A DNA stretch of 64,000 nt, from assembly GCF_017312365.1 (NCBI RefSeq), contig NZ_BLJI01000003.1, positions 124,001 to 188,000 of the forward strand, written 5' to 3'. Shown in pieces: positions 1 through 64,000 of this stretch (position 1 is the first letter of the stretch; every line of letters begins with the position of its first letter). The notes beneath the pieces were generated by a model, which was not told where the DNA came from, searched no databases, and worked only from the letters and a program-made list of their open reading frames with translations. A program made the translations under genes and the position numbers. This DNA comes from Chroococcus sp. FPU101 (lineage in GTDB: Bacteria; Cyanobacteriota; Cyanobacteriia; Cyanobacteriales; Microcystaceae).

Positions 1-1
1 T

Positions 2-817
2 GCTACTGAGTCACCTGCTTCGATGGATACCTATTTACTCCGTTACTGGTTGGGTTCAATGGGACTTAATCCAGAAAATGAAGTCAAATTTACATCGATT
101 AATCCGTCGCAATTAATCTATAAATTACAAGCAGGTTCGATTGATGGTTTTTCCGTTGCAGAACCTTGGAATCAACAAGCAGTCGCTCAACAAATTGGTT
201 TTATTCCTTATACTAGCAAAGAAATATGGCAAGGACATCCAGGAAAAATTTTAATCTCGATGCAGGGTTGGGTGGATAAATATCCTAATACATCAAGGGC
301 TTTAGTTGCCGCTTTAATTGATGCTAGTCGTTTTTGTGATAATACAGAAAATCGTTTAGAAGTGGCTCAAATTCTCTCACAAAGTCAATATTTGAATGTA
401 CCGCAGCCCTTAATTGAAACGTCTTTAATTGATAAATATATGTATGAGAACTGGGAGAATTTTAATAATGAAACCTTCAAATTTACAGATTTTAATCTCT
501 ATCATTTTCAGAATACAGATTATTTGAAAAAGCCAGATCATGTTAATTATCCTTGGCAATCCCATGGAGTCTGGTTATTAACTCAGATGGTTCGGTGGAA
601 TGATTTGGGTTTAACTGAATATCCGAAAGATGCAGATCAAGTGTTAGATAAAATGTATCCCATTAAGGTTTATGAGGATGCAGCAGAAATCTTAAAACTA
701 GATTTACCTAAAGAGAGAGATAAAAAAGAATTAAAAACCGCATTTATTGATCAAAGAGAATTTGATCCGAGTCAACCAATAGCTTACTTAAACCAGTTTG
801 AAATTAGAGCCGTATAA
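2..817 (+). CDS. Nitrate/bicarbonate ABC transporter substrate-binding protein, NrtA/CmpA family (5' truncated)
   Basis: The frame is open from base 2, so the N-terminus lies outside the window; the first ATG (23) is internal. The visible ~270 residues match the C-terminal lobe of the NrtA/CmpA family of periplasmic-binding proteins: a RYWLGSMGLNP segment, a DGFSVAEPWNQQAV segment, a WxxxYPNTSRALVAAL helix, and the end FDPSQPIAYLNQFEIRAV, typical of the family. Such proteins capture nitrate, nitrite or bicarbonate for an ABC importer. The same fold occurs as the C-terminal domain of the ATPase NrtC, and the missing 5' end leaves NrtA versus NrtC open. The following gene is on the opposite strand, so this is the last gene of its operon in this direction. 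Confidence 0.8.
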   Translation, partial: ATESPASMDTYLLRYWLGSMGLNPENEVKFTSINPSQLIYKLQAGSIDGFSVAEPWNQQAVAQQIGFIPYTSKEIWQGHPGKILISMQGWVDKYPNTSRALVAALIDASRFCDNTENRLEVAQILSQSQYLNVPQPLIETSLIDKYMYENWENFNNETFKFTDFNLYHFQNTDYLKKPDHVNYPWQSHGVWLLTQMVRWNDLGLTEYPKDADQVLDKMYPIKVYEDAAEILKLDLPKERDKKELKTAFIDQREFDPSQPIAYLNQFEIRAV

Positions 818-823
818 TCTTCT

Positions 824-2356
824 CTAACTAATTCTAAAACGAACAAAAATAATCCCCATCCCTAACACTAACAAAACCTTTGTTAACGAATCTCCAAAAC
901 GAACATATAAAGTTTGTGTATTTCGTCGATAAATTGTTGCAGAATGAATTTGATATTGATTAATTTCTGATATCCAAAGTGTTCTCCCATGTGGATCAAT
1001 AAAAGCAGAATAACCTGTATTTGTTGCTCTAGCCAGAAAGCGATCGTTTTCAATTGCCCTGATTATATCTTGTGCGTGATGTTGTGCGGGCATTGCTTTA
1101 CTATAATGAGCATTATTCGCAGCAGTAATAATAAATTCTCCTCCATTTTGGATTTGTTTGCGAAAGTGTTCAGCAAAAGCAGACTCATAACAAATACCAA
1201 CAGAAGTTATACCAAATGGGGTCTTAAAAATTTGATTAGGTTTCCCTGGAACTAAATGAGCATCCAATGGAGATAAACGATTAATTATTTTGCCGAAAAT
1301 GGGTTCAAATGGAATATATTCACCCAAGGGAACAAGTTTGACTTTATCGAAACGGCTGATAATCTCACCGTTTCCTGTTACTGTAAAAAGACTATTTGTA
1401 TAATTGCTTCCTTGTACCCCAAATGCACCTAGCCAAACGGGAACTTTTTCTTGGAGTATTGATTGATAAAAAGAACTGTTTTGTACAATATCATTCCAAA
1501 AATACGGTAAAGCAGTTTCAGGAGTTAGAACCACATCAACACCCTGACTCGCTAATTTTTGATATCCTGTTGTATAACCTTCGATCGCTTTCCTAAATCC
1601 TTCGGGATATAATTTGATTTCATTGGGTATATTACCTTGAATAATGCCGACTTTTATCGCTTTATCTGGTGTTTCACTCAAAGGTTGCTGGAATAGATAA
1701 AAACCTAATCCATGGAATAAAACAAAAAAAGATACTGCTAGAGTAAGTAAAGTATAACTTTGAGAACGGTTTCTCGATAAATAATAATTACTTTCTGCCA
1801 GTAATCCATTAACTGCTACAATTGAAGCCGTTACTACAGAAAAACCCGATAATTTACTTAATTGCAAAATCCATAAATTATCAGGACTTTGGGTATAAGA
1901 TAGAGAACTCCACCAAAGCGGGGTATTACTCCATAACCATTCTAAACCACACCACAAAGCGACCCCTAGAATTATTCTAAATAAACTATCTTTTAGAGTG
2001 TTAGTATTACAGAGTCGTTTCACAAAATTCATTCCGAAAGACCAAACGGCAACTAAAGCAGCACCCCAAAGCGTAATAAAAATCCAACAAAATAACGCAA
2101 TTAAAAGACTCGCGAACCAAGGTACACCCATCCATGTCATCGGATGTATTCCCGTGATCCAAAATAAGGCTACTCCATGAAAACCAATTCCCCAAACTAA
2201 ACCTAACAATATATTTTGTTTAAGAGAATTTTTAGAAAAAATAATGTTACTCCACAGTGGAATTAAAACCAGCCACGCTAAATAAAAAACCGAATTTGGT
2301 GCGGGAGATAACCCCATTAAAAGACCACCAAAAAAAGTTAGGATAATTTGGTTCAT
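824..2356 (-). CDS. lnt: Apolipoprotein N-acyltransferase
   Basis: A 510-aa integral membrane enzyme that adds the third acyl chain to the N-terminal Cys of lipoproteins at the cytoplasmic membrane. The first ~220 residues are a run of hydrophobic helices, followed by a nitrilase-like (CN_hydrolase) domain. The catalytic triad is visible: Glu280 (TPETALP), Lys338 (FDKVKLVPLGEYIP) and Cys389 (VGICYESAF). Length and domain order are normal for Lnt. It is transcribed divergently from serS and converges on the nrtA-like gene, with only 6 bp between the two stops. Confidence 0.93.
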   Translation of the reverse strand: MNQIILTFFGGLLMGLSPAPNSVFYLAWLVLIPLWSNIIFSKNSLKQNILLGLVWGIGFHGVALFWITGIHPMTWMGVPWFASLLIALFCWIFITLWGAALVAVWSFGMNFVKRLCNTNTLKDSLFRIILGVALWCGLEWLWSNTPLWWSSLSYTQSPDNLWILQLSKLSGFSVVTASIVAVNGLLAESNYYLSRNRSQSYTLLTLAVSFFVLFHGLGFYLFQQPLSETPDKAIKVGIIQGNIPNEIKLYPEGFRKAIEGYTTGYQKLASQGVDVVLTPETALPYFWNDIVQNSSFYQSILQEKVPVWLGAFGVQGSNYTNSLFTVTGNGEIISRFDKVKLVPLGEYIPFEPIFGKIINRLSPLDAHLVPGKPNQIFKTPFGITSVGICYESAFAEHFRKQIQNGGEFIITAANNAHYSKAMPAQHHAQDIIRAIENDRFLARATNTGYSAFIDPHGRTLWISEINQYQIHSATIYRRNTQTLYVRFGDSLTKVLLVLGMGIIFVRFRIS

Positions 2357-2370
2357 TTCGGGTAAACTAA

Positions 2371-3729
<1,359 letters not shown>

Positions 3730-3796
3730 TATAGTGATCACGAATGCTCAGAAATCTTAGACTGATTTGATGTATCTGTTATTCCTTTTAGTTTAA

Positions 3797-4150
3797 ATGA
3801 AACAAAATTATAACAATACAATGATGACAGACGACGAAATTAAACAACTAATTGCAAAAAATGCTAAAGCGATTGAAGCACTTTCCTCCTCTCTAGCGGC
3901 TGAAAAACAAGAAAGACAACAAAAAATAATCCAATGGGAAAAGGATAGAAATCAACTCTATCAGTATTTAAGTAGAATTGCTGCTGCCCAAGCTTCTTTT
4001 TATGAAGTGCAAGCTGATTATTATCATCAGTTATCTATTTTAGGCGATCGTCAAACTCAGATCAATGAAAAACAAGCACAAATGCAAGCTCAAATTCTTC
4101 AAATTCTCCAACACATGAACTTACCAACTGATCCCAATATAGAAGAGTAG
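3797..4150 (+). CDS. Small coiled-coil protein, cyanobacterial hypothetical
   Basis: About 117 aa, almost all helical and rich in Gln, Lys, Glu and Ala; it carries heptad-like spacing through residues ~15-105 (e.g. QLIAKNAKAIEALSSSLA). No signal peptide or membrane segment. It resembles short cyanobacterial proteins beginning MTDxEIKQL, so the true start may be one of the two tandem ATGs at 3821/3824 rather than 3797; neither has a convincing ribosome binding site. It stands alone between serS and the VWA gene. Function unknown. Confidence 0.6.
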   Translation: MKQNYNNTMMTDDEIKQLIAKNAKAIEALSSSLAAEKQERQQKIIQWEKDRNQLYQYLSRIAAAQASFYEVQADYYHQLSILGDRQTQINEKQAQMQAQILQILQHMNLPTDPNIEE

Positions 4151-4288
4151 GCAAAAAAAATCCATATTGTATTAATCAATTTAGGATAGCTTGAATCAAT
4201 ACAAGTATACTAAATTTTGTTAAATTCTGTGCTTTCTTTTCTAAACTTTGGGCATACTAACAGCAAAACGCTGTGAGAACTTTGCCCT

Positions 4289-6106
4289 ATGAAAGCAACC
4301 TATACTCTAAGTCAATCGTTAATTGCGGTAAATAGTCCTGCTACAGTAGACTTAATTGTAAATTTTCAAGCAAGAGAAGCCGAAAAAAATAAAACTCGTT
4401 GTCCTCTTAATTTAAGTATAGTTCTTGATCGCTCAGGTTCGATGGCGGGTACACCTCTGAAGTATGCCATCAAAGCAGCACAGAAATTAGTCGATTTTCT
4501 CACACCCGATGATCTTCTTTCAGTAGTAATCTATGATGATCACGTTGAAACCATTCTATCGCCTCAATACGTGATCGATCCTAATGAAATTAAATCCCTC
4601 ATTGGTCGAATTCGTGCGGGAGGATGTACGAACTTAAGCGGAGGGTGGTTGATGGGATGCAACCATGTCAAAGCAAACCTTTCACCCAATAAACTGAACC
4701 GAGTATTATTATTAACCGATGGATTAGCCAATGTAGGGCAGACTGATCCAAATCTTCTCACAAAAACCGCAAGTGAGCAAGCCGAACACGGTATAACAAC
4801 CACTACTCTAGGGTTTGGTACTTATTTTAATGAAGATTTATTGATAGGGATGGCGAATGCAGGTAAAGGGAATTTTTACTTTATTCAGTCTCCCGATGAC
4901 ACAACAGATGTGTTTGCGATAGAAATGGAAAGCTTAGTATCTGTTGTTGCACAAAACCTAACCGTTACTCTTGAACCTGCATCTGGAATAAAAATAGAAA
5001 GTTTAAATAGTTATCGTTTTAAACAAAATGGCGAAAAAATAGAGATTTTTTTAGGGGATGTCTATGGAGTAGAAAGTAAACCTCTTGCGTTAGCAGTTAC
5101 ACTTCCTGCAGTGTCGAAAACAGGAACATTACCCTTACTCAATCTCACATATCAGTATGACACAGTAGTCAATGATAGTATCGAGCATATTAGTCAAGAA
5201 TTGCCCATTACTATTTCAATTGGGGAAAAAGATCAAGCAAGCAAAGTACAACTAGATAGTAAAGTTATCGAGCAAACCAGTCAACTTAGAATAGCACAAG
5301 TCAAAGATGAAGCGATCGCATTAGCTGACAAAGGGAACTATCAACAAGCAGCTACAACCCTGCGTCAAATGACAGAAGCATTAAAACAAAAAGCATTAGA
5401 AGAATTTTTTACTATTGCCGAAGAAATTAGCCAACTCGAATATTATGCCCAACAAATCGAAAATCGACAATATTTTGCGGATATTCGCAAAGAGATGCGA
5501 GATCAATCATATCAAAGTCGTAGACGAACCAGAGAAGATTTACATCTTAGGGGCGTTACATCAGGTTCAGCAGATAACTTAGAATATGTAGAAACTCCCG
5601 ATGGTGGCATACTCGTTAAATGCGATCGTATTGGCGGTAAATTACGGATACGAGTGATTAGTAGCGGATATGATAGTGATCTAAATGTACAGTTTCCGCG
5701 CAGTATTCGAGAAGAAGGCATTACTTATGTTGTTGATGAAATCATTCCCTCTACCAATGGTTCATTTTATCGCGCATCAGGAAATATTAAACGACTCGGA
5801 AAAGCCCCCGTTAGAACTCAAAACAATGGAAAAAACACTCAATATCAAGCTGTTAAATCAAGTTTAACTTTAGCAGACTTAGAAACAACCGATCGCGTCG
5901 GCAATGGTATTTTAATTCAATGTGTGCAAGATGGCAAGAAATTAAGAGCCAGAGTTGTTTCTGATGGCTATGATCCTAATTTTAATGTCCGTTTTCCTCG
6001 TGGTGTTAGAGAAGAAGGAATTTTATTCGTCGTTGATGCAGTCAAGGAAACAGGGCAAGGTGGTTCTTATATTGCGATGGGCAAAGTGAAAAAATTAGTA
6101 CAATAG
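4289..6106 (+). CDS. VWA-domain protein with two C-terminal repeat domains
   Basis: 605 aa, no signal peptide, so probably cytoplasmic. A von Willebrand factor A domain spans roughly residues 40-230 with an intact MIDAS: DRSGS at 47-51, the TNLSGG threonine, and LLLTDG. A beta-rich segment and a helical region (~330-410) follow. The C-terminus then carries two copies of a ~65-residue domain (about 434-501 and 532-605), each with the order I/VxC-G-KLRxRVxSxGYDxxxNVxFPRxxREEGIxxVVD and ending in a S-Y/F-xxxGxxK strand. VWA proteins usually act in metal-dependent complex assembly; the repeated domain is not one I can name. The gene is monocistronic in appearance. Confidence 0.75.
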   Translation: MKATYTLSQSLIAVNSPATVDLIVNFQAREAEKNKTRCPLNLSIVLDRSGSMAGTPLKYAIKAAQKLVDFLTPDDLLSVVIYDDHVETILSPQYVIDPNEIKSLIGRIRAGGCTNLSGGWLMGCNHVKANLSPNKLNRVLLLTDGLANVGQTDPNLLTKTASEQAEHGITTTTLGFGTYFNEDLLIGMANAGKGNFYFIQSPDDTTDVFAIEMESLVSVVAQNLTVTLEPASGIKIESLNSYRFKQNGEKIEIFLGDVYGVESKPLALAVTLPAVSKTGTLPLLNLTYQYDTVVNDSIEHISQELPITISIGEKDQASKVQLDSKVIEQTSQLRIAQVKDEAIALADKGNYQQAATTLRQMTEALKQKALEEFFTIAEEISQLEYYAQQIENRQYFADIRKEMRDQSYQSRRRTREDLHLRGVTSGSADNLEYVETPDGGILVKCDRIGGKLRIRVISSGYDSDLNVQFPRSIREEGITYVVDEIIPSTNGSFYRASGNIKRLGKAPVRTQNNGKNTQYQAVKSSLTLADLETTDRVGNGILIQCVQDGKKLRARVVSDGYDPNFNVRFPRGVREEGILFVVDAVKETGQGGSYIAMGKVKKLVQ

Positions 6107-6232
6107 TTTTAAAAAAATTCCCCCAACCCAAAACTTAAGACATAGAATTTAAACCTAACTCTAGACAGTATCTCCCACTAAGTCAACTTGTTATTTTAAA
6201 AATGACAGTGAACGAGAAAAGCTGAAATTTCT

Positions 6233-7779
6233 ATGACTTCATTTGATTTTATTATTGTGGGTGGGGGAACAGCAGGTTGTGTTCTAGCCAATCGACTGTC
6301 AGAAAATCCTGATCTAAGTGTATTAGTATTAGAAGTAGGTGGGGAAGTAACACCCGATTCAGAAGATGTACAGCAATGGTGTGATCTCATCGGAAGCGAC
6401 ATCGACTGGAATTATCAAACCATAGAACAGCCGAGCTTAAACAATCGAAAGATTAAGCAACCGCGAGGTAAACTATTAGGGGGTACGAGTAGCCTTAATG
6501 GGATGTTATATACTCGTCCATTACGCCACAATTTTGAACAATGGGCATCCGAGGGTGCGATCGGATGGAATTACGAAAATATAGTACCCTATTTACAGAA
6601 ACTAGAAGATTTTGACCAAAGCGGCGATCCCATCTTAGGACATCACGGAATACTACACCTAACAACGCAAGAAGTCAATACTGACAAGCATCATGTATAC
6701 AAAAATATACTAGAAACCTGTCATCATTTAGGCTATCCCATCTATGACAATTTTAGTGCTTCTGAATTTATTGAAGGCTCTGAGGGATTAGGATGGTTTT
6801 CGGCTAATATTAAAGATAATAAAAGATATGGAGCGGCTCAAGCGTATCTAAAACCCGTGATGAACCGTAGTAATCTTACAGTCATCACCCATGCACAAGC
6901 GACTCGTATACTCATCGAAAACGATCGCGCGATCGGATTGAATATATGTACCAAGGGCAGCTAAGACAAGCCGAAGTTAAGCGAGAAGTCATATTAGCAG
7001 CAGGTAGTCTTGAATCTCCGAAACTCTTATTATTATCAGGGATCGGGGCAGAAAATGAATTAAAAAAACATAACATTCCGCTAAAACTTTCATTACCTGG
7101 AGTCGGTGAGAATTTTCACGATCATGTGACCGTTTCTAGCCATTTCGTCCTAAAATCAGACGTTGAAGAACCAGTTTGTAATTTATGTCGTGTCGCACTT
7201 TTCGCTAAGTCTGATCCCTCAATGCCTGTTAGCGACTTAGAATATTTAATGATGGTCACAACCCAACACGATGAAACAGAACAAGAAGCTAAAGCATTAA
7301 CGATCCATGTCTCAATTCAAGTCCCAGTTTCCAGAGGATGGGTTAAATTAGCTAGTAATGATCCCTTAGCCGATCCCTTGATCCATCCTAATCTATTAGG
7401 TGAAAAAGCCGATCGCGATCGTTTAATCGCTGCTATCCAAAAAGCCCGCCAGCTAGTTAAAACAGAACCCCTAGCAGGAATCATCGAACGGGAACTAATC
7501 CCTGGTCAAAAGTATCCAACAGATGAAGCATTAGACACTTTTATCAGAGAACAGGCACAGTCTCAATGGCATATTTGCGGTTCTTGTAAAATGGGTATTG
7601 ATGATATGGCTGTTGTTAACCCAGAACTGATAGTTAGGGGTTTAAATAATGTGCGTGTGGTCGATAGTAGTATTATGCCCTCAGTCGTCACAGGACACGC
7701 TCAATCAAGCATATTCGCCATTGCTGAAAAAGCCGCAGACCTTATTATGGCTAATCTTTACCAACTCCAAAATAGTTAG
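6233..7779 (+). pseudogene. GMC-family oxidoreductase, interrupted by a one-base deletion
   Basis: Two abutting frames together make one FAD-dependent glucose-methanol-choline oxidoreductase of ~515 aa. The first frame (6233-6964) has the dinucleotide-binding GGGTAGCVLA motif and the GMC signature around RGKLLGGTSSLNGM. The second has LAAGSLESPKLL, GENFHDH and the C-terminal active-site region WHICGSCKMG. Adding one base between 6936 and 6937 joins them as AIGIEYMYQGQL, the sequence expected there. So the lesion is a single missing nucleotide, either a recent mutation or a read error. A second oddity is His in GHAQSS where the family often has Asn. It overlaps the convergent SMP-30 gene by 29 bp; a sugar or alcohol oxidation role fits that neighbour. 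Confidence 0.85.
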
Positions 7780-8635
7780 TAGGAGTACCTTTTATTGGAG
7801 TTTCTACAGCAAATAGATCCCCTGAAAAAATACTATCTTGAATATCTGCTTCACTCAAACCGATCGATGCAGTTGTAATATAAAGCGTTGTTAGATCCGT
7901 TCCACCAAAAGTACAACTACTTGGACGTGGCACAGGTAAAGACACCCGTAACATTTCTTTACCATTCGGGTCAAAACGGATGATGCACCAACCATCCCAC
8001 ATAGCAGACCAAAGACAACCCTCGCTATCAACAGTTAACCCATCAGGGGAAAAAGATTCTTCAGACAGATCAATGAATACTCGTCGGTTTTCGATATTAC
8101 CTTGACTTAGATCAAAATCATAAGCATAGATAATTTTTGGTTTACTATCCGTAAGATAAAATGTTTGTTGATCCAGACTCCAACCCAAACCATTAGAAAT
8201 CGTTAAACCCGTTTCCATCTCTTTGAGAGTCCCATCAGGATCATAACGGTAAAGAGATGCGTTTGCCCCAGAAGTACACAGCGTACCCACCCAGAAACGC
8301 CCCAAGCGATCGCACTTACCATCATTAAATCGAATGTCGGACGGTTTGTCTAACTTTAACAAACGTGTCACCGTACCATCTTGGATATCTAAAAAAGCAA
8401 GATGATGACGCAGCGCAATGATTATACGGTTATTAGATGCAGGTGCAAAACAAGTCACCACCTCACTCACATCGAAAAAGCGATCTTTTTTCGTTTTTGG
8501 CTCGAATTGATGCAAACGATGATTATAAATATCAACCCAGTAGAGACATTGAGCTTGAGCATCCCAACACGGTCTTTCACCTAGCCGCGCTCTCACTGTT
8601 AAAATAACTTCAGGAATCAATGAGTATGTATTCAT
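7751..8635 (-). CDS. SMP-30/gluconolactonase/LRE family protein
   Basis: 294 aa six-bladed beta-propeller of the regucalcin/gluconolactonase family, which hydrolyses sugar lactones using a divalent metal. Visible family features are Glu in LGERPCWD (~residue 19), Asn/Asp in RFNDGKCDRLGRFWVGT, and Asp in FSPDGLTVDSEGCLW, matching the usual metal ligands. No signal peptide. Its 3' end overlaps the end of the GMC oxidoreductase, tail to tail. A GMC dehydrogenase producing a lactone and a lactonase opening it would make a coherent pair; this is inference from context. Confidence 0.85.
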   Translation of the reverse strand: MNTYSLIPEVILTVRARLGERPCWDAQAQCLYWVDIYNHRLHQFEPKTKKDRFFDVSEVVTCFAPASNNRIIIALRHHLAFLDIQDGTVTRLLKLDKPSDIRFNDGKCDRLGRFWVGTLCTSGANASLYRYDPDGTLKEMETGLTISNGLGWSLDQQTFYLTDSKPKIIYAYDFDLSQGNIENRRVFIDLSEESFSPDGLTVDSEGCLWSAMWDGWCIIRFDPNGKEMLRVSLPVPRPSSCTFGGTDLTTLYITTASIGLSEADIQDSIFSGDLFAVETPIKGTPTNYFGVGKD

Positions 8636-8913
8636 TGAATGAATAGTTGTTAATTTTTAGTGACACATTAGCATTCTACGTGTCTCTTGTTAATCTATCT
8701 AACTAGAGATTTATTAAGATTGCCAGTCAATGAGTTTTCGATTTGATTGTTAAAGTCAGTTTTAACCGACTCACCCTATGATTTTTAGTCCATGAAAACA
8801 AACTATTTGGACTACTTACTATATAACTTCATTTTACGGTGTCTTAAAAAACTAGAATCACTGGATTAATTTATTAAGTTTCTAGACTGGACAATCATCA
8901 TTAAAATAGCATT

Positions 8914-9123
8914 TCATAATTTTTCTAAATCAACAAGTGCATTAGATTGGAATCGAACGATTCGGGATGCGGTAAATCGATAAGATGCCCCTGTAAATAC
9001 CAATAAAGTTATGTTTTTTAGTCCAGGCTCAAGAATATCTCTAACAGTACAGACTTGCATTTTAGTATTGAAATAAGCAAAAATGCGATCGCCGACTCGA
9101 ATATCTACCGCTTGAATTTTCAT
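8914..9123 (-). CDS. Small hypothetical protein (69 aa)
   Basis: A 69-residue ORF with beta-strand character (VRVGDRIFAY-like start, CTVRDIL, TASRIVRFQ), no Cys cluster and no membrane segment. The VGDRIFAYFN motif followed by short strands suggests a small barrel, but I do not recognise the family. It is isolated in an otherwise non-coding stretch. The 278 bp on its upstream side toward the SMP-30 gene (8636-8913) show no other feature. Confidence 0.5.
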   Translation of the reverse strand: MKIQAVDIRVGDRIFAYFNTKMQVCTVRDILEPGLKNITLLVFTGASYRFTASRIVRFQSNALVDLEKL

Positions 9124-9450
9124 ATTAATTGAATACCGCTTAAAAAGTTAGTCATCAAACCTAGATAAACTTCAAGATGAAATTCTTAAAAGTCCATAGG
9201 ATTTATCCAGAAAATTCAACTACTGTCAAAAATTTCAGTTGCTTTAACTTTAACACACAATAAGTATTATTACAACAAAATTAACTGAAGATAAAAGCTT
9301 TTGATATTAGCTACTTTAGTTATTCTGTGTTAAGGTTAGATTTTAAAGAGAGTAAATAACTTATATTCTTCTAAAAAATTAAATGGTTTAGATTTTAGCC
9401 TAATCAACGGCTAACAACTCAATCTGCTTATATTTAAAGAGAAACTTATT
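9124..9450. other. AT-rich intergenic stretch
   Basis: About 330 bp without a recognisable gene, RNA or repeat. It presumably carries the promoter of the small lysine-rich ORF that starts at 9451; no clear -35/-10 pair can be assigned. Confidence 0.5.
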
Positions 9451-9558
9451 ATGACTAAAGACAACAAAGGTAACCGAGAAGCTAAAAAGCCAAAAAAACT
9501 AACTGATGAAACAAAAAAGCCAAAAAAAGATGATAAAAGATATGACAGTCAATCATGA
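9451..9558 (+). CDS. Very small lysine-rich protein (35 aa)
   Basis: ATG 9451 to TGA 9558 encodes 35 residues, about one third Lys, with a repeated KKPKK element (residues 12-16 and 22-26). An AAAGAGA sequence sits ~7 nt before the ATG as a plausible ribosome binding site. Short proteins beginning MxKDNKGNxEAKKPKK occur widely in bacteria as unannotated or 'hypothetical' entries; I recall this pattern but cannot confirm it here. It is highly basic and could bind nucleic acid, which is speculation. It ends 33 bp before the desC stop, convergent to it. Confidence 0.6.
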   Translation: MTKDNKGNREAKKPKKLTDETKKPKKDDKRYDSQS

Positions 9559-9591
9559 TTTTCTTCATCTTTTTGTGCAGATCTGACCGAT

Positions 9592-10458
9592 TTAGTTGAG
9601 TCGATTCTTAGCTAGGTTTTCTTCGCTAATAAGTACAACTTTTTTGGCTAAACCTAAACTTTGTAGAAGTTGAATTGTCCACCAAGTCATGTCAATTTCC
9701 CACCATTGTAACCCCGCTTTAGCAGCGTTGGGGAAAGCATGGTGATTGTTATGCCAGCCTTCTCCGTAGGTAAGAAGGGCAGCCCACCAAAGGTTACGGG
9801 AGTTGTCCTGCGAGTCGAAAGTGCGGTAACCTCTGACATGACTCGCTGAGTTAATTAACCAAGTGCTGTGCCAAATCAAAACTGTTCTAACAAACACACC
9901 ATAAATTACAAACGACCAACCACCGAATAAGTAGAGCAATAACCCTAAAGGAATTTGCAGTAGCAAGAAATTGCGGTTTAACCAGCGATAATAAGCATCT
10001 CGTGCCAAGTCGGGAGCGTATTTTTTATAAGTTTCGTAATCGAAATAACCTCCTCGTGGATAAATCAGCCAGAGGAAATGACTCCACCAAAAGCCTCGTT
10101 TTGCAGAATAAGGATCTTTGTCAAAATCTTCAGTATACGCATGGTGCAATCGATGCCCTCCAACCCAAAAGATCGGGCCACCCTGCAAAGCTAATGTACC
10201 GATGCTCACTAAAATGTATTCTAGCCATTTAGGAACTTGGAAACTGCGGTGGCTCAGTAAACGGTGATAGGCTAAACAGATGCCAATACTACCGAAAAGC
10301 CAATGAAGAAATAATGTGATCCCAAGTGCAGACCACGAAAAAAACCAAGGTGCTAACAAAGCGAATGCGTGAATCGTGCCGAAAAATATCACACTGATCC
10401 AGCTAATCGGCAGCGATCGTTCTTCCTCTAGGGAAGTTTCAAAAGAATTAGAATTCAT
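9592..10458 (-). CDS. desC: Acyl-lipid/acyl-CoA delta-9 desaturase
   Basis: Membrane fatty acid desaturase that puts the first double bond into C16/C18 acyl chains, using ferredoxin in cyanobacteria. The three His boxes are present: HRLLSHRS, a HRLHHAYTEDFDKDP segment, and GEGWHNNHHAFP, with hydrophobic helices between. A longer in-frame ORF begins at 10524, but the ATG at 10458 has AAGGA five bases upstream and gives 288 aa, near the family norm, so I place the start there. It is divergent from a TetR-family regulator, with palindromes between them, which suggests lipid-responsive control. Confidence 0.9.
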   Translation of the reverse strand: MNSNSFETSLEEERSLPISWISVIFFGTIHAFALLAPWFFSWSALGITLFLHWLFGSIGICLAYHRLLSHRSFQVPKWLEYILVSIGTLALQGGPIFWVGGHRLHHAYTEDFDKDPYSAKRGFWWSHFLWLIYPRGGYFDYETYKKYAPDLARDAYYRWLNRNFLLLQIPLGLLLYLFGGWSFVIYGVFVRTVLIWHSTWLINSASHVRGYRTFDSQDNSRNLWWAALLTYGEGWHNNHHAFPNAAKAGLQWWEIDMTWWTIQLLQSLGLAKKVVLISEENLAKNRLN

Positions 10459-10489
10459 TAATATCCTTAATGTTGACAGGTTAGATCTC

Positions 10490-10517
10490 AACCAGTTGCT
10501 TAGTAAACTAACTGGTT
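10490..10517. promoter_or_regulatory. Inverted repeat in the desC upstream region
   Basis: AACCAGTT (10490-10497) and AACTGGTT (10510-10517) form a perfect 8-bp inverted repeat with a 12-nt loop, 32 bp upstream of the chosen desC start. It could be an operator or a hairpin in the 5' untranslated region. No protein can be assigned to it. Confidence 0.4.
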
Positions 10518-10587
10518 GGCTCAACTTTATGTAATCTGGCTAAAACCTGCGATTGCCAATAAAGACAGCTACAATAGAAGGAGAGAA

Positions 10588-10604
10588 TGCAAGTAACACT
10601 TACA
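10588..10604. promoter_or_regulatory. Candidate TetR operator 1
   Basis: TGCAAGTAACACTTACA is a 17-bp near-palindrome (7-bp arms, 3-bp centre, one mismatch between arms). It resembles the perfect copy at 10638 and lies in the desC/tetR divergent intergenic region, 60 bp before the chosen regulator start. Length and symmetry fit a TetR-dimer site. Confidence 0.55.
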
Positions 10605-10637
10605 TCTTTTTTAATTATAATCATCATTTCTTTGTTT

Positions 10638-10654
10638 TGCAAGTACCACTTGCA
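10638..10654. promoter_or_regulatory. Candidate TetR operator 2
   Basis: TGCAAGTACCACTTGCA is a perfect palindrome of two 7-bp arms around ACC, ending 9 bp before the ATG at 10664. Its centre is 50 bp from that of operator 1. Binding here would block translation-proximal transcription of the regulator gene (autorepression); control of desC is also possible. Confidence 0.6.
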
Positions 10655-10663
10655 TTATTGTTC

Positions 10664-11872
10664 ATGGTCTCCTCGCAAAATTCAACTAGAGCGCGTTTAA
10701 TTGATGCGGCTCTTAAGTTATTCGCTACTCAAGGTGTTACTGCAACGACTACTAAACAGATCGCAGAATTAGCCCAAGTTAATGAAGTGACCCTTTTCCG
10801 TCATTTTGGTAGTAAGCATGGATTACTCTTAGCCGTTATCGAAGAATCAGAGATACTCACTCATCTAAGCCAAACGTTTTTAGAACAGTCTGCACCTCTA
10901 GTAGTCCTTGAGCAAGCGATCAAAAGTTATTCGACTTCCTTCTTACTCGCTTTAGAGCAATTTCCAGAGGTGGTACGTTCCCTAGTAGGAGAAGCAGGAC
11001 AATATCCCGTCGAAAACCGAAAAGCACTCGGTAAGGAATTAAGCGAAGCGAATCGCTATGTAGCTAAATCGTTAGAAACAGCGATCGCTAATAGCTCAAA
11101 ACATTCCTATCTGAGTCCAGAAAAATTAGCCAGTTTACTGAATGCCATGTTGTTAGGCTATGCTGCTATTGAATTAACAACAGAGCATCACGAACTTTGG
11201 CAGAATCGGGAGGATTTCTTAGAAACTTTAGTGATTTTATTCTTGTCTGGAACAGTAGCAGCACAGTCAGTCGAATTAGTTCCAGAAAAAGCGGCTGATT
11301 TACCTGCTCCTTTAGTACATTTACTTCTGCAACAGGCCAAAAAACAAGGTTCACAAGAATACGCTCTCATGTATGTCCTGTTTGGTTCTGGATTAACACC
11401 CGCAGAAATAAGTACCTTAGAACGATCGCACTATATCAATCATTCTAACGGTCAGTTCTTGCGGCTCACCCAAGGATCAGTACGAGAAGTTCCCCTGAAT
11501 CAATGGATTTTAGGTAAGCGTTACGGTTCCTATACACGCAATCCTTTGACACGATGGCTGAAAAGCCGTAAGGACAGTCACTCAGCTTTATTGATCAGTC
11601 CCACTGGCGAACCTCTTTCAGAAACTCTGATCAGGCAACAATGGCAAGAAATTATAAATGCTTTACCTCCTCCTCAAAAATCCCCCACTATCGAGCAGGC
11701 ACAAGTAACCTGGTGTGTTGAGATGCTAACTAGAGGACTATCTGTAACAGAATTGCATCTTCTGACAGGTTTGAATGTCTCAGTACTACAGTCCTACGCT
11801 CTTCGGGCCGAAAAACTAGCCACTTTAGAAAAAGCCATCCGTTACGATCGTGTATTGCCAGATTCAACTTAG
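10664..11872 (+). CDS. TetR-family regulator fused to a degenerate tyrosine-recombinase-like domain
   Basis: From the ATG at 10664 the protein has ~402 aa, about twice the TetR norm. Residues ~1-190 are a TetR repressor: helix-turn-helix ARLIDAALKLFATQGVTATTTKQIAELAQVNEVTLFRHFGSK region, then a ligand domain. From ~220 on the pattern is that of a phage-integrase/Xer fold: ALMYVLFGSGLTPAEISTL, GSVREVPLN, ALLISPTGEPLS, and a final SVLQSYALRAEK. The catalytic Arg of the GLR motif is Thr and the HxLRH box is absent, so it cannot recombine DNA as written. An upstream in-frame start (10553) would read through the operator palindromes and is less likely. Role as regulator of desC is inferred. Confidence 0.7.
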   Translation: MVSSQNSTRARLIDAALKLFATQGVTATTTKQIAELAQVNEVTLFRHFGSKHGLLLAVIEESEILTHLSQTFLEQSAPLVVLEQAIKSYSTSFLLALEQFPEVVRSLVGEAGQYPVENRKALGKELSEANRYVAKSLETAIANSSKHSYLSPEKLASLLNAMLLGYAAIELTTEHHELWQNREDFLETLVILFLSGTVAAQSVELVPEKAADLPAPLVHLLLQQAKKQGSQEYALMYVLFGSGLTPAEISTLERSHYINHSNGQFLRLTQGSVREVPLNQWILGKRYGSYTRNPLTRWLKSRKDSHSALLISPTGEPLSETLIRQQWQEIINALPPPQKSPTIEQAQVTWCVEMLTRGLSVTELHLLTGLNVSVLQSYALRAEKLATLEKAIRYDRVLPDST

Positions 11873-11882
11873 TTGTAGTTGT

Positions 11883-12911
11883 TCAAACTGAGACTAATGT
11901 TTCATCAATCATTATCCCTAACAATTCATTAAGAGGTATTTCCGAAGCTTTTGCCATCGTAGAAATAACACTCTTGGATGCAAAAGAACAATACAACCCT
12001 GCTTCGATAAACCAAGGTTGTCCATATGGATCAATACGGAAATCAAAAAGACTATAATGACGACAGCCTAAAGCTTGATGACATTTTTTAGCTATTTCTT
12101 GAACTCGTTCGGTTGCAGGATCGCTCTTATCTACAATCCAAGATTTCTTATTATCTTTAGCCGCAAAACTTAATTCACCTTCGTCCGTAGCTTTGAGTTT
12201 ATCAGCATAGGTGCGAATGGGGTTTTTATCGGGAATGACTAAATATTCCTCAAGGGGTAAACCGACTAATTTACCATCTTTAACAATAACACCGCCTCTG
12301 ACTTCTCGACCGAGTTCGATAAACTCTTCTACAATGACCTCATTTGAATGTTCAAAGGCTTTTTTTAGAGCAGCATCATAGTCAGCACTATTGGTAACTA
12401 AAGTAACCCCTAAAGAATTGGCAGAAGACTCAGGTTTAACGACAACTGGAGGCTCAATAGTCGGAATATCACCTTTACGAAGTAATTCACTATGAGGAAC
12501 CTTAACACCTGCTGCACTAACGATTGCTTTTGCTCTGGCTTTATGGAGTGCGATCGCCATCACATCTGGAGTATTACCGATATAAGGAATGCCAAGTAGG
12601 TCGAACAGTGCGCGGTAATAAGTCATTCCCGCAGTACAAAACATTTGTGGCAACACTAGATCAATATTTTTTGAAGTGATGAACTGTATCGCATCACAGA
12701 GGGACATCGGTTTAGCTGTATTGATATCTTCTTTATTAAGGGATGAAGGAAAACGCCACAGACCATCGGGTGTGATATATGCAATATAGAAATCATAACG
12801 CGATCGATCTGCCGTTGTGATTAGACAGTCTTGAGCGTAGAGACGTGATAGATCGCAGTAAAATTTATTTTGTGCAGACCCAACAACATGAAGGATACGA
12901 AGCACTGACAT
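11883..12911 (-). CDS. mysD: MysD, D-Ala-D-Ala-ligase-like MAA synthetase
   Basis: 342-aa ATP-grasp enzyme of the D-alanine-D-alanine ligase type. In MAA biosynthesis MysD joins a second amino acid (commonly Ser or Thr) to mycosporine-glycine, giving shinorine or porphyra-334. ATP-grasp elements are visible: PPVVVKPESSANSLGV, VIVEEFIELGREVRGGV, and a C-terminal FDFRIDPYGQPWFIEAG metal/ATP site. An AAGGAGA ribosome binding site precedes the ATG. It converges on the TetR gene and is divergent from mysH; assignment as MysD rather than a cell-wall Ddl rests on the adjacent mysABC and mysH genes and overall resemblance. Confidence 0.88.
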   Translation of the reverse strand: MSVLRILHVVGSAQNKFYCDLSRLYAQDCLITTADRSRYDFYIAYITPDGLWRFPSSLNKEDINTAKPMSLCDAIQFITSKNIDLVLPQMFCTAGMTYYRALFDLLGIPYIGNTPDVMAIALHKARAKAIVSAAGVKVPHSELLRKGDIPTIEPPVVVKPESSANSLGVTLVTNSADYDAALKKAFEHSNEVIVEEFIELGREVRGGVIVKDGKLVGLPLEEYLVIPDKNPIRTYADKLKATDEGELSFAAKDNKKSWIVDKSDPATERVQEIAKKCHQALGCRHYSLFDFRIDPYGQPWFIEAGLYCSFASKSVISTMAKASEIPLNELLGIMIDETLVSV

Positions 12912-12999
12912 ATATAAATCTCCTTAACTCAAATAATTAACTTTACTGTCATCTATCAAATTTGTTAGAAGTAGTTAGATTTTTACTAAAAATTACTAT

Positions 13000-13383
13000 T
13001 TAGTAAGCCAAGTTTCTATCACTATATCATCTATCAAAAATTGATAAATAGCAAATAATTTTGTGATTTTTTTGTTAACTCAACTCATAAAATTATGTTT
13101 TATAAAATAAAAAACACAACTGTCCTAAGTCAGATATTTTAAATTATTCTTTAGTTAGATGCCAAATCAAACATAAACAAATAAGCTCGACTTAGTAAGC
13201 CAAGTTTCTATCACTATATCATCTATCAAAAATTGATAAATAGCAAATAATTTTGTGATTTTTTTGTTAACTCAACTCATAAAATTATGTTTTGTAAAAT
13301 AAAAAACACAACTGTCCTAAGTCAGATATTTTAAATTATTCTTTAGTTAGATGCCAAATCAAACATAAACAAATAAGCTCGAC
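13000..13383. repeat. 192-bp tandem duplication in the mysD/mysH divergent promoter region
   Basis: Bases 13000-13191 are repeated immediately as 13192-13383. By eye the copies differ at one position (A at 13102, G at 13294). Near-identity in AT-rich non-coding DNA implies a recent duplication. The pair fills most of the 546-bp gap (12912-13457) between the divergent mysD and mysH genes, so it duplicates whatever control sequences lie in the unit and moves one copy away from mysD. Nothing else was recognised in this gap. Confidence 0.95.
13032..13046. promoter_or_regulatory. Palindrome inside the duplicated unit (also at 13224-13238)
   Basis: TATCAAAAATTGATA, two 6-bp arms around AAA, occurs once in each 192-bp copy. 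A related half-site, ATCTATCAAATTTG, lies at 12951-12964 nearer mysD. It is a candidate operator or stem for MAA gene regulation; no regulator is identified. Confidence 0.4.
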
Positions 13384-13457
13384 AAAGAGACATTTTGTAA
13401 CATCGTCACTTCATTAACTCAAAGCATCAATAAAGTTTAAAAAGGATCAAACATAGA

Positions 13458-14252
13458 ATGTTGATAGTAAATAGCAGCCAAATTAGCCGCCAAGAAATTG
13501 AAAACTTTAAGCGAGACGGTGTGATCTGCCTTAAAAATGTTGTTGATCATCTTTGTGTAGAACGGATGCGAACAGCCGTTGATCGCAATTTATTAAATAG
13601 CAATGGAGTTCGAGGAAGAAAACTAAAAACAGGTGATGTTGTTCATGATTATGGACTTTGGCTCAAAGATGATGATTTCCGTGATTTAGTGTTTAAATCT
13701 CCTCTAGCGAGGGTTGCTGCTCAAATTATGGAATCAGAAAAAATAAACTTTTTATGTGACGGTTTTTTTGTGAAAAAAGCAAAAGCCGATAGTTATGTGG
13801 GATGGCACAATGATCTACCTTATTGGCCTGTTAAGGGATGGAAATGTTGTAAAATTTGGCTGGCCTTAGATCCAGTCAATAAAGAAAATGGACGATTAGA
13901 ATATATTAAAGGCTCTCATTTATGGAATAAAGATTTACGAGAAAACTCTAATGTTTCTTGGTTTTCTGAGCCAGACTCATCTGAAATTTTATTTTGGGAT
14001 ATGGAGCCTGGTGATGTTTTAGTTCATCATTTCCAGACGATACATCATTCAATCGGTAATACAACTTCTATGTCAAGACGTGCCATTGTAACGAATTGGA
14101 CTGGTGATGATGTTGTTTATGATTCTCGCCCGCAAACATGGCCGTTTCAACCAATTGAAGAAATTGGAATACCAGAATTTAAGTCAATAAAAACGCTTCA
14201 ATCTGGTGAACCAATTGATTGTGAAATATTTCCTAAAATTGACCTATATTAA
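13458..14252 (+). CDS. mysH: MysH-type Fe(II)/2-oxoglutarate dioxygenase (palythine formation)
   Basis: 264-aa phytanoyl-CoA dioxygenase (PhyH) family protein. The non-haem iron triad is visible: His and Asp in GWHNDLPYW (~residues 113-116) and the distal His in VLVHHFQTIHHS, followed by the oxoglutarate-binding Arg in SRRAIVTNW. MysH enzymes, members of this family in mys clusters, convert disubstituted MAAs such as porphyra-334 or shinorine to palythine-type products with a C3 amine. It opens a rightward operon divergent from mysD and is followed 11 bp later by a glycosyltransferase. An AAAGGA sequence precedes the ATG. The MysH call is by family and position. Confidence 0.82.
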   Translation: MLIVNSSQISRQEIENFKRDGVICLKNVVDHLCVERMRTAVDRNLLNSNGVRGRKLKTGDVVHDYGLWLKDDDFRDLVFKSPLARVAAQIMESEKINFLCDGFFVKKAKADSYVGWHNDLPYWPVKGWKCCKIWLALDPVNKENGRLEYIKGSHLWNKDLRENSNVSWFSEPDSSEILFWDMEPGDVLVHHFQTIHHSIGNTTSMSRRAIVTNWTGDDVVYDSRPQTWPFQPIEEIGIPEFKSIKTLQSGEPIDCEIFPKIDLY

Positions 14253-14263
14253 TTAAATCAATA

Positions 14264-15526
14264 ATGATTAAACCATTAATTGTTAGTAGCTATGATCCGA
14301 TCGGTGGGGCGGGTGCTTCTCGTTCAGCTTATCGACTCCATCAAGGCTTTCTTAAGTTAGGAATTGATTCTAGAATGCTCATTCAAGATAAACGGATGGA
14401 TGATCCGACTTTAGTGAGCGCACCGAATCAATTTGCTCAAAAAATCTGGAAAGCGCGTCGAGACTTGGATGCTTTACCTCTAAGAATTTATCAAAATAGA
14501 CAAAAGGGTGCGGTACTTTTTCCGATTCAGTGGCTTCCAGACATCATTAACCCGCAAATTAATAAACTTGCTCCAGATGTTGTTAATTTACGCTGGATCT
14601 GTGATGGTTTTCTACCCATCGAAGCATTAACGAAAATTAAAAAACCGATCGTTTGGACATTTGCCGATTTATGGGCGTTTACGGGCGGTTGTTGCTATTC
14701 TCAAGGATGTGATGGCTATACAAGATCTTGTGGCAAGTGTCCGATCCTAAAAAGCGATCGCAGTTGGGATTTATCTCGCTTAACTTGGCAGCGCAAAGCT
14801 AGAGCATGGAATGATCTAAAGTTTACTATTGTTACTCCGAGTCATTGGCTGGCTGAATGTGCTAGATCGAGTTCACTATTTTGGAATAAAGATATTAGAG
14901 TCATTCATCATGGTTTAGATATTGAGCTTTATCATCCAACTGAGCAAAAAAACGCAAGAAATATACTAAACTTGCCACAAGATAAGCATTTAGTTCTATT
15001 TGGGGCAATTAACGCGATTAATAACCATCGAAAAGGATTTTCTCTCTTACAAGATGCGTTGCAAAAACTGAGTCATTCAGAATGGAAAAATAAAATTAAT
15101 CTAATTGTTTTTGGGGCATCTCAACCCGAAAAACCAATAGAATTAGGTTTCCCAATTCATTATTTAGGTAAAATCGATGATGAACGTAAACTAGCTCTAC
15201 TTTATTCATCGGCTGATGTAATGATTGTGCCATCGACTGAAGAAGTTTTTGGACAAACTGCATCTGAATCTTTAGCCTGTGGTACGCCTGTAGTTTGTTT
15301 TGATACAACGGGTTTAAAGGATCTAGTTGATCATCAACAGAATGGATACCGTGCAGAGTGTTTGAGTAGTGAAGATTTAGCGAATGGTATTGCTTGGGTG
15401 ATCGAGAACCCAGAACGCTATCAGAAACTGAGTCTACAAGCACGTGAAAAAGCCGAACGCGAATTTAATTTATTAATACAAGCAGGTCGTTATTTATCTT
15501 TGTTTGAAGAATTGCTTCACTCTTGA
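14264..15526 (+). CDS. GT4-family glycosyltransferase in the MAA cluster
   Basis: 420 aa, GT-B fold, family 4. The N-terminal Rossmann half begins VSSYDPIGGAGASRSAYRL. A Cys-rich stretch follows (GCCYSQGCDGYTRSCGKCP, ~residues 141-159), then IHHGLDIELYHP, and the C-terminal nucleotide-sugar site EEVFGQTASESLACGTPVVCFD with the paired Glu of retaining GT4 enzymes. It lies 11 bp after mysH, in the same direction, so they are probably co-transcribed. Sugar-bearing MAAs are known in desiccation-tolerant cyanobacteria; a role in MAA glycosylation is an inference from position. Enzymes with this Cys-rich motif also occur in exopolysaccharide clusters. Its 3' end overlaps the convergent MATE gene by 10 bp. 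Confidence 0.75.
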   Translation: MIKPLIVSSYDPIGGAGASRSAYRLHQGFLKLGIDSRMLIQDKRMDDPTLVSAPNQFAQKIWKARRDLDALPLRIYQNRQKGAVLFPIQWLPDIINPQINKLAPDVVNLRWICDGFLPIEALTKIKKPIVWTFADLWAFTGGCCYSQGCDGYTRSCGKCPILKSDRSWDLSRLTWQRKARAWNDLKFTIVTPSHWLAECARSSSLFWNKDIRVIHHGLDIELYHPTEQKNARNILNLPQDKHLVLFGAINAINNHRKGFSLLQDALQKLSHSEWKNKINLIVFGASQPEKPIELGFPIHYLGKIDDERKLALLYSSADVMIVPSTEEVFGQTASESLACGTPVVCFDTTGLKDLVDHQQNGYRAECLSSEDLANGIAWVIENPERYQKLSLQAREKAEREFNLLIQAGRYLSLFEELLHS

Positions 15527-16875
15527 GTGAGATGATTAAATCGCCAGATAAAGAGAACGGCAACGACGACAGTAGCGACTAATTGCCCAATCCACAAACC
15601 TACACCGCCTAAGTTTAAACCAAAACCCAGTCCATAACCCACCGATAGACCAATACCCCAATAGCCTAGTATATTCAGTAACATGGGAATTTGTGTATCT
15701 TGTAGTCCTTGTAATGCGCCATAGACTGCTTTTTGGAATCCATCTAGAACTTGAGCGATCGCAGCAATCAGCACCAGTGGTAAGGCAATAGCAACGATAC
15801 CTGCATTGTCTGGATTCTGCACATCTAAATAAATCCCGATAATCTGCTTGGGGAATAGTAAAAAGGCGATCGATATACCAAGGGTAAAAAGTGTACTGAT
15901 ACTCATACTAACCCAAGCGGCTTGTTTAATTCTAGTGCGATCATTTCGTCCTAACCAGATACCAACACGCACCGTAGTCGCGTAAGAAATTCCTAACGGC
16001 ACCATAAACACTACAATAATGGTCTGCAACACAAGTTGATGAGCCGCTAAAACCTCAGTTCCTAATGTTCCCATCCAAAACATGATCACCATGAAAAAAC
16101 CCGTTTCTAAACCCGTAAATATTCCAATGGGTACACCAACCCAGACTAATTCCCAGAGAATTTGAGTTTTAACTTGGTGAAGTCGTTGGAAAATACGATA
16201 GTTTCTCAGGTTATGATTGATTAAGACATATAATGCTAAGGCGATAAACATTCCCCAGAGAGCCGATACACTTGCTATTGCTAATCCAGCTAATCCCAAT
16301 TGCGGAAAGCCAAATTTACCAAACCCCAAGATATAATTTCCAATAATATTAAAAACCGTTCCTGTTACCACAATCATCATGATGGGACGCGCTTGAGAGA
16401 GAGCCGAAACAGTGGCACGCAGCGCAGCAAATCCTATAGCTGGTAATAAGCCCCACCGCATAATATTTAGATAGGTATTGACATATTGTAGGGTTATCTT
16501 AGACTGTCCAGTGTGGTTGAGCCAAATATCAAGATGTCCCGTAATAATAATAAGTGGTAGTGAAACTAATAATGTTAGCCAAATTCCCTGACGAGCAATT
16601 TGTTCAATTCGATTTTTTTGACCAGAACCAAAAGCTTCGGCAATTAGTGGACTCACACCCATGACAATGCCACTCGCAGTCGTGATAATTGAGAGGAAGA
16701 TCATTGATGCTAGTCCACCTGCACCTAGGACATCGGCTCCCATGCGACCCATCATTACTGTATCAGCAAAACCGATCGCTGATTGAGCGACTTGTGCGCT
16801 CACTAGAGGAATGGCAAGTTTTAAAAATTCGCGGATTTCAGATTGGAGGTTAGATCGCAGTGAGGTAGAGGTCAT
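15517..16875 (-). CDS. MATE-family efflux transporter
   Basis: 452 aa with 12 hydrophobic helices arranged as two similar halves (FxDTVMMGRMGADVLGA near the start, and VLAAHQLVLQ in the second half), typical of MATE/NorM/DinF cation-coupled exporters. It lies 100 bp after mysC in the same direction and is probably part of the mysABC operon. Export of MAA or of a biosynthetic product is a reasonable inference from operon position; MATE substrates cannot be read from sequence. Confidence 0.88.
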   Translation of the reverse strand: MTSTSLRSNLQSEIREFLKLAIPLVSAQVAQSAIGFADTVMMGRMGADVLGAGGLASMIFLSIITTASGIVMGVSPLIAEAFGSGQKNRIEQIARQGIWLTLLVSLPLIIITGHLDIWLNHTGQSKITLQYVNTYLNIMRWGLLPAIGFAALRATVSALSQARPIMMIVVTGTVFNIIGNYILGFGKFGFPQLGLAGLAIASVSALWGMFIALALYVLINHNLRNYRIFQRLHQVKTQILWELVWVGVPIGIFTGLETGFFMVIMFWMGTLGTEVLAAHQLVLQTIIVVFMVPLGISYATTVRVGIWLGRNDRTRIKQAAWVSMSISTLFTLGISIAFLLFPKQIIGIYLDVQNPDNAGIVAIALPLVLIAAIAQVLDGFQKAVYGALQGLQDTQIPMLLNILGYWGIGLSVGYGLGFGLNLGGVGLWIGQLVATVVVAVLFIWRFNHLTQE

Positions 16876-16975
16876 GATTGTTTTTTTTCCGCGAGGAGTA
16901 GCTTTAATCGGGGATGAAAAAGAAAATTAGACTTATTATTCCTCGTCAAAGCATTGCATCTCAACTCTAGCTTGT

Positions 16976-18373
16976 CTAATCTCCCCCCATCTGAACTAAC
17001 TTACCAATATTAAAATCGATCCGAATCCAATCTTTCCCCTGTCGTAAATTACCTAGCAACAGTAAGGGAATTTGCCACCCATGAACCATTAGAAAAGGTA
17101 GTGGATCATTCCAACTAAAAATAGCATCCTTACCTCCGAACAGAATACCAAGACGATAGGCAACCTCTTTAGGTGAACTTAAATGCGTTACCAGTCGCCA
17201 AAGTTCATGATATGTCCAATAGGTAGGATGAGCCGAGGACAACGGTTGTAGGGGTTCTGAGAAAGGTTCTGGATCGAGGTATGCTTTGGCTAAGTCGGGA
17301 TGATTGTAGAATAGAGTGATCGCAGAGTGGGTACGGGGGTTACACTCGATCGCATATACTTCACCTGTTGGGGTACGGATGAAATCAAATGACATTTGTC
17401 CCGTTAGTTTCATTCCCTGTACAAACTGAGTTACCCATTGCTTGATCTCTGGTATATCTACAGCCTCGTAATTAACCTGAAAAGCTGAAGATTCACAGCA
17501 GCAATAGACCCGTAATTCACCATTCTTTACTGTACTATGAACACAGTACTCTTGACCTGTGATAAACTCCTGCATCACCCAAGGTTTGGTTTCTGAAATG
17601 GGTAGGGAATTGACAAACATTTCAGTATCTTGACGGGTTGCACAGGGTAGCTTAGTCAGGTTCAAACGATTAACTGAATCATAGGGAATGCTTTTAATAA
17701 TATAAGGATGAATTTCTTTTGAGAAATCAAAATCGAGAACTTGTTGAGGATGAGTGATTTTAAAGGATTTGGGAACGGATAAACCTAAGTCTGTTGCTGC
17801 TTGAGCAAACTGATATTTATCATCTAGTTGTTGTACCGTTTTGGCATCCTCATGGAAAACCTCACACTGTTGAGCCAAAAATTCTTTAGCCAGAGCATCA
17901 TAATAACTGGCTACAGGGCTACAAACTGGTACATATAGATCGATTTGTTCTTTTTGAGCAATATCGAGTAACCCTTGTAGATAGCCTTGGGTATCTTGCT
18001 TGGGGTCGGGTATAGTATAAAAGCGATCAACTGCCCATGAGTAGCGATGACCGACTAGCCAATACTTATGGGTTTCGACTAATACGACTCGATGCCCTGC
18101 CATATAAAACGATCGCGCTAACTGTAAGGCTTTCGTCATCTTTCCCCCACTAACCATTACAGTTTTAGGGTTAGATGCTATGACTCTTGGTCGAAATAGC
18201 CAACTAATCAGACTCCAAACTAAAGCCGCTAAAGTTAGTGCTAAATTGAATGGCAGCATCAATAATAACAATAACAGTGTCCCTAACGTTTTTAGTGATG
18301 ACCCTTGGATCGAGCGCAACCATCCGAATTTTGGTGAGATAGAATCAGCCGATGAATTAAAAAGATTATCCAT
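16976..18373 (-). CDS. mysC: MysC, ATP-grasp mycosporine-glycine synthase
   Basis: 465 aa. A hydrophobic N-terminal region (~residues 28-62, Leu-rich) suggests membrane attachment. A Rossmann-like segment (VMVSGGKMTKALQLARSF) follows, then the ATP-grasp domain (PYIIKSIPYDSVNRL, PWVMQEFITGQEYCVHS, MSFDFIRTPTGEVYAIECNPRTHSAI). MysC activates 4-deoxygadusol with ATP and adds glycine to give mycosporine-glycine. The IECNPRTHSA motif holds the metal-binding residues. It is 7 bp downstream of mysB and co-directional, the usual cyanobacterial order. Confidence 0.93.
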   Translation of the reverse strand: MDNLFNSSADSISPKFGWLRSIQGSSLKTLGTLLLLLLMLPFNLALTLAALVWSLISWLFRPRVIASNPKTVMVSGGKMTKALQLARSFYMAGHRVVLVETHKYWLVGHRYSWAVDRFYTIPDPKQDTQGYLQGLLDIAQKEQIDLYVPVCSPVASYYDALAKEFLAQQCEVFHEDAKTVQQLDDKYQFAQAATDLGLSVPKSFKITHPQQVLDFDFSKEIHPYIIKSIPYDSVNRLNLTKLPCATRQDTEMFVNSLPISETKPWVMQEFITGQEYCVHSTVKNGELRVYCCCESSAFQVNYEAVDIPEIKQWVTQFVQGMKLTGQMSFDFIRTPTGEVYAIECNPRTHSAITLFYNHPDLAKAYLDPEPFSEPLQPLSSAHPTYWTYHELWRLVTHLSSPKEVAYRLGILFGGKDAIFSWNDPLPFLMVHGWQIPLLLLGNLRQGKDWIRIDFNIGKLVQMGGD

Positions 18374-18380
18374 ATTGACC

Positions 18381-19181
18381 TCAGACTCGTCTAATGATCG
18401 TTAAGCCATCGCGCAAGGGTAATAATACCTGTTCAACGCGGGGATCATCGGCGACGTGACGATTGAACTGTGCGATCGCTACACCATTAGGAGATTGTTT
18501 TTGACTTAGATAAGGTTCGCCTTGCAACAAGGTATTATCAACACAGATAATTCCCTGTGGTGCTAATAAATTCGCCTCTAACAGAAAGTTGAAGTAATCA
18601 ATATAACTCCCTTTATCTGCATCGATGAACACCAAATCAAAGGACTCGCCATTATCAGATAATTGTCGCATTGTCAAGAGGGCTGGTGCTACTTTAACCT
18701 TGATTTTGTGACCATGAGGTGAATTGTCAAAACAGTGTTGAGCGAATTGAGCCACATAGGGATCGACTTCACAGGCTACTACTTGTCCATGCTCAGGTAA
18801 TGCTTCTGCCATTGCTAACGCGGAATATCCAGTAAACATACCGATTTCTAAAATTCGGGTCGCCTGGGTCATCTTTACGAACATTTTTAGTGTTTGCCCT
18901 TCCACGTGTCCTGAGAGCATTTCCTGTTCTAGAGGAACTTCTGTAACCTGTTGTTGCCAGTTTTGGCTCCATTCTTCTTGCTGAGTTTTAGCACTAAGTA
19001 AGCGTAGTGGCTCCGAGTCGGGTGTCGTACAGTCTTCTAGATAGGGATCGAGTCCTGATGCAAGTTGATAGGCATACCATATCTCATCTTTTAAAACTGT
19101 ATCCGTTGTATCAATTTTTTGAACAATCGACTCTAAGGTTTTTGCTAAAATCCCTAATGGTGTAACTGGACGAGGCATCAA
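18381..19181 (-). CDS. mysB: MysB, O-methyltransferase forming 4-deoxygadusol
   Basis: 266-aa class I SAM-dependent O-methyltransferase resembling caffeoyl-CoA O-methyltransferases. Motif [17 protein letters not shown] binds [12 protein letters not shown] and [13 protein letters not shown] hold the acidic ribose and metal residues. MysB methylates the cyclitol made by MysA to 4-deoxygadusol, the MAA core. Its ATG overlaps the end of mysA (ATGA at 19178-19181), a sign of translational coupling. Confidence 0.93.
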
Positions 19182-20416
19182 TATGTCTCCATCAAATTAG
19201 CGGATGGTTCTTTGATACTGATGTACATTTCTTCCCCATCGCCTTGACGTGGGTAATTCTGACAAATTGCCCTATGCAAGAGTAAAGAATTATCTAACTC
19301 TTCACGGGTGAGGTCATTCATGAAGATACAGGTACCGATGGGTTTTGGTGCAGCAGCGCGGAGTAAACCATCACGAGTACGGGTGATCGATTGGGTGGCT
19401 TTCCAGAGTAGTTCGCTGGTGAGATATTCGCTATCGAGTGCTAGACCAATACGACTCATGACCCCTAAAATACGATCGCGTTCTTCAACAGTAATATAAC
19501 CCCGTTGTTGAGCAATAGTTGCGGAGATGGCCATATCAATATTGACCGCATGACCATGATACATAGGAATTTGAGGCGTAAGTTCTAGCGTTGGACTCCA
19601 AGTATGACCATAGGCGATCACTCGATCCAAGTCAAGTTCATGTAGGTTGGGTACTTCTAGTTCCAACATCGTCTTAATTGCATCGTAGGTGACCTGATGA
19701 CCAATTTCTCGGAGTTCTGGAGTACCGTTCAGATAGCCGAAATGGGTATTTAGTAACTTTTCGCCGTACTTCTCTAGTGCTTGAAAAATTTCTGAATTAG
19801 AAACAACCGCAATTTTGATCAGTTCTGCCATACCATTGCGAATTTGAGCAATAGGTAGTGTTCGCAAAAACGAAAAATCTAAAATAACTTTTTGTGAAGC
19901 GTGATATGCTCCTAAACGGTTTTTTAGCTTACCATGATTAACTGCAACTTTGATCGCGACACTTGCATCGATCATTCCGATCAAAGTTGTGGGAATACGA
20001 ATGTAGTTTGTTGCACGACGGTAAGTTGAACAAGCAAAACCAGCAACATCAGTAATTAAACCACCACCAACGACGAGTACAGGTTCTTTCCGTAGTAAAC
20101 CAAAATCCGCAAATTGGTCAACGATCAATTCAAGAGTATCTAGAGTTTTATCTGTCTCTCTAATGGTAATTGGAAAAGCCGTTAATTCAATCTCATGGTA
20201 ATCAAAATAATCTTGCATCTGTTCGCCATAGAGATTGTATACTGCTTGATCCACAATCATCAAACAGCGTCCTAATTTGCGATAGCTATCTGCGATCTCA
20301 GTATTCTCTTTTTTAAAAGCTCCATCTACATAGAGCAAGCTAAATTCGATTTTTTCGTAGCCTTCGACATGAAAAGCATTATCTGTTGCCGTAAAACTCG
20401 ACTGAATGACACCCAT
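19178..20416 (-). CDS. mysA: MysA, sugar-phosphate cyclase (desmethyl-4-deoxygadusol synthase)
   Basis: 412-aa dehydroquinate-synthase-like sugar-phosphate cyclase that converts sedoheptulose 7-phosphate to desmethyl-4-deoxygadusol. NAD-binding [18 protein letters not shown], the loop [14 protein letters not shown], and the metal ligands Glu (MAELIKIA), His (IAYGHTWSP) and His ([10 protein letters not shown]) are visible. The surrounding mysB/mysC genes separate it from ordinary AroB and from 2-epi-5-epi-valiolone synthases of other pathways. First gene of the leftward operon mysA-mysB-mysC-MATE; the 141-bp gap to the next gene upstream should contain its promoter. Confidence 0.93.
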
Positions 20417-20557
20417 AGTCTTTTTTAGTTCAATTATCGCTTCATATCTTAATTCACCTCTACTATTGGCTTTCCTCTGTCAAGAGATAGACATTGATAC
20501 ATTTGTCGTATATTTCTCAATAATCCGAAAAATTGTTCATTAAGGAGTGAAGTTTTT

Positions 20558-22102
20558 TTAGATCAAGATATCTTTTAACATCTCCAAATGCTTCGATACC
20601 GATGTGAGTGTATTTGCAGTAATCATGCCACTTGCGGCAACAGCAGGTAAACCAATTCCAGGGAATGTCGAATCACCACAACACCATAAACCTGAAATAG
20701 GAGTCTTTGAATCAGGGAAAAAGCTTTTACCTGCGGCAATTGCAGGGCCATATGAACCGCGATGACGACGTAAAAATCGTTCGTGAGTTAATGGTGTTCC
20801 GACTAAAGTTACTTGACAACGAGAACGTATATCGGGAATAACTCTTTCTAAAGCTTGCCACATTACCTCAGAGCGATTTACTTTTTGTTGTTGATATGCA
20901 ATACTTTTACGATCCATTTCTTGCCAAAGTTGATAGGGTTCATTACCAGGGGTATAAACATGAATAGTATGTTTACCCTGTGGTGCCAGAGACGGATCTA
21001 AAATCGAAGGAATGGAGATTAGAATGACATTTTGTGGTGCAGTAATGCCCTTTTCCCAGTCATTGACAATAATATAATGACAAGCTAAATCTGAAGGTAA
21101 ATGACTCGCATCAATTCCTAAATGAAGGTGCATAAAACTATCACACTCTGGTGTCGCTTCACGCTCTTGACGAAAACTATCTGATACTGAATTTTTGGGT
21201 AATAATTTTAGAGTATCCCATATAGACGCATTAGAAATAACCGCACGTTTAGCCTTGATGATTTCACCATTGCGTAACTTGATTCCTGTAGCGCGTCCAG
21301 ATTGAATGATAATTTCTGTTACGTGTGCATTGAGGCGAACTGTTCCCCTTTTCTTTTCAATTCCTCTGACTAACGCATTGACGATCGCACTACTACCCCC
21401 TACAGGATAATCCAAAACCACCCCAGGACGGTACCAATCAGCGAACATAAAAGCCATTTCAGCCGCGCTAGTTCCATCCGCAGGTAAACCCGATAGCAAA
21501 AAACACAATAAATCTAGCCAATTACGGATAAATGGGTCGCTAATCACTTCATCACGAATTCGTCCGAAAGCACCCGTTAATTTAAACGTATTTCCTGCTT
21601 GTCGGGCAAGAGATGGCAGAAAACGCCCTGTAGTCAGAATCGCCCCTAAATCTAATCTAATTGCAGCAGGAGGAATCGCAACAGCAGCTTCAGCATAGGG
21701 TTTCATGACTTGTTGTAACTTTCGCCATTGTTTGACTGCTTCTTGTCCCCGTAGCCGTAACAAAACTTCACAAAATTGATCGGCTCCAACGGTCGTATTA
21801 AAATCGCCTTCAGGTAAACAACAACCCCAAGTATTATAGTTTACCCATTCTAAGTCTTCATCTATTGCATCGAGAACCTGTCGCAGTGGGTTAGCTGATG
21901 GACTATAGGATAAACCAGAATATAAAGATGGGCCAGAATCAAACAGAAATCCTTGATATTCAAATCCATGAGCGGCACCTCCAGCAATGCTATGACTCTC
22001 ACAAACTGTCACGTCAAAGCCATAGCGGGCAAGCAACGCAGCACAACTTAATCCCCCGATGCCACTTCCAATGACAACAATATCTGTCGTTAAATCACTC
22101 AT
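20558..22102 (-). CDS. CrtISO/phytoene-desaturase-family FAD oxidoreductase
   Basis: 514 aa. The N-terminal FAD site is IVVIGSGIGGLSCAALLARYG; the C-terminal flavin segment is GLWCCGDSTFPGIGLPAVAASG. The layout is that of carotenoid cis-trans isomerases and desaturases (CrtH/CrtI-like). Cyanobacteria carry several paralogues and I cannot tell whether this one acts on prolycopene or another polyene. It is co-directional with mysA and 141 bp upstream of it, so readthrough into the MAA operon is possible, though a separate promoter is more likely. Confidence 0.75.
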   Translation of the reverse strand: MSDLTTDIVVIGSGIGGLSCAALLARYGFDVTVCESHSIAGGAAHGFEYQGFLFDSGPSLYSGLSYSPSANPLRQVLDAIDEDLEWVNYNTWGCCLPEGDFNTTVGADQFCEVLLRLRGQEAVKQWRKLQQVMKPYAEAAVAIPPAAIRLDLGAILTTGRFLPSLARQAGNTFKLTGAFGRIRDEVISDPFIRNWLDLLCFLLSGLPADGTSAAEMAFMFADWYRPGVVLDYPVGGSSAIVNALVRGIEKKRGTVRLNAHVTEIIIQSGRATGIKLRNGEIIKAKRAVISNASIWDTLKLLPKNSVSDSFRQEREATPECDSFMHLHLGIDASHLPSDLACHYIIVNDWEKGITAPQNVILISIPSILDPSLAPQGKHTIHVYTPGNEPYQLWQEMDRKSIAYQQQKVNRSEVMWQALERVIPDIRSRCQVTLVGTPLTHERFLRRHRGSYGPAIAAGKSFFPDSKTPISGLWCCGDSTFPGIGLPAVAASGMITANTLTSVSKHLEMLKDILI

Positions 22103-22255
22103 CTTTAGTCATCTTTCTCCTGTAACAAAGCTTAACATTAGCCTATGTAAATTTTGGGCGGCAAGTGGGAATACTGAGAAAAAATAACTCGCTTGATGAA
22201 AATTTTGCTATTCACTATTTTTAGTGTTTGCTATTCTTCATCATTTTATTTACTT

Positions 22256-22888
22256 ATGAGTCGCGCCCAACTACTACAATTAGCCAAACAAGGAAACACG
22301 GAAGCCATTAGCACGCTTTTAAATCAGTGCCTTTTAGTTAGACGTGTGACTCTTGTCGAAGCTAACCTAAACGAAAACTGTTTAGAACTGAAATTAGTAT
22401 CGCCCAAAGTTCCTAATCAGTACAAACTTATTCCTTTTTTGCGAGATGAAATCAGTAGTTTAGGAATAGATTTATTAACAACAGTTCAAATCCACGCCCT
22501 AACCGATATCAATAGTGCGCCTGCTTGGGAAACCTCTATTACACTCGAACAAGATTGGTCTACCTTGTCAAATCTAGCCGATGCGGTGGTTAAGGGAAAA
22601 CGCTCAATTTGTGAAGAAAGCGAAGATGTAGAAAATGCGGGTACAGACGAAATTTTAGAAAATTCAGTAGAAGAAACAATCGCCAGCGAAGAGAATTCAC
22701 CGATTATAGAAAATATTGAAGAACTAACAACACCGATTCAATCTCAACAAAAATCATCTCGATCGTTGCTTCCTCTTACTCTATCTTTTGTCATTGGGTT
22801 ACTAACAGGTTTATCCATTGGCTACTTTTTGAGTCCCCAAAAAACCAGTATATCTGAACCAACGACTTACACGATTCCTCAACAGTGA
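22256..22888 (+). CDS. Cyanobacterial hypothetical protein with C-terminal membrane anchor
   Basis: About 210 aa from the ATG at 22256 (MSRAQLLQLAKQGNTEAI, a start pattern seen in other cyanobacterial proteins); an in-frame start at 22193 would add a hydrophobic leader. The N-terminal ~100 residues form a compact alpha/beta domain. A Glu/Asn-rich acidic linker follows (~120-175), then one transmembrane helix near the end (LLPLTLSFVIGLLTGLSIGYFL). So it is probably a tail-anchored protein with its domain in the cytoplasm. Function unknown. It precedes ndk by ~70 bp. Confidence 0.6.
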   Translation: MSRAQLLQLAKQGNTEAISTLLNQCLLVRRVTLVEANLNENCLELKLVSPKVPNQYKLIPFLRDEISSLGIDLLTTVQIHALTDINSAPAWETSITLEQDWSTLSNLADAVVKGKRSICEESEDVENAGTDEILENSVEETIASEENSPIIENIEELTTPIQSQQKSSRSLLPLTLSFVIGLLTGLSIGYFLSPQKTSISEPTTYTIPQQ

Positions 22889-22960
22889 AATTAGCAAAAT
22901 AGAGACAATCTAGGTTAATCTGGGTTTTGGGAAAATTTGCCACCAAACAAGGAGACAATC

Positions 22961-23410
22961 GTGGAACGTACTTTTTTAATGATTAAACCCGATGGGGTGC
23001 AACGGAACTTAGTCGGTGAAGTGATTCGCCGTTTTGAAGCAAAAGGCTTTACTCTAGTAGGTCTTAAACTCATGAAAGTGTCTCGTACCCTAGCCGAGCA
23101 ACATTATGATATTCATAAAGAACGACCTTTTTTTGGTAGCTTAGTTGATTTTATTACGTCGTCTCCAGTCGTAGCGATGGTGTGGGAAGGTGATGGAGTT
23201 GTCGCCTCGGCTAGAAAAATTATCGGTGCAACCAACCCGCTTACCTCCGAACCTGGTACGATTCGCGGTGATTATGGTGTTAGTATTGGTCGTAATTTAA
23301 TTCATGGTTCTGATGCTACCGAAACCGCACAAAGAGAAATTAGTCTTTGGTTTACTGAAGAAGAACTGGTTAACTGGGAACCTCATTTGACACCTTGGTT
23401 ATACGAGTAA
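22961..23410 (+). CDS. ndk: Nucleoside diphosphate kinase
   Basis: Balances NTP and dNTP pools by transferring the gamma-phosphate through a phospho-His. The start [22 protein letters not shown], the [23 protein letters not shown] core and the catalytic His in NLIHGSDA are all present. I use the GTG at 22961: AAGGAG lies six bases upstream (22949-22954) and the product is 149 aa, exactly the usual size. A TTG at 22937 is in frame but upstream of that ribosome binding site. A strong hairpin follows the stop. Confidence 0.95.
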
Positions 23411-23412
23411 AT

Positions 23413-23439
23413 TATAGGGCTTGGCAATCAAGCCCTATA
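23413..23439 (+). terminator. Hairpin after ndk
   Basis: Perfect 11-bp stem TATAGGGCTTG / CAAGCCCTATA with a 5-nt loop, three bases after the ndk stop. No clear T-run follows, so it may act as an mRNA 3'-end stabiliser or belong to the family of similar hairpins at 30633 and 47235. Confidence 0.6.
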
Positions 23440-23724
23440 TCAATTCAATGTATAAATATTTTTATTGGATCAAACCTTGTTTGTTTTGAGATCTCGGTGT
23501 ACTCTGTAGAATGGGAAAACAGAAACAGAGCCAAATTAATGTATGACGTAGGTTTGATCAAATATGTTCCTATTTTGTTACCTAGGCCACAGTATTTTTG
23601 AGTAAAGATACTAGCGTAATAGAGAGAAAGGAAGCGTATTGATTGCTACAGATTGTTAAGTTAGTTTAAAAAGATACTAATAAAATCTTTCTCAAGACAG
23701 ATTCTTTTTATCTAGGTACTCACT
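23440..23724. other. Intergenic stretch upstream of a hypothetical gene
   Basis: About 285 bp, AT-rich, with no convincing ORF or repeat. It should contain the promoter of the gene at 23725. Confidence 0.4.
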
Positions 23725-24474
23725 ATGGCAGAGATGACAAAAGACCTCAATCTCAATCAAGTGGCTATCTTACTTAGCCGCTATCAATTCGAGATGAAAG
23801 AAAATAGCATCCCAGAATTGCTAGAGCAGTGGATACCATTATATCCGATTATATGGATTCGTCTAGCGGTAGTAGAAGCACTTTATCAAGGACGATATAA
23901 GGTTATTTCTGTTGAACAGATTTTGAATTTGTGGTTAAGACGAGGACATCCGACATTCCACTTTAACCGCGAATTTGAACGGATGATTTGTAATAATATG
24001 GTTGGTTCAATCAGCCACAACTATAGTAAGATAGCTCAACGTCGTCAAGCTCAAACGGCTTTACCTAGCTTTTATCAGATGGAACAATCTGCAAGTTTAG
24101 AAGCCGAAAATAATTCAGCAAGTAATGGTGAGGAAGCTACAGAATTATTATTAGAGACTGAAGTACAAAACGGTAATTTACCTGATGCTGAGGAAAACTT
24201 GGATTTAGAGACTGTTTTACTAGAAAATGAATCCGTTCTCCTATCCCAAACGCTGACTGAAACTCCAGTAACTCAATTAACGGATGTCAAAGAATTATTT
24301 GCTCAATTAATATCAGAAGGACATCTATCAGAAGCAACAATAGCCCCCGAAGAGCTTAAAGAAGAATCAGAACAAAAAACATTTGTAAATAATAGTATTC
24401 ATGAATTTAAACCTCATGGCGATGATTCGGCTCTTTATTCCAAGCTTAAAGCAGTATTACAACAAACTCTATAA
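23725..24474 (+). CDS. Cyanobacterial conserved-type hypothetical protein
   Basis: 249 aa. The N-terminal ~90 residues are ordered and aromatic-rich (IWIRLAVVEALYQGRYKVISVEQILNLW), a pattern I associate with a cyanobacteria-restricted family. The centre is a Glu/Asn-rich low-complexity linker, and the C-terminus has a short basic-hydrophobic helix (SALYSKLKAVLQQTL). No signal peptide, membrane segment or catalytic motif. Function unknown. Confidence 0.6.
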   Translation: MAEMTKDLNLNQVAILLSRYQFEMKENSIPELLEQWIPLYPIIWIRLAVVEALYQGRYKVISVEQILNLWLRRGHPTFHFNREFERMICNNMVGSISHNYSKIAQRRQAQTALPSFYQMEQSASLEAENNSASNGEEATELLLETEVQNGNLPDAEENLDLETVLLENESVLLSQTLTETPVTQLTDVKELFAQLISEGHLSEATIAPEELKEESEQKTFVNNSIHEFKPHGDDSALYSKLKAVLQQTL

Positions 24475-24486
24475 ATTTGTTAACTG

Positions 24487-25044
24487 ATGTTAGATGTTTT
24501 TTTGGGACAATATCTAACTTTAGAGAATTTTTGTACTTGTACGAAAACATATCAAAAATATTCTACTCAAATTAATCCTTATCCGAAAAATTCAGAAACT
24601 ATTAAAGCTTTGCAGGAATTAAATCAATATATTATTGATCCAATTATTGATTATTTTGGCAAAGAGCAATTTAAGCTAACTTATGGTTTTTGTTCTGCTG
24701 ACCTAAAAAAATTTCTCAATCAAAAAGATCCCATAACAAATATAAAAAACGGTCGTATTGATCCGAGTCGAGATCAGCATATGGCACATGAAATTAATAA
24801 AAATGATCAATATTTTTGTAAAAGACTAGGTGCTGCGTGTGACTTTTTAATTATTAATTATCCTAGTGATGAAGTGGTCAAATGGATTTTAAAACAAAAG
24901 TTACCCTTTGATTCTTTATATTTTTATAGTAAAAGCCAGCCTATCCATATTAGTTATGGCTTTCAACATAAACAAGATATTTGGACATTTACAGATACAG
25001 GCGTACCAACCAAAAAGGCGATCAAGCATTGGAACAAAAATTAA
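24487..25044 (+). CDS. Hypothetical protein, possibly peptidase M15-like
   Basis: 185 aa, 12 bp after the previous gene and co-directional. The C-terminal two thirds recall the zinc DD-peptidase M15 layout: KLTYGFCSADLKKFL resembles the 'SGYR' segment, DQHMAHE supplies His, GAACDFLI the His/Asp-type 'GxAxD' segment, and HISYGFQHK a late His. The match is loose (the usual SxHxxG order is altered) and no signal peptide is seen, so the call is tentative. Families of this shape also occur in phage-related and plasmid proteins. Confidence 0.4.
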   Translation: MLDVFLGQYLTLENFCTCTKTYQKYSTQINPYPKNSETIKALQELNQYIIDPIIDYFGKEQFKLTYGFCSADLKKFLNQKDPITNIKNGRIDPSRDQHMAHEINKNDQYFCKRLGAACDFLIINYPSDEVVKWILKQKLPFDSLYFYSKSQPIHISYGFQHKQDIWTFTDTGVPTKKAIKHWNKN

Positions 25045-25087
25045 GCAACTTTAAGAAAGATCCCTGCTTTGAAACAAAACCTGATTA

Positions 25088-25855
25088 CTAATCAATTAAA
25101 ATATTTTCTTCCGTATTATCATCTTTATACTTCCATTCAATATTAGGCATAGCTTCAAATGCTTGTTGTACATATTCTTCCCAAAGTTTACGCATCTTGG
25201 CTAAATAAGGATCACCTAAACGTAATTCTAGGGTGTGACGAATGGTATAACTATCCGTTTCATACATCACTAAATTAATTGGCGGCCCTACTGAAATATT
25301 CGATTTCATCGTCGAATCAATAGAAAGTAAAGCACATTTCGCCATTGCTTCTAAAGGCGTATTATAAGTAATCGTGCGATCTAAAATCGGTTTACCGTAT
25401 TTAGCTTCGCCAATTTGCATAAAAGGTGTTTCTTGTGTGGCTTTAATAAAATTACCTGGGGTATAAATAAGATAGAGTTGAGGTTCTTCTCCTTTGACCT
25501 GACCCCCCAATAAAAAATTACAATGAAAGTCTACATTGTCTTTTTCTAACCAAGTACGATCGCGCTCTTGAATTTGTCGGCTTTTACTGCCAATATAATA
25601 AGCAATATCATACAAACTAGACAAAGTGTAAAGAGTTTCACTTTCATGATTTTGGATATCACGATTAATTTGAGTAATCACCCCTTGAGTAATCGATAAA
25701 TTACCCGATGTACAAATCATAATCGCACGTTCACCGGGGATCGAATATTCAAAAAGCTTTTTATAAGCAGAAATATAATCAACTCCAGCATTAGTTCGAG
25801 AGTCAGCCCCCATGACAATGCCAAAACGGTTGAGAATGCCTAAACAATACGTCAT
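25088..25855 (-). CDS. Anbu-type proteasome-like peptidase
   Basis: 255-aa protein of the 20S proteasome/HslV superfamily, Anbu branch. After removal of Met1 the N-terminal nucleophile is Thr (TYCLGILN), with Asp17 in GADSR and a Lys near 32-33 (SAYKKLF) completing the usual active site. Anbu proteins assemble into open helical rings and are often encoded with an alpha-E protein, an ATP-grasp and a transglutaminase-like gene. None of those partners is present here. It is co-directional with ftsI, whose start lies further upstream, the gap being 5 bp. Confidence 0.82.
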   Translation of the reverse strand: MTYCLGILNRFGIVMGADSRTNAGVDYISAYKKLFEYSIPGERAIMICTSGNLSITQGVITQINRDIQNHESETLYTLSSLYDIAYYIGSKSRQIQERDRTWLEKDNVDFHCNFLLGGQVKGEEPQLYLIYTPGNFIKATQETPFMQIGEAKYGKPILDRTITYNTPLEAMAKCALLSIDSTMKSNISVGPPINLVMYETDSYTIRHTLELRLGDPYLAKMRKLWEEYVQQAFEAMPNIEWKYKDDNTEENILID

Positions 25856-25860
25856 AACAA

Positions 25861-27693
25861 TTACTGTTGAATTCTTTCTTTTACACCTGCACGGGGTTTA
25901 ACTTGAGACGGGGGTATCCCTTGAATTGAGATTAACGCTTCCATAACCGATTTCACCATAGGTGCTGCCACCGTTGAACCAAATGTATTGGCTCCTTTGG
26001 GTTCATCTACTACCGCTAGGATAACATAACGCGGTGATTCTACTGGCAAAATTGCTACAAAACTGGTAATCTTGGCATTGGCTAAATAACCCCCTCTAGG
26101 GCTGGCTTTTTGGGCGGTTCCTGTTTTTCCTGCGATGCGATATTTATCAATTTTAGCCACTTCACCCGTACCATCTGAGACGACAGTTTCCATCATTTCT
26201 ATCACTTTTTGGGTTGTTTGTGGGGTAAAAATAGCCTTGCTGGTGTAGTCGGGTTGCCAGTGTTTCTGACCATAATCATCGACTAAACCGCTTACAATAT
26301 GAGGAGTGACTAAATGACCTCCATTAGCGAGGGCGGCGTGTAACTGAATGAGTTTAATCGGAGTTAGGGAAAAACCTTGACCAAATGATGCTGTAGCGGT
26401 TTCTATGGCTTGTCTGGTGAATTCTTCTTCAGATTTGAGGTGTCCAGCTACTTCCCCTGGTAAATCGATTTCTGTGGCTTGGCCGAGTCCTAATTCGGCT
26501 AATCGTCGATAGTAAACTTGACGGTTGAGACGTTGCATGATCTGAACCATCGCTACATTACTCGAAGTTTGTAAGACCCCTGCAATATCTAGCCTTCCGT
26601 TGGCTTTTCGGGACGCGTTTTTAATTGGCCAACGATCAACAGTAATTGCTCCAGTATCGTTGATGATGGTAGTAGGTGTAATGACTTTTTCTTCGAGAGC
26701 GATCGCAATATTAAGCGGTTTGAAAGTTGACCCAGGCTCATACAAATCCGAAACCGTCCAATTTTTGAACAAACTCACATCGGATTTATAATACTGATTA
26801 GGATTATAAGAAGGTTCAGCGACCAGAGATAAGATTGAGCCGTCCTTAGCATCCATGACAATAACGGCACCCCGTTTCGCTTTAAATTTTTGAAGTTGTT
26901 GTTTTAATGCGGCTCTAGCTGCCCGTTGTAAGCGAAGATCAAGGGTTAATTGCAGTTGTAGTTCATCAAAATTAAAGACATCTTTGGGTAAAAAGGCGGG
27001 CAAAACCACCCCTTCACCGTTTCTACGGGTATCAACGTTAAATAAATCCCGTTCTAATAGCTTACGTTGACTGAGTTCAAGCCCTGCTTGTCCTTGACGT
27101 TCTTGATCAACATATCCTAAAACATCAGCTGATAGATCATTTTGGGGATAGAAACGAGCATAGGATTCATTGATATCAACACCCTCTAATTTTAGAGTTT
27201 TAAAGGGATTAATCTCTGTCTCGTCTAAATTTTTGACTAAAAGAATTCCCGTTTCTTGTTTACTAAATTTATCAATGAGTGATTGTGGACTAACTTTAAG
27301 TAAAGGGGCTAACGTTTGTGCTACTTCTTCTGGCTTTTTCTTAAACAGTTTTGGATGAGCATAAACACTATAAATCAGTTTATCTGAAGCTAAAACATTT
27401 CCCTGACGATCGATGATGCTACGTCGAGGAATATAAGGACGAAGGCTAATGGTTTGTTGTCGTCGCGCTTTTGAGTGTAGCTCATCAAATTGAATGATTT
27501 GTAACTGATACAATCTCCATCCTAAGCCAAACATTCCAGCCACTAAAAAAAACCAAACTGTCATGAGTCGCCAAATTGAGGACGGACTAGATTTAGTTTT
27601 GATTCGAGTCGCTTTCTTTGATAAAGGCTTAGACTTTTTCTTCACTCGACCTTGAGATGAATGGCTTTTAAATTTTGGGCTTGTATCAGTCAT
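25861..27693 (-). CDS. ftsI: Peptidoglycan transpeptidase FtsI/PBP2 class B
   Basis: 610 aa. Basic cytoplasmic N-terminus, one membrane anchor (~residues 43-62), a dimerisation/pedestal domain starting near RRSIIDRQGNVLA, and a transpeptidase domain with the three active-site motifs: STFK (SxxK), SSN (SxN) and KTGTA. Class B penicillin-binding proteins cross-link septal or side-wall peptidoglycan. The FtsL-like gene directly upstream, and the FtsI-type KTGTAQKA motif, favour the division enzyme. Confidence 0.9.
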   Translation of the reverse strand: MTDTSPKFKSHSSQGRVKKKSKPLSKKATRIKTKSSPSSIWRLMTVWFFLVAGMFGLGWRLYQLQIIQFDELHSKARRQQTISLRPYIPRRSIIDRQGNVLASDKLIYSVYAHPKLFKKKPEEVAQTLAPLLKVSPQSLIDKFSKQETGILLVKNLDETEINPFKTLKLEGVDINESYARFYPQNDLSADVLGYVDQERQGQAGLELSQRKLLERDLFNVDTRRNGEGVVLPAFLPKDVFNFDELQLQLTLDLRLQRAARAALKQQLQKFKAKRGAVIVMDAKDGSILSLVAEPSYNPNQYYKSDVSLFKNWTVSDLYEPGSTFKPLNIAIALEEKVITPTTIINDTGAITVDRWPIKNASRKANGRLDIAGVLQTSSNVAMVQIMQRLNRQVYYRRLAELGLGQATEIDLPGEVAGHLKSEEEFTRQAIETATASFGQGFSLTPIKLIQLHAALANGGHLVTPHIVSGLVDDYGQKHWQPDYTSKAIFTPQTTQKVIEMMETVVSDGTGEVAKIDKYRIAGKTGTAQKASPRGGYLANAKITSFVAILPVESPRYVILAVVDEPKGANTFGSTVAAPMVKSVMEALISIQGIPPSQVKPRAGVKERIQQ

Positions 27694-27723
27694 TCGTCAT
27701 TTATCCTAAGTCCTTTTTAGCAA

Positions 27724-28179
27724 TTAGTAAGCAATTGCATCACTATTTGGAGATGAGATTTGATTCTTTGGTGTATTTTTGGGACGTGGGTTTGTTTCTG
27801 AGGTTGGGGTAAGAAAAATCGATTGAGTGGGATTTGGATTTGATAAACCCGTTTCTGGCTTTTCTGCTTGTTGAGCGAGTTGATTTTTCAAAGATTCATT
27901 TGTTGATATCAAATGACGTTCATAACGCTGTAAAGTTTCTAGCTTTTTATATTCATTATTCCACAGTCTCGGAAAATACACTGTCCAAGCATACAGCCCC
28001 AAAGTTGTCATCACCAAACAAAAGGTAATGAACGAAAAACCTTTTTGAATAAATAACAAAAATTGTAGTCTAGATGACAATTCGTGGTTTTGAACAGGCA
28101 ACTTTTTTAGATTGTTTTTAGATGAGGGAGCTTTAACAAGTTTTCTTTGCGGTTGTGTAACAAGAGGTGAAACGGACAT
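27724..28179 (-). CDS. FtsL-like bitopic membrane protein
   Basis: 151 aa, 30 bp upstream of ftsI and in the same direction. A basic cytoplasmic tail (~residues 1-45) is followed by one transmembrane helix (GFSFITFCLVMTTLGLYAW), a short coiled-coil segment (YKKLETLQRYERHLISTNESL) and a Pro/Asn/Thr-rich tail. This topology and position match FtsL, which with FtsQ and FtsB recruits FtsI. FtsL is poorly conserved, so the call rests on context. Confidence 0.65.
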   Translation of the reverse strand: MSVSPLVTQPQRKLVKAPSSKNNLKKLPVQNHELSSRLQFLLFIQKGFSFITFCLVMTTLGLYAWTVYFPRLWNNEYKKLETLQRYERHLISTNESLKNQLAQQAEKPETGLSNPNPTQSIFLTPTSETNPRPKNTPKNQISSPNSDAIAY

Positions 28180-28234
28180 AGCGTTAGTAATACAAGTAAA
28201 TTACAGTTATTCTAAGACAAAATCACTTTAAAAG

Positions 28235-29602
28235 TTAAAAATTTGGTAATTCTTGTCGTAAACGATGAATCACCGTTGCCGAATCAACTTGACTCAAAAT
28301 TTGTTGAATCAGTGTACTCGGCCCCATCGAACCCCAACTACAGCCGTTTTCTAAATAAGCTTGAGCCGCTTTTCCAACGCTATAGGTTCCGTAACCCGCG
28401 ATCGCAGCTTGAGCCGCAGCAGTGGTAGTATACAGGGTTAAAGCAGCAGGGCTTTCAAAAATACTAGAAATCGCCGCCGCACTTTTCCCAAAACCAACTA
28501 GGATATTACTGACAATCTCACCTAAAATCAAGGTTCCCGAACTGATTAAAATGGTACGCCATAATTGTCCCGCTTCATGACTGGTCATCGGTAAGCCGTA
28601 TAATCGAGCTAAGGCACGAATTAAAGCCAGATCCGAAACCACTCCCCCAACGACATCGAGAAAGGCGATCGGATTCAGCCCAACAGCGATCGCTTTGTAT
28701 TTAGCATATTGCCAAATCAGGGTTTCTGCCTCTTCAGCACGCAATTCTAAGGTTTTACGAGCGATGTTTTCTTCTGCTTCTTTAGCTTGAAAAAGAGCAT
28801 TGAGGGCAATTAGCGATCGACCTTCGTCATTGAGAAGATTTAAGATTTTTTCTTGCAGTTCATCGATTTGTGGGGGAACATTTTCCCACTCTTGAGTAAT
28901 TCGACCATCGGGCCATTCGACTCGTACTGGGATCGGTTGAGGTTCGGCAGCAACCATAACGATTTCATCAGTAGATAACACTTCTTGTAACGTATTTTGT
29001 GGTGTTCCTGTTCCCAGTTTTTGTAATTGTCTAAATATTTCTTGACGATCGGTTTCTGGATAGAGATCAATCTTATTAAACACTAAGATGATCGGTTTAC
29101 CGCTTTTTCTCAGTTCACATAATGCCTGATATTCAGTTCGGGTAATATCTCCTGCGACAATAAATAATATCAGATCGGCTTGTCTAGCGATATCTCGTGC
29201 CATTGTGGCCCGTACTTGTCCGTCGATCTCGTCTAGTCCAGGAGTATCGATTAATTCGACTTGGATTTTACCACTAGGGGGTGTCCAACGTACCGATCGT
29301 GGCCACTGGGTAACACCATTAAGCGGGCCTGTCTCTAAAACTTTTTGACCGACTAAAGCATTAACTACGGCTGATTTTCCGCGACTGACTAACCCAAATG
29401 TTGCCAGACGGATGACTTTTTGATCCAATTTTTCGAGGGCGGCTTTTAAGGATTGTAAATCATTCTTGACAGCCGCTTGTAATTCTATATTAGGGGGATA
29501 GTTCCAATGACGACGAAAGCTGGCATACCAAGATAAGGCTTGCTGCAAACAGGCTTTTGCTTGATTGTAGTGGGTTTCTTGAGGGGATATGGTCTGCGTC
29601 AC
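28235..29602 (-). CDS. Era/dynamin-like GTPase with C-terminal DUF697-like membrane domain
   Basis: 455 aa. The GTPase core carries G1 (GLVSRGKSAVVNAL), G3 (DTPGLDE) and G4 (NKIDL). The C-terminal ~170 residues are Ala/Gly-rich hydrophobic helices (PIAFLDVVGGVVSDLALIRALARLYG), a pattern of DUF697 proteins that sit in or on membranes. Cyanobacteria have several such GTPases with uncharacterised roles, perhaps in membrane remodelling. It is co-directional with the FtsL-like gene, 55 bp upstream. Confidence 0.8.
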   Translation of the reverse strand: MTQTISPQETHYNQAKACLQQALSWYASFRRHWNYPPNIELQAAVKNDLQSLKAALEKLDQKVIRLATFGLVSRGKSAVVNALVGQKVLETGPLNGVTQWPRSVRWTPPSGKIQVELIDTPGLDEIDGQVRATMARDIARQADLILFIVAGDITRTEYQALCELRKSGKPIILVFNKIDLYPETDRQEIFRQLQKLGTGTPQNTLQEVLSTDEIVMVAAEPQPIPVRVEWPDGRITQEWENVPPQIDELQEKILNLLNDEGRSLIALNALFQAKEAEENIARKTLELRAEEAETLIWQYAKYKAIAVGLNPIAFLDVVGGVVSDLALIRALARLYGLPMTSHEAGQLWRTILISSGTLILGEIVSNILVGFGKSAAAISSIFESPAALTLYTTTAAAQAAIAGYGTYSVGKAAQAYLENGCSWGSMGPSTLIQQILSQVDSATVIHRLRQELPNF

Positions 29603-30132
29603 AGTTCGTCTCTTACTCTCAAACTAAATATCTCATCTTCTTATTTTAGGCTTAACGATGTTTAGTCTCCTATTGTTCCGTGTGGTGTATCTCCGTACTT
29701 AAAGAGTGTGAAATACCGCCAGAATTAAATAACACACATTAATCAATCTGTCAATAGTATTAATTCGGAAATTTTTAAACTTTAGCTGTTCATTACTAAG
29801 GAATGACACGAGGAGTAAAAGTTGTATGGTTAGGAATACGACATGAATGCAGACTTAATTAAATTAACAGCAACGCTTCATTAGTTGTATAAAGTTTTAA
29901 AAAATCAAGTCTTTGGTGTGGTAGAAAAGTTGAATCTCAAAGAGACACAGTGAGAAATATAGATTGTGTCCTTATTACTTTGTTTAAAAAAAGAGTCAAG
30001 CTTAACTGAGAGCTTTTACAGCCATTCTTTCAAGATTTCTTAAAGATTTCTCAGTGAGAACTCAGATTTAATCGACACAATAAAAGTTAGAAAACGCACC
30101 AACAGCTAACTAAAAATTATTCTGAGGCAATT
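29603..30132. other. 530-bp intergenic region upstream of the DM13 gene
   Basis: Largest non-coding gap outside the mys locus after 12912-13457. It separates divergent genes and must carry both promoters. The only structure seen is the pair of AAGATTTCT direct repeats at 30032-30051, described separately. No RNA gene recognised. Confidence 0.5.
30032..30051 (+). promoter_or_regulatory. 11-bp-spaced direct repeat, candidate OmpR/PhoB-type site
   Basis: AAGATTTCT occurs at 30032-30040 and again at 30043-30051, an 11-bp period. Direct repeats with one-turn spacing are the usual target of OmpR/PhoB-family regulators. An OmpR-family regulator gene lies just downstream at 30747; that it binds here is a guess. 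Confidence 0.4.
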
Positions 30133-30621
30133 ATGAAACTCAATTCTTTAATTCTTCTTGGCACATCTTCCCTCTTAATTTCGACAATGGCTTTATCGGT
30201 TAATGCACTGAATAATCCCAAAACTGAACAGTCTTCTAATCCTCCTGTTACTCTAATCGCCCAAAATCAAACCGTTGCTTTAATGAGTGGAAATTTTATG
30301 AAAGCAGAAGCACCCACTACAGGAAAAGCGACTATTATTAGTGAAGGTGGACATAAATATTTAGTCTTAGACTCGGCTTTCAGTACCAGTAATCAAGGCC
30401 CAGATTTGCACGTTCTCCTCGATACAGATGCCAAACCTCCTCAAACTTATCAAAATATTAATCGTCCCCTCAATTTAGGTAAACTACATAGTGTGACGGG
30501 AACTCAACGCTATCCAATACCAGATTCTATCAATCCTGCCCAATATAAATCCGTCGTTATTTGGTGTCGGATGGCGAATGCAACCTTTGGTTATGCACCT
30601 CTTCAAACCGCCCGTAAATAA
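30133..30621 (+). CDS. DM13-domain exported protein
   Basis: 162 aa with an N-terminal signal peptide (KLNSLILLGTSSLLISTMALSVNA). Residues ~50-160 form a DM13 domain: GNFMKAEAPTTGKA, GPDLHVLLDT and the terminal VVIWCRMANATFGYAPL with its conserved Cys. DM13 domains are thought to serve in redox or electron-transfer reactions outside the cytoplasm. A rho-independent-type hairpin follows, and an OmpR-family regulator lies downstream in the same direction. Confidence 0.82.
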   Translation: MKLNSLILLGTSSLLISTMALSVNALNNPKTEQSSNPPVTLIAQNQTVALMSGNFMKAEAPTTGKATIISEGGHKYLVLDSAFSTSNQGPDLHVLLDTDAKPPQTYQNINRPLNLGKLHSVTGTQRYPIPDSINPAQYKSVVIWCRMANATFGYAPLQTARK

Positions 30622-30632
30622 TTTAGATGTAG

Positions 30633-30651
30633 GGGTTTGGCCTCCAAACCC
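30633..30651 (+). terminator. Rho-independent terminator after the DM13 gene
   Basis: GGGTTTGG-CCT-CCAAACCC, an 8-bp perfect stem with a 3-nt loop, followed by TTTTATAATTT. It lies 12 bp after the stop codon. Confidence 0.8.
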
Positions 30652-30746
30652 TTTTATAATTTCTTAAAAGATTTGAATAATTTACCAACTATGATTAAAT
30701 CAGGGCTTCTGCCAACTTTAAACGAAGAATTGGAGGGTTCTGCGAT

Positions 30747-31424
30747 ATGACGACAGCACATATTTTATTAGTCGAAGATGAGGTAAAACTCGCTCGTTTT
30801 GTTGAATTGGAGTTAAACAGCGAAGGTTATCAAGTCAGTGTGGCTAATGATGGGATCACGGGGTTAACACTGGTTCGAGAAACGTCTTTCGATTTATTGA
30901 TTTTAGATTGGATGTTACCAGGGTTATCGGGGCCAGAATTATGTCGTCGTCTGCGGGCAACAGGTAATCAAGTTCCAGTAATATTATTAACAGCCAAAGA
31001 TGAAATTGGCGATCGCGTTACGGGTTTAGATGCGGGTGCTGATGACTATGTGGTTAAACCCTTTAGTATAGAAGAACTACTTGCACGAATTCGCGCTCAT
31101 CTCCGACGCACTCAAGAAACAAATACAGATGTATTACAATTTGAAGATTTACGATTAAACCGTTTGACACGAGAAGTTAAAAGAGGCGATCGCGCTATTG
31201 AGTTAACCGCTAAAGAATTCGATTTACTCGATTATCTCATGACTCACCCACGACAAGTCTGCACCCGCGATCAGATCTTAGAACGGGTTTGGGGTTATGA
31301 TTTTTTGGGCGATTCTAATATTATTGAAGTCTACGTGCGTTATTTGCGCCTCAAACTCGAAGAAAATCAGGAAAAACGCTTAATTCATACCGTGCGTAGT
31401 GTAGGTTATGTCTTGAAAGAGTAA
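30747..31424 (+). CDS. OmpR/PhoB-family response regulator
   Basis: 225 aa. Receiver domain (~1-115) with the acidic pair in LLVEDE, the phospho-acceptor Asp in LLILDWMLPG, the Thr in LLTAKD and Lys in YVVKPFS. The C-terminal winged helix (~130-225) ends in the typical VRSVGYVLKE. No histidine kinase is adjacent, so the signal is unknown. Close cyanobacterial relatives regulate metal or stress responses. A GGAGG-like sequence sits ~10 bp before the ATG. Confidence 0.9.
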   Translation: MTTAHILLVEDEVKLARFVELELNSEGYQVSVANDGITGLTLVRETSFDLLILDWMLPGLSGPELCRRLRATGNQVPVILLTAKDEIGDRVTGLDAGADDYVVKPFSIEELLARIRAHLRRTQETNTDVLQFEDLRLNRLTREVKRGDRAIELTAKEFDLLDYLMTHPRQVCTRDQILERVWGYDFLGDSNIIEVYVRYLRLKLEENQEKRLIHTVRSVGYVLKE

Positions 31425-31479
31425 TTTTACTGAAACGATTGGGTACTCTTAGATTGTCAATCGATTTTCGACAATTGAG

Positions 31480-32310
31480 ATGAAACACGAACAACCACTA
31501 ACGATTATTGAAGCAGATCAAGGCTGGCTACCGCTTAATATAGATGAAATTTGGGCTTATCGAGATTTATTGTACTTATTAGTGTGGCGCGATATTCGTA
31601 GTCGTTATCGACAAATGGCTTTAGGCCCTCTGTGGATTGTACTACAACCGTTGATGACGATCGCTATTTTTAGTATCGTGTTTGGTGGTTTTGCCAAAAT
31701 TCCGTCTAATGGTATTCCTTATCCCATTTTTGCTTATGCTGCTTTATTACCCTGGCAATTATTCGCCACAGCTACGGTTAAAGCATCAGATAGTTTGGTT
31801 AGCAATGTTCATCTGATTTCAAAAGTTTATTTTCCTAGAATTATTGTTCCAATTGCTGCGGTTTTAGTCAGTTTGGCTGATTTCGCTGCTTCTTTTGGTG
31901 TGTTGCTATTAATGATGTTGTTTTACCGTATTTATCCGACTTTGGCTGTAATTACTTTGCCTTTGTATATTCTCTTAGCAGTCGGTACTGCTTGGGGTGT
32001 GGGTTTATGGTTAGCCTCTTTGTCGGTGAAATTTAGAGATGTAGCGATCGCTGTTACTTATTTAGTACAAATTTGGTTCTATGCAACGGCTGTTATTTAT
32101 CCTACTAGCATCGTACCCGAAAAATGGCGAAATCTATTTTTACTAAATCCCATGACACAAGTTGCAGAAGGTTTTCGCTGGGCATTATTAGGCAATGGAC
32201 AACCCCCGAATATTATTTCACTTATAGCCGTCAGTTTAGTAATTATTTTGTTGATTTCGGGTGCATTTTATTTTCGGCAAACCGAGGGAAGTATTGTCGA
32301 TGAAATTTAA
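31480..32310 (+). CDS. Polysaccharide ABC-2 exporter permease (Wzm-type)
   Basis: 276 aa with six hydrophobic helices of the ABC-2 polysaccharide export family. The start LYLLVWRDIRSRYRQMALGPLWIVLQPL is the family's signature, and the AVIYPTSIVPEKWRNLFLLNPMTQVAEGFRW region is its conserved C-terminal loop. It pairs with a Wzt-type ATPase to export O-antigen- or capsule-like polysaccharide. That ATPase lies 4 kb downstream at 36252, separated by Uma2 and toxin-antitoxin genes, an unusual split. Confidence 0.9.
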   Translation: MKHEQPLTIIEADQGWLPLNIDEIWAYRDLLYLLVWRDIRSRYRQMALGPLWIVLQPLMTIAIFSIVFGGFAKIPSNGIPYPIFAYAALLPWQLFATATVKASDSLVSNVHLISKVYFPRIIVPIAAVLVSLADFAASFGVLLLMMLFYRIYPTLAVITLPLYILLAVGTAWGVGLWLASLSVKFRDVAIAVTYLVQIWFYATAVIYPTSIVPEKWRNLFLLNPMTQVAEGFRWALLGNGQPPNIISLIAVSLVIILLISGAFYFRQTEGSIVDEI

Positions 32311-32360
32311 ACTCAAGTTAAAATTTTATTGTAACCAATTCGTTTCTAACTTTCTTCATT

Positions 32361-32930
32361 ATGATTACACTAAATCTAGAAAGTATTATTCATTTAAGTC
32401 CCGAACAATTTAAAAAACTTGCGTTTGCTAATCCTGATACTGTTTTAGAACTCACTGAACAAGGAGAATTAGTTGTTATGCCACCAACTGGCGGTGAAAG
32501 TGGTTATCGTAATCGTAGACTAACCCAAAGATTAGGTATTTGGACAGACAATGATGGGACTGGAGAATCTTTTGATTCAAGTACAATGTTTCAACTTCCA
32601 AGTGGTGCGTTTCGCTCTCCTGACGCTGCATGGATTAGTTTAGAAAGATGGAACGCATTAACAGCAGCACAAAAAGAAACTTTTCCCCCGATTTGTTCTG
32701 ATTTTGTCATTGAGTTACGCTCAGAAAGTGACCGCCTTAAGAATTTACAAGACAAGATGCAAGAATATATTAATAATGGAACTCGTCTAGGATGGCTAAT
32801 TGATCCAATAACAAAACAAGTTAAAATTTATCGACAAGGACAACCCAAAGAGGTTATTTTTAGTCCGACACAGCTAGATGGAGAAAACGTTTTACCCAAT
32901 TTTGTTTTATCTTTAGATGGCATTATTTAG
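32361..32930 (+). CDS. Uma2 (DUF820) family putative endonuclease, intact copy
   Basis: 189 aa, PD-(D/E)XK-like fold as found in hundreds of cyanobacterial proteins. Catalytic-type residues: Asp in SPDAAW, Glu in DFVIELRSESD, and the Lys region DKMQEYI. The end is FSPTQLDGENVLPNFVLSLDGII. Biological role unknown. It is the first of three related sequences in a row; the second is frameshifted and the third is only a C-terminal remnant. Confidence 0.85.
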   Translation: MITLNLESIIHLSPEQFKKLAFANPDTVLELTEQGELVVMPPTGGESGYRNRRLTQRLGIWTDNDGTGESFDSSTMFQLPSGAFRSPDAAWISLERWNALTAAQKETFPPICSDFVIELRSESDRLKNLQDKMQEYINNGTRLGWLIDPITKQVKIYRQGQPKEVIFSPTQLDGENVLPNFVLSLDGII

Positions 32931-33044
32931 AGAAAAAGAACGCTCATTAATAATATTTGAAATCTTTCTTAAGTATGAGCAACACTTTATCTAAAAAAGA
33001 TTTAGAATTTTCTCATAATCAATTCGCTTCTAGTCATCTGCACT

Positions 33045-33613
33045 ATGATCACGCTAAACCTAGAAAGCATTATCCATTTAAGTTCCGAACAATTTAAAAA
33101 ACTTGCATTTGCTAATCCTGATACTGTTTTAGAACTTACTGAACAAGGAGAATTAGTCGTTATGCCACCAACTGGCGGTGAAAGTGGTATACGCAAAATA
33201 AGCTTACCATGAGAGTAGGAATTTGGACAGAACAAGATGGAACAGGTGTAGCGTTTGATTCAAGCACAATGTTTCAACTTCCAAGTGGTGCGTTTCGCTC
33301 TCCTGACGCTGCATGGATTAGTTTAGAAAGATGGAACAGTTTAACCGAAGAACAAAAAGAAACTTTTCCCCCAATTTTTCCTGATTTTGTGATTGAGTTA
33401 CGCTCAGAAAGTGACCGCCTTAAGAATTTACAAGACAAGATGCAAGAATATATTAATAATGGTACTCGTTTAGGTTGGTTGATCGACCCACTAACGAAAC
33501 AAGTTGAAATTTATCGACAAGGACAACCCAAAGAAGTTATTTTTAGTCCAACACACTCAGATGGCGAAAATATTTTACCTAATTTTGTATTATCTCTCGA
33601 TGGCATTATTTAG
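33045..33613 (+). pseudogene. Uma2 family protein, frameshifted tandem copy
   Basis: A close tandem copy of the gene at 32361 that begins at ATG 33045 (MITLNLESIIHLSSEQF). One base is missing near 33188: adding a T restores GYTQNKLTMRVGIW, aligning with GYRNRRLTQRLGIW of the intact copy. Without it translation stops at 33210. The downstream part reads on to 33613 and keeps the SPDAAW and FVIELRSESD motifs. Long stretches of nucleotide identity with the first copy show a recent duplication. Confidence 0.85.
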
Positions 33614-33681
33614 ATTAATTTAGCTAAGAAGTTAGTAAAATAGAAGCATAAAAATTAAATAACTAAAAATAAAAGATTGTT

Positions 33682-33930
33682 ATGAAAAATGTATCCGAAG
33701 ACTTACTGAAAGAAAATTTATTGAGTTTTTTAGATTCAATTCAAGATGAACCAATTGCCATTGTTCAAAGTAATCAAAAAATTGCAGTTATTCTGTCTAT
33801 ACAAGAATATGAAAGATTAGTAAATGCTAATGTAGCTGACTTTCAGCAGTTTTGTGATCAAGTTGAGCAACAAGCAGAAGCTAAAGGCTTAACAGAAGAA
33901 AAACTACAAGAAATTTTAGCAGATAAATAA
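33682..33930 (+). CDS. Phd/YefM-type antitoxin
   Basis: 82 aa. The first ~50 residues (LLKENLLSFLDSIQDEPIAIVQSNQKIAVILSIQEYERL) have the Phd/YefM pattern of a DNA-binding fold in which the protein is protected from 'prevent-host-death'; the acidic tail is the expected toxin-binding part. It precedes a PIN-domain toxin gene that is broken, so it appears to be an orphaned but intact antitoxin. Confidence 0.75.
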   Translation: MKNVSEDLLKENLLSFLDSIQDEPIAIVQSNQKIAVILSIQEYERLVNANVADFQQFCDQVEQQAEAKGLTEEKLQEILADK

Positions 33931-34346
33931 ACCAAGATTTGTCTTTGATACATACAAATACTTTGGTGAGCCGCTTATTATTACCTAATTCAATTCTGGC
34001 TCAAGCGGTTAGATTAGCGATTGATTGTGGTATTATATTAATCTGTAATGATACACAACAAGAACTAGAATTGGTTTTAAATCGCAAAAAGTTTGATAAA
34101 TATGTTTCTTTGGATGATAGACAAGAGTTTTTACGCAAATTAAATCAGATTGCTCAACCGATTCAACTTATTGAGCGTTTTCAAGTATGTCGTGATGAAA
34201 AAGATAATAAATTTCTTGAATTAGCAGTAAATGAAAAAGCTAACTTTATTGTGACAGGTGATCAAGATTTATTAATCCTTAATCCTTTTATGGAAATCCA
34301 AATTATTACACCTAAAAATTTTGTATCGCAAATGTCAACAAGTTAA
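33923..34346 (+). pseudogene. PIN-domain toxin, broken near its start
   Basis: Most of a PIN-family toxin ('putative toxin component, PIN family') is readable: NTLVSRLLLPNSILAQAV to the C-terminal IVTGDQDLLIL. The expected start KPRFVFDTNTLVS is split: KPRFVFDT lies in another frame, and a TACA tandem duplication at about 33950 shifts the frame. The codon where ATG is expected (33923) is ATA, in the antitoxin overlap. Both lesions would remove the catalytic Asp of the FDTN motif from the product. A TTG at 33939 could start a truncated form. Confidence 0.7.
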
Positions 34347-34451
34347 GAAAAAAATTATTTTTTAGATAATCACAAGAGCAATATTAATTAAAGAGCTTGT
34401 ATTCAGCCAGTAAATGAGTACTCTATGGATAACCATAAGGAGGTTTTGCAC

Positions 34452-34466
34452 TCGTTCGACGAACGA
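34452..34466. repeat. Perfect palindrome at the edge of a Uma2 remnant
   Basis: TCGTTCGACGAACGA, two 7-bp arms around one A. It sits exactly where similarity to the Uma2 genes begins, and may mark a rearrangement junction. Confidence 0.5.
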
Positions 34467-34582
34467 AACAAGTTGAAATTTATCAGCAAGGGCAACCCAA
34501 AAAAGTTCTTGTTAGTCCAACACATTTAGATGGCGAAAACGTTTTAACCAATTTTAGATTATCTCTAGATGGTATTATTTGA
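34461..34582 (+). pseudogene. C-terminal remnant of a third Uma2 copy
   Basis: In one frame from 34463 to TGA 34582 the DNA encodes TKQVEIYQQGQPKKV, a DGENVL segment and LSLDGII, colinear with the last ~39 residues of the two upstream Uma2 copies. Nothing of the N-terminal part remains between 34347 and 34460. It shows that the array once had a third copy. Confidence 0.75.
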
Positions 34583-34598
34583 TGTGAGTTATCTGTAA

Positions 34599-35000
34599 TT
34601 ATTGTCGCCAATCCTCTATCACTAAGCCATCTATTCGCTGAAATTCACTAACATTCGAGGTAACAAGTTTGAAATGATGTGTTTTCGCTGTTGCTGCAAT
34701 CAGTAAATCATAAGAACCGATTGGCGTACCCTGTGTTTTCAAAATGCTACGAATTAAAGCCGCTTCTTCCGCTTCTTTCTGAGCAAAAGGAATTATTGTA
34801 ACTGAAATTAGAAAATCTTCAATAACTTGACGGATTTTTGCGACTCGTTGCGGGTTTATAGCCATTCCGTAGCGAATTTCCATTAAAGTTAGCACAGAAA
34901 TTGAGACTAGAGAGGGAGAGACGCTTTTAAGACGAGAAAGTGTATTTGGTTCACCTTTAGCAAAGTCACTAACCGTACAAGTATCGAGAAGGTAAACCAT
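34599..35000 (-). CDS. vapC: VapC-type PIN-domain toxin, intact
   Basis: 133 aa. PIN-domain acidic residues are in place: Asp in LLDTCTVSDF, Glu in TLMEIRYG, Asp in SYDLLIAATA, and the late Asn in LVTSNVSEF. VapC toxins are Mg-dependent ribonucleases, often cutting tRNA or rRNA. The ATG follows directly after the antitoxin stop (TAG-ATG, zero spacing), so the two are a coupled operon. This is the only intact PIN-type pair seen in the window. Confidence 0.88.
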   Translation of the reverse strand: MVYLLDTCTVSDFAKGEPNTLSRLKSVSPSLVSISVLTLMEIRYGMAINPQRVAKIRQVIEDFLISVTIIPFAQKEAEEAALIRSILKTQGTPIGSYDLLIAATAKTHHFKLVTSNVSEFQRIDGLVIEDWRQ

Positions 35001-35237
35001 CTAGAAAATGTCCTCATCAGTTTGCTCATTTAATTCATCTCGATAAGACTCAAACGAAACAATTTCGGCATCTCCTTTGAATTCTTGAATAGAATCAGGC
35101 CACTGGGAAAGGTTATATTGTGATAAACACATGAGAAGTGCTTCACGAATGAGTGTGTTACGTTTTTTTCCTGTTAACTGACAGATAGTCTCTAGTTTTT
35201 GACCTAATTCGTCATCTAAGTACACATTAAAGTTCAT
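35001..35237 (-). CDS. vapB: Ribbon-helix-helix antitoxin (VapB/CopG-like)
   Basis: 78 aa. The start NFNVYLDDELGQKLETICQLTGKKRNTLIREALLMCL is a ribbon-helix-helix DNA-binding domain with the KRNTLIREAL second helix. The acidic C-terminal half is the likely toxin-binding tail. It lies immediately upstream of vapC. Confidence 0.85.
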   Translation of the reverse strand: MNFNVYLDDELGQKLETICQLTGKKRNTLIREALLMCLSQYNLSQWPDSIQEFKGDAEIVSFESYRDELNEQTDEDIF

Positions 35238-35447
35238 AGACTGCTTGTCTAATTTTATAACATATTATAACAGGTTATACTAACGGCACAATTCGCGGTC
35301 TAGCTGTGCGAGTGCGGGAGCATCGTATCTCAATCAATTCTCACCTGCTCGATATTTTTCTTTTAAAACGGCGTAACCTGTAAGAAGTCAATGCCATACA
35401 TTGCCTAAAATATAAAATAAAGATATCAACTTATTGCTCAAATACCA

Positions 35448-35711
35448 ATGATTACTCAAACATCTTTAGAAACACCCTCCGTCACACCTACCGATACCCT
35501 AATCGAAAAAATTCATCAGCTTTCACCGTCTCAACAGCAAGAAGCATTAACATTTATTGAGTTTTTGCTGCATCGAGATCAGCCTCGTCAAACCATTTGG
35601 GATAAGATTGAAGAACGGATTGCCAAGCTACCAGAAGATGTGATTGCTGAACTTCCGTCAGACTCTTCAGAAAAATTAGATCAATATCTATATGGAGTTT
35701 CTCAAGAGTGA
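35448..35711 (+). CDS. DUF2281-like antitoxin
   Basis: 87 aa. LIEKIHQLSPSQQQEALTFIEFLLH is the DUF2281/VapB-type helix pair seen in many cyanobacterial antitoxins; the rest is acidic and Asp/Glu-Ser rich. Its TGA stop overlaps the GTG start of a PIN toxin (GTGA at 35708-35711), which shows it is the first gene of a TA operon. The toxin is broken. Confidence 0.75.
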   Translation: MITQTSLETPSVTPTDTLIEKIHQLSPSQQQEALTFIEFLLHRDQPRQTIWDKIEERIAKLPEDVIAELPSDSSEKLDQYLYGVSQE

Positions 35712-36115
35712 GATCAGTTTTTGTGGATACACTGTATTAGGTAGCTCTAACTAATTCTAATGATCAATGGCATGAGAGAGCTAAAAACATTCAAGCAAGC
35801 TTAGTATCCTGCAATTTAATTACTACAGAAGCAGTGTTGATAGAGTATCTTAACTACTTCTCGTTATACAACTCATTCATGCGTCAGACTGTTGCAGGAA
35901 TTACCAATGATATTTTAGAAGATTCCAATATTGAAGTGGTACCGATTACCCATGACCTTTTTTTGTCAAGTTTAGCTCTTTATGAACAACGTCCCGATAA
36001 AGGCTATAGCATGGTTGACTGTATTTCCATGATCGTTATGAGAAAGAGAAACATATCAGAAGTATTAACCCATGATAAACACTTCACCCAAGAGGGTTTT
36101 ACAATTCTTCTGTAG
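35708..36115 (+). pseudogene. PIN-domain toxin with a premature TAG
   Basis: From GTG 35708 the frame reads VRSVFVDTLY, then TAG (35738-35740), then VALTNSNDQWHERAKN and on without a further stop to 36115. Homologous toxins have Trp at this position (FVDTLYWVAL), so the change is most simply TGG to TAG. All PIN acidic residues remain: FVDT, TTEAVLIEYLNYF, SMVDCISMIVM. The lesion is therefore a single nonsense mutation in an otherwise complete ~135-codon gene. A TTG at 35834 could start only a truncated product lacking the first Asp. Confidence 0.85.
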
Positions 36116-36251
36116 CTGAGTATGGTTAAGAGCGATCGCCAAAATATCCGCTTCAGTAAATTTTCGCTCTTGGTGTTATTTCTCCGTTAAGAATGGGAAC
36201 TCTATTAGTAAGCGCAGAGAATAAACCTGTAACTCTAACAGCGAGGGAGGA

Positions 36252-37568
36252 ATGACAGACACCGTTATCAGCGTAGAAAACTTAAGTAAGCGTTATTTTA
36301 TTGGCGCAAAAGAGGAGTTACCCAAAACCAAAGGGGAAGCCATTCGTAGTATTTTTGGCGCACCATTTAAGTATTTACACAGTAAAGTCAAAGAACCCAA
36401 CCCAGAAGAAATATTTTGGGCGTTGAAAGATGTCTCTTTTGAGGTTAAACAGGGTGAGGTAGTTGGTTTAATTGGGCGTAATGGTGCAGGAAAAAGTACA
36501 TTACTCAAGATTCTTTCACGAATTACTAAACCCTCTGGCGGTTGTGTAAAAATACGGGGGAGAGTCGGCAGTTTATTAGAAGTTGGCACAGGTTTTCATC
36601 CAGAGTTGACAGGGAGAGAGAATATCTATCTCAACGGCACAATTTTGGGGATGACGAAAAGGGAAATTGATAAGAAATTTGATGAAATAGTCGATTTTGC
36701 CGAAGTTGAAAAGTTTCTCGATACACCTGTTAAACGCTATTCATCTGGGATGTATGTACGGTTAGCCTTTGCCGTCGCTGCACATTTAGAAACTGAGATT
36801 TTAGTCGTTGATGAAGTTTTAGCGGTAGGGGATACGGAATTTCAGAAAAAGTGTTTAGGTAAAATGAGTGAGGTGGCTACAAAAGAAGGAAAAACAGTTT
36901 TATTTGTAAGTCATAATATGGAAGCAATAGCCAATTTATGTAATCAAGCAATTTTATTTAAACAAGGTCAACTTAAATTATTTTCTCGGGTCGACGCTGT
37001 CATCAACACATATTTAGAAAATAATATGGATTTAAGTTCAGAAAAAACTTGGAAAATCTATAATGCACCAGGAAATAATATTGTCAAATTGCTTAATATA
37101 AAAGCTCATAATAAAAATGGATTGATTGAAAATCATTATAAAATTTCAGAGCCAATTTATATCTCAATTACATATAAAGTTTTACAAGATGGTTACATAT
37201 TAACACCTGGAATAAATTTTTTTAATGATAGAAATATAAATATATTTGATTTACATGATGTCAGTAATGAATGGCGACAAGAAAGAAAAAAAAGAGGTAT
37301 TTATTGTTCTACTGTAGAAATACCTGCAAATTTTATGAGTGAAGGCTTAATTATAATTTGGGTAGCTATTCTTACACCCCAACCATTTGAAGTTCATTTT
37401 CATGAAAAGGATGTCATAGTATTAAATATCGTTGATGATTTTGCAGAAAATTCAGCAAGGGGAGATTTTCTAGGTCATTTTCCAGGAGTAGTACGTCCTT
37501 TAATGAAATGGAATACTCGTTCAATTAGTCAATCAAACAATAGTAAAATAGAATTAATAACTATTTAG
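36252..37568 (+). CDS. Polysaccharide ABC exporter ATPase (Wzt-type) with C-terminal sugar-recognition domain
   Basis: 438 aa. ABC domain: Walker A GRNGAGKST, the variant signature YSSGM, Walker B ILVVDEVLAVGD, and the switch His in FVSHNM, as in Wzt/TagH. Residues ~290-420 are a beta-rich Wzt_C-like extension, which in this family recognises the non-reducing end of the exported glycan. Its permease partner is the gene at 31480, 4 kb away. From ~37000 on the DNA becomes markedly more AT-rich than the ABC half, hinting that the recognition domain and following genes were acquired together. Confidence 0.9.
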   Translation: MTDTVISVENLSKRYFIGAKEELPKTKGEAIRSIFGAPFKYLHSKVKEPNPEEIFWALKDVSFEVKQGEVVGLIGRNGAGKSTLLKILSRITKPSGGCVKIRGRVGSLLEVGTGFHPELTGRENIYLNGTILGMTKREIDKKFDEIVDFAEVEKFLDTPVKRYSSGMYVRLAFAVAAHLETEILVVDEVLAVGDTEFQKKCLGKMSEVATKEGKTVLFVSHNMEAIANLCNQAILFKQGQLKLFSRVDAVINTYLENNMDLSSEKTWKIYNAPGNNIVKLLNIKAHNKNGLIENHYKISEPIYISITYKVLQDGYILTPGINFFNDRNINIFDLHDVSNEWRQERKKRGIYCSTVEIPANFMSEGLIIIWVAILTPQPFEVHFHEKDVIVLNIVDDFAENSARGDFLGHFPGVVRPLMKWNTRSISQSNNSKIELITI

Positions 37569-37579
37569 GAGCTTGATTT

Positions 37580-38479
37580 ATGAAATTTACAGGAGAAAGA
37601 TATATACCCTCTGAAAATGGAATTATTTGTTATGAACATTTACATAGATATTTATGCTGTTTGAATTTTGCATCTGAAAAAAAAGTTTTAGATATTGCTT
37701 GTGGCGAAGGATATGGCTCTGCAATTTTATCTAGATTTGCTAAATCAGTTATTGGTGTAGATATTAGTACAGAATGTATAGCTCATGCTCAACAAAAATA
37801 TTGTCAAGAAAATTTAAAGTTTGTATTAGGCTCTTGTGATAAAATTCCTGTAGAATCTCAATCAATTGATTTAATTATTTCTTTTGAAACTATTGAACAT
37901 CATAGTCAACACATTGAAATGATTTCAGAAATAAAACGAGTTTTAAATAATGATGGTATTTTGATTATTTCTTCTCCAAATAGATTGTTACATTTTGATT
38001 TACATAAAGATATTAATCATTTTCATGTAAAAGAATTATATTATTATGAACTAAACAACCTACTAAAAGAATATTTTGAAAATATCTGTTTTTATGGACA
38101 AAAAATTATTGCTTCTTCTTTAGTAATGCCTATAGAAGAAGAAATTAATTCTTACAAAAACATGATTTTTTATCCTCAAGAAAAGCATTTGACATCTAGA
38201 ACAAGTTACAAAATGGATAACCCTGCTTTCTATTTAGCAATTTGTTCAAACAAACCTATAAAAACAAATTTTGACTTGACATCAATGTATATTGATTCTC
38301 AAGAAAATCTTTATCAAGAAATTAAGGATATGCAAAAAATCATCAATCAGATTCAAGAAGAAAAAGCTAATATTTTAGAAGAATTAGAAGCTATTCAATT
38401 AAGTAATTTTGGTAAGCTTAGAAGATTTTGGTTACAGTTAAAATCGTTATTAAGAATTAATCATAAATTTAATTACTAA
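37580..38479 (+). CDS. SAM-dependent methyltransferase with C-terminal coiled coil
   Basis: 299 aa, 11 bp after the ABC ATPase. Class I methyltransferase (UbiE/type 11 style): VLDIACGEGYGSAILSRFA binds SAM, with VIGVDIS and LIISFETIEHHSQH following. The last ~60 residues (YQEIKDMQKIINQIQEEKANI) are a coiled coil ending in a basic segment, as in glycan chain-terminating enzymes such as WbdD. It may methylate the growing polysaccharide end that the Wzt C-domain recognises; this is inference. Very AT-rich. Confidence 0.78.
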   Translation: MKFTGERYIPSENGIICYEHLHRYLCCLNFASEKKVLDIACGEGYGSAILSRFAKSVIGVDISTECIAHAQQKYCQENLKFVLGSCDKIPVESQSIDLIISFETIEHHSQHIEMISEIKRVLNNDGILIISSPNRLLHFDLHKDINHFHVKELYYYELNNLLKEYFENICFYGQKIIASSLVMPIEEEINSYKNMIFYPQEKHLTSRTSYKMDNPAFYLAICSNKPIKTNFDLTSMYIDSQENLYQEIKDMQKIINQIQEEKANILEELEAIQLSNFGKLRRFWLQLKSLLRINHKFNY

Positions 38480-38520
38480 ATTATTAAATAATGTATATTT
38501 GATTAAAATTAGATAAATTT

Positions 38521-39465
38521 ATGTATAAAATTGCAGCATATATTACAGCTTATCAAGATCTTGAAGCAGTTAAAAAATGTTTAATTTCTTTAAGAAACCA
38601 GACTTATAATATTAATAAAATATTTGTGATTGATAATTCACCTGAAATGCTTAAATTTGATTTATTACTAGAACAAGATGTCATTTTAGAACATCATCCT
38701 GAAAATATTGGAATTGCAGCAGGAATAAAAATTGCATCTAAATGGGCTATTGAAGAAAATTATGATTTTTTATGGACTTTCGATCAAGATAGCGAACCTA
38801 TTTCAGACACTTTAGAAAAACTTTTAGAAAATTATGAACGATTGATCCAACAAGGTTTATCAATAGGAATAGTTGCACCTTTAGTAATAGACTCTCAATC
38901 AAATCAGGAATTAGAAGGAGCTATTTTTCACAAATATAAATTTTTTCCTGCCTCCAATTTTGAAAATATTAATCCAAGAAAATTTTATAAAAAAGATTTT
39001 TATGAATGTGATATTGTCATTACATCAGGCTCTTTAGTTAACTTAGATGCTGCTAAAAATGTTGATTTTCCTAATGAAGAGCTTTTTATAGATGCAGTAG
39101 ATTGGGCTTATTGTATGAATTTTAGAGAAAAACAATATCATGTAGTAGTTGTAACTACTGCCTTATTAAAACACAATTTTGGTAAATTTCAATCTACACA
39201 AAATATAGGAGTTACTAAAATACCCATTTATGCTTATTCAACTTTGCGATATTACTATACTTCTAGAAATCATACTTTTATTGAAAATCATCTAGCAAAA
39301 AAATCTAATTCTTTTCATCTGTCAATTTTATACAGATTACGCACACTTATCCAAAAGTCAATAAAAATTATGCTTTATGAACCTGATTATAAGCTACTTA
39401 AAATTTGGGCTTGTTTTAAAGGAACATATGATGGATTTTTGGGAAAACTAGGTAAAAATTGGTAG
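38521..39465 (+). CDS. GT2-family glycosyltransferase (rhamnosyltransferase-like)
   Basis: 314 aa GT-A enzyme. AAYITAYQDLEAVKKCLISL opens the fold, the metal-binding acidic site is WTFDQDSEP (DQDS, as in rhamnosyltransferases), and an EELFIDAVDWAY segment holds the catalytic acidic residues. It belongs to the polysaccharide cluster with the ABC exporter and methyltransferase. Very AT-rich, like its upstream neighbour. Confidence 0.82.
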   Translation: MYKIAAYITAYQDLEAVKKCLISLRNQTYNINKIFVIDNSPEMLKFDLLLEQDVILEHHPENIGIAAGIKIASKWAIEENYDFLWTFDQDSEPISDTLEKLLENYERLIQQGLSIGIVAPLVIDSQSNQELEGAIFHKYKFFPASNFENINPRKFYKKDFYECDIVITSGSLVNLDAAKNVDFPNEELFIDAVDWAYCMNFREKQYHVVVVTTALLKHNFGKFQSTQNIGVTKIPIYAYSTLRYYYTSRNHTFIENHLAKKSNSFHLSILYRLRTLIQKSIKIMLYEPDYKLLKIWACFKGTYDGFLGKLGKNW

Positions 39466-39513
39466 AGATAACTAATTAATAATTATTAACAATTTTTTGC
39501 CTAGTCTTTTAAA

Positions 39514-40457
39514 TTAACCTATAACAATACGTTTGAGTTTATTATTAGCTTTTTCTACTAATGGCTGTAAAATTTTTTTATATTTTTCAGTAATTGGAAT
39601 AGTAATGGAAGGACTACCTTCATCTAATAGATTATTGTGAATAAAATACCATTTTCCTTTATTCCACTTAGCACGATCAGGCATATCAGGACGCTTGATA
39701 AAGCTGAATAATGTGAAATTAATCCTTTTCTCATTAAATTAGGATTTTTAGCCAGTGAACCACGATGAGTTAAACGACCATGCCAGATCAAAACATCACC
39801 TTTTTTTGCTATAAATTGATGTATTTGTGAGCTATTACGCTGAATATAGTCTTCAAAAGCAGGCACACAAACACGCTCTGAAATTGTTGGCCAATCTGGT
39901 CTAATTGTTTCTTCTTGTTCCATTTGATTCCAAACTAATTCCCGTCTGAGTAATGGCTAACGATGTGATCCTGGTACATATTCAAATGGCCCTGAATCAG
40001 GATGAATATCATCTAAAGCCATCCATACCGCAGCATACCAAGAATTGACAAACGGCGGATTAAGATAATCGTCTTGGTGCCAATCACGTGTTGTAGAAAC
40101 CCATCCAGTTAAGTTTAAGTGTAATCCCATTTCATCTCCAATCAAAGATTTCATCGTTTCCATCAATGGTGGATAAAGACAAATGTCTCTAATTTCTTTA
40201 TAGTACATATATGGAGTTGGACAAGACCAACCATCAGAATGAGGGAATTTACTTCGTAGTTGACTATATTTTTCTATTAAATTATTTGGCAGAAATCTCT
40301 CTAGAATAACTAATCCATTTTTACGCCAGCTTTTTTGTATATCAGTTAACTGAGTTTCATCACAATTTGAATGGTCTAACGCTGGTAATAAAGATTCGTT
40401 GGGAATCTCTGATAATTCTTCAAAAGGGGTAAATTGCGGATTTTTGACAGTAACCAT
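39514..40457 (-). pseudogene. Phytanoyl-CoA dioxygenase family protein with a TAG and a frameshift
   Basis: A ~315-codon PhyH gene in pieces. 40457-39957 encodes the N-terminal half with the iron ligands RDWHQDDYLNPP and ends VPGSHR-TAG. The frame continues PLLRRELVWNQMEQEE, so TAG stands where the family has Trp (GSHRW). It then keeps WHGRLTHRGS (distal His). Near 39700 one missing base shifts the frame: adding it gives SRPDMPDRAKWNKGKWYF, running to TAA at 39514. Two lesions make this a clear pseudogene. It belongs to the polysaccharide cluster and is not close to mysH in sequence pattern. Confidence 0.88.
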
Positions 40458-40566
40458 GATCCTTGTATATCATTAAGATTCATAGTTATTGTTCCCAGAT
40501 AATAAAAAAAATTTATGCAGTTTACAAAATTTTTCATAAAATTCAAAATTTTCAACTTAATACTGA

Positions 40567-40888
40567 CCACTTCGGCGGACATTTCAAATTCTATAACTTT
40601 ATTAGCTTGAACAACTAAAACAGACAGGAAGATAAAATTATGGCTAAAAAACTAGCTCAAATCATGGAAAAAATTCCACTTGAACGTCGGAATAAAATTG
40701 AAGTACGAGCTAAAGAACTAATAGCAGAACTTGGAGAACAAATACCAGATGAGGAGATTAAAAAAGACAAGATTAATACATTTGATTCTACTCAAGAAAC
40801 GATTGATATATAGTCAATTTATCTAAGTATCTTGCCTAAAACCTCAAATCCCCAACGCAACAAAATCCACTTCGGCGGACATTTCAAA
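40567..40888. repeat. 22-bp direct repeat, copies 300 bp apart
   Basis: Identical 22-bp stretches that begin CCACTTCGGCGGACATTTCA lie at 40567-40588 and 40867-40888. The second is inside the GT2 gene and encodes LKCPPKW on the minus strand. The first is non-coding in that sense and may be debris from a duplicated or rearranged gene end. The antitoxin remnant lies between the two. Confidence 0.7.
40640..40813 (+). CDS. Truncated HigA-type antitoxin N-terminus (57 aa)
   Basis: ATG 40640 to TAG 40813, with AGGAAG upstream. The start MAKKLAQIMEKIPLERRNKIEVRAKELIAE follows the N-terminal pattern of XRE/HigA-type antitoxins (xIxxKxPxERRxKIExRAxELIAEE), which normally continue into a helix-turn-helix. 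Here the HTH is missing and the tail is unrelated acidic sequence. No toxin gene is nearby. Probably a remnant, possibly still translated. Confidence 0.55.
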   Translation: MAKKLAQIMEKIPLERRNKIEVRAKELIAELGEQIPDEEIKKDKINTFDSTQETIDI

Positions 40889-41751
40889 CCCTGTAGCTCT
40901 GGTAAGTTAAACAATTGCATTACCTGAGCCAATTCTTGCAGCTGTCTGCGTCGAAGTTTCCGAAATGCACCCGCTAAAATAAATTGATGGAAAAAAGTAG
41001 CTTTACAGTCTTCTAACTCATCTTTACTTAATACATCAACCTGAGCGAAAATCTTTAGTAAAGTTCTAATCGTTTTCTCATTAAAAACACTCATTGTTAA
41101 CGCTTGGGAATGAACTGTATAAGCACACGTCACATCAGGAAGACACAATACACCATATCGACTAAATAACCGTATCCACATCTCTAAATCAGTCGGTTCA
41201 CCCCATACAGGATTAAAATAACCGACCTCTTGAAACACTTGACGCTGAAAAATGATCGCAGGAAAACGCACAAAGGAAGAATTAGACAATAAACGGATTA
41301 ACGCTTGCTTGGGTGGGAGATATTGCGAATCTTTGAATGTTTGTTGTTTTAACACTCGTTCTTGTTCATCAACAACATTAACTCCAAACAAAAAAACAGA
41401 ATATTCATTCTGATATTGCTCAATTGTTTCTAAAATCACATTTAGCGAATTGGCTAACAAAAAATCATCATCATGCAAAACTAAAACATATTCACCTAAA
41501 GATAATTTAATCGAATGATTCCAATTTTCTGTCATTCCTAGTCTTGGTTGATTAGCTACATAATGCCATTGACCTAACCAATTTTCTAAAACCTCATTGA
41601 TTACTTGATGACATTGGTTATTCGATGAGTCATCTGTAACAATAATCTCAATTTCACCTATGAGATCTTGAGTAATGATAGACTTTAATGCTCGTTTTAG
41701 CCATTGAGGTCTATTATAAGCAGGAATACAAATACTTAATTTTTTACTCAT
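40819..41751 (-). CDS. GT2-family glycosyltransferase
   Basis: 310 aa GT-A enzyme. LSICIPAYNRPQWLKRALKS is the family start, IIVTDDSSN binds the nucleotide, VLVLHDDDFLL is the DxD metal site, and EPTDLEMWIRLFSRYG carries the acceptor-side acidic residues. It probably adds a sugar to a surface glycan made by this region. The 3' end carries one copy of the 22-bp repeat. Confidence 0.85.
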   Translation of the reverse strand: MSKKLSICIPAYNRPQWLKRALKSIITQDLIGEIEIIVTDDSSNNQCHQVINEVLENWLGQWHYVANQPRLGMTENWNHSIKLSLGEYVLVLHDDDFLLANSLNVILETIEQYQNEYSVFLFGVNVVDEQERVLKQQTFKDSQYLPPKQALIRLLSNSSFVRFPAIIFQRQVFQEVGYFNPVWGEPTDLEMWIRLFSRYGVLCLPDVTCAYTVHSQALTMSVFNEKTIRTLLKIFAQVDVLSKDELEDCKATFFHQFILAGAFRKLRRRQLQELAQVMQLFNLPELQGLKCPPKWILLRWGFEVLGKILR

Positions 41752-41901
41752 TTCCTCGCCTTAAATTGCTTCTCATCTTAACCACCTCATTACTAGAATA
41801 GATGAGACGAACAGAGCTTGATCACATCAATAAAGCGATCGCATAATCCAACCTTTCACAGTATAATTGTTCTATTCTAGCCATCATGAATACAATGAGC
41901 T

Positions 41902-42663
41902 ATGACTCAAGCGTTAAATCAAACCGAACTTAATATCATTTGGGAAAAACTGCCCGACGATTATATTCTACCCGATGACCCTGTGGAGAGTATCTTACAA
42001 CCTTTACTCGCATTCGCTTTATCAGAATCTCTCGATCTCGCAGGTTTAATCACATTCGTGATGCTTATTGCCTCCAATATGGGTATCTGTGCCAAAATCA
42101 ACGGAAAAACCGTCATTAAAGCACCAGATTGGTTCTTTGTGCCTCAAGTTATACCATTGGACGAAGGTAAAATTCGTCGTAGCTATACCCCTTATACTGA
42201 GGGTGATGTTCCTGAAATCGTGATGGAATTTTTATCAGAAACCGATGCAGGGGAGTATTCCAACAGCAATATATATCCTTATGGCAAGCTATACTACTAC
42301 GAACAAATCTTAAAAGTTCCTTTTTATATTATTTTTGATCCGAGTATTCCTTTGCTCGAAGTTCGTCAGTTGCAATCTGGAACGTATGTATTACTCAAGC
42401 CAAATCAACAAGGACGTTACTATATTCCTTGTTTTGATTTATTTTTAGGTATTTGGGCGGGAACGCGACAAAAAATAACAGCAAATTGGTTACGTTGGTG
42501 GGATGATTTAGGAAATCTCTTACTCTGGGGTTCTGAAGAAATTCTACTTACTCAACAAGCACTCGAACTTGAACGCCAACGGGTAGAACTTGAACACCAA
42601 CGGGCGATTGACTTAGAAGCAGAATTAAAGCGCTATCGGGAACAATTCGGCGATTTACCCTAA
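41902..42663 (+). CDS. Uma2 family protein with C-terminal coiled coil
   Basis: 253 aa. PD-(D/E)XK-type residues are visible: Asp in KAPDWFFVPQ and Glu in PEIVMEFLSETD, followed by the KLYYYEQILKVPFYIIFDP segment. The final ~40 residues form a short charged coiled coil (ALELERQRVELEHQRAIDLEAELKRYREQ), frequent in this cyanobacterial subgroup. Role unknown. Unrelated in close detail to the Uma2 array at 32361. Confidence 0.82.
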   Translation: MTQALNQTELNIIWEKLPDDYILPDDPVESILQPLLAFALSESLDLAGLITFVMLIASNMGICAKINGKTVIKAPDWFFVPQVIPLDEGKIRRSYTPYTEGDVPEIVMEFLSETDAGEYSNSNIYPYGKLYYYEQILKVPFYIIFDPSIPLLEVRQLQSGTYVLLKPNQQGRYYIPCFDLFLGIWAGTRQKITANWLRWWDDLGNLLLWGSEEILLTQQALELERQRVELEHQRAIDLEAELKRYREQFGDLP

Positions 42664-42685
42664 GTTAAATGTTCTACTTGCTTAT

Positions 42686-43027
42686 CTACAACCCCATCAA
42701 AATCCTTAATCTAGCCTCTACTTAAACCATTGTCTCGGCAGAAACCACACCTAAACGTTTAATCAGTCGGTCACTACTCAAAGAACGAACATCCTAACAC
42801 TTAATAAAGCTCTTGACATTTAAACCACCTTCTGGTGGGATGAGGCTAACATGAAAAGGCATTTTTTTATCTTTAGAAGTAATGGGAAGACAAATTGCTA
42901 AAGCAGCCGCACTTTGATTAAATCGATCAACTGAAATGATCAAACTAGGTCTTATACCCGCTTGTTCTCGTCCTCTAACTGGGTTTAAATCTACTAACCA
43001 AACTTCTCCTCTCAAGATCTGAGCCAT
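42686..43027 (-). pseudogene. MazF-type toxin with two in-frame stops
   Basis: The start AQILRGEVWLVDLNPVRGREQAGIRPSLIISVDRF is a MazF/PemK endoribonuclease; translation stops at TAG (42794) after SFIKC. The same frame continues DVRSLSSDRLIKRLGVVSAETMV, then TAA (42722), then VEARLRILMGL and TAG (42686). Homologues have Glu after SFIKC, so GAG became TAG, and the TAA replaces a likely CAA. Two nonsense changes indicate inactivation. The 77-aa truncated product keeps the N-terminal catalytic Arg but loses the conserved C-terminal part. Confidence 0.85.
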
Positions 43028-43030
43028 TTT

Positions 43031-43294
43031 TTAGTCGTGATTCCCATCGAGTAAGGTATTTTCCCAGAGTTGTCTTTCTGCTAATTCCTCTTGCCAAGCT
43101 TGCGGATCATTGCGTAAAGCGACAAAGGCTCTATCAGCCTCTTCTAAAAACTGTTGTACCTCTTTTTCCGAAGATAAAAGCGGTTTTTCTTCCCTTAAAA
43201 TCTGGATTTGATAGCGTTTATTGGCTTCTAAATTTAATTGAGTTTCTGGATAAAAAGCCTCTCCATCAAAGATCACAGTTAAGGTTTGAGACAT
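43031..43294 (-). CDS. MazE-like antitoxin partner of the broken MazF
   Basis: 87 aa, immediately upstream of the mazF pseudogene (3-bp gap). It begins with a short beta-rich segment (LTVIFDGEAFYPETQLNLEANKRYQIQIL, similar to DUF104-type antitoxin starts) and ends in a long charged helix. Intact reading frame although the toxin is dead. Confidence 0.65.
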   Translation of the reverse strand: MSQTLTVIFDGEAFYPETQLNLEANKRYQIQILREEKPLLSSEKEVQQFLEEADRAFVALRNDPQAWQEELAERQLWENTLLDGNHD

Positions 43295-43353
43295 GGTTAA
43301 TTTTCCTGTTTTATTTTTTATTCTATTACGATTAATTAGCGATCGGGTGACCT

Positions 43354-43665
43354 TTAACTCTGATACAAAAAACGAGCAAAATCAAGGACTTCTTGTTGAC
43401 GTTCTTCTGGTAAATAAGTTACCAAGGTCGCTAATTTATCTGAAACAGATAACCATTGCTTAGTATTAGCCTTCCAAACAACTATAAACTGTTTAGACGA
43501 CAAAACACACAAAGCTATTGTTTCTCCATCTTGATTGGTAAATTCTACCTCATATTGATCATCTGGGTAACATTCGACAATCGCTCCTTGAACCCCACGA
43601 TAAAGACTATATTCAGGCAAATCTATCAATAACTCAATAATGTCAAATAGTTCTGCTTGAGTCAT
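43354..43665 (-). CDS. DUF4926 domain protein with DUF2281-like tail
   Basis: 103 aa. Residues ~1-65 match DUF4926 (FDIIELLIDLPEYSLYRGVQGAIVE, DQYEVEFTNQDGETIAL). The C-terminus DKLATLVTYLPEERQQEVLDFARFLYQ resembles the helix pair of DUF2281 antitoxins, so this looks like a two-part fusion. Its ATG overlaps the TGA of the upstream DUF6883 pseudogene (ATGA), a translationally coupled pair of the toxin-antitoxin kind. Biochemical function unknown. Confidence 0.65.
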   Translation of the reverse strand: MTQAELFDIIELLIDLPEYSLYRGVQGAIVECYPDDQYEVEFTNQDGETIALCVLSSKQFIVVWKANTKQWLSVSDKLATLVTYLPEERQQEVLDFARFLYQS

Positions 43666-43978
43666 GCTCGTTTCCTTACATACAATGTTACTAATCTAGC
43701 TACATCACTATTAGTTTCCACGATCCAACCAGTCCGAACAATTTCTTTAGTCCTTCTTGAATACCTTTAATCTCTAAATCTACTTAATAAGGCTGTCCGT
43801 GCTGATCAGCTACTGTTGCAATAGCCTCTGATTCAGGAACTTGAGCGAGGATTTGTTCTAATAATAATGGATAATTATGTTTGGTGAATCCTAAATGACG
43901 CTGAAACATAATTGCCTTATCAAAACCTTTAGGATTATCAATATTAAGAGCATATTCTGTCAGTTTGCGTGAATCCAC
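43662..43978 (-). pseudogene. DUF6883-like gene with a nonsense codon and a frameshift
   Basis: The first 64 residues (KLTEYALNIDNPKGFDKAIMF, then QVPESEAIATVADQHGQPY) stop at TAA 43784. The frame continues VDLEIKGIQEG, then after one missing base TKEIVRTGWIVETNSDVARLVTLYV to the TGA at 43662, which is the expected C-terminus of this small family. The TAA stands where Gln (CAA) is expected. The downstream coupled DUF4926 gene is intact. Confidence 0.75.
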
Positions 43979-44117
43979 AACCTATTCACTGACAACGTCT
44001 TTTAATTTCATCCTAATTTTTGATAAATTATATCTTCATAGTAAAGCAAGATTTAAGCATAAAATATCAAGTTAAAACGCGAAAAAGCTATCTACAAGAG
44101 TTTTAAGTCTCAATTAC

Positions 44118-45335
44118 TTAATCATCGGGATTAACTAAACGCCCTAATTTTTGCTTAATCTGATTGTCAAACGCTTCCCATTTCAGACGCGCATATTCAG
44201 CATTATCGTTAAAACCGCCTAAAAATCCGACTGGAATTTCAAAACCACCCGCCATATATCTCCCACCACCAAAAAAGCGTCCTTGACTATCTTGTCCAAA
44301 GGCTTCTTTAATAAATTCATCGGTATCTAAAGTTATTTTAGTTGTTCTGAGTGAACCAATCACCAGTTCTACATCATTGCTTTCATCATGCACCACACCG
44401 TAAACAACCGCAGTGTGTACGTTTTCTTCGGTGACTAAAAAATCGGCTGCTTGGGGAATAGCATCTCGATCCTCGTAGCGCAGATAACCAACCCCTGCAA
44501 TGGTAAAATTATTTTTGATAATACGATTTTTTAGCGATCGTTCGATGACATCCATCACCCGTCGTGAACGAGAAGACTGTAACACCGAATTGAGTAACTG
44601 AGCATCATAATAACGACTCAAATATGCTGCAGCCAAAAAATCTTTTTCTTGTGCTTGCATTAACTGATTTGTGTCAGAGCGTAACCCGTGCATTAATGCT
44701 GTAGCACATTTAACATGAACAGGATTACCATTATCAAACTCTAACAAACCCGATTGAATATACTGAGTCATTATTGTTGCAGTTGCCCGCATTTGCAAAC
44801 GTAAATCAATAAATTCTGCTTTTAGTTCGCCTTGTTTACTATGATGATCGATCACGACTACAAGTGGAATGTTAGCTTGTTGGATCAACGGAATTAACTG
44901 ACAATTTGTTCCTTGACTATCGACTAAAACACAACCTTGATATACTGATAAATCTCGCTCTTTGAGGGTTTGTATACCCCATTTTCTCGCGGGCAAACCC
45001 GTTAATTTAACTAATGCAATATTTTCTTGATGAGAAAGCGTTCCAGCATAAACAATATCACACTGAATATTATAATGCTCGGCAATCAACTGATAAGCCC
45101 AAGCACTAGAAAGCGCATCGGGATCAGGAAAATCTTGTATTACAACGATTTGCCGTTCACCTTGATGTTTTTCTAAAGTCTGTCTCAATTTTTCAACGAG
45201 TTGTGCTAAAAATGAGTCACCATTCCCATTTGTAGTAGGTGGAACAGAATCTTTAGGCAGTTCGACAATTGTCCCATCTGAGACGGGTTGACTGTCTAAC
45301 TTCGATTTAGGCTTAATCACAACCTCTGTAGTCAT
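44118..45335 (-). CDS. DHH-family phosphoesterase (NrnA/RecJ-like)
   Basis: 405 aa. After a variable ~50-residue N-terminus comes a DHH domain with PDPDALSSAWA, VLVDSQG and the family motif VVIDHHS, then a DHHA1 domain with the substrate-binding GGGRYMAGGFEIP. Members degrade short oligonucleotides or 3'-phosphoadenosine phosphate, or cleave cyclic dinucleotide products. Which of these applies is not readable from sequence. Confidence 0.85.
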   Translation of the reverse strand: MTTEVVIKPKSKLDSQPVSDGTIVELPKDSVPPTTNGNGDSFLAQLVEKLRQTLEKHQGERQIVVIQDFPDPDALSSAWAYQLIAEHYNIQCDIVYAGTLSHQENIALVKLTGLPARKWGIQTLKERDLSVYQGCVLVDSQGTNCQLIPLIQQANIPLVVVIDHHSKQGELKAEFIDLRLQMRATATIMTQYIQSGLLEFDNGNPVHVKCATALMHGLRSDTNQLMQAQEKDFLAAAYLSRYYDAQLLNSVLQSSRSRRVMDVIERSLKNRIIKNNFTIAGVGYLRYEDRDAIPQAADFLVTEENVHTAVVYGVVHDESNDVELVIGSLRTTKITLDTDEFIKEAFGQDSQGRFFGGGRYMAGGFEIPVGFLGGFNDNAEYARLKWEAFDNQIKQKLGRLVNPDD

Positions 45336-45424
45336 ATAATGTGTGTGGGATTTCTAAAAAATGCCAGAAAAACTAAGGATTATAAATACTAAATTTTGAC
45401 ACTCAAAGAGCGCAAGTGCAAGAA

Positions 45425-46135
45425 TTACATATTAAAGTCAAAAAGATTCTTAGATAATGCGCGATCAACATCTTCTACGGCTATTGTAGCAACATAATCG
45501 GGTGTGGGAAAAAAAGACCATAAACGCCATTGATTTACGACTTGTTCATCTCTAAAAATGCTTTTCAACCCCTGAACTTGTGTGGCTGCAATTGACACTT
45601 CTACTTGATCTAATCCTCCAGCTATCCCCTCACCCGTTGCTTTGAGATAAGCTTCTTTGGCTGTCCAGATGCCAAAAAAAGCTTTTTCTCTTTCTGGAGA
45701 AGATAATGTTTTGAGAATTGCTGCTTCACTGGGACAAAAAAAACGTTCTGCTATATGTTCTAGATCCTTAACAGTACGCACATACTCTAAGTCTACTCCA
45801 ATTTTCTGAGATTGTGCAACCCCATACAACGCCAAATCCTGAGAATGAGAAACATTAAATTGTAATTCCCGATTTAAACTAGAACAGAGTAACGGTTTAC
45901 CTTTAGCATTATATTCAAACTTCACATCTTGAGGAGCTAAGTTGAGATAATCACCCAAAATCTCCCGTAAACCGCCACGCGCCGCAATAAAACGCCGACG
46001 ATGTTCCGCAAACCGAAAACGTATTGCTCTTTCTTTTTCGTCATCTGATAAAGTTTGTTCAAGAGTTTGGATCTGTTCAGGTGGAAGGTCTAGATTTTTA
46101 ACCCAAATCTGTACATTAGTCAACTGCTTATACAT
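45425..46135 (-). CDS. 4'-phosphopantetheinyl transferase (Sfp/HetI type)
   Basis: 236 aa. The two metal/substrate motifs of the Sfp superfamily are clear: GVDLEYV (~residues 113-119) and FFGIWTAKEAYLKATGEG (WxxKEA). The FNVSHSQDLALYGV segment contacts coenzyme A. It activates acyl- and peptidyl-carrier proteins. With no carrier-protein gene in the window, it is probably the general cellular enzyme. Confidence 0.9.
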   Translation of the reverse strand: MYKQLTNVQIWVKNLDLPPEQIQTLEQTLSDDEKERAIRFRFAEHRRRFIAARGGLREILGDYLNLAPQDVKFEYNAKGKPLLCSSLNRELQFNVSHSQDLALYGVAQSQKIGVDLEYVRTVKDLEHIAERFFCPSEAAILKTLSSPEREKAFFGIWTAKEAYLKATGEGIAGGLDQVEVSIAATQVQGLKSIFRDEQVVNQWRLWSFFPTPDYVATIAVEDVDRALSKNLFDFNM

Positions 46136-46225
46136 TTCTTAACAGGAATTAAACAATAGATTACAGCATTGTACAGAGATTGCTAGAATCACAAATGACG
46201 ACGCTTGTGGATCAGATCAACTTTT

Positions 46226-47209
46226 ATGACTCGCCGACGTTCTCAGCCTTGGATACAACGCTATGCCCGTATCATTATGGGTATTTTAGCGGTTGTTGGA
46301 AGTCTTATTACATTCTATCTAACGATTAAAGCCTTTAGTGGTGGCTCGGTAGCTTGTCCGATTGGTGCAACTTCAGGCGTGTCAGGATGTGATACTGTCC
46401 TGAGTAGTCCCTATGCCAAAATTTTTGGGCTACCTCTTAGTTTATTCGGGTTACTCGCCTATTTAAGTATGTTGGTGTTTGCCCTGAGTCCTTTTGTCAT
46501 TAGCTCGGAAAATAACAAACGGTTCCGTAATCAAATTGACCAATGGACATGGCAACTCTTACTTCTTGGTGGAACAGCAATGGCTATTTTTAGCGGTTAC
46601 TTAATGTACATTGCTTTTTTTGTTCTGAAAGATTTTTGTTTGTATTGTATTGGTTCCGCGCTTTGTTCTGTAGGACTTTTTCTAATGGCGTTATTTGGTC
46701 GAGAATGGGAAGAAATGGGACAGATGTTCTTTTCGATTATTATTGCAGGAGTCGTGACCCTCGTCGGTGCATTAGGACTATATGCTAATGCAGGAAATAT
46801 TGCATCAACTGGAGATGCAGGAAGAACAGCAATTCCTTTACCCACCGTAGCTGCACAACCCCCTAATGGATGGGACATTACCACAACATCGGGTGAATCT
46901 GAAATTGCTCTAGCTAAACATTTAAACTCAATTGGTGCCAAAGAATACGGGGCATTTTGGTGTCCTCATTGCTATGAACAAAAACAACTTTTTGGTAAAG
47001 AAGCCTTTAAAAGTTTAAATTATGTTGAATGTGATCCTCAAGGTAATAATCCTCAAACTCAAGTCTGTCGAGATGCAGGCATTAAAGGTTTTCCAACTTG
47101 GGAGATTAAAGGACAAATGATTTCAGGAACCCAAACCCTAGACAAATTGGCAGAACTCTCAGGATATACAGGGCCAAAAGATTTTAAATATCAGTTACCA
47201 AATCGGTAA
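46226..47209 (+). CDS. VKOR-thioredoxin fusion, disulfide-forming enzyme
   Basis: ~327 aa from ATG 46226 (a TTG at 46205 is also in frame). Four or five membrane helices form a vitamin K epoxide reductase domain with the loop Cys in SGCDTVLSSPYAKIFGLPLSL and the CxxC DFCLYCIGS. After a linker, a thioredoxin-like domain has WCPHC (CxxC) and a cis-Pro GFPTWE. These fusions oxidise thiols in the cyanobacterial periplasm or thylakoid lumen, passing electrons to quinone; plant LTO1 is the relative. Confidence 0.93.
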   Translation: MTRRRSQPWIQRYARIIMGILAVVGSLITFYLTIKAFSGGSVACPIGATSGVSGCDTVLSSPYAKIFGLPLSLFGLLAYLSMLVFALSPFVISSENNKRFRNQIDQWTWQLLLLGGTAMAIFSGYLMYIAFFVLKDFCLYCIGSALCSVGLFLMALFGREWEEMGQMFFSIIIAGVVTLVGALGLYANAGNIASTGDAGRTAIPLPTVAAQPPNGWDITTTSGESEIALAKHLNSIGAKEYGAFWCPHCYEQKQLFGKEAFKSLNYVECDPQGNNPQTQVCRDAGIKGFPTWEIKGQMISGTQTLDKLAELSGYTGPKDFKYQLPNR

Positions 47210-47234
47210 CACTGACTAATGTAGCAAACTGTAG

Positions 47235-47253
47235 GGGTTTGGTTATCAAACCC
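47235..47253 (+). terminator. Hairpin downstream of the VKOR gene
   Basis: GGGTTTG-GTTAT-CAAACCC, a 7-bp perfect stem 25 bp after the stop. It lacks a strong T-run. It resembles the hairpins at 23413 and 30633. Confidence 0.5.
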
Positions 47254-47307
47254 TGTAATGCAGTAATCAGTTAGAATCGAAGAAGAATCTATCTAAATAT
47301 ATATCCT

Positions 47308-48975
47308 GTGACATCGCTACAGAATCTTTCTATAGAATTTGACTCAATTGACGCTGCTTTAGCAGAAATTAAGGCAGGACGTTTGATCGTTGTTGTAGAT
47401 GACGAAAACCGAGAAAATGAGGGAGATCTGATCTGTGCGGCTCAATTTGCTACCCCTGACATTATAAATTTTATGGCTGTCCATGCCAGAGGTCTAATCT
47501 GTCTGGCAATGACGGGAGAACGGCTAGACGCATTGGATTTACCCTTGATGGTGACAAAAAATACCGATAGTAATCAAACAGCTTTTACGGTTAGTATTGA
47601 TGCCTCGCCACGTTTGGGGGTTTCTACAGGCATTTCCGCAGACGATCGCGCTAAAACCATCCAAATCGCCATTAATCCCGCCTCACGCCCCGATGATCTG
47701 ACTCGTCCTGGTCATATCTTCCCCATTCGTGCTAAACAAGGTGGAGTTCTCAAACGGGCAGGACATACCGAAGCGGCGGTAGATTTAGCCCGTTTAGCAG
47801 GGTTGTATCCAGCAGGGGTGATTTGTGAAATCCAAAATTCTGATGGCTCGATGGCTAGATTACCACAGTTAGCCGAATATGCGAAAAAATATAATCTGAA
47901 GCTGATTAGTATTGCAGATCTGATTAGTTATCGATTAAAACACGATCGCTTTGTTTATCGTGAAAGTGTTTGTAATTTTCCCAGTCAATTCGGTGAGTTT
48001 AAACTGTATGCCTATCGTAATACATTAGATAATACAGAACATTTGGCGATCGTGAAAGGAGATCCGTCACAGTTTGGTGATCAGACTGTAATGGTACGAA
48101 TGCACTCAGAATGTCTTACAGGAGATGCGTTAGGATCACTACGCTGTGACTGTCGGATGCAGCTACAAGCGGCTTTAAAAATGATCGAACAGGCGGGGTT
48201 AGGTGTTGTGGTGTATCTGCGTCAGGAAGGGCGCGGTATTGGTCTGGTGAATAAATTAAAAGCTTATTCCTTACAAGATTTGGGACTTGATACCGTAGAA
48301 GCAAATGAACGATTAGGATTTCCCGCCGATTTGCGCGATTATGGAATGGGCGCACAAATGTTAAATGATTTGGGTGTGAAGAATATTCGACTGATTACCA
48401 ATAATCCGCGAAAAATTGCAGGATTAAAGGGTTATGGTTTAGAAGTGGTGGAAAGAATGCCCTTACTCATTGAAGCAAATGATTATAATTCCAGTTATTT
48501 AGCCACCAAAGCCGAAAAATTAGGTCATTTACTGCTTAATAATTATTTAGTCACCATTGGGATCGATTGGCAAGAACCTACAGAAACCGTCGCCCAACGC
48601 TATGAGAAATTAGAAAAACTTCGACATTTAGGTCGATCCGCGCAATTATTATTACAGGAAGAAGTTAGACCCGTTGCGATCGCACTTTTTAATAAAGCAT
48701 CTTTAATCTTCCATCTCGGAGTTGATCAATCTCAAGAAATTCCCCTAGATTGGTATCAAAATCAAGATTCTCCAATTCTTAAAGGAATTTTCGACATTTT
48801 AGATCATTTAGTCACTCTCGCACCGATTAAACGTTTAGAGTTTCTAGTCTCTGATGGTACTGATCCGATGCTAAAACTACAAGTGAATCTCGATCGTAAA
48901 ACCTTTTCTTTAGCTCAAAAACCTTCAGAAATTCTACAACACTTAGAAACACAACTGATTTATCACTTTAGCTAA
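47308..48975 (+). CDS. ribBA: Bifunctional riboflavin biosynthesis protein RibBA
   Basis: 555 aa, starting at GTG. N-terminal RibB domain (3,4-dihydroxy-2-butanone 4-phosphate synthase): [16 protein letters not shown] and the [17 protein letters not shown] segment. Then the RibA domain (GTP cyclohydrolase II) has the zinc Cys residues in [16 protein letters not shown] and the [12 protein letters not shown] loop. Together they supply both precursors of lumazine. About 140 residues follow the usual end of RibA (~residue 415); this extension, with [20 protein letters not shown], is common in cyanobacterial RibBA and of unknown role. Confidence 0.95.
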
Positions 48976-48978
48976 AAA

Positions 48979-49251
48979 CTAACCCCCACTGACAGGAGGA
49001 ATTAAAACTACTTCATCCCCATCATTAACTAAAGTATCAGCATCGACAAATTGAAGATTTAGCCCAAAACGGGTGACACTTTGCCATTGTGCTAACTCAG
49101 GATGGTCGAGTAGGATTTGATTAAGGATATCCTTTACAGGAACCGAAGACGAAAAATACAGTATTATTTCTGGTACACCGTATGCCTCTTGATAAGCGGC
49201 AAATAATTTAACCGTAACTGCAATCTCAGAAGAATTCGTGATCATAAGCAT
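48979..49251 (-). CDS. moaD: MoaD/ThiS-family sulfur carrier protein
   Basis: 90-aa ubiquitin-like protein ending VVLIPPVSGG; the terminal Gly-Gly is thiocarboxylated to donate sulfur, here probably in molybdopterin synthesis because the PPVSGG tail is the MoaD form. It converges on ribBA, 3 bp apart at the 3' ends. No other moa gene is in the window. Confidence 0.85.
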   Translation of the reverse strand: MLMITNSSEIAVTVKLFAAYQEAYGVPEIILYFSSSVPVKDILNQILLDHPELAQWQSVTRFGLNLQFVDADTLVNDGDEVVLIPPVSGG

Positions 49252-49325
49252 TTGAGAACAACACTCGCATCTATTTTAAACGATCGCTTATGTAGGGATT
49301 TTGTACTATTTTTTTCTTAATTATA

Positions 49326-49379
49326 CCTCTCCCCGCCTTCGGCACCCCTCTCCTACAGGAGAGGGGCAGGGGTGAGGTC
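49326..49379. repeat. GC-rich nested inverted repeat
   Basis: A perfect 10-bp palindrome CCCCTCTCCT / AGGAGAGGGG with a 2-nt loop (49345-49366) lies inside an outer imperfect repeat ACCTCTCCCC / GGGGTGAGGT. It is strikingly GC-rich in AT-rich surroundings and resembles dispersed palindromic repeats of cyanobacterial genomes. It lies in the 306-bp gap between moaD and the pilin gene; no function is assigned. Confidence 0.75.
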
Positions 49380-49505
49380 ATTAATTTATACCGATTATTT
49401 CAACAGATTTGCTAATGGTATCCAACAACCCAAAACCCTTACTAAACCAAGCTTTTAGGAAAACTCAAAAAATTTTTTTTTTAGGTGATATGTAAATTGA
49501 TCGAA

Positions 49506-49523
49506 GTGGGTACATTGTATCTA
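49506..49523 (+). promoter_or_regulatory. Conserved block upstream of pilin gene 1
   Basis: The sequence GTGGGTACATTGTATCTA 35 bp before the ATG recurs as GTGGGTACTCTGTATCTA before the second pilin gene (52980-52997). A shared CTACCACA follows in both. Conservation only in this part of the upstream region suggests a common promoter or regulator site. Confidence 0.55.
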
Positions 49524-49557
49524 GAAGAAAAAAACTACCTACCACAAGGAAAAATCA

Positions 49558-50097
49558 ATGAATACCCAATTTAAAGTTAAATTTCTCAACCACCTCGCTA
49601 AAAAGAAAAAAGATAACAAAGGTTTTACATTAATTGAACTATTAGTTGTTGTCATCATCATCGGTGTACTTGCTGCGATCGCTCTCCCCAACCTCCTCGG
49701 TCAAGTTGCTAAAGGCAGACAGGCTGAAGCCAGAACCACTCTTGGCGCACTCAACCGCGCTCAACAGGCTTATCGTCTAGAAAAAGCTGTGTTTGCTCCA
49801 GGCCTTAGTTCTCTACCCGTTACAGCCAATTCCCTTCAATACTATGGCCAACCCAGTGTTGCGGCATCGTCTACTCCTGCCTTAGGTGCGAATGCACAAA
49901 TGCTTCCTACCACTGCATATACCAATGATATAAAATCTTATGCTTCTGCGGTAGGTCAACAAAACGACGGTACTTATAGTGCAGTTGTTTGTGAAGAGAA
50001 AGGTAATCCATCTGCGGGTACAAATGCTACTGCTACTGCTGGAACTGCTAGTGGGCCTGCTACTTGCGATACTGCCAATAGTGATCCAGTCAACTAA
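49558..50097 (+). CDS. Type IV major-pilin-like protein (copy 1)
   Basis: 179 aa prepilin. Class-III-type signal: basic leader ending KDNKG, cleavage before F in G-FTLIELLVVVIIIGVLAAIALP, with Glu5 of the mature form present. The hydrophobic helix is followed by a variable, Ala/Thr-rich head with two Cys (VVCEEKG and PATCDTAN), likely the C-terminal disulfide loop. This is PilA-type pilin for motility, DNA uptake or attachment. A strong terminator follows. AAGGAAA lies before the ATG. Confidence 0.92.
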   Translation: MNTQFKVKFLNHLAKKKKDNKGFTLIELLVVVIIIGVLAAIALPNLLGQVAKGRQAEARTTLGALNRAQQAYRLEKAVFAPGLSSLPVTANSLQYYGQPSVAASSTPALGANAQMLPTTAYTNDIKSYASAVGQQNDGTYSAVVCEEKGNPSAGTNATATAGTASGPATCDTANSDPVN

Positions 50098-50138
50098 GCC
50101 TCATCGGTTAAATATCGCTTAAATTCCATATTTGTCTG

Positions 50139-50174
50139 ACGGAAGGATTGATTTTACCTTCCGTATTTTTGTTT
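50139..50174 (+). terminator. Rho-independent terminator after pilin 1
   Basis: ACGGAAGG (50139-50146) and CCTTCCGT (50157-50164) form a perfect 8-bp stem with a 10-nt loop, followed by ATTTTTGTTT. It lies 42 bp after the pilin stop. Confidence 0.85.
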
Positions 50175-50311
50175 AATGTTTTTAACAAATAGTAAACATT
50201 CAAAACGACTGTTAACGTAAAAGTTTGAAAAAGGAAGCCTTTCTAATGTCTGGACAAATGACGAGAATATTTTAATATAGTAAGTGTAAGATTTAACTTT
50301 TTTTTCTGGTC

Positions 50312-50650
50312 ATGCTCTCAAGCGATGTCTTAAATCCACAAGTTATTCGGCAAATGCTTCATCTATCCCAAGAACGGATGAGTCATTTACTGCACGTTAG
50401 TACTAAAACCTTATGGCGATGGGAAAATACATCTACTGCTCCTAATAGCGTAGCTCTTCAACATCTATCTAAGCTAAAGCAAATTGCTTCTCTTGCTTCT
50501 AAAGTCTATACTCCTGAAGGGATTGAAACTTTTTTGTTTACCCCAATCGAAGAGTTTGATTTTCTAACCGCTTATGACATGATAGCTTTAGGAAAACACG
50601 AACAAGTGCTAGGAGCCTTAGCTGCTGACTATGAAGGGCTTGGTTATTAG
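50312..50650 (+). CDS. Xre-family antitoxin (RES-Xre pair)
   Basis: 112 aa. The N-terminal helix-turn-helix (VIRQMLHLSQERMSHLLHVSTKTLWRWE) is followed by the Xre/MbcA/ParS toxin-binding domain (FLFTPIEEFDFLTAYDMIALGKHEQVLGALAADYEGL). In this TA class it neutralises and regulates the RES toxin encoded 3 bp downstream. Confidence 0.85.
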   Translation: MLSSDVLNPQVIRQMLHLSQERMSHLLHVSTKTLWRWENTSTAPNSVALQHLSKLKQIASLASKVYTPEGIETFLFTPIEEFDFLTAYDMIALGKHEQVLGALAADYEGLGY

Positions 50651-50653
50651 CCG

Positions 50654-51193
50654 ATGCTTCTTGATTTAATTGAACCTTGGTCAGGGGAAGCATTTCGACA
50701 TCTTCCCGATGGTGATTACGATGTTTACGATTTCCGCTATGCAGGTTTGGCTCAGAATAATCGCTGGAATTTATTTGGAGAATCGACGTTATATTTAGCA
50801 GGCTCTATTGATGTTGCTGCCGCCGAATGGTCACGTCATTTTCAATTTGATCGCCCTCAGAAATTGGCCGCTCAAACCAAAAGAAGAAAGGTTTACTGTT
50901 TTGAAGTAAGTCTAAATCGAACTTTGAATTTATGTGAGCCACAACTCTGGGAAGAATTATCGCTCTTAAATGCGCCAAATTGTTTTCTAGAGAAAAATGT
51001 TGCTAGAGCGACTGCCCAGTTTATTCGGCAAACCACTGAGGTCGAAGCAATCTTTGTGCCGTCGATGGCTTTTTTAGATCGGTTGGATAAGTGGGTCTTA
51101 GTGATCTTTTTAGAAAAATTGTCTAATGTTGACCCTAAACAGTTTTTGCCAACGGTTAATGACTATGGTTACTTAAATGTTGAAAGTGTCTGA
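50654..51193 (+). CDS. RES-domain toxin
   Basis: 179 aa RES domain. Its diagnostic residues are present: Arg in GEAFRHL, Arg/Trp/Asn in NNRWNLFGESTLYLA, and the Glu in AAAEWSRH. RES toxins of characterised pairs degrade NAD+ or ADP-ribosylate targets. The frame is intact, unlike most toxins in this window. It is the second gene of the pair after the Xre antitoxin. Confidence 0.85.
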   Translation: MLLDLIEPWSGEAFRHLPDGDYDVYDFRYAGLAQNNRWNLFGESTLYLAGSIDVAAAEWSRHFQFDRPQKLAAQTKRRKVYCFEVSLNRTLNLCEPQLWEELSLLNAPNCFLEKNVARATAQFIRQTTEVEAIFVPSMAFLDRLDKWVLVIFLEKLSNVDPKQFLPTVNDYGYLNVESV

Positions 51194-51248
51194 ACTGCTA
51201 TGAACAAGCTATCAGTATTAATAGTAGCTAAAATAAAAAAAAAACCTT

Positions 51249-51641
51249 ATGTCTGAACTCAAAATGACTACACAACAACAGTTAGAAGCTATTGAAGCGC
51301 AATGGGAAGAAGAAGACCCCCGAATTTTAGAAGCTGCTAGAGAATTTCTTAAAGATGATCTTTCAACTGATGAAGAAAATGAAAAGCTTAAAAAAGCATA
51401 TTTACACAGAGGGAGAGAAAAAGAATATGAGTATGAGTCAAAACAAGAATATTTATTTTATAAACACTTACCAAGCTTAATTAAAAATTATTCAGGTTTG
51501 TATGTATGGTTTGAAGATGGTGAAGTGAAAGACTATGACCAAGATGAAGTAACTTTATGTGGTAGAGTGGTCAGAAGTGATGCAGTAAGAGAGAGAGAAA
51601 TACGAGCTATTTATGTTAATAAAGTGCCTGAACTCAATTAA
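51249..51641 (+). CDS. DUF5678-like protein (module copy 1)
   Basis: 130 aa, acidic and highly charged. The N-terminal ~60 residues are helical (QQLEAIEAQWEEEDPRILEAAREFLKDDL). The C-terminus YSGLYVWFEDGEVKDYDQDEVTLCGRVVR to AIYVNKVPE has the pattern of DUF5678 (YxGxxVxxxDGxVxxxGxDxxEV...IxxVP). A second ATG lies six codons in (MTTQQQ). The stop is followed directly by the ATG of the retropepsin gene (TAA-ATG, no gap), so they are coupled. Function unknown. Confidence 0.6.
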   Translation: MSELKMTTQQQLEAIEAQWEEEDPRILEAAREFLKDDLSTDEENEKLKKAYLHRGREKEYEYESKQEYLFYKHLPSLIKNYSGLYVWFEDGEVKDYDQDEVTLCGRVVRSDAVREREIRAIYVNKVPELN

Positions 51642-52040
51642 ATGATCATTAGTCCATATCGAAAAATCAATAATCTTTACGTGCCATCTATTAAAATTCA
51701 ATTTGCTAACCCTAATAATTTGCAATTGAACTTATATGAGTATGGACTTTTAGACACAGGTGCAGATGTTACTTTAATCCCAGACTTTATAATTAGAGAA
51801 CTTAATCTTCGTAATATGCGAGAGGAGAACAGAATAACAGTTAGAGGAATTAATAATAGTCGTATGCAAAGTATTCCATATCTGATAAGTTTTAGTTTTG
51901 ATTACCAATACTTTTTTGACTCAGTTGTCTATGATATTACTGAAACAGAATTAAGAGAAATCATTATAGGACGAAACATTCTTAATCAATTTTCGATTAG
52001 ATTTGATGGAATTGACAAAAGAATTATTATTAATCCTTAA
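51642..52040 (+). CDS. Retropepsin-like aspartic protease (module copy 1)
   Basis: 132 aa, one lobe of an aspartic protease, so expected to act as a homodimer. The catalytic triad is LLDTGADVTLIP (DTGA) and the matching flap-side hydrophobic motif is IIIGRNILNQFSIRFDG near the end (the I-I-G-R-N/D pattern of retropepsins). No signal peptide or membrane segment, so cytoplasmic. Bacterial relatives are little studied; pairing with a DUF5678-like gene is suggestive of a functional unit. Confidence 0.75.
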   Translation: MIISPYRKINNLYVPSIKIQFANPNNLQLNLYEYGLLDTGADVTLIPDFIIRELNLRNMREENRITVRGINNSRMQSIPYLISFSFDYQYFFDSVVYDITETELREIIIGRNILNQFSIRFDGIDKRIIINP

Positions 52041-52124
52041 AAATATTGTTCATAATAAAATAATAGGTAGTAATCAGTTGGCTGATACTTAATGAATTGT
52101 AGCTAAAATCAAGAGAAAAACCTT

Positions 52125-52517
52125 ATGTCAGAACTCAAAATGACTACACAACAGCAGTTAGAAGCTATTGAAGCGCAATGGGACGAAGATGATCCTCGAA
52201 TTTTAGAAGCTGCAAGAGAATTTCTTAAAGATGATCTTTCAACCGAGGAAGAAAAAGAAAAAATTAGAACAGTTCAATTTCAAAGGGGTAGAGAAAAAGA
52301 ATATATTTATGAGGAAAGACAAAGTGAGCTATTTTATCAACACTTACCAAACTTGATCAAAAAGTATTCAGGTTTGTATGTCTGGTTTGAAGATGGTGAA
52401 GTCAAAGATTATGACCAAGATGAAGTAATCTTATGTGGTAGAGTAATTAGAAATGATCTTGTACGGAATAGAGAACTAAATGCTATCTATGTTAATAAAG
52501 TTCCTGAACTCAACTAA
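52125..52517 (+). CDS. DUF5678-like protein (module copy 2)
   Basis: 130 aa paralogue of the gene at 51249. The first 19 residues are the same, with most change in residues ~40-70. The C-terminal GLYVWFEDGEVKDYDQDEV block is kept. Stop and next start are again abutting (TAA-ATG). Function unknown. Confidence 0.6.
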   Translation: MSELKMTTQQQLEAIEAQWDEDDPRILEAAREFLKDDLSTEEEKEKIRTVQFQRGREKEYIYEERQSELFYQHLPNLIKKYSGLYVWFEDGEVKDYDQDEVILCGRVIRNDLVRNRELNAIYVNKVPELN

Positions 52518-52916
52518 ATGATTATTCGTCCTTATCAAAAAATTAATAATCTTTACGTTCCTTCTATCAAAATTCAATTCGCTAATTCTAATAATTTACA
52601 ATTAAACTTATATGAATATAGTCTGTTAGACACGGGAGCGGATGTTACTTTAATCCCCTATTTTCTAATTAATGAGCTTAATCTTCCTCAAATCAAAAAC
52701 CAAAATCGTATAACAGTTAAGGGAATTAATAATCGTCGCCTAGAAAGTCTTCTATATCTTATAAGTTTTAGTTTCGATTACCAATATTTTTTTGACTCAA
52801 TTGTTTATCATATTCCTGAAATAGAATTAAGAGAAATCATTATTGGTCGCAACATTCTTAATCGGTTTTCTATTAGATTTGATGGAATTGACAGAAGAAT
52901 TATTATTAATCCTTAA
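52518..52916 (+). CDS. Retropepsin-like aspartic protease (module copy 2)
   Basis: 132 aa paralogue of the gene at 51642, with catalytic LLDTGADVTLIP and IIIGRNILNRFSIRFDG intact. Conservation of both active-site motifs in both copies indicates selection for protease activity rather than decay. It ends 112 bp before the second pilin gene. Confidence 0.75.
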   Translation: MIIRPYQKINNLYVPSIKIQFANSNNLQLNLYEYSLLDTGADVTLIPYFLINELNLPQIKNQNRITVKGINNRRLESLLYLISFSFDYQYFFDSIVYHIPEIELREIIIGRNILNRFSIRFDGIDRRIIINP

Positions 52917-52979
52917 AACTATTATCGGCTAAAGCGAAAAAACTAAGTTTTAACTAACGTGACAGGTTTTTAGCGCAAT

Positions 52980-52997
52980 GTGGGTACTCTGTATCTA
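52980..52997 (+). promoter_or_regulatory. Conserved block upstream of pilin gene 2
   Basis: GTGGGTACTCTGTATCTA, 32 bp before the second pilin ATG, repeats the block at 49506 with two mismatches. A CTACCACA element follows in both cases. Confidence 0.55.
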
Positions 52998-53028
52998 AAG
53001 ACATCCCTACCACAAAGATACAAAGACG

Positions 53029-53541
53029 ATGAATACCTACTTTACAGCCCAATTTCTGCAAAACCTTGTACGAAAGAAAGAAAATAAAGGTTTTACGCTA
53101 ATTGAACTTTTAGTAGTGGTCATTATTGTCGGTGTTCTTGCTGCTATTGCCATGCCATCACTTTTAGGACAAGTTGTTAAAGGAAGGCACGCTGAGGCTA
53201 GAGCGATGTTAGGGGCGTTGAACCGCGCACAAATGGCGTATCGCTACGAAAAGGCGATTTTTACCAAAATACAAGATTTACCGATCGTAGTTCCTGCACC
53301 TGGTTTATACTACTCTTTTGTCGATGATGGAACTCCCGACACATTTCATGGCGCACAGAAAGCAGTCGCTTTACCCGCTTACGACAATGATATTAATAAT
53401 CACGCATCAGCAGCAGGACAAACCGCATCGGGTGGATATACTGCGGTGTTATGCGAAGATGAAGAACCTACTCAGGATGATGTGACCACGACTCATACAT
53501 CAGGTGTTGTCTCTTGTGTCAATGGTATTAGTTTAAAATAA
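53029..53541 (+). CDS. Type IV pilin-like protein (copy 2)
   Basis: 170 aa prepilin paralogue of the 49558 gene. Leader ends ENKG, cleavage before F in G-FTLIELLVVVIIVGVLAAIAMP, and mature Glu5 is present. The head shares GRxAEARAMLGALNRAQMAYRYEKA with copy 1 and carries paired Cys (AVLCEDE, VSCVNG). It lies 21 bp before the gene at 53563 and is likely co-transcribed with it. Confidence 0.9.
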   Translation: MNTYFTAQFLQNLVRKKENKGFTLIELLVVVIIVGVLAAIAMPSLLGQVVKGRHAEARAMLGALNRAQMAYRYEKAIFTKIQDLPIVVPAPGLYYSFVDDGTPDTFHGAQKAVALPAYDNDINNHASAAGQTASGGYTAVLCEDEEPTQDDVTTTHTSGVVSCVNGISLK

Positions 53542-53562
53542 AATTTATCTAATTAGCAGTTT

Positions 53563-54342
53563 ATGATAACAAGTTTTAATCAACAGTGGCTTAAAACAAT
53601 TGGTTTAGTGAGTGGGTTAATTGCCTGCTTAGGTGGCATCAGTTTTTTACAACAAACTCGTATTAATGTTGTAACCAGCCAACTCAGTTCTAGAGACTTT
53701 CAACAGGAAGCCAATACCGATAAAATTCAAGTTAATGTCCTAAAAAATATGCCTGCTTTTGGGTTGAAAAATTTATTAGCAGACTGGTCACTCTTGCAGT
53801 TTATTCAATACTATGGGGATGAGGAAGCCAGAAAAGTCACTGGATATGAATTGAGTCCAGATTATTTAGATATTATTGTCAAAAATGATCCTCGTTTTGT
53901 GAAATCCTATTTATTAATTTCTCCTGCTTCTTCGATTAATGCAGGACTACCTCAAAGAACAATTTTGGCAATGAATCAAGGTTTAGAAAAATTAAATCCT
54001 CAGATTTCCGATGCTTATCTTATTTGGCTCTATAAAGGTGTTGATGAACTCTTATTTTTAGGAGATATTCCAGCCGCTAAACACTCCTATACAATGGCAG
54101 CAGATTGGGCTAAAATTGCCAATAACCCACGTTTAGAACAAGCGGCTCGTGGCACAGTAGAATATCTTTCTAATAATCCTGATAGTAGTCAGGCGCAAGT
54201 CGGAGCATGGTTTTTAGTTTGGGTAAATTCTCGCGATAAAAACACTCGTACAATGGCTCAAAATATGATTGAAAAGTTAGGTGGCAAAATTGTTATGGGT
54301 GAGCATGGTCAAGTTTTCGCAGTTCCTCCAAAAAAACGTTAA
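53563..54342 (+). CDS. Membrane-anchored hypothetical protein in the pilin locus
   Basis: 259 aa with one N-terminal anchor (WLKTIGLVSGLIACLGGISFL) and a helical, repeat-like body (DAYLIWLYKGVDELLFLGDIPAAKHSYTMAADWAKIANNPRLEQAARG) reminiscent of TPR units. It follows pilin 2 closely and in the same direction, so a role in pilus assembly or export is plausible. I do not recognise the family. Confidence 0.6.
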   Translation: MITSFNQQWLKTIGLVSGLIACLGGISFLQQTRINVVTSQLSSRDFQQEANTDKIQVNVLKNMPAFGLKNLLADWSLLQFIQYYGDEEARKVTGYELSPDYLDIIVKNDPRFVKSYLLISPASSINAGLPQRTILAMNQGLEKLNPQISDAYLIWLYKGVDELLFLGDIPAAKHSYTMAADWAKIANNPRLEQAARGTVEYLSNNPDSSQAQVGAWFLVWVNSRDKNTRTMAQNMIEKLGGKIVMGEHGQVFAVPPKKR

Positions 54343-54348
54343 TCTAAT

Positions 54349-54966
54349 TTACTCTCCTCTAAATATTTCTTCTACGGTTAATTTTAAATCAGAAAAATTC
54401 TTAGATTTAGTTAACTGATTACCTCTAAATTGTTTCGATTGATATTCACCATTTTCTAAATGATAAATGGTTAGAGTTGGTTGCTTAGGAGAACCGATAA
54501 ATTTCCTGCCACCCAAACCTAAATAATCAATAATCCAATATTCAGCAATTTCCAAGGTTTCATAAACATCTAACTTGAGGGCATAGTCATCACTCCAATT
54601 ACTACTAACTACTTCAATCACTAACTGAATTGTTTGTCCAAAGATAATTGTAGATTCTTTTTCCCATCTTGGTTCACTTTTGATTAATTCTTTTTTTGAA
54701 ACTATAACATCTGGCTCATAACCCGACAAATCATCAACCTTAATCAGACATTCTTTAGGAATAAAATAAGGTAAACCTAATCGCTTAATTTCAAAACTCA
54801 ATTCATTCATGGAAAAACTCGCAATTTGAGAATGCTTTCCTCGCGGTTTAGGTATTCTAGTAATGACTCCATTGTGCAATTCATAGCAATATTCTGCGTT
54901 CTCTGGATACCATTCAATAAACTCATCGAAATCAAACAAATTAGGTTGAGAGAATGCTTTAATCAT
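54349..54966 (-). CDS. Uma2 family protein
   Basis: 205 aa. DUF820-type residues: Asp in GYEPDVIVSK, Glu in IQLVIEVVSSN, and the KLDVYETLEIAEYWIIDY segment. Intact and unlike the 32361 array in detail. The upstream neighbour on the same strand is a broken VapC gene. Confidence 0.85.
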   Translation of the reverse strand: MIKAFSQPNLFDFDEFIEWYPENAEYCYELHNGVITRIPKPRGKHSQIASFSMNELSFEIKRLGLPYFIPKECLIKVDDLSGYEPDVIVSKKELIKSEPRWEKESTIIFGQTIQLVIEVVSSNWSDDYALKLDVYETLEIAEYWIIDYLGLGGRKFIGSPKQPTLTIYHLENGEYQSKQFRGNQLTKSKNFSDLKLTVEEIFRGE

Positions 54967-54971
54967 AAAAC

Positions 54972-55358
54972 TTAAGGATTACTTAATAAGTCTAATTCTT
55001 GAATAAAACGATAATCTTTTTGATTTTTAGTTAATAATGGAATAAATTCAATAATAGTTGTTGCTGCAATCCAAGAATCAGGAATTAATAACCCATGACT
55101 AAGTCAATAAGTTTTAATTAAATTTAAAGCTTTTTCTGAAATATTGCATTCAATAAGAACTTGATAATTTCTCAAAAAACTTTCGAGTTTTTGCAATTCT
55201 GTTTTATTTTTACAGCCGACTACTAACTCCATTTGAGTAATAATACTAATCGCTAATGTTGATGATTTCGATTCTTGTTGAATTCTATTAACAGCATTAA
55301 TGACTCCCATACCTACATCAATCAAAATATCAGTATCTACTAAAATTTTATTGGGCAT
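54972..55358 (-). pseudogene. VapC-type PIN toxin with a premature TGA
   Basis: ILVDTDILIDVG at the start is the PIN catalytic Asp motif. Translation stops at TGA (55104-55106) after NLIKTY, but the frame runs on LSHGLLIPDSWIAATTIIE to TAA at 54972, with the third acidic residue in IPDSWIAA intact. The expected residue at the stop is Ser (TCA to TGA). One nonsense codon in an otherwise complete ~128-codon gene. Confidence 0.85.
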
Positions 55359-55359
55359 C

Positions 55360-55584
55360 TTAAATCATCCATTCTGAGCGACGTAGTTGGCGTACCCATT
55401 CGTTACTTTCTTTTAGATCTTCTCGATCTTGCCACATTCCAATAAAATGTTCATTTTCCATCCTTAAAGGTTGCACTTGTACGGGTTGAGAAGTTTTCTT
55501 TAACTCAATATCAAGTAAGTGCCTTTCCTCTAGACTTAAAGAATTAATAATATTTACTAAAGAATTAATTAATTGAGTATTCAT
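55360..55584 (-). CDS. VapB-type antitoxin
   Basis: 74 aa, one base before the vapC pseudogene start. LVNIINSLSLEERHLLDIELKK is the N-terminal dimerisation/DNA-binding part, and the C-terminal WVRQLRRSEW tail is basic. The pattern matches antitoxins of cyanobacterial PIN pairs. The reading frame is intact. Confidence 0.7.
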   Translation of the reverse strand: MNTQLINSLVNIINSLSLEERHLLDIELKKTSQPVQVQPLRMENEHFIGMWQDREDLKESNEWVRQLRRSEWMI

Positions 55585-55659
55585 AATCAGCGTTCAATAA
55601 TAGTTCTAGAATTCTTTTATTGTACAAAGAGACACAACTCTAAGTTAAAATAGCGATCT

Positions 55660-57000
55660 ATGAATGATTCTACTGTTCACGTTATTGGCGGTGGTTTGGC
55701 TGGAACTGAGGCAGCATGGCAACTCGCAAACGCGGGTATTCCAGTGGTTTTTTCGGAGATGCGTCCAGTGCGAACCAGTCCCGCTCATCATACTGCTTTC
55801 TTAGCCGAGTTAGTCTGTAGTAACTCCTTTGGTGCCAAAGAAAGTGATCGCGCTACAGGTCTCCTGCATGAAGAATTACGCCGTCTTAACTCTATTATTA
55901 TCCAAAAAGCCGATCAACACGCGGTACCTGCGGGCGGGGCTTTAGCGGTAGACCGAGCGATCTTTAGTCGAGAACTCACGGAAACCCTAGCCAGTCATCC
56001 GTTGATTGAATTTCGTCGTGAAGAAGTAACAGAAATCCAGAAAGATAGTATAGTTGTTCTAACCACTGGCCCGCTTACCAGTCCCGCTTTAGCACAAGAC
56101 TTACAACGCTTTACAGGGATGGAATATCTCAGCTTTTTTGATGCAGCGAGTCCCATTGTGACGGGAGATTCGATTAATCGAGATGTTGCTTTCTTGGCTT
56201 CTCGCTACGATAAAGGGGAAGCAGCCTACTTAAATTGTCCGTTTACTAAAGAACAATATATTGACTTTTATCGTGAATTGTGCATAGCCGAGCAAGCCGA
56301 ATTAAAAGACTTTGAACGAGAAACGGCGAAATTTTTTGAAGCTTGTCTCCCCATTGAAGAACTTGCTAGACGCGGTGAAGAAACGATGCGTTATGGCCCA
56401 CTGAAACCTGTTGGACTATCAGATGCGCGTTATGAAAGACAAAGACCCTATGCGGTGGTTCAATTGCGTCAAGAAGATAAAGCGGGGCAACTCTGGAACA
56501 TGGTTGGTTTTCAGACGAATTTAAAATGGGGTGAACAGAAACGCATTTTTAGTATGATTCCAGGGCTAGAAAATGCTGAATTTGTCCGAATGGGTGTCAT
56601 GCACCGTAATACTTTTATTAACTCCCCTCAGTTACTTTCCCCCAGTTTACAGTTTAAATCTCGTCCGACTCTACTCGCAGCAGGGCAGTTAGTCGGGACT
56701 GAAGGTTATATCGCAGCCGCAGCAGGAGGATGGTTAGCGGGAACGAATGCAGCAAGATTAGTTTTAGGACTTGAACCTCTAACCTTACCTGTAACAACCA
56801 TGATGGGGTCATTATTTGAGTTTATCAGTTCCGCTTCTCCTAAGCACTTTCAGCCAATGCCCCCGAACTTTGGTATTTTACCTAGTTTAGAAAAGCAAAT
56901 TAAGAGTAAACGGGAACGATATCAAGCATATCGCGATCGCGCTTTAGCGGATCTAGACACTTGGAAACTTCAACTTAAACAACCTTGTTTAACCCTATGA
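55660..57000 (+). CDS. trmFO: Folate/FAD-dependent tRNA (uracil-54-C5) methyltransferase
   Basis: 446 aa. FAD site [18 protein letters not shown], then the family blocks [13 protein letters not shown] and CSNSFGAK with the catalytic Cys, and the C-terminal [16 protein letters not shown]. It forms m5U54 in tRNA using methylene-tetrahydrofolate. The stop overlaps the thrB start (ATGA). Confidence 0.95.
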
Positions 57001-57908
57001 CTTCTGTTACTGTCACTGTTCCTGCAACAACCGCAAATATCGGCCCTGGTTTTGACTGTCTGGGGGCCGCTTTAACCTTATACAATGAGTTCACTTTTAC
57101 TACTGTTGATTCCCAAACTCCCCTAGAAATTATTGTTAGAGGGGATGAAGCGGCTAAAGTAGGAACAGACAAAGATAATTTACTCTATCAGGCTTTTTTA
57201 AGGTTATATCATCATGCAGGACTCACCCCACCCCCAGTAAAAATCGAAATTGGTTTAAAAGTACCTCTAGCGCGGGGTTTGGGAAGTTCGGCGACGGCTA
57301 TTGTTGGTGGGTTAGTTGGTGCAAATGAACTAGCGGGAAAACCGTTTAGTCAGAATGATGTGATGGAACTTGCGATCGCTATTGAAGGTCATCCTGATAA
57401 CGTGGTACCTGCTTTGTTGGGCAAATGTCAGTTATCGGTAGGTGAAGCAGGAAACTGGCAAATATGCGAAATTCCCTGGCATGATGATATTGTTCCAATT
57501 GTAGCAATTCCAGACTTTGAACTCTCGACTGAAGCAGCACGCGCCGTATTACCCAAAGAGTATAGCCGACAGGATGCAATCTTTAATGTTGCTCATATGG
57601 GTTTGTTGATACGCGGACTTGAAACAGGAAATGGAAATTGGTTAAGTAAGGCAATGGATGATATGATTCATCAACCCTATCGTTTAACCTTAATAAAAGG
57701 ATATGATGCGGTTAAACTGGCCGCTTTAGCGAGTGGGGCTTATAATGTGGTGATTAGTGGTGCAGGCCCGACTTTACTCGCTTTAGCCTATCGTCAGCAA
57801 GCTGAATATGTGGTGACAGCGATGCGCGAAACTTGGATGATGGAGGATGTCGAAGCAGATGTACAGATTTTATCTTTAGATCAGATGGGAACAAAAGTTA
57901 TCTATTAA
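56997..57908 (+). CDS. thrB: Homoserine kinase
   Basis: 303 aa GHMP kinase that phosphorylates homoserine in threonine synthesis. [19 protein letters not shown] is the family start, [15 protein letters not shown] the ATP-binding motif, and GAGPTLLAL the C-terminal GHMP motif. I choose ATG 56997, which overlaps the trmFO stop as ATGA; an in-frame TTG at 56985 lies inside trmFO. Confidence 0.95.
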
Positions 57909-57920
57909 TGAACCCAAGTT

Positions 57921-59135
57921 ATGAAAATTTTAGCCCTTTCCTCGATTTTTCCCTACCCACCCACAAAAGGGAAAAGTGAGAGGAGAACCTATAATTTTCT
58001 CAAATATTTGAATGAAAATCATTCGGTGACACTGGTTATACAAATTGAGCAAGATTCAAGACCAGAACTCGATCACGTGAGAGAATGTGTCGATGATGTG
58101 ATAATTTTCCCAAAAAATACCGAAAAACTATCTAAATTCAGTCAATGGCAATATTTTCTACAACAAGCAACGCCGTTTAATCTCCTAGAAGACTATAACC
58201 CAAAGATCCAGAGTTGGTTAGATGAGAAAATAAAAACTCATCAGTTTGATGTCATTACGTGTGAAGGTAGCGAAACAGCAATTTATATTCCTTCCCATTG
58301 GCAGAATATTTTACCAACTATACTTAATGTACATCGATCGCCCTATGGTATTAGTCAACATAAAATCAATCATCATATCTCAGAGAAACAATGGACAGAA
58401 CCGCTAAATTTACCGTTGTTGCGACGCTATGAGCAGAAATTGTATCCAAAATTTTCTTCAATTGTCACAATGACCTATGAAGATCGACAAGCCCTTAAAA
58501 CTTTTGATTTAGAAGTACCGATTACAACGATTCCCAATGGAATTGATCTGATTTTATATCCCAAACGTCCCACAAATCAAGGCGGACAACGTATTGTATT
58601 AATGGGAGCAATGGATAAACCTGCCAATATTGATGCAGCGCGATTTTTCAGTCTAGAAGTTTTTCCCCATCTACGACAACGTTATCCAGATGCAACTTTA
58701 GAAATTGTCGGTCTTCGTTTAACTCCTCCAGTCATTGAATTAGGACAATATGCAGGAATTACTATTGTTGATGAAGGCGTTTCTATCGTTGAATATCTTC
58801 ATTGGGCGACTGTTTGTGTACTACCATTACGTCAAGGTCGAGGAATTAAGCGTAAAACCGTAGAAGCTTTAGCCGTCGGTATTCCCGTCGTCGCTAGTGA
58901 TATCGCCTTGCAACATCTCACAGTTGATGGTTCTGATGTACCACTTTGTGCCATGCGGGCGAATAGTGTGGCTGAATATGTTTATGCGCTCGCTCGTTTG
59001 TTTGAAGATGCTAAATTACGGGAAAAACTATCCGTCAATGGACGAACCCTGATCGAACAAGAATTCAGTTGGGAAAAAAGATCGCAACGTTATGAGCAAG
59101 TTTTGTGTCAAACATACGATAAATTTACTAATTAA
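57921..59135 (+). CDS. GT4-family glycosyltransferase (paralogue A)
   Basis: 404 aa GT-B. The N-terminus LALSSIFPYPPTKG and the C-terminal site PLRQGRGIKRKTVEALAVGIPVVASD are typical of GT4 enzymes. Sequence patterns match the enzyme at 61060 closely (shared VDxSxVPLxAxRANxVxEYV and RLFEDAxLRxxLSxNGRxLIEQE), so the two are paralogues. It opens the cluster GT4-GT2-gmd-GT4. Confidence 0.85.
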   Translation: MKILALSSIFPYPPTKGKSERRTYNFLKYLNENHSVTLVIQIEQDSRPELDHVRECVDDVIIFPKNTEKLSKFSQWQYFLQQATPFNLLEDYNPKIQSWLDEKIKTHQFDVITCEGSETAIYIPSHWQNILPTILNVHRSPYGISQHKINHHISEKQWTEPLNLPLLRRYEQKLYPKFSSIVTMTYEDRQALKTFDLEVPITTIPNGIDLILYPKRPTNQGGQRIVLMGAMDKPANIDAARFFSLEVFPHLRQRYPDATLEIVGLRLTPPVIELGQYAGITIVDEGVSIVEYLHWATVCVLPLRQGRGIKRKTVEALAVGIPVVASDIALQHLTVDGSDVPLCAMRANSVAEYVYALARLFEDAKLREKLSVNGRTLIEQEFSWEKRSQRYEQVLCQTYDKFTN

Positions 59136-59153
59136 ATAGAAACAATATTACAT

Positions 59154-60083
59154 ATGTCGATTCCTAAAATTGCTGGCATCATCTGCACATACAACCGAGA
59201 TTATTTTCTCGGTGGTGCGATCGATAGTCTATTAGCCCAAGACTGCCAAGACATTGAGCTAGTGGTAGTGGATAATGGCTCAAGCGATCGTACATCAGAA
59301 GTCGTCGAAAAACGGCTTTCTGACCCACGCTTAAAATATGTTTATGAACCCGTCGTTGGTTTATCGGTCGCTCGTAACACAGGTGCCGCTAAAAGTCAAG
59401 CCCCCATTTTAGCTTATTTAGATGATGATGCCGTCGCGAGTCCCCAATGGTTGCGCCTGTTACTAGAAGCCTATACCACTAATGAAAAACTCGGCGTAGC
59501 TGGTGGAAAAGTCACCCTGATTTGGCCCAATGGTCAAACCCCACCTAAATGGATGTCAGATAGCCTTGCTGGTGGATTAGGGGCGTTTGATTTAGGAGAT
59601 CAACCCCTACTGATTGAACAGCCGAATCTTACTCCTAGAGGCGTAAATTACTCACTCAGACGGGCTTTCTTAGAACAGGTGGGCGGCTTTGATCCCAACT
59701 TAGGACGCATTGGTAAACGTTTACTTTCCAATGAAGAATTGTATATGACGGAGTTAGCCTTAAACAATGGCTGGCAAGTGGCTTATTTACCAGATGCTTT
59801 GGTCGAACACAATGTCTCACCCGAACGCATTAACCCCAACTGGTTTTTACAACGGGGTTGGTGGCAAGGAGTCAGCGAACACTATCGAGAAGAAATAGCG
59901 GGACGAACGGGGTTAAGACAAATCACCAGAGGAAGTGAACGTCTCGTTAGAGGATTATACAAAGCCACAAAATATATTAATAATCCCTCACTGCGTTTTG
60001 ATAATTTAGTCTATGCTTATGGTCAAATTGGCTATCTCAGTGAAGCGGTTAAAGGAATGGTTAGTAAAGAAAAACCAGAATAA
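59154..60083 (+). CDS. GT2-family glycosyltransferase
   Basis: 309 aa GT-A enzyme. IAGIICTYNRDYFLGGAIDSLL starts the fold; LVVVDNGSSDRT binds nucleotide; ILAYLDDDAVAS is the DxD site; and LLSNEELYMTELALNNGW carries the acceptor acidic residues. It has a C-terminal extension with a WFLQRGWWQG motif, as in hormogonium-polysaccharide-type enzymes. Fifteen bases separate it from the next gene. Confidence 0.85.
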   Translation: MSIPKIAGIICTYNRDYFLGGAIDSLLAQDCQDIELVVVDNGSSDRTSEVVEKRLSDPRLKYVYEPVVGLSVARNTGAAKSQAPILAYLDDDAVASPQWLRLLLEAYTTNEKLGVAGGKVTLIWPNGQTPPKWMSDSLAGGLGAFDLGDQPLLIEQPNLTPRGVNYSLRRAFLEQVGGFDPNLGRIGKRLLSNEELYMTELALNNGWQVAYLPDALVEHNVSPERINPNWFLQRGWWQGVSEHYREEIAGRTGLRQITRGSERLVRGLYKATKYINNPSLRFDNLVYAYGQIGYLSEAVKGMVSKEKPE

Positions 60084-60097
60084 GGAAATTAAATAAA

Positions 60098-61063
60098 ATG
60101 ACTAAAAAAGCATTAATTTGTGGAATTTCAGGACAAGATGGGGCTTATTTAGCTCAATTACTGCTGCAAAAAGGTTATACGGTGTGTGGCACTTCACGGG
60201 ATGCACAAGCTTCATCGTTTCGGAATTTAATTCGTTTGGGGATCAAAGATCAAGTCAAACTAGAATCAGCCTCCCTCAATGATTTTCGGAGTGTGTTACA
60301 GGTTTTACTCAAAATTCAACCCGATGAGGTTTATAATCTAGCAGGTCAAAGTTCGGTCGGTCTTTCCTTTGAACAACCCGTCGAAACCCTCGAAAGTATT
60401 ACTATAGGAACCTTAAATCTACTCGAAGCCATTCGCTTTACGGGTGCGCCGATTCGCTTCTATAATGCAGGTTCAAGTGAATGTTTTGGCGATATTGGAG
60501 ATTGTGCTGCTGATGAAATGACTCCGTTTCGTCCCCGAAGTCCCTATGCAGTGGCTAAGTCGGCTGCCTTTTGGGAGGTGGCAAATTATCGGGAAGCTTA
60601 TGGGATTTTTGCTTGTTCGGGTATTTTATTTAACCACGATTCACCGTTACGTCCAGAACGCTTTGTGACACAAAAAATTATTGCGGCTGCTTGTCGGATG
60701 GCTAAAGGGAGTTCACATAAGCTTTATTTAGGGAATATATCCATTCAACGGGACTGGGGATGGGCCCCTGAGTATGTTGAAGCAATGTATTTGATGTTAC
60801 AGCATGATCAACCTGATGATTATGTGATTGCTACTGGAGAAAGTCGCAGTTTAGAAGATTTTGTCAAAGAAGCTTTTGCTGTGGTGGGATTAAATTGGGA
60901 AGATCATGTATCGACAGATGCGAGTTTATTACGTCCGACGGATCTCGCTATTAGTCGCGGTAATCCCACTAAAGCGAGAGTACAATTAGGCTGGCAAGCT
61001 CAATATAAAATGAATGACATTGTGCGGATGATGGTTGAAAGTAAAATGCAGGGTGAGATATGA
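60098..61063 (+). CDS. gmd: GDP-mannose 4,6-dehydratase
   Basis: 321-aa extended SDR. NAD site ALICGISGQDGAYLAQ, the TSRDAQ region, the acidic/catalytic GSSECFG and the YxxxK motif SPYAVAKSAA. The family product is GDP-4-keto-6-deoxymannose, precursor of fucose or rhamnose-type sugars. The substrate-region motif NHDSPLRP is normally NHESPLRG, so its exact sugar is uncertain. No fcl/rmd partner gene is adjacent. Its end overlaps the next GT4 start by 4 bp. Confidence 0.85.
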   Translation: MTKKALICGISGQDGAYLAQLLLQKGYTVCGTSRDAQASSFRNLIRLGIKDQVKLESASLNDFRSVLQVLLKIQPDEVYNLAGQSSVGLSFEQPVETLESITIGTLNLLEAIRFTGAPIRFYNAGSSECFGDIGDCAADEMTPFRPRSPYAVAKSAAFWEVANYREAYGIFACSGILFNHDSPLRPERFVTQKIIAAACRMAKGSSHKLYLGNISIQRDWGWAPEYVEAMYLMLQHDQPDDYVIATGESRSLEDFVKEAFAVVGLNWEDHVSTDASLLRPTDLAISRGNPTKARVQLGWQAQYKMNDIVRMMVESKMQGEI

Positions 61064-62277
61064 AGATTTTGATGATTAGTTCGACTTTTCCCTATCCACC
61101 TACACGCGGGGGAACTTGGAATAGAACCTTTAATCTTCTAGCTAGAGTGGCTAAAGAATATCCCGTTACTTTGGTTGCCCAGCGTTCACCAGAAGTTACT
61201 GATGACCAAGTAGAAGCATTAAGGCAGTTTGTTGATGAACTCGTTTTATTTCCACGTCCCCCTGAAGTGACTTACGGACTGGTGGGAAAATTAAAAAATG
61301 TTGGTCAGTTTCTTTGGGATGGAACACCCCCAAATGTCCGTTTTCTCCATTCTCAGGTAATGCAGGATTGGATTGATCAAGCGGTAAAATCAAAAAAGTT
61401 TGATGTAATTACCGCAGAACACCACGCGAATGAAGTTTTTATTCGTCCAGAATGGAAAAATCAGCTAACAACGGTGATTGATGTTCATAGTTCAGTATAT
61501 CGGACTTGCAAAAATCAGTTAGAAACAGGAATATCGTCTAATCCTTGGCGCGATCGTCTTTTTCTCCCTCTCTTACGTCGTTATGAACAACAAACGATGC
61601 AGGATTTTTCTTGCGTGGTGGTGACAACTGATGAAGATGTTAAACAGATGCAAGAGTTTGTCCCCAGTGACAAGATTCATCTGATCGCTAATGGGGTTGA
61701 TTTAGAAACGTTTCCCTATCGTAATGGTGATCCTGAGGGTCATCATTTGGTGTTTGTTGGGAGTTTGGATTATTTCGTGAATATCGATGCGGCGATTTTT
61801 TTGGGAACGGAGATTTTACCCGCACTTCAAGAAAAATACAGTAATGCAACTTTAACATTAGTGGGTGCAAAACCTTGTGCAGAAGTGCTTGCTTTGGCTG
61901 AACGTCCAGGAATTAAGGTAACAGGTAGTGTTCCCTCGGTCGCAGAATATCTTCACCATGCTACCGTTGCGGTGATGCCATTACGGACGGGTTTTGGGAT
62001 GAAGTTAAAGACTCTTGAGGCCTTAGCGGCTGGTGTTCCTCTAGTGGGAAGCGATCGCGCTTTAGAAGGAATTGAAGTCGATTCTTCTAATGTACCATTA
62101 CGGGCGTTACGAGCAAATCAAGTGTCTGAATATGTCGAAGCGATTAGCCGTTTATTTGAAGATGCAACACTTAGAAATACTTTATCCCAGAATGGACGTG
62201 CTTTGATTGAACAAGAATATACGTGGGATTATTTAGGTAAGCAATATACCCAATTAATTACACAAAAGTTCGTGTAA
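61060..62277 (+). CDS. GT4-family glycosyltransferase (paralogue B)
   Basis: 405 aa, close paralogue of the 57921 gene: LMISSTFPYPPTRGG start and MPLRTGFGMKLKTLEALAAGVPLVGSD donor site. Coupled to gmd (ATGA overlap at 61060-61063), hence likely uses the sugar made by Gmd or adds to the same chain. A hairpin follows before the convergent small gene. Confidence 0.85.
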   Translation: MKILMISSTFPYPPTRGGTWNRTFNLLARVAKEYPVTLVAQRSPEVTDDQVEALRQFVDELVLFPRPPEVTYGLVGKLKNVGQFLWDGTPPNVRFLHSQVMQDWIDQAVKSKKFDVITAEHHANEVFIRPEWKNQLTTVIDVHSSVYRTCKNQLETGISSNPWRDRLFLPLLRRYEQQTMQDFSCVVVTTDEDVKQMQEFVPSDKIHLIANGVDLETFPYRNGDPEGHHLVFVGSLDYFVNIDAAIFLGTEILPALQEKYSNATLTLVGAKPCAEVLALAERPGIKVTGSVPSVAEYLHHATVAVMPLRTGFGMKLKTLEALAAGVPLVGSDRALEGIEVDSSNVPLRALRANQVSEYVEAISRLFEDATLRNTLSQNGRALIEQEYTWDYLGKQYTQLITQKFV

Positions 62278-62286
62278 TCTGATTTA

Positions 62287-62310
62287 GAGGCGCGTTGGTT
62301 GGCGCGTCTC
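62287..62310. terminator. Hairpin between convergent genes
   Basis: GAGGCGCG / CGCGTCTC, 7 of 8 pairs with an 8-nt loop, between the GT4 stop (62277) and the stop of the convergent small gene (62316). GC-rich relative to its surroundings; possibly a bidirectional terminator, though the T-tract is weak. Confidence 0.5.
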
Positions 62311-62315
62311 ATCAA

Positions 62316-62528
62316 TTATTGCTCATTCAAATCTAGTTTTACCGTCGGTCTCGGTGTTTCTTTTAGTCCTTGCCGATAGTCTGTCAGTTTCTTCTGAAAA
62401 TATCCGATAACCTGCTGAGGTTGGATAATTTGCTGTCCAATCAGATCGGGTTTAGATGAGTTTTCTAGAGCAATGACAAAATAAAGTGGAATGGTGACTG
62501 TTGCTGCCCAAAAAATTCGTTTTAGCAT
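62316..62528 (-). CDS. Small membrane protein, hypothetical (70 aa)
   Basis: From the ATG at 62528 (preceded by GGAGGAGGAA) the product has ~70 aa. It carries one N-terminal hydrophobic helix (MLKRIFWAATVTIPLYFVIAL) and a hydrophilic tail (QQVIGYFQKKLTDYRQGLKETPRP). The ribosome binding site overlaps an in-frame GTG at 62540, which I reject as start. Probably a single-pass membrane protein of unknown role. Confidence 0.55.
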   Translation of the reverse strand: MLKRIFWAATVTIPLYFVIALENSSKPDLIGQQIIQPQQVIGYFQKKLTDYRQGLKETPRPTVKLDLNEQ

Positions 62529-62843
62529 TTCCTCCTCCACTACACATCTAAAAATTGAAAATCGTTATTTCTTACAATAGATGGATGTTGTATTTATTGT
62601 AAAAGTTTCTGTGACACTCTTTGAATTGGATCAAGTATTTTATGTTTGGTGAAATAACACTTAATCAAAAAATTTACAGATTGATTTAATAATTCAATAA
62701 ATGATAGGTTACTTTACTTTTGTTTACAAGATTAAATTCAGCAAATGATGACATAACAAATAAAGTTTAAAAGCTTAACTGTCTTCCCAAGAAAGAAATA
62801 AAATAGGTGTTTACACATCAAATCAATCCGTCATGCTTGTGTT
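62529..62843. other. AT-rich divergent intergenic region
   Basis: About 315 bp between the divergent small membrane protein and purU. Promoters for both are expected; no repeat, hairpin or RNA was recognised. Confidence 0.5.
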
Positions 62844-63698
62844 ATGAATAGTCCCACTGCTACTTTATTAATTTCTTGTCCAGACCAAAAGGGTTTAGTT
62901 GCGAAAATTGCTAATTTTATTTATGCTAATGGCGGAAATATTATTCATGCTGACCAACATACTGATTTTTCGGCGGGTTTATTTTTGATGCGAATTGAAT
63001 GGCAGTTAGAAGGATTTAATTTACCTAGAGATGTCATTGCACCGGCTTTTGCTGCGATCGCCAAACCTCTCCAAGCCGTTTGGCAGCTTCATTTCTCGGA
63101 TACTATTCCCCGTATAGCGATCTGGGTCACGAAACAAGATCATTGCTTGCTAGATTTATTGTGGCGAATAAAATCTAGGGAATTTCTAGCAGACGTTCCC
63201 CTTGTTATTAGTAATCATAACACACTAGAAGCGATCGCCCAACAATTTGGAATTGAATTTTGTCACCTTCCCATCACAGCAGAAAACAAAAATCAACAAG
63301 AAGCAAGACAGTTAAAACTTTTAAGAGAATTAAAAATCGACTTGGTGGTTTTAGCGAAGTATATGCAGGTATTGACTCCAGAGTTTATTAACTATTTTCC
63401 CAATGTGATAAATATCCATCATTCATTTTTACCTGCTTTTGCGGGAGCGAATCCTTACTCTAGAGCGTATGATAGGGGTGTTAAAATTATTGGTGCAACA
63501 GCCCATTATGTAACAGCAGATTTAGATGAAGGGCCGATAATAGAACAAGATGTAGTTAGAGTCTCTCATCGGGATACTGTCACTGATTTAATCCGAAAAG
63601 GAAAAGACTTAGAACGAGTGGTTTTAGCGCGGGCCGTTCGAGTACACTTACAGAATCGAGTATTAGTGTATGGTAATAGAACTGTCGTTTTTGCTTAG
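62844..63698 (+). CDS. purU: Formyltetrahydrofolate deformylase
   Basis: 284 aa. N-terminal ACT domain (LLISCPDQKGLVAKIANFI), then a formyl-transferase-like hydrolase domain with the catalytic triad NIHHSFLPAF (Asn, His) and DLDEGPIIEQD (Asp). It hydrolyses 10-formyl-THF to formate and THF, supplying purine synthesis and balancing folates. Confidence 0.93.
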   Translation: MNSPTATLLISCPDQKGLVAKIANFIYANGGNIIHADQHTDFSAGLFLMRIEWQLEGFNLPRDVIAPAFAAIAKPLQAVWQLHFSDTIPRIAIWVTKQDHCLLDLLWRIKSREFLADVPLVISNHNTLEAIAQQFGIEFCHLPITAENKNQQEARQLKLLRELKIDLVVLAKYMQVLTPEFINYFPNVINIHHSFLPAFAGANPYSRAYDRGVKIIGATAHYVTADLDEGPIIEQDVVRVSHRDTVTDLIRKGKDLERVVLARAVRVHLQNRVLVYGNRTVVFA

Positions 63699-63881
63699 AT
63701 TTTGGGCTTTCTTAAGATAACAGTTTGAGATAGTGGGACGTAAGACAATACAACGTAGAGACGTGTTAGGTATTGTGCACGTGCGGCGCGGAATCAATCT
63801 GAGGTTATTGTTAGATTAGTAGAAGAATTGGGTCATTATGGGATAAGCTATTCGGATTTACTGTAAACGAGGTATCAACCA

Positions 63882-64000
63882 ATGAATATTACTTTAACAT
63901 CGGAACTAGAACAGTTGATTACAACTCAGCTAAAAATAGGTCAATATCAAAAAGCAGTCTCTCAACAATAAACTTGGTTATGGACAAAAAAATTAAAGAA
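63882..64000 (+). pseudogene. ParD/CopG-type antitoxin start, frameshifted, cut by the window edge
   Basis: ATG 63882 reads MNITLTSELEQLITTQLKIGQYQKAVSQQ and stops at TAA (63969). The opening matches ParD-type antitoxins (MNIxLTxELExxIxxQLxxGxYxS). In the next frame the DNA continues INLVMDKKIKE, the expected continuation, so a base is missing before the stop. The rest lies outside the window. The preceding ~180 bp after purU hold no clear gene. Confidence 0.5.

Follow-up and report, generated by a model that had tools for sequence, protein, structure and literature searches.

Chroococcus sp. FPU101 probably carries the full gene cluster for making a palythine-type MAA that is glycosylated. 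The cluster lies in the 64-kb window that was analysed (contig C3:124001-188000 of the 5.29-Mb genome), and we put the probability of the whole reading, a full proposed pathway with a threonine-linked hexosyl product and export by a MATE protein, at about 0.8. The identities of MysA to MysD and of MysH, the threonine-type pattern of MysD and the grouping of the GT4 glycosyltransferase with mysH-linked GT4s are read from the sequence; the final product, its sugar and the transport step we infer. The features, in window positions, are:

11883-12911, minus strand: mysD, ATP-grasp ligase of the D-Ala-D-Ala ligase type (Pfam Dala_Dala_lig_C, 2.3e-19)
12912-13457, no strand: mysD-mysH divergent promoter region, intergenic, flanking genes oriented apart
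12985-13368: 192-bp tandem duplication (copies 12985-13176 and 13177-13368) inside the divergent region
13458-14252, plus strand: mysH, Fe(II)/2-oxoglutarate dioxygenase expected to turn disubstituted MAAs into palythines (PDB 9c9n/9pze, E 1.7e-116; tree; invariant residues)
14264-15526, plus strand: GT4 glycosyltransferase of the mysH-linked (MysG-like) group (Pfam Glycos_transf_1, 5.4e-25)
15517-16875, minus strand: MATE transporter, NorM-like, candidate exporter (Pfam MatE, 4.5e-52; NCBIfam TIGR00797 above cut-off)
16976-18373, minus strand: mysC, ATP-grasp ligase forming mycosporine-glycine (NCBIfam NF005315, 8.2e-147; Pfam ATP-grasp_3; tree)
18381-19181, minus strand: mysB, O-methyltransferase leading to 4-deoxygadusol (Pfam Methyltransf_3, 7.7e-54; tree)
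19178-20416, minus strand: mysA, sugar-phosphate cyclase of the DHQS-like family (PDB 5tpr, E 8.2e-191; tree)

All seven genes are intact open reading frames and lie, mysABCD and mysH included, where the original prediction had placed them, as the frames and the Pfam and NCBIfam assignments bear out. The canonical set of cyclase, O-methyltransferase and two ATP-grasp ligases is present together according to Pfam, NCBIfam, trees and PDB comparisons, and mysH is linked to it. The genes form three transcription units: mysD on the minus strand, mysH-GT4 on the plus strand and mysA-mysB-mysC-MATE on the minus strand. The layout had been described as a pair of opposed operons flanking a divergent promoter. 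This holds for mysD and mysH-GT4, which diverge from the 546-bp region at 12912-13457, but mysABC-MATE is a third unit that makes no use of that region and instead converges on mysH-GT4, with a tail-to-tail overlap of 10 bp (15517-15526). Spacing within the units is tight, with 11 bp between mysH and the GT4 gene and, from mysA to MATE, a 4-bp overlap, a 7-bp gap and a 100-bp gap. Scans of the 64-kb window for tRNA and Rfam families found nothing.

Because the same gene set and order recur in the congener Aphanothece hegewaldii CCALA 016, where gene content is identical and the proteins are 90-95% identical, the locus is not a product of chance or of an assembly accident. The two loci differ in the divergent region and in the genes beyond mysD. 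The two 192-bp copies in the window are 96% identical, and since they carry mismatches a simple assembly artefact is unlikely; in A. hegewaldii the mysD-mysH region is about 355 bp and the unit is single. Promoter-like matches in the divergent region are no more frequent than expected by chance, and promoter and terminator scans gave site counts no higher than in shuffled sequence. Beyond mysD, the window encodes at 10553-11872 a 439-aa TetR-type regulator, weakly XerC integrase-like in its C-terminal part, with 10 bp between its end and that of mysD; A. hegewaldii has a nucleotidyltransferase-HEPN pair in its place. Further out, at 6233-7779, the gene for a GMC oxidoreductase, intact in A. 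hegewaldii (515 aa), is broken in two in the window by a single-base difference near 6937.

In the proposed pathway, MysA and MysB would produce 4-deoxygadusol, to which MysC would attach glycine, yielding mycosporine-glycine. MysD, whose omega loop has the F-S pattern, would add mainly threonine, giving porphyra-334, and MysH would oxidise the glycine side chain, which is lost, to leave palythine-threonine. The MysG-like GT4 would then add a hexose, and the resulting hexosyl-palythine-threonine has a predicted [M+H]+ of 451, the value reported for the MysG1 product (PMC11378024). Export of the product or of an intermediate is the most likely task of the MATE protein. Palythine-serine derived from shinorine is also possible given the promiscuity of MysD. 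The saclipins, UV compounds of Aphanothece sacrum, were considered as the cluster product and dropped, as they are oxylipins.

The nearest published system is the mysABCJ1D1G1H cluster of Nostoc sp. UHCC 0302 described by Arsin et al. in 2024, in which the GT4 enzyme MysG1 glucosylates palythine-threonine (PMC11378024). Both clusters hold mysABCD, mysH and a GT4 gene, and the product of the Nostoc genes in E. coli is glucosyl-palythine-threonine. The Nostoc cluster differs in having mysJ (Branch type), in its gene order, in its filamentous host and in that no MATE gene is reported for it; MysJ, the second glycosyltransferase of that system, is absent here. The glycosyltransferase had been proposed to extend known mys layouts, a claim that falls with the prior publication of MysG, and an in-cluster glycosyltransferase is therefore rejected as a new feature (PMC11378024). 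The window GT4 itself is 67-70% identical to the mysH-adjoining GT4s of four Nostocales loci (L005, L022, L075 and L151), and in the GT4 tree a clade of nine, starred there, unites it with the mysH-linked GT4s and includes two copies (G036 and G339) without a demonstrated mysH neighbour. It is thus best called MysG-like, an assignment made via neighbours of the same layout and not an identification with MysG1 itself.

The GT4 could act on exopolysaccharide. In the strongest of the alternatives, biosynthesis would run as far as palythine-threonine, with the GT4 and MATE proteins as bystanders serving extracellular polysaccharide or general detoxification, and the product would be unglycosylated and intracellular. 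About half of the order's genomes do contain, outside mys clusters, more general GT4s of about 60% identity or less, with related GT4s at about 50-58%; MATE proteins of the NorM type act as general exporters of multiple drugs, and the closest homologues of this MATE protein lie away from mys genes. Against this, the window GT4 falls in the mysH-linked clade, and in a Nostocales genome that has both kinds it is 68% identical to the GT4 beside mysH and 55% to the GT4 elsewhere. The 11-bp spacing of mysH and GT4, with both genes kept in two species, and the demonstrated glucosylation of palythine-threonine by the GT4 of the published cluster (PMC11378024) point the same way, and we regard the bystander explanation as rather unlikely.

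The MATE gene is where the locus departs from known layouts. Membership of the MatE family is certain, and the linkage to mys genes is seen in one genus only. A survey of transporters covered 87 mysC-bearing loci, about 20 of them picked for holding mysH, and a window-like MATE was found in A. hegewaldii alone, in the same slot 3' of mysC. The suggestion that a MATE gene in the cluster extends known layouts is thus upheld among the surveyed loci; the novelty holds for this gene alone, the rest being a known kind of cluster. None of the closest MATE homologues elsewhere (71-77% identity) has a mys gene less than about 8 kb away. One surveyed locus, L160, carries a different, GntT-like MATE gene, divergent and upstream of mysA, and for this reason a blanket exclusion of MATE genes from the vicinity of other mys genes was softened. 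A search of viral contigs for the MATE protein returned nothing.

Other lineages have other transporters at their mys clusters. Fourteen of the 87 loci, spread over several families (L079, L082-L084, L086, L089, L092, L099, L102, L109, L157, L158, L160 and L161), have a PutP-like SSF symporter gene immediately after mysC or a short way downstream of it, and these symporters are about 60-75% identical in most compared pairs, with higher values for close relatives. A 481-aa MFS protein sits beside mysH in 15 Nostocales loci. The window MATE gene occupies the slot downstream of mysC that an SSF gene fills elsewhere, which fits a transport role, although the slot does not demonstrate one. That the MATE protein serves specifically to carry glycosylated palythine-threonine out to the sheath, different lineages having recruited SSF, MFS or MATE transporters, is a possibility that we advance only tentatively. 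The open-access literature, to which the search was confined, gave no paper tying mycosporine to a solute symporter and none joining mysD, MATE and transporter.

The amino acid carried by the product depends on MysD. In an alignment with controls of published specificity, the omega-loop residues F249 and S257 of the window MysD form the threonine-type pattern F-S. The control rows read Y-S for Nostoc PA-18-2419 and F-S for N. linckia, both matching the published patterns. The pattern C-A, published for Microcystis, is read in the rows of one genus of the window's own family (g7), which is probably Microcystis, and the agreement of all three checks the alignment columns. Zheng et al. have shown that these two residues set the preference for serine or threonine, the threonine-preferring pattern being F-S, or X-S except L-S (PMC11983340). 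A preference for threonine is therefore predicted for the window MysD, and since mysD is present in a single copy in the genome the expected flow is from porphyra-334 to palythine-threonine. A mainly serine-type cluster, running from shinorine to palythine-serine through MysD promiscuity, would find some encouragement in the finding that every characterised MysD yields more than one product (PMC11983340) and in Nostoc sp. UHCC 0302, whose major native product is of the serine type. In that strain, however, this is owing to a second MysD (PMC11378024), and here there is only one; moreover, all tested natural F-S enzymes gave mainly porphyra-334 (PMC11983340). We consider the serine-type outcome improbable. 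The threonine-type pattern and the 192-bp duplication are additions to what the original prediction contained.

The best PDB match of MysA is 5tpr (E 8.2e-191), which we take to be the Anabaena variabilis MAA cyclase although it was deposited as a 3-dehydroquinate synthase; the cyclase 4p53 follows at 3.8e-73 and true DHQ synthases reach only about 1e-31. In trees, mysC and mysB are placed with their counterparts from other mys clusters. Among the 14 SSF-type clusters, ten encode a divergent MysA with about 38% identity to the window MysA; for that of L160 (7393-8715), 5tpr is still the closest PDB entry and not a DHQ synthase.

A generic PhyH identity for the dioxygenase, with no role in MAA synthesis, has virtually nothing in its favour beyond PhyH being its sole Pfam family, set against the match to crystallised MysH (E 1.7e-116, the next PDB protein, SnoK, being at 2.5e-9), its place in the MysH clade and the position of mysH between mysD and mysC, which is the same in Nostoc HK-01 and Dendronalium; a generic identity is rejected at the sequence level. 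In a 40-row tree the window protein lies within a cyanobacterial MysH clade of 27 rows (SH-aLRT 100) that is set apart from the PhyH proteins of other bacteria by a long branch, the stem measuring 1.62 changes per column. The residues H117, D119, H196 and R207, an HxD...H metal triad and a 2-oxoglutarate-binding arginine, are invariant in the MysH alignment; their roles are presumed from the general pattern of the PhyH family. Identity to the crystallised MysH, whose nearest tree row is Nostoc paludosum, is 62%, with the metal and 2-oxoglutarate residues kept, and the window MysH lies with a divergent Nostocaceae copy (G068) outside the main Nostoc group. That copy (L146:10266-11063, 67-69% identity) is distant from mys genes, with mysABC on another contig, and is flanked, by gene appearance, by an ABC1/AarF-like kinase and valyl-tRNA synthetase. 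The phylogenetic check proposed earlier thus places the dioxygenase with mys-linked MysH and not with non-MAA PhyH proteins. Judged by clade and catalytic residues it is a true MysH, and a palythine-type product, as first suggested, is the best prediction.

The mysH gene is uncommon: of the 389 genomes sampled from the order 12 have it, and within the family it is confined to this genus; most Nostocales copies adjoin mysABCD. Nostoc sp. HK-01 (plasmid1, AP018319) and Dendronalium phyllosphericum CENA369 share with the window a backbone of mysD on the minus strand, mysH on the plus strand and mysC, mysB and mysA on the minus strand, but neither has GT4 or MATE between mysH and mysC. The trees point to different affinities within the cluster. 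MysA, MysB and MysC fall with a clade whose members include genomes of genus g7 and of families f2 and f31 (support 99, 93 and 99, respectively). MysD lies outside that group, with MysDs of Nostocales type; it is 93% identical to its A. hegewaldii counterpart and 71-77% to the MysD of most Nostocales mysH clusters, and membership of the chroococcalean MysD group was rejected when it was forced there (AU p 0.00024). As mysH and GT4 are Nostocales-like in the same way, the simplest reading is a mosaic, with mysD, mysH and GT4 added as a module to a mysABC set that is older. This reading is no more than suggestive, because alternative placements of MysA (AU p 0.28) and MysC (p 0.16) are not rejected.

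We would class the cluster as a variant of the glycosylated-palythine mys type that is already known. Its host is a unicellular, colonial cyanobacterium, whereas the pathway is otherwise met mainly in Nostocales, and the cluster offers both an exact product prediction, hexosyl-palythine-threonine, and a compact set of genes for production in a heterologous host. It further suggests that the transporters of mys clusters are specific to lineages, a point relevant to the route of MAAs to the extracellular matrix. If the MATE protein is indeed a dedicated exporter, it would for the first time open the release of glycosylated MAAs from the cell to genetic study.

Follow-up and report, generated by a model that had tools for sequence, protein, structure and literature searches.

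A recurrent link between DUF5678 proteins and retropepsins is the new result of this study. At the level of genome sequences, the two gene products, a small partner protein and a single-lobe aspartic protease encoded directly downstream, were found to be near-obligately linked, closely coupled and co-inherited. Two tandem copies of the pair are encoded in a stretch of 64,000 nucleotides from Chroococcus sp. FPU101 (contig NZ_BLJI01000003.1, positions 124,001 to 188,000), referred to here as the window. The link connects a domain of no described function to a specific enzyme class across several phyla and gives many uncharacterised bacterial proteases of the HIV type a testable role.

Organization of the tandem cassette

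All genes of the cassette are located on the forward strand. Copy 1 consists of the gene for an acidic DUF5678-type partner (51249..51641; 130 aa, pI 4.7) and that for the retropepsin (51642..52040; 132 aa), which contains the catalytic motif LLDTGAD and a second motif, IIIGRNILN. Copy 2 encodes a partner of 130 aa (52125..52517; 80% identity to that of copy 1) and a retropepsin of 132 aa with an intact catalytic motif (52518..52916; 81% identity). The pI of the partners in the window is 4.6–4.7. In both copies the partner stop codon is followed by the ATG of the protease gene in frame and without a spacer. The duplicated unit, with a DNA identity of 84% between the copies, takes in approximately 30 bases upstream of the partner gene; a short leader (GTAGCTAAAAT...ACCTT) lies at 52096..52124 on the forward strand and has a counterpart before copy 1 at about 51223-51248. 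Open reading frames and motifs thus agree with the preliminary description, in which a two-gene unit had been reported as duplicated head-to-tail with abutting stops and starts and preserved active sites.

The dN/dS ratio between the copies is about 0.26 for the partner and 0.17 for the protease, and since both values point to purifying selection, both copies have been maintained in a functional state. The cassette block is A+T-rich (G+C content 0.30, compared to 0.376 for the window). The tandem arrangement is not unique to the window, as tandem pairs were also found in another genome (L157). A third, divergent pair is encoded elsewhere in the same genome (L138, contig C6), where the genes of an 89-aa DUF5678 protein and a DTG protease overlap.

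Identity of the protease

By motif, Pfam match, PDB profile and predicted fold, the window protease is a genuine retropepsin of clan AA, for which catalytic activity is predicted. It matched the Pfam family RVP with 25.7 bits (cut-off 20.7), and a profile of 12 relatives identified the HTLV-1 protease (5.9e-8) and Ddi1 (about 6e-6) in the PDB. The predicted fold is closest to that of APRc of Rickettsia, the nearest solved fold, and to HIV-1 protease (fold match 5e-6). These results bear out the earlier assignment as a single-lobe aspartic protease with a DTGA motif. The motifs LLDTGAD and IIIGRN, present in both copies, are nearly invariant among relatives, and the catalytic aspartate was found in 31/32 aligned relatives, the exception being L082. 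Deviating motifs are DCG in L075 and, in an additional relative (L070), DTA. No obvious signal peptide was seen in the window protease by eye.

The partner protein and the DUF5678 domain

The C-terminal domain of the partner is homologous to the Pfam family DUF5678 (PF18929), a family without a described function. Neither window partner matched PF18929 directly in a Pfam scan; the description of the first protein as DUF5678-like holds by way of a profile of relatives, built without the window proteins and L049, which matches both window partners at about 1e-12. PF18929 itself is matched by 30/35 of the homologous partners. The window partner is composed of N-terminal helices and a C-terminal DUF5678 hairpin domain (residues ~74-125), and the AlphaFold2 model (mean pLDDT 90.5) places helices in the first half, followed by a beta hairpin with a helix on either side. 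No significant match to the whole-partner model was found among PDB folds, and no known DNA-binding domain was recognised at the N-terminus by Pfam or fold search.

Among relatives, the N-terminus of the partner is exchanged, often for domains of antitoxin type, and the C-terminal part is retained together with the protease. Partners from Chloroflexota carry ribbon-helix-helix (RHH) N-termini (PDB profile matches to AvtR, CopG, NikR and MazE6); other N-termini are UPF0175, receiver, pentapeptide and FtsA-like domains. RHH, UPF0175 and AF2212/DUF104 are listed as antitoxin families in a 2009 survey of toxin-antitoxin systems (PMC2701414). In a Dehalococcoidia genome (L067, 128-1540), an FtsA-like ATPase with a C-terminal DUF5678 domain is encoded directly upstream of a retropepsin. 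Proteins combining a receiver-like domain, DUF5678 and an apparent AlbA_2-type domain, with no protease, were seen in L147, L152, L158 and L160.

Linkage of partner and protease

A scan with a protease-alignment profile over one genome per species (84,980 species), in which the upstream gene was not considered, yielded 47 loci. The alignment was required as query, as the single window protease gave no matches in the genome contig scan. Leaving out L069, where the locus is cut by the contig end, a small partner gene is located directly upstream of the retropepsin gene in 44/46 assessable loci, 36 of them encoding DUF5678 proteins and 8 encoding proteins with an 'SPRL' tail. The partner C-terminal-domain profile, for which pairs of known adjacency had served as input, matches the directly upstream gene in 34 loci. 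The 35th DUF5678 partner (L091) is a weak match to this profile, and the 36th (L070) matches Pfam DUF5678 below the curated cut-off. The two assessable loci without a partner encode a degenerate protease (L088) and a protease outside the family with a signal-peptide-like start (L094).

The pairing spans Cyanobacteria, Chloroflexota, Planctomycetota, Verrucomicrobiota and other phyla. In 242 genomes of the same class, several of which overlap with the 47-locus scan, intact strong protease matches were again paired; in the same search, a DUF5678 gene was absent at remnants or fragments (L176 and one in L200) and at weak, secreted-looking retropepsins.

In the reverse direction, a search of 100 cyanobacterial genomes of the same order with PF18929 yielded 55 matches, of which 32/55 either form part of a retropepsin ORF or directly precede one. 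According to the ORF tables from which these counts were read, 16/55 share one ORF with the retropepsin (typically about 200-240 aa), and another 16/55 are followed at once by a retropepsin encoded in an ORF of its own. About a dozen further matches resemble remnants of the fused form. Several fused ORFs adjoin gidA on the chromosome. The existence of one-ORF fusions argues for a functional linkage of partner and protease. Co-occurrence of the two families, on which the preliminary description had made its pairing depend, is therefore very strong from the protease loci (44/46) as well as from the DUF5678 matches (32/55).

The distance from partner stop to protease start in 32 pairs has a median of 0 and is at most 13 nt in 30/32, with nine overlaps of -4, measured to the start codon nearest to the partner stop, a choice that favours short gaps. 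Overlaps of -1 were also found among the junctions. The distance matrices of partners and proteases are correlated with r = 0.81 (0.82 within Cyanobacteria), a value that includes a contribution from common species ancestry; no permutation exceeded 0.20. No recurrent third gene was found in the flanks of about 30 loci.

Genomic location and distribution

The cassette is located within a pilin locus, as had been noted before: Pfam identifies Pilin_GH genes on both sides, at 49558..50097 upstream and at 53029..53541 downstream, both on the forward strand and regarded as the ancestral flanks. The inserted block also contains, on the same strand, a gene for an Xre-like HTH protein (50312..50650) and one for a RES-domain protein (50654..51193; RES 5.3e-8), which together form a pair of the RES/Xre type. 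The cassette and Xre-RES block is absent from a congeneric genome (L161) and from further genomes of the family (L162-L165), which contain at least two pilins together with the gene that follows them. Since related genomes possess the pilins without this block, it is accessory cargo and not part of the pilus machinery. The gap between the pilins looks like an insertion hotspot. In L161 (6573-9270), the same gap contains an IS200-like ORF and an apparent PIN-type fragment, as read from the ORFs. Downstream of the cassette, at 55104-55584, an apparent short PIN-toxin/antitoxin-like pair was seen, with a PIN ORF of only 84 aa.

The distribution of the retropepsin is patchy (15/196 genomes of the same order). 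Plasmid, phage and viral collections gave no matches to the module and thus lend no support to its origin from a phage or plasmid. Next to locus L049, a gene for a topoisomerase was seen together with a very large ORF.

Proposed function and alternatives

The pair is probably a self-contained two-gene module, in which the partner controls its own cytoplasmic retropepsin. The partner would be translated just before the protease and might bind it via the C-terminal DUF5678 domain and the tail, so that the protease is held inactive or aimed. The N-terminus of the partner could tie the pair to DNA (autoregulation), to oligomerisation or to a signal. Upon loss of the partner, the retropepsin would be free to dimerise and might cut one or more cellular proteins. 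In a one-chain readthrough model of partner and protease (pTM 0.57), the relative placement of the two is not fixed.

The layout of the module resembles that of type II toxin-antitoxin (TA) systems, and TA function is the leading physiological version of control by the partner; that the module works as an actual TA system is a tentative proposal. Relatives share several traits with such systems, namely a partner gene in first position, overlapping or abutting genes, swappable N-termini of antitoxin type, an autonomous cassette and a patchy distribution. The lack of a recognised DNA-binding domain at the N-terminus of the window partner, the missing PDB fold match for the partner model and the empty plasmid, phage and viral collections weigh against a partner-controlled module of this layout, as do several fused forms beside gidA, which look more like housekeeping genes. 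Receiver, pentapeptide or FtsA-like domains, which are atypical for antitoxins, occur in a subset of the partners and would fit a broader regulatory role. The comparison with toxin-antitoxin or regulator-protease pairs in the preliminary description is thus retained as far as coupling, co-occurrence and the TA-like layout in relatives are concerned, but a DNA-binding N-terminus was not recognised in the window partner.

An unlikely alternative to a partner-controlled protease is a switch of the ImmR/ImmA kind, in which the partner is both regulator and substrate and is cut by the retropepsin upon a signal, freeing the operon or other genes. It would account for partners that begin with RHH, UPF0175 or receiver domains and for the position of the protease gene right after the regulator gene, and has a precedent in the COG2856 protease encoded with an Xre repressor (PMC2701414). 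The window partner, however, has no recognised DNA-binding domain, the one-ORF fusions are devoid of any such domain, and a conserved cleavage site was not found.

Even less probable is a processing protease with housekeeping function that has an adaptor of its own, where DUF5678 would recruit or position substrates and the variable N-termini would pick the target. The diversity of partner N-termini (FtsA-like, pentapeptide, receiver), the one-ORF fusions, several of them next to gidA, and the processing roles of the bacterial retropepsins RloA and RimB (PMC12239564) are consistent with this, but the patchy distribution, the multiple, partly decayed copies of a related class described below, the insertion between pilins and the lack of a fixed neighbourhood would be unusual for such a protease. 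Chance neighbours without a functional link, with the tandem copies being passive, are favoured by none of the observations and rejected as highly improbable given the linkage in both directions (including 44/46 loci), the fusions, the coupling, the co-inheritance and the purifying selection on both genes.

Relation to known systems

Type II TA systems with RHH, UPF0175 or AF2212/DUF104 antitoxins, for example those with PIN toxins, are likewise small two-gene cassettes with the regulator gene in first position. Abutting or overlapping genes, exchangeable DNA-binding N-termini (here in relatives) and a patchy distribution are further points of likeness, whereas the second gene of the pair described here encodes a retropepsin and not a nuclease or another listed toxin. 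Neither a retropepsin nor an aspartic protease was found when the text of the 2009 TA survey (PMC2701414) was searched. If the protease were toxic, the module would represent a class of TA systems in which the toxin is a protease.

ImmR/ImmA systems also combine a regulator gene with a small protease gene, and the two are sometimes fused. In contrast to these, the protease of the pair belongs to the aspartic clan AA instead of the HEXXH zinc peptidases, and the partner is a DUF5678 and not an Xre protein; no match to an Xre repressor or a zinc-peptidase family was found within the pair, which is therefore not assigned to ImmR/ImmA. Cleavage of the partner by the protease, if it occurred, would constitute a new repressor-cleavage switch.

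The single-lobe DTG fold is common to the window protease and to Rickettsia APRc, RimB and RloA. To our knowledge, none of these bacterial retropepsin-like proteases has been reported with a DUF5678 partner. RloA is secreted (PMC12239564), unlike the window protease, which is predicted to be cytoplasmic. No paper describing the DUF5678-retropepsin pairing was found in open-access full text, and a description elsewhere is possible. The PADLOC defence candidate PDC-M08B was rejected, with partial matches only (E 0.0016-0.014).

Further partner classes and the tail motif

The eight loci with a different upstream partner (class II: L074, L076, L078, L079, L080, L085, L086 and L090) encode proteins with a common end similar to SPRLvxpeqAxDFxxEV on unrelated N-termini. 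Two of these N-termini are AF2212/DUF104-like (Pfam, below cut-off); the remaining ones appear AF2212-like, RHH-like or coiled-coil-like by eye. All eight partners contain SPRL or close variants, and the corresponding motif in the tail of Chloroflexota partners reads RSPR. A Ser/Thr-Pro motif is present within the last 22 residues of 17/32 DUF5678 partners compared to 7.9 expected from shuffled tails, for sequences that are related and not independent and a motif picked after inspection. The window partners end with VPELN and do not contain the motif.

A third, more distant class of cyanobacterial retropepsins was found in 32/60 genomes with up to six matches, some of them with stops. The upstream gene encodes a WSPY-type tail in 23/33 inspected loci, a descriptive count for a pattern written after examples had been seen. 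A hitherto unrecognised TA superfamily with a retropepsin toxin and at least three partner classes (DUF5678, AF2212/RHH-like 'SPRL' and 'WSPY'), in which the common short C-terminal Ser/Thr-Pro motif could dock into the protease or obstruct it, is conceivable but doubtful. The third-class loci (L204-L231) are abundant, patchy and sometimes decayed, and in most of them the DTG codon lies a constant 196 nt downstream. A third-class retropepsin copy with one stop (L220) is present in the genome from which the window was taken.
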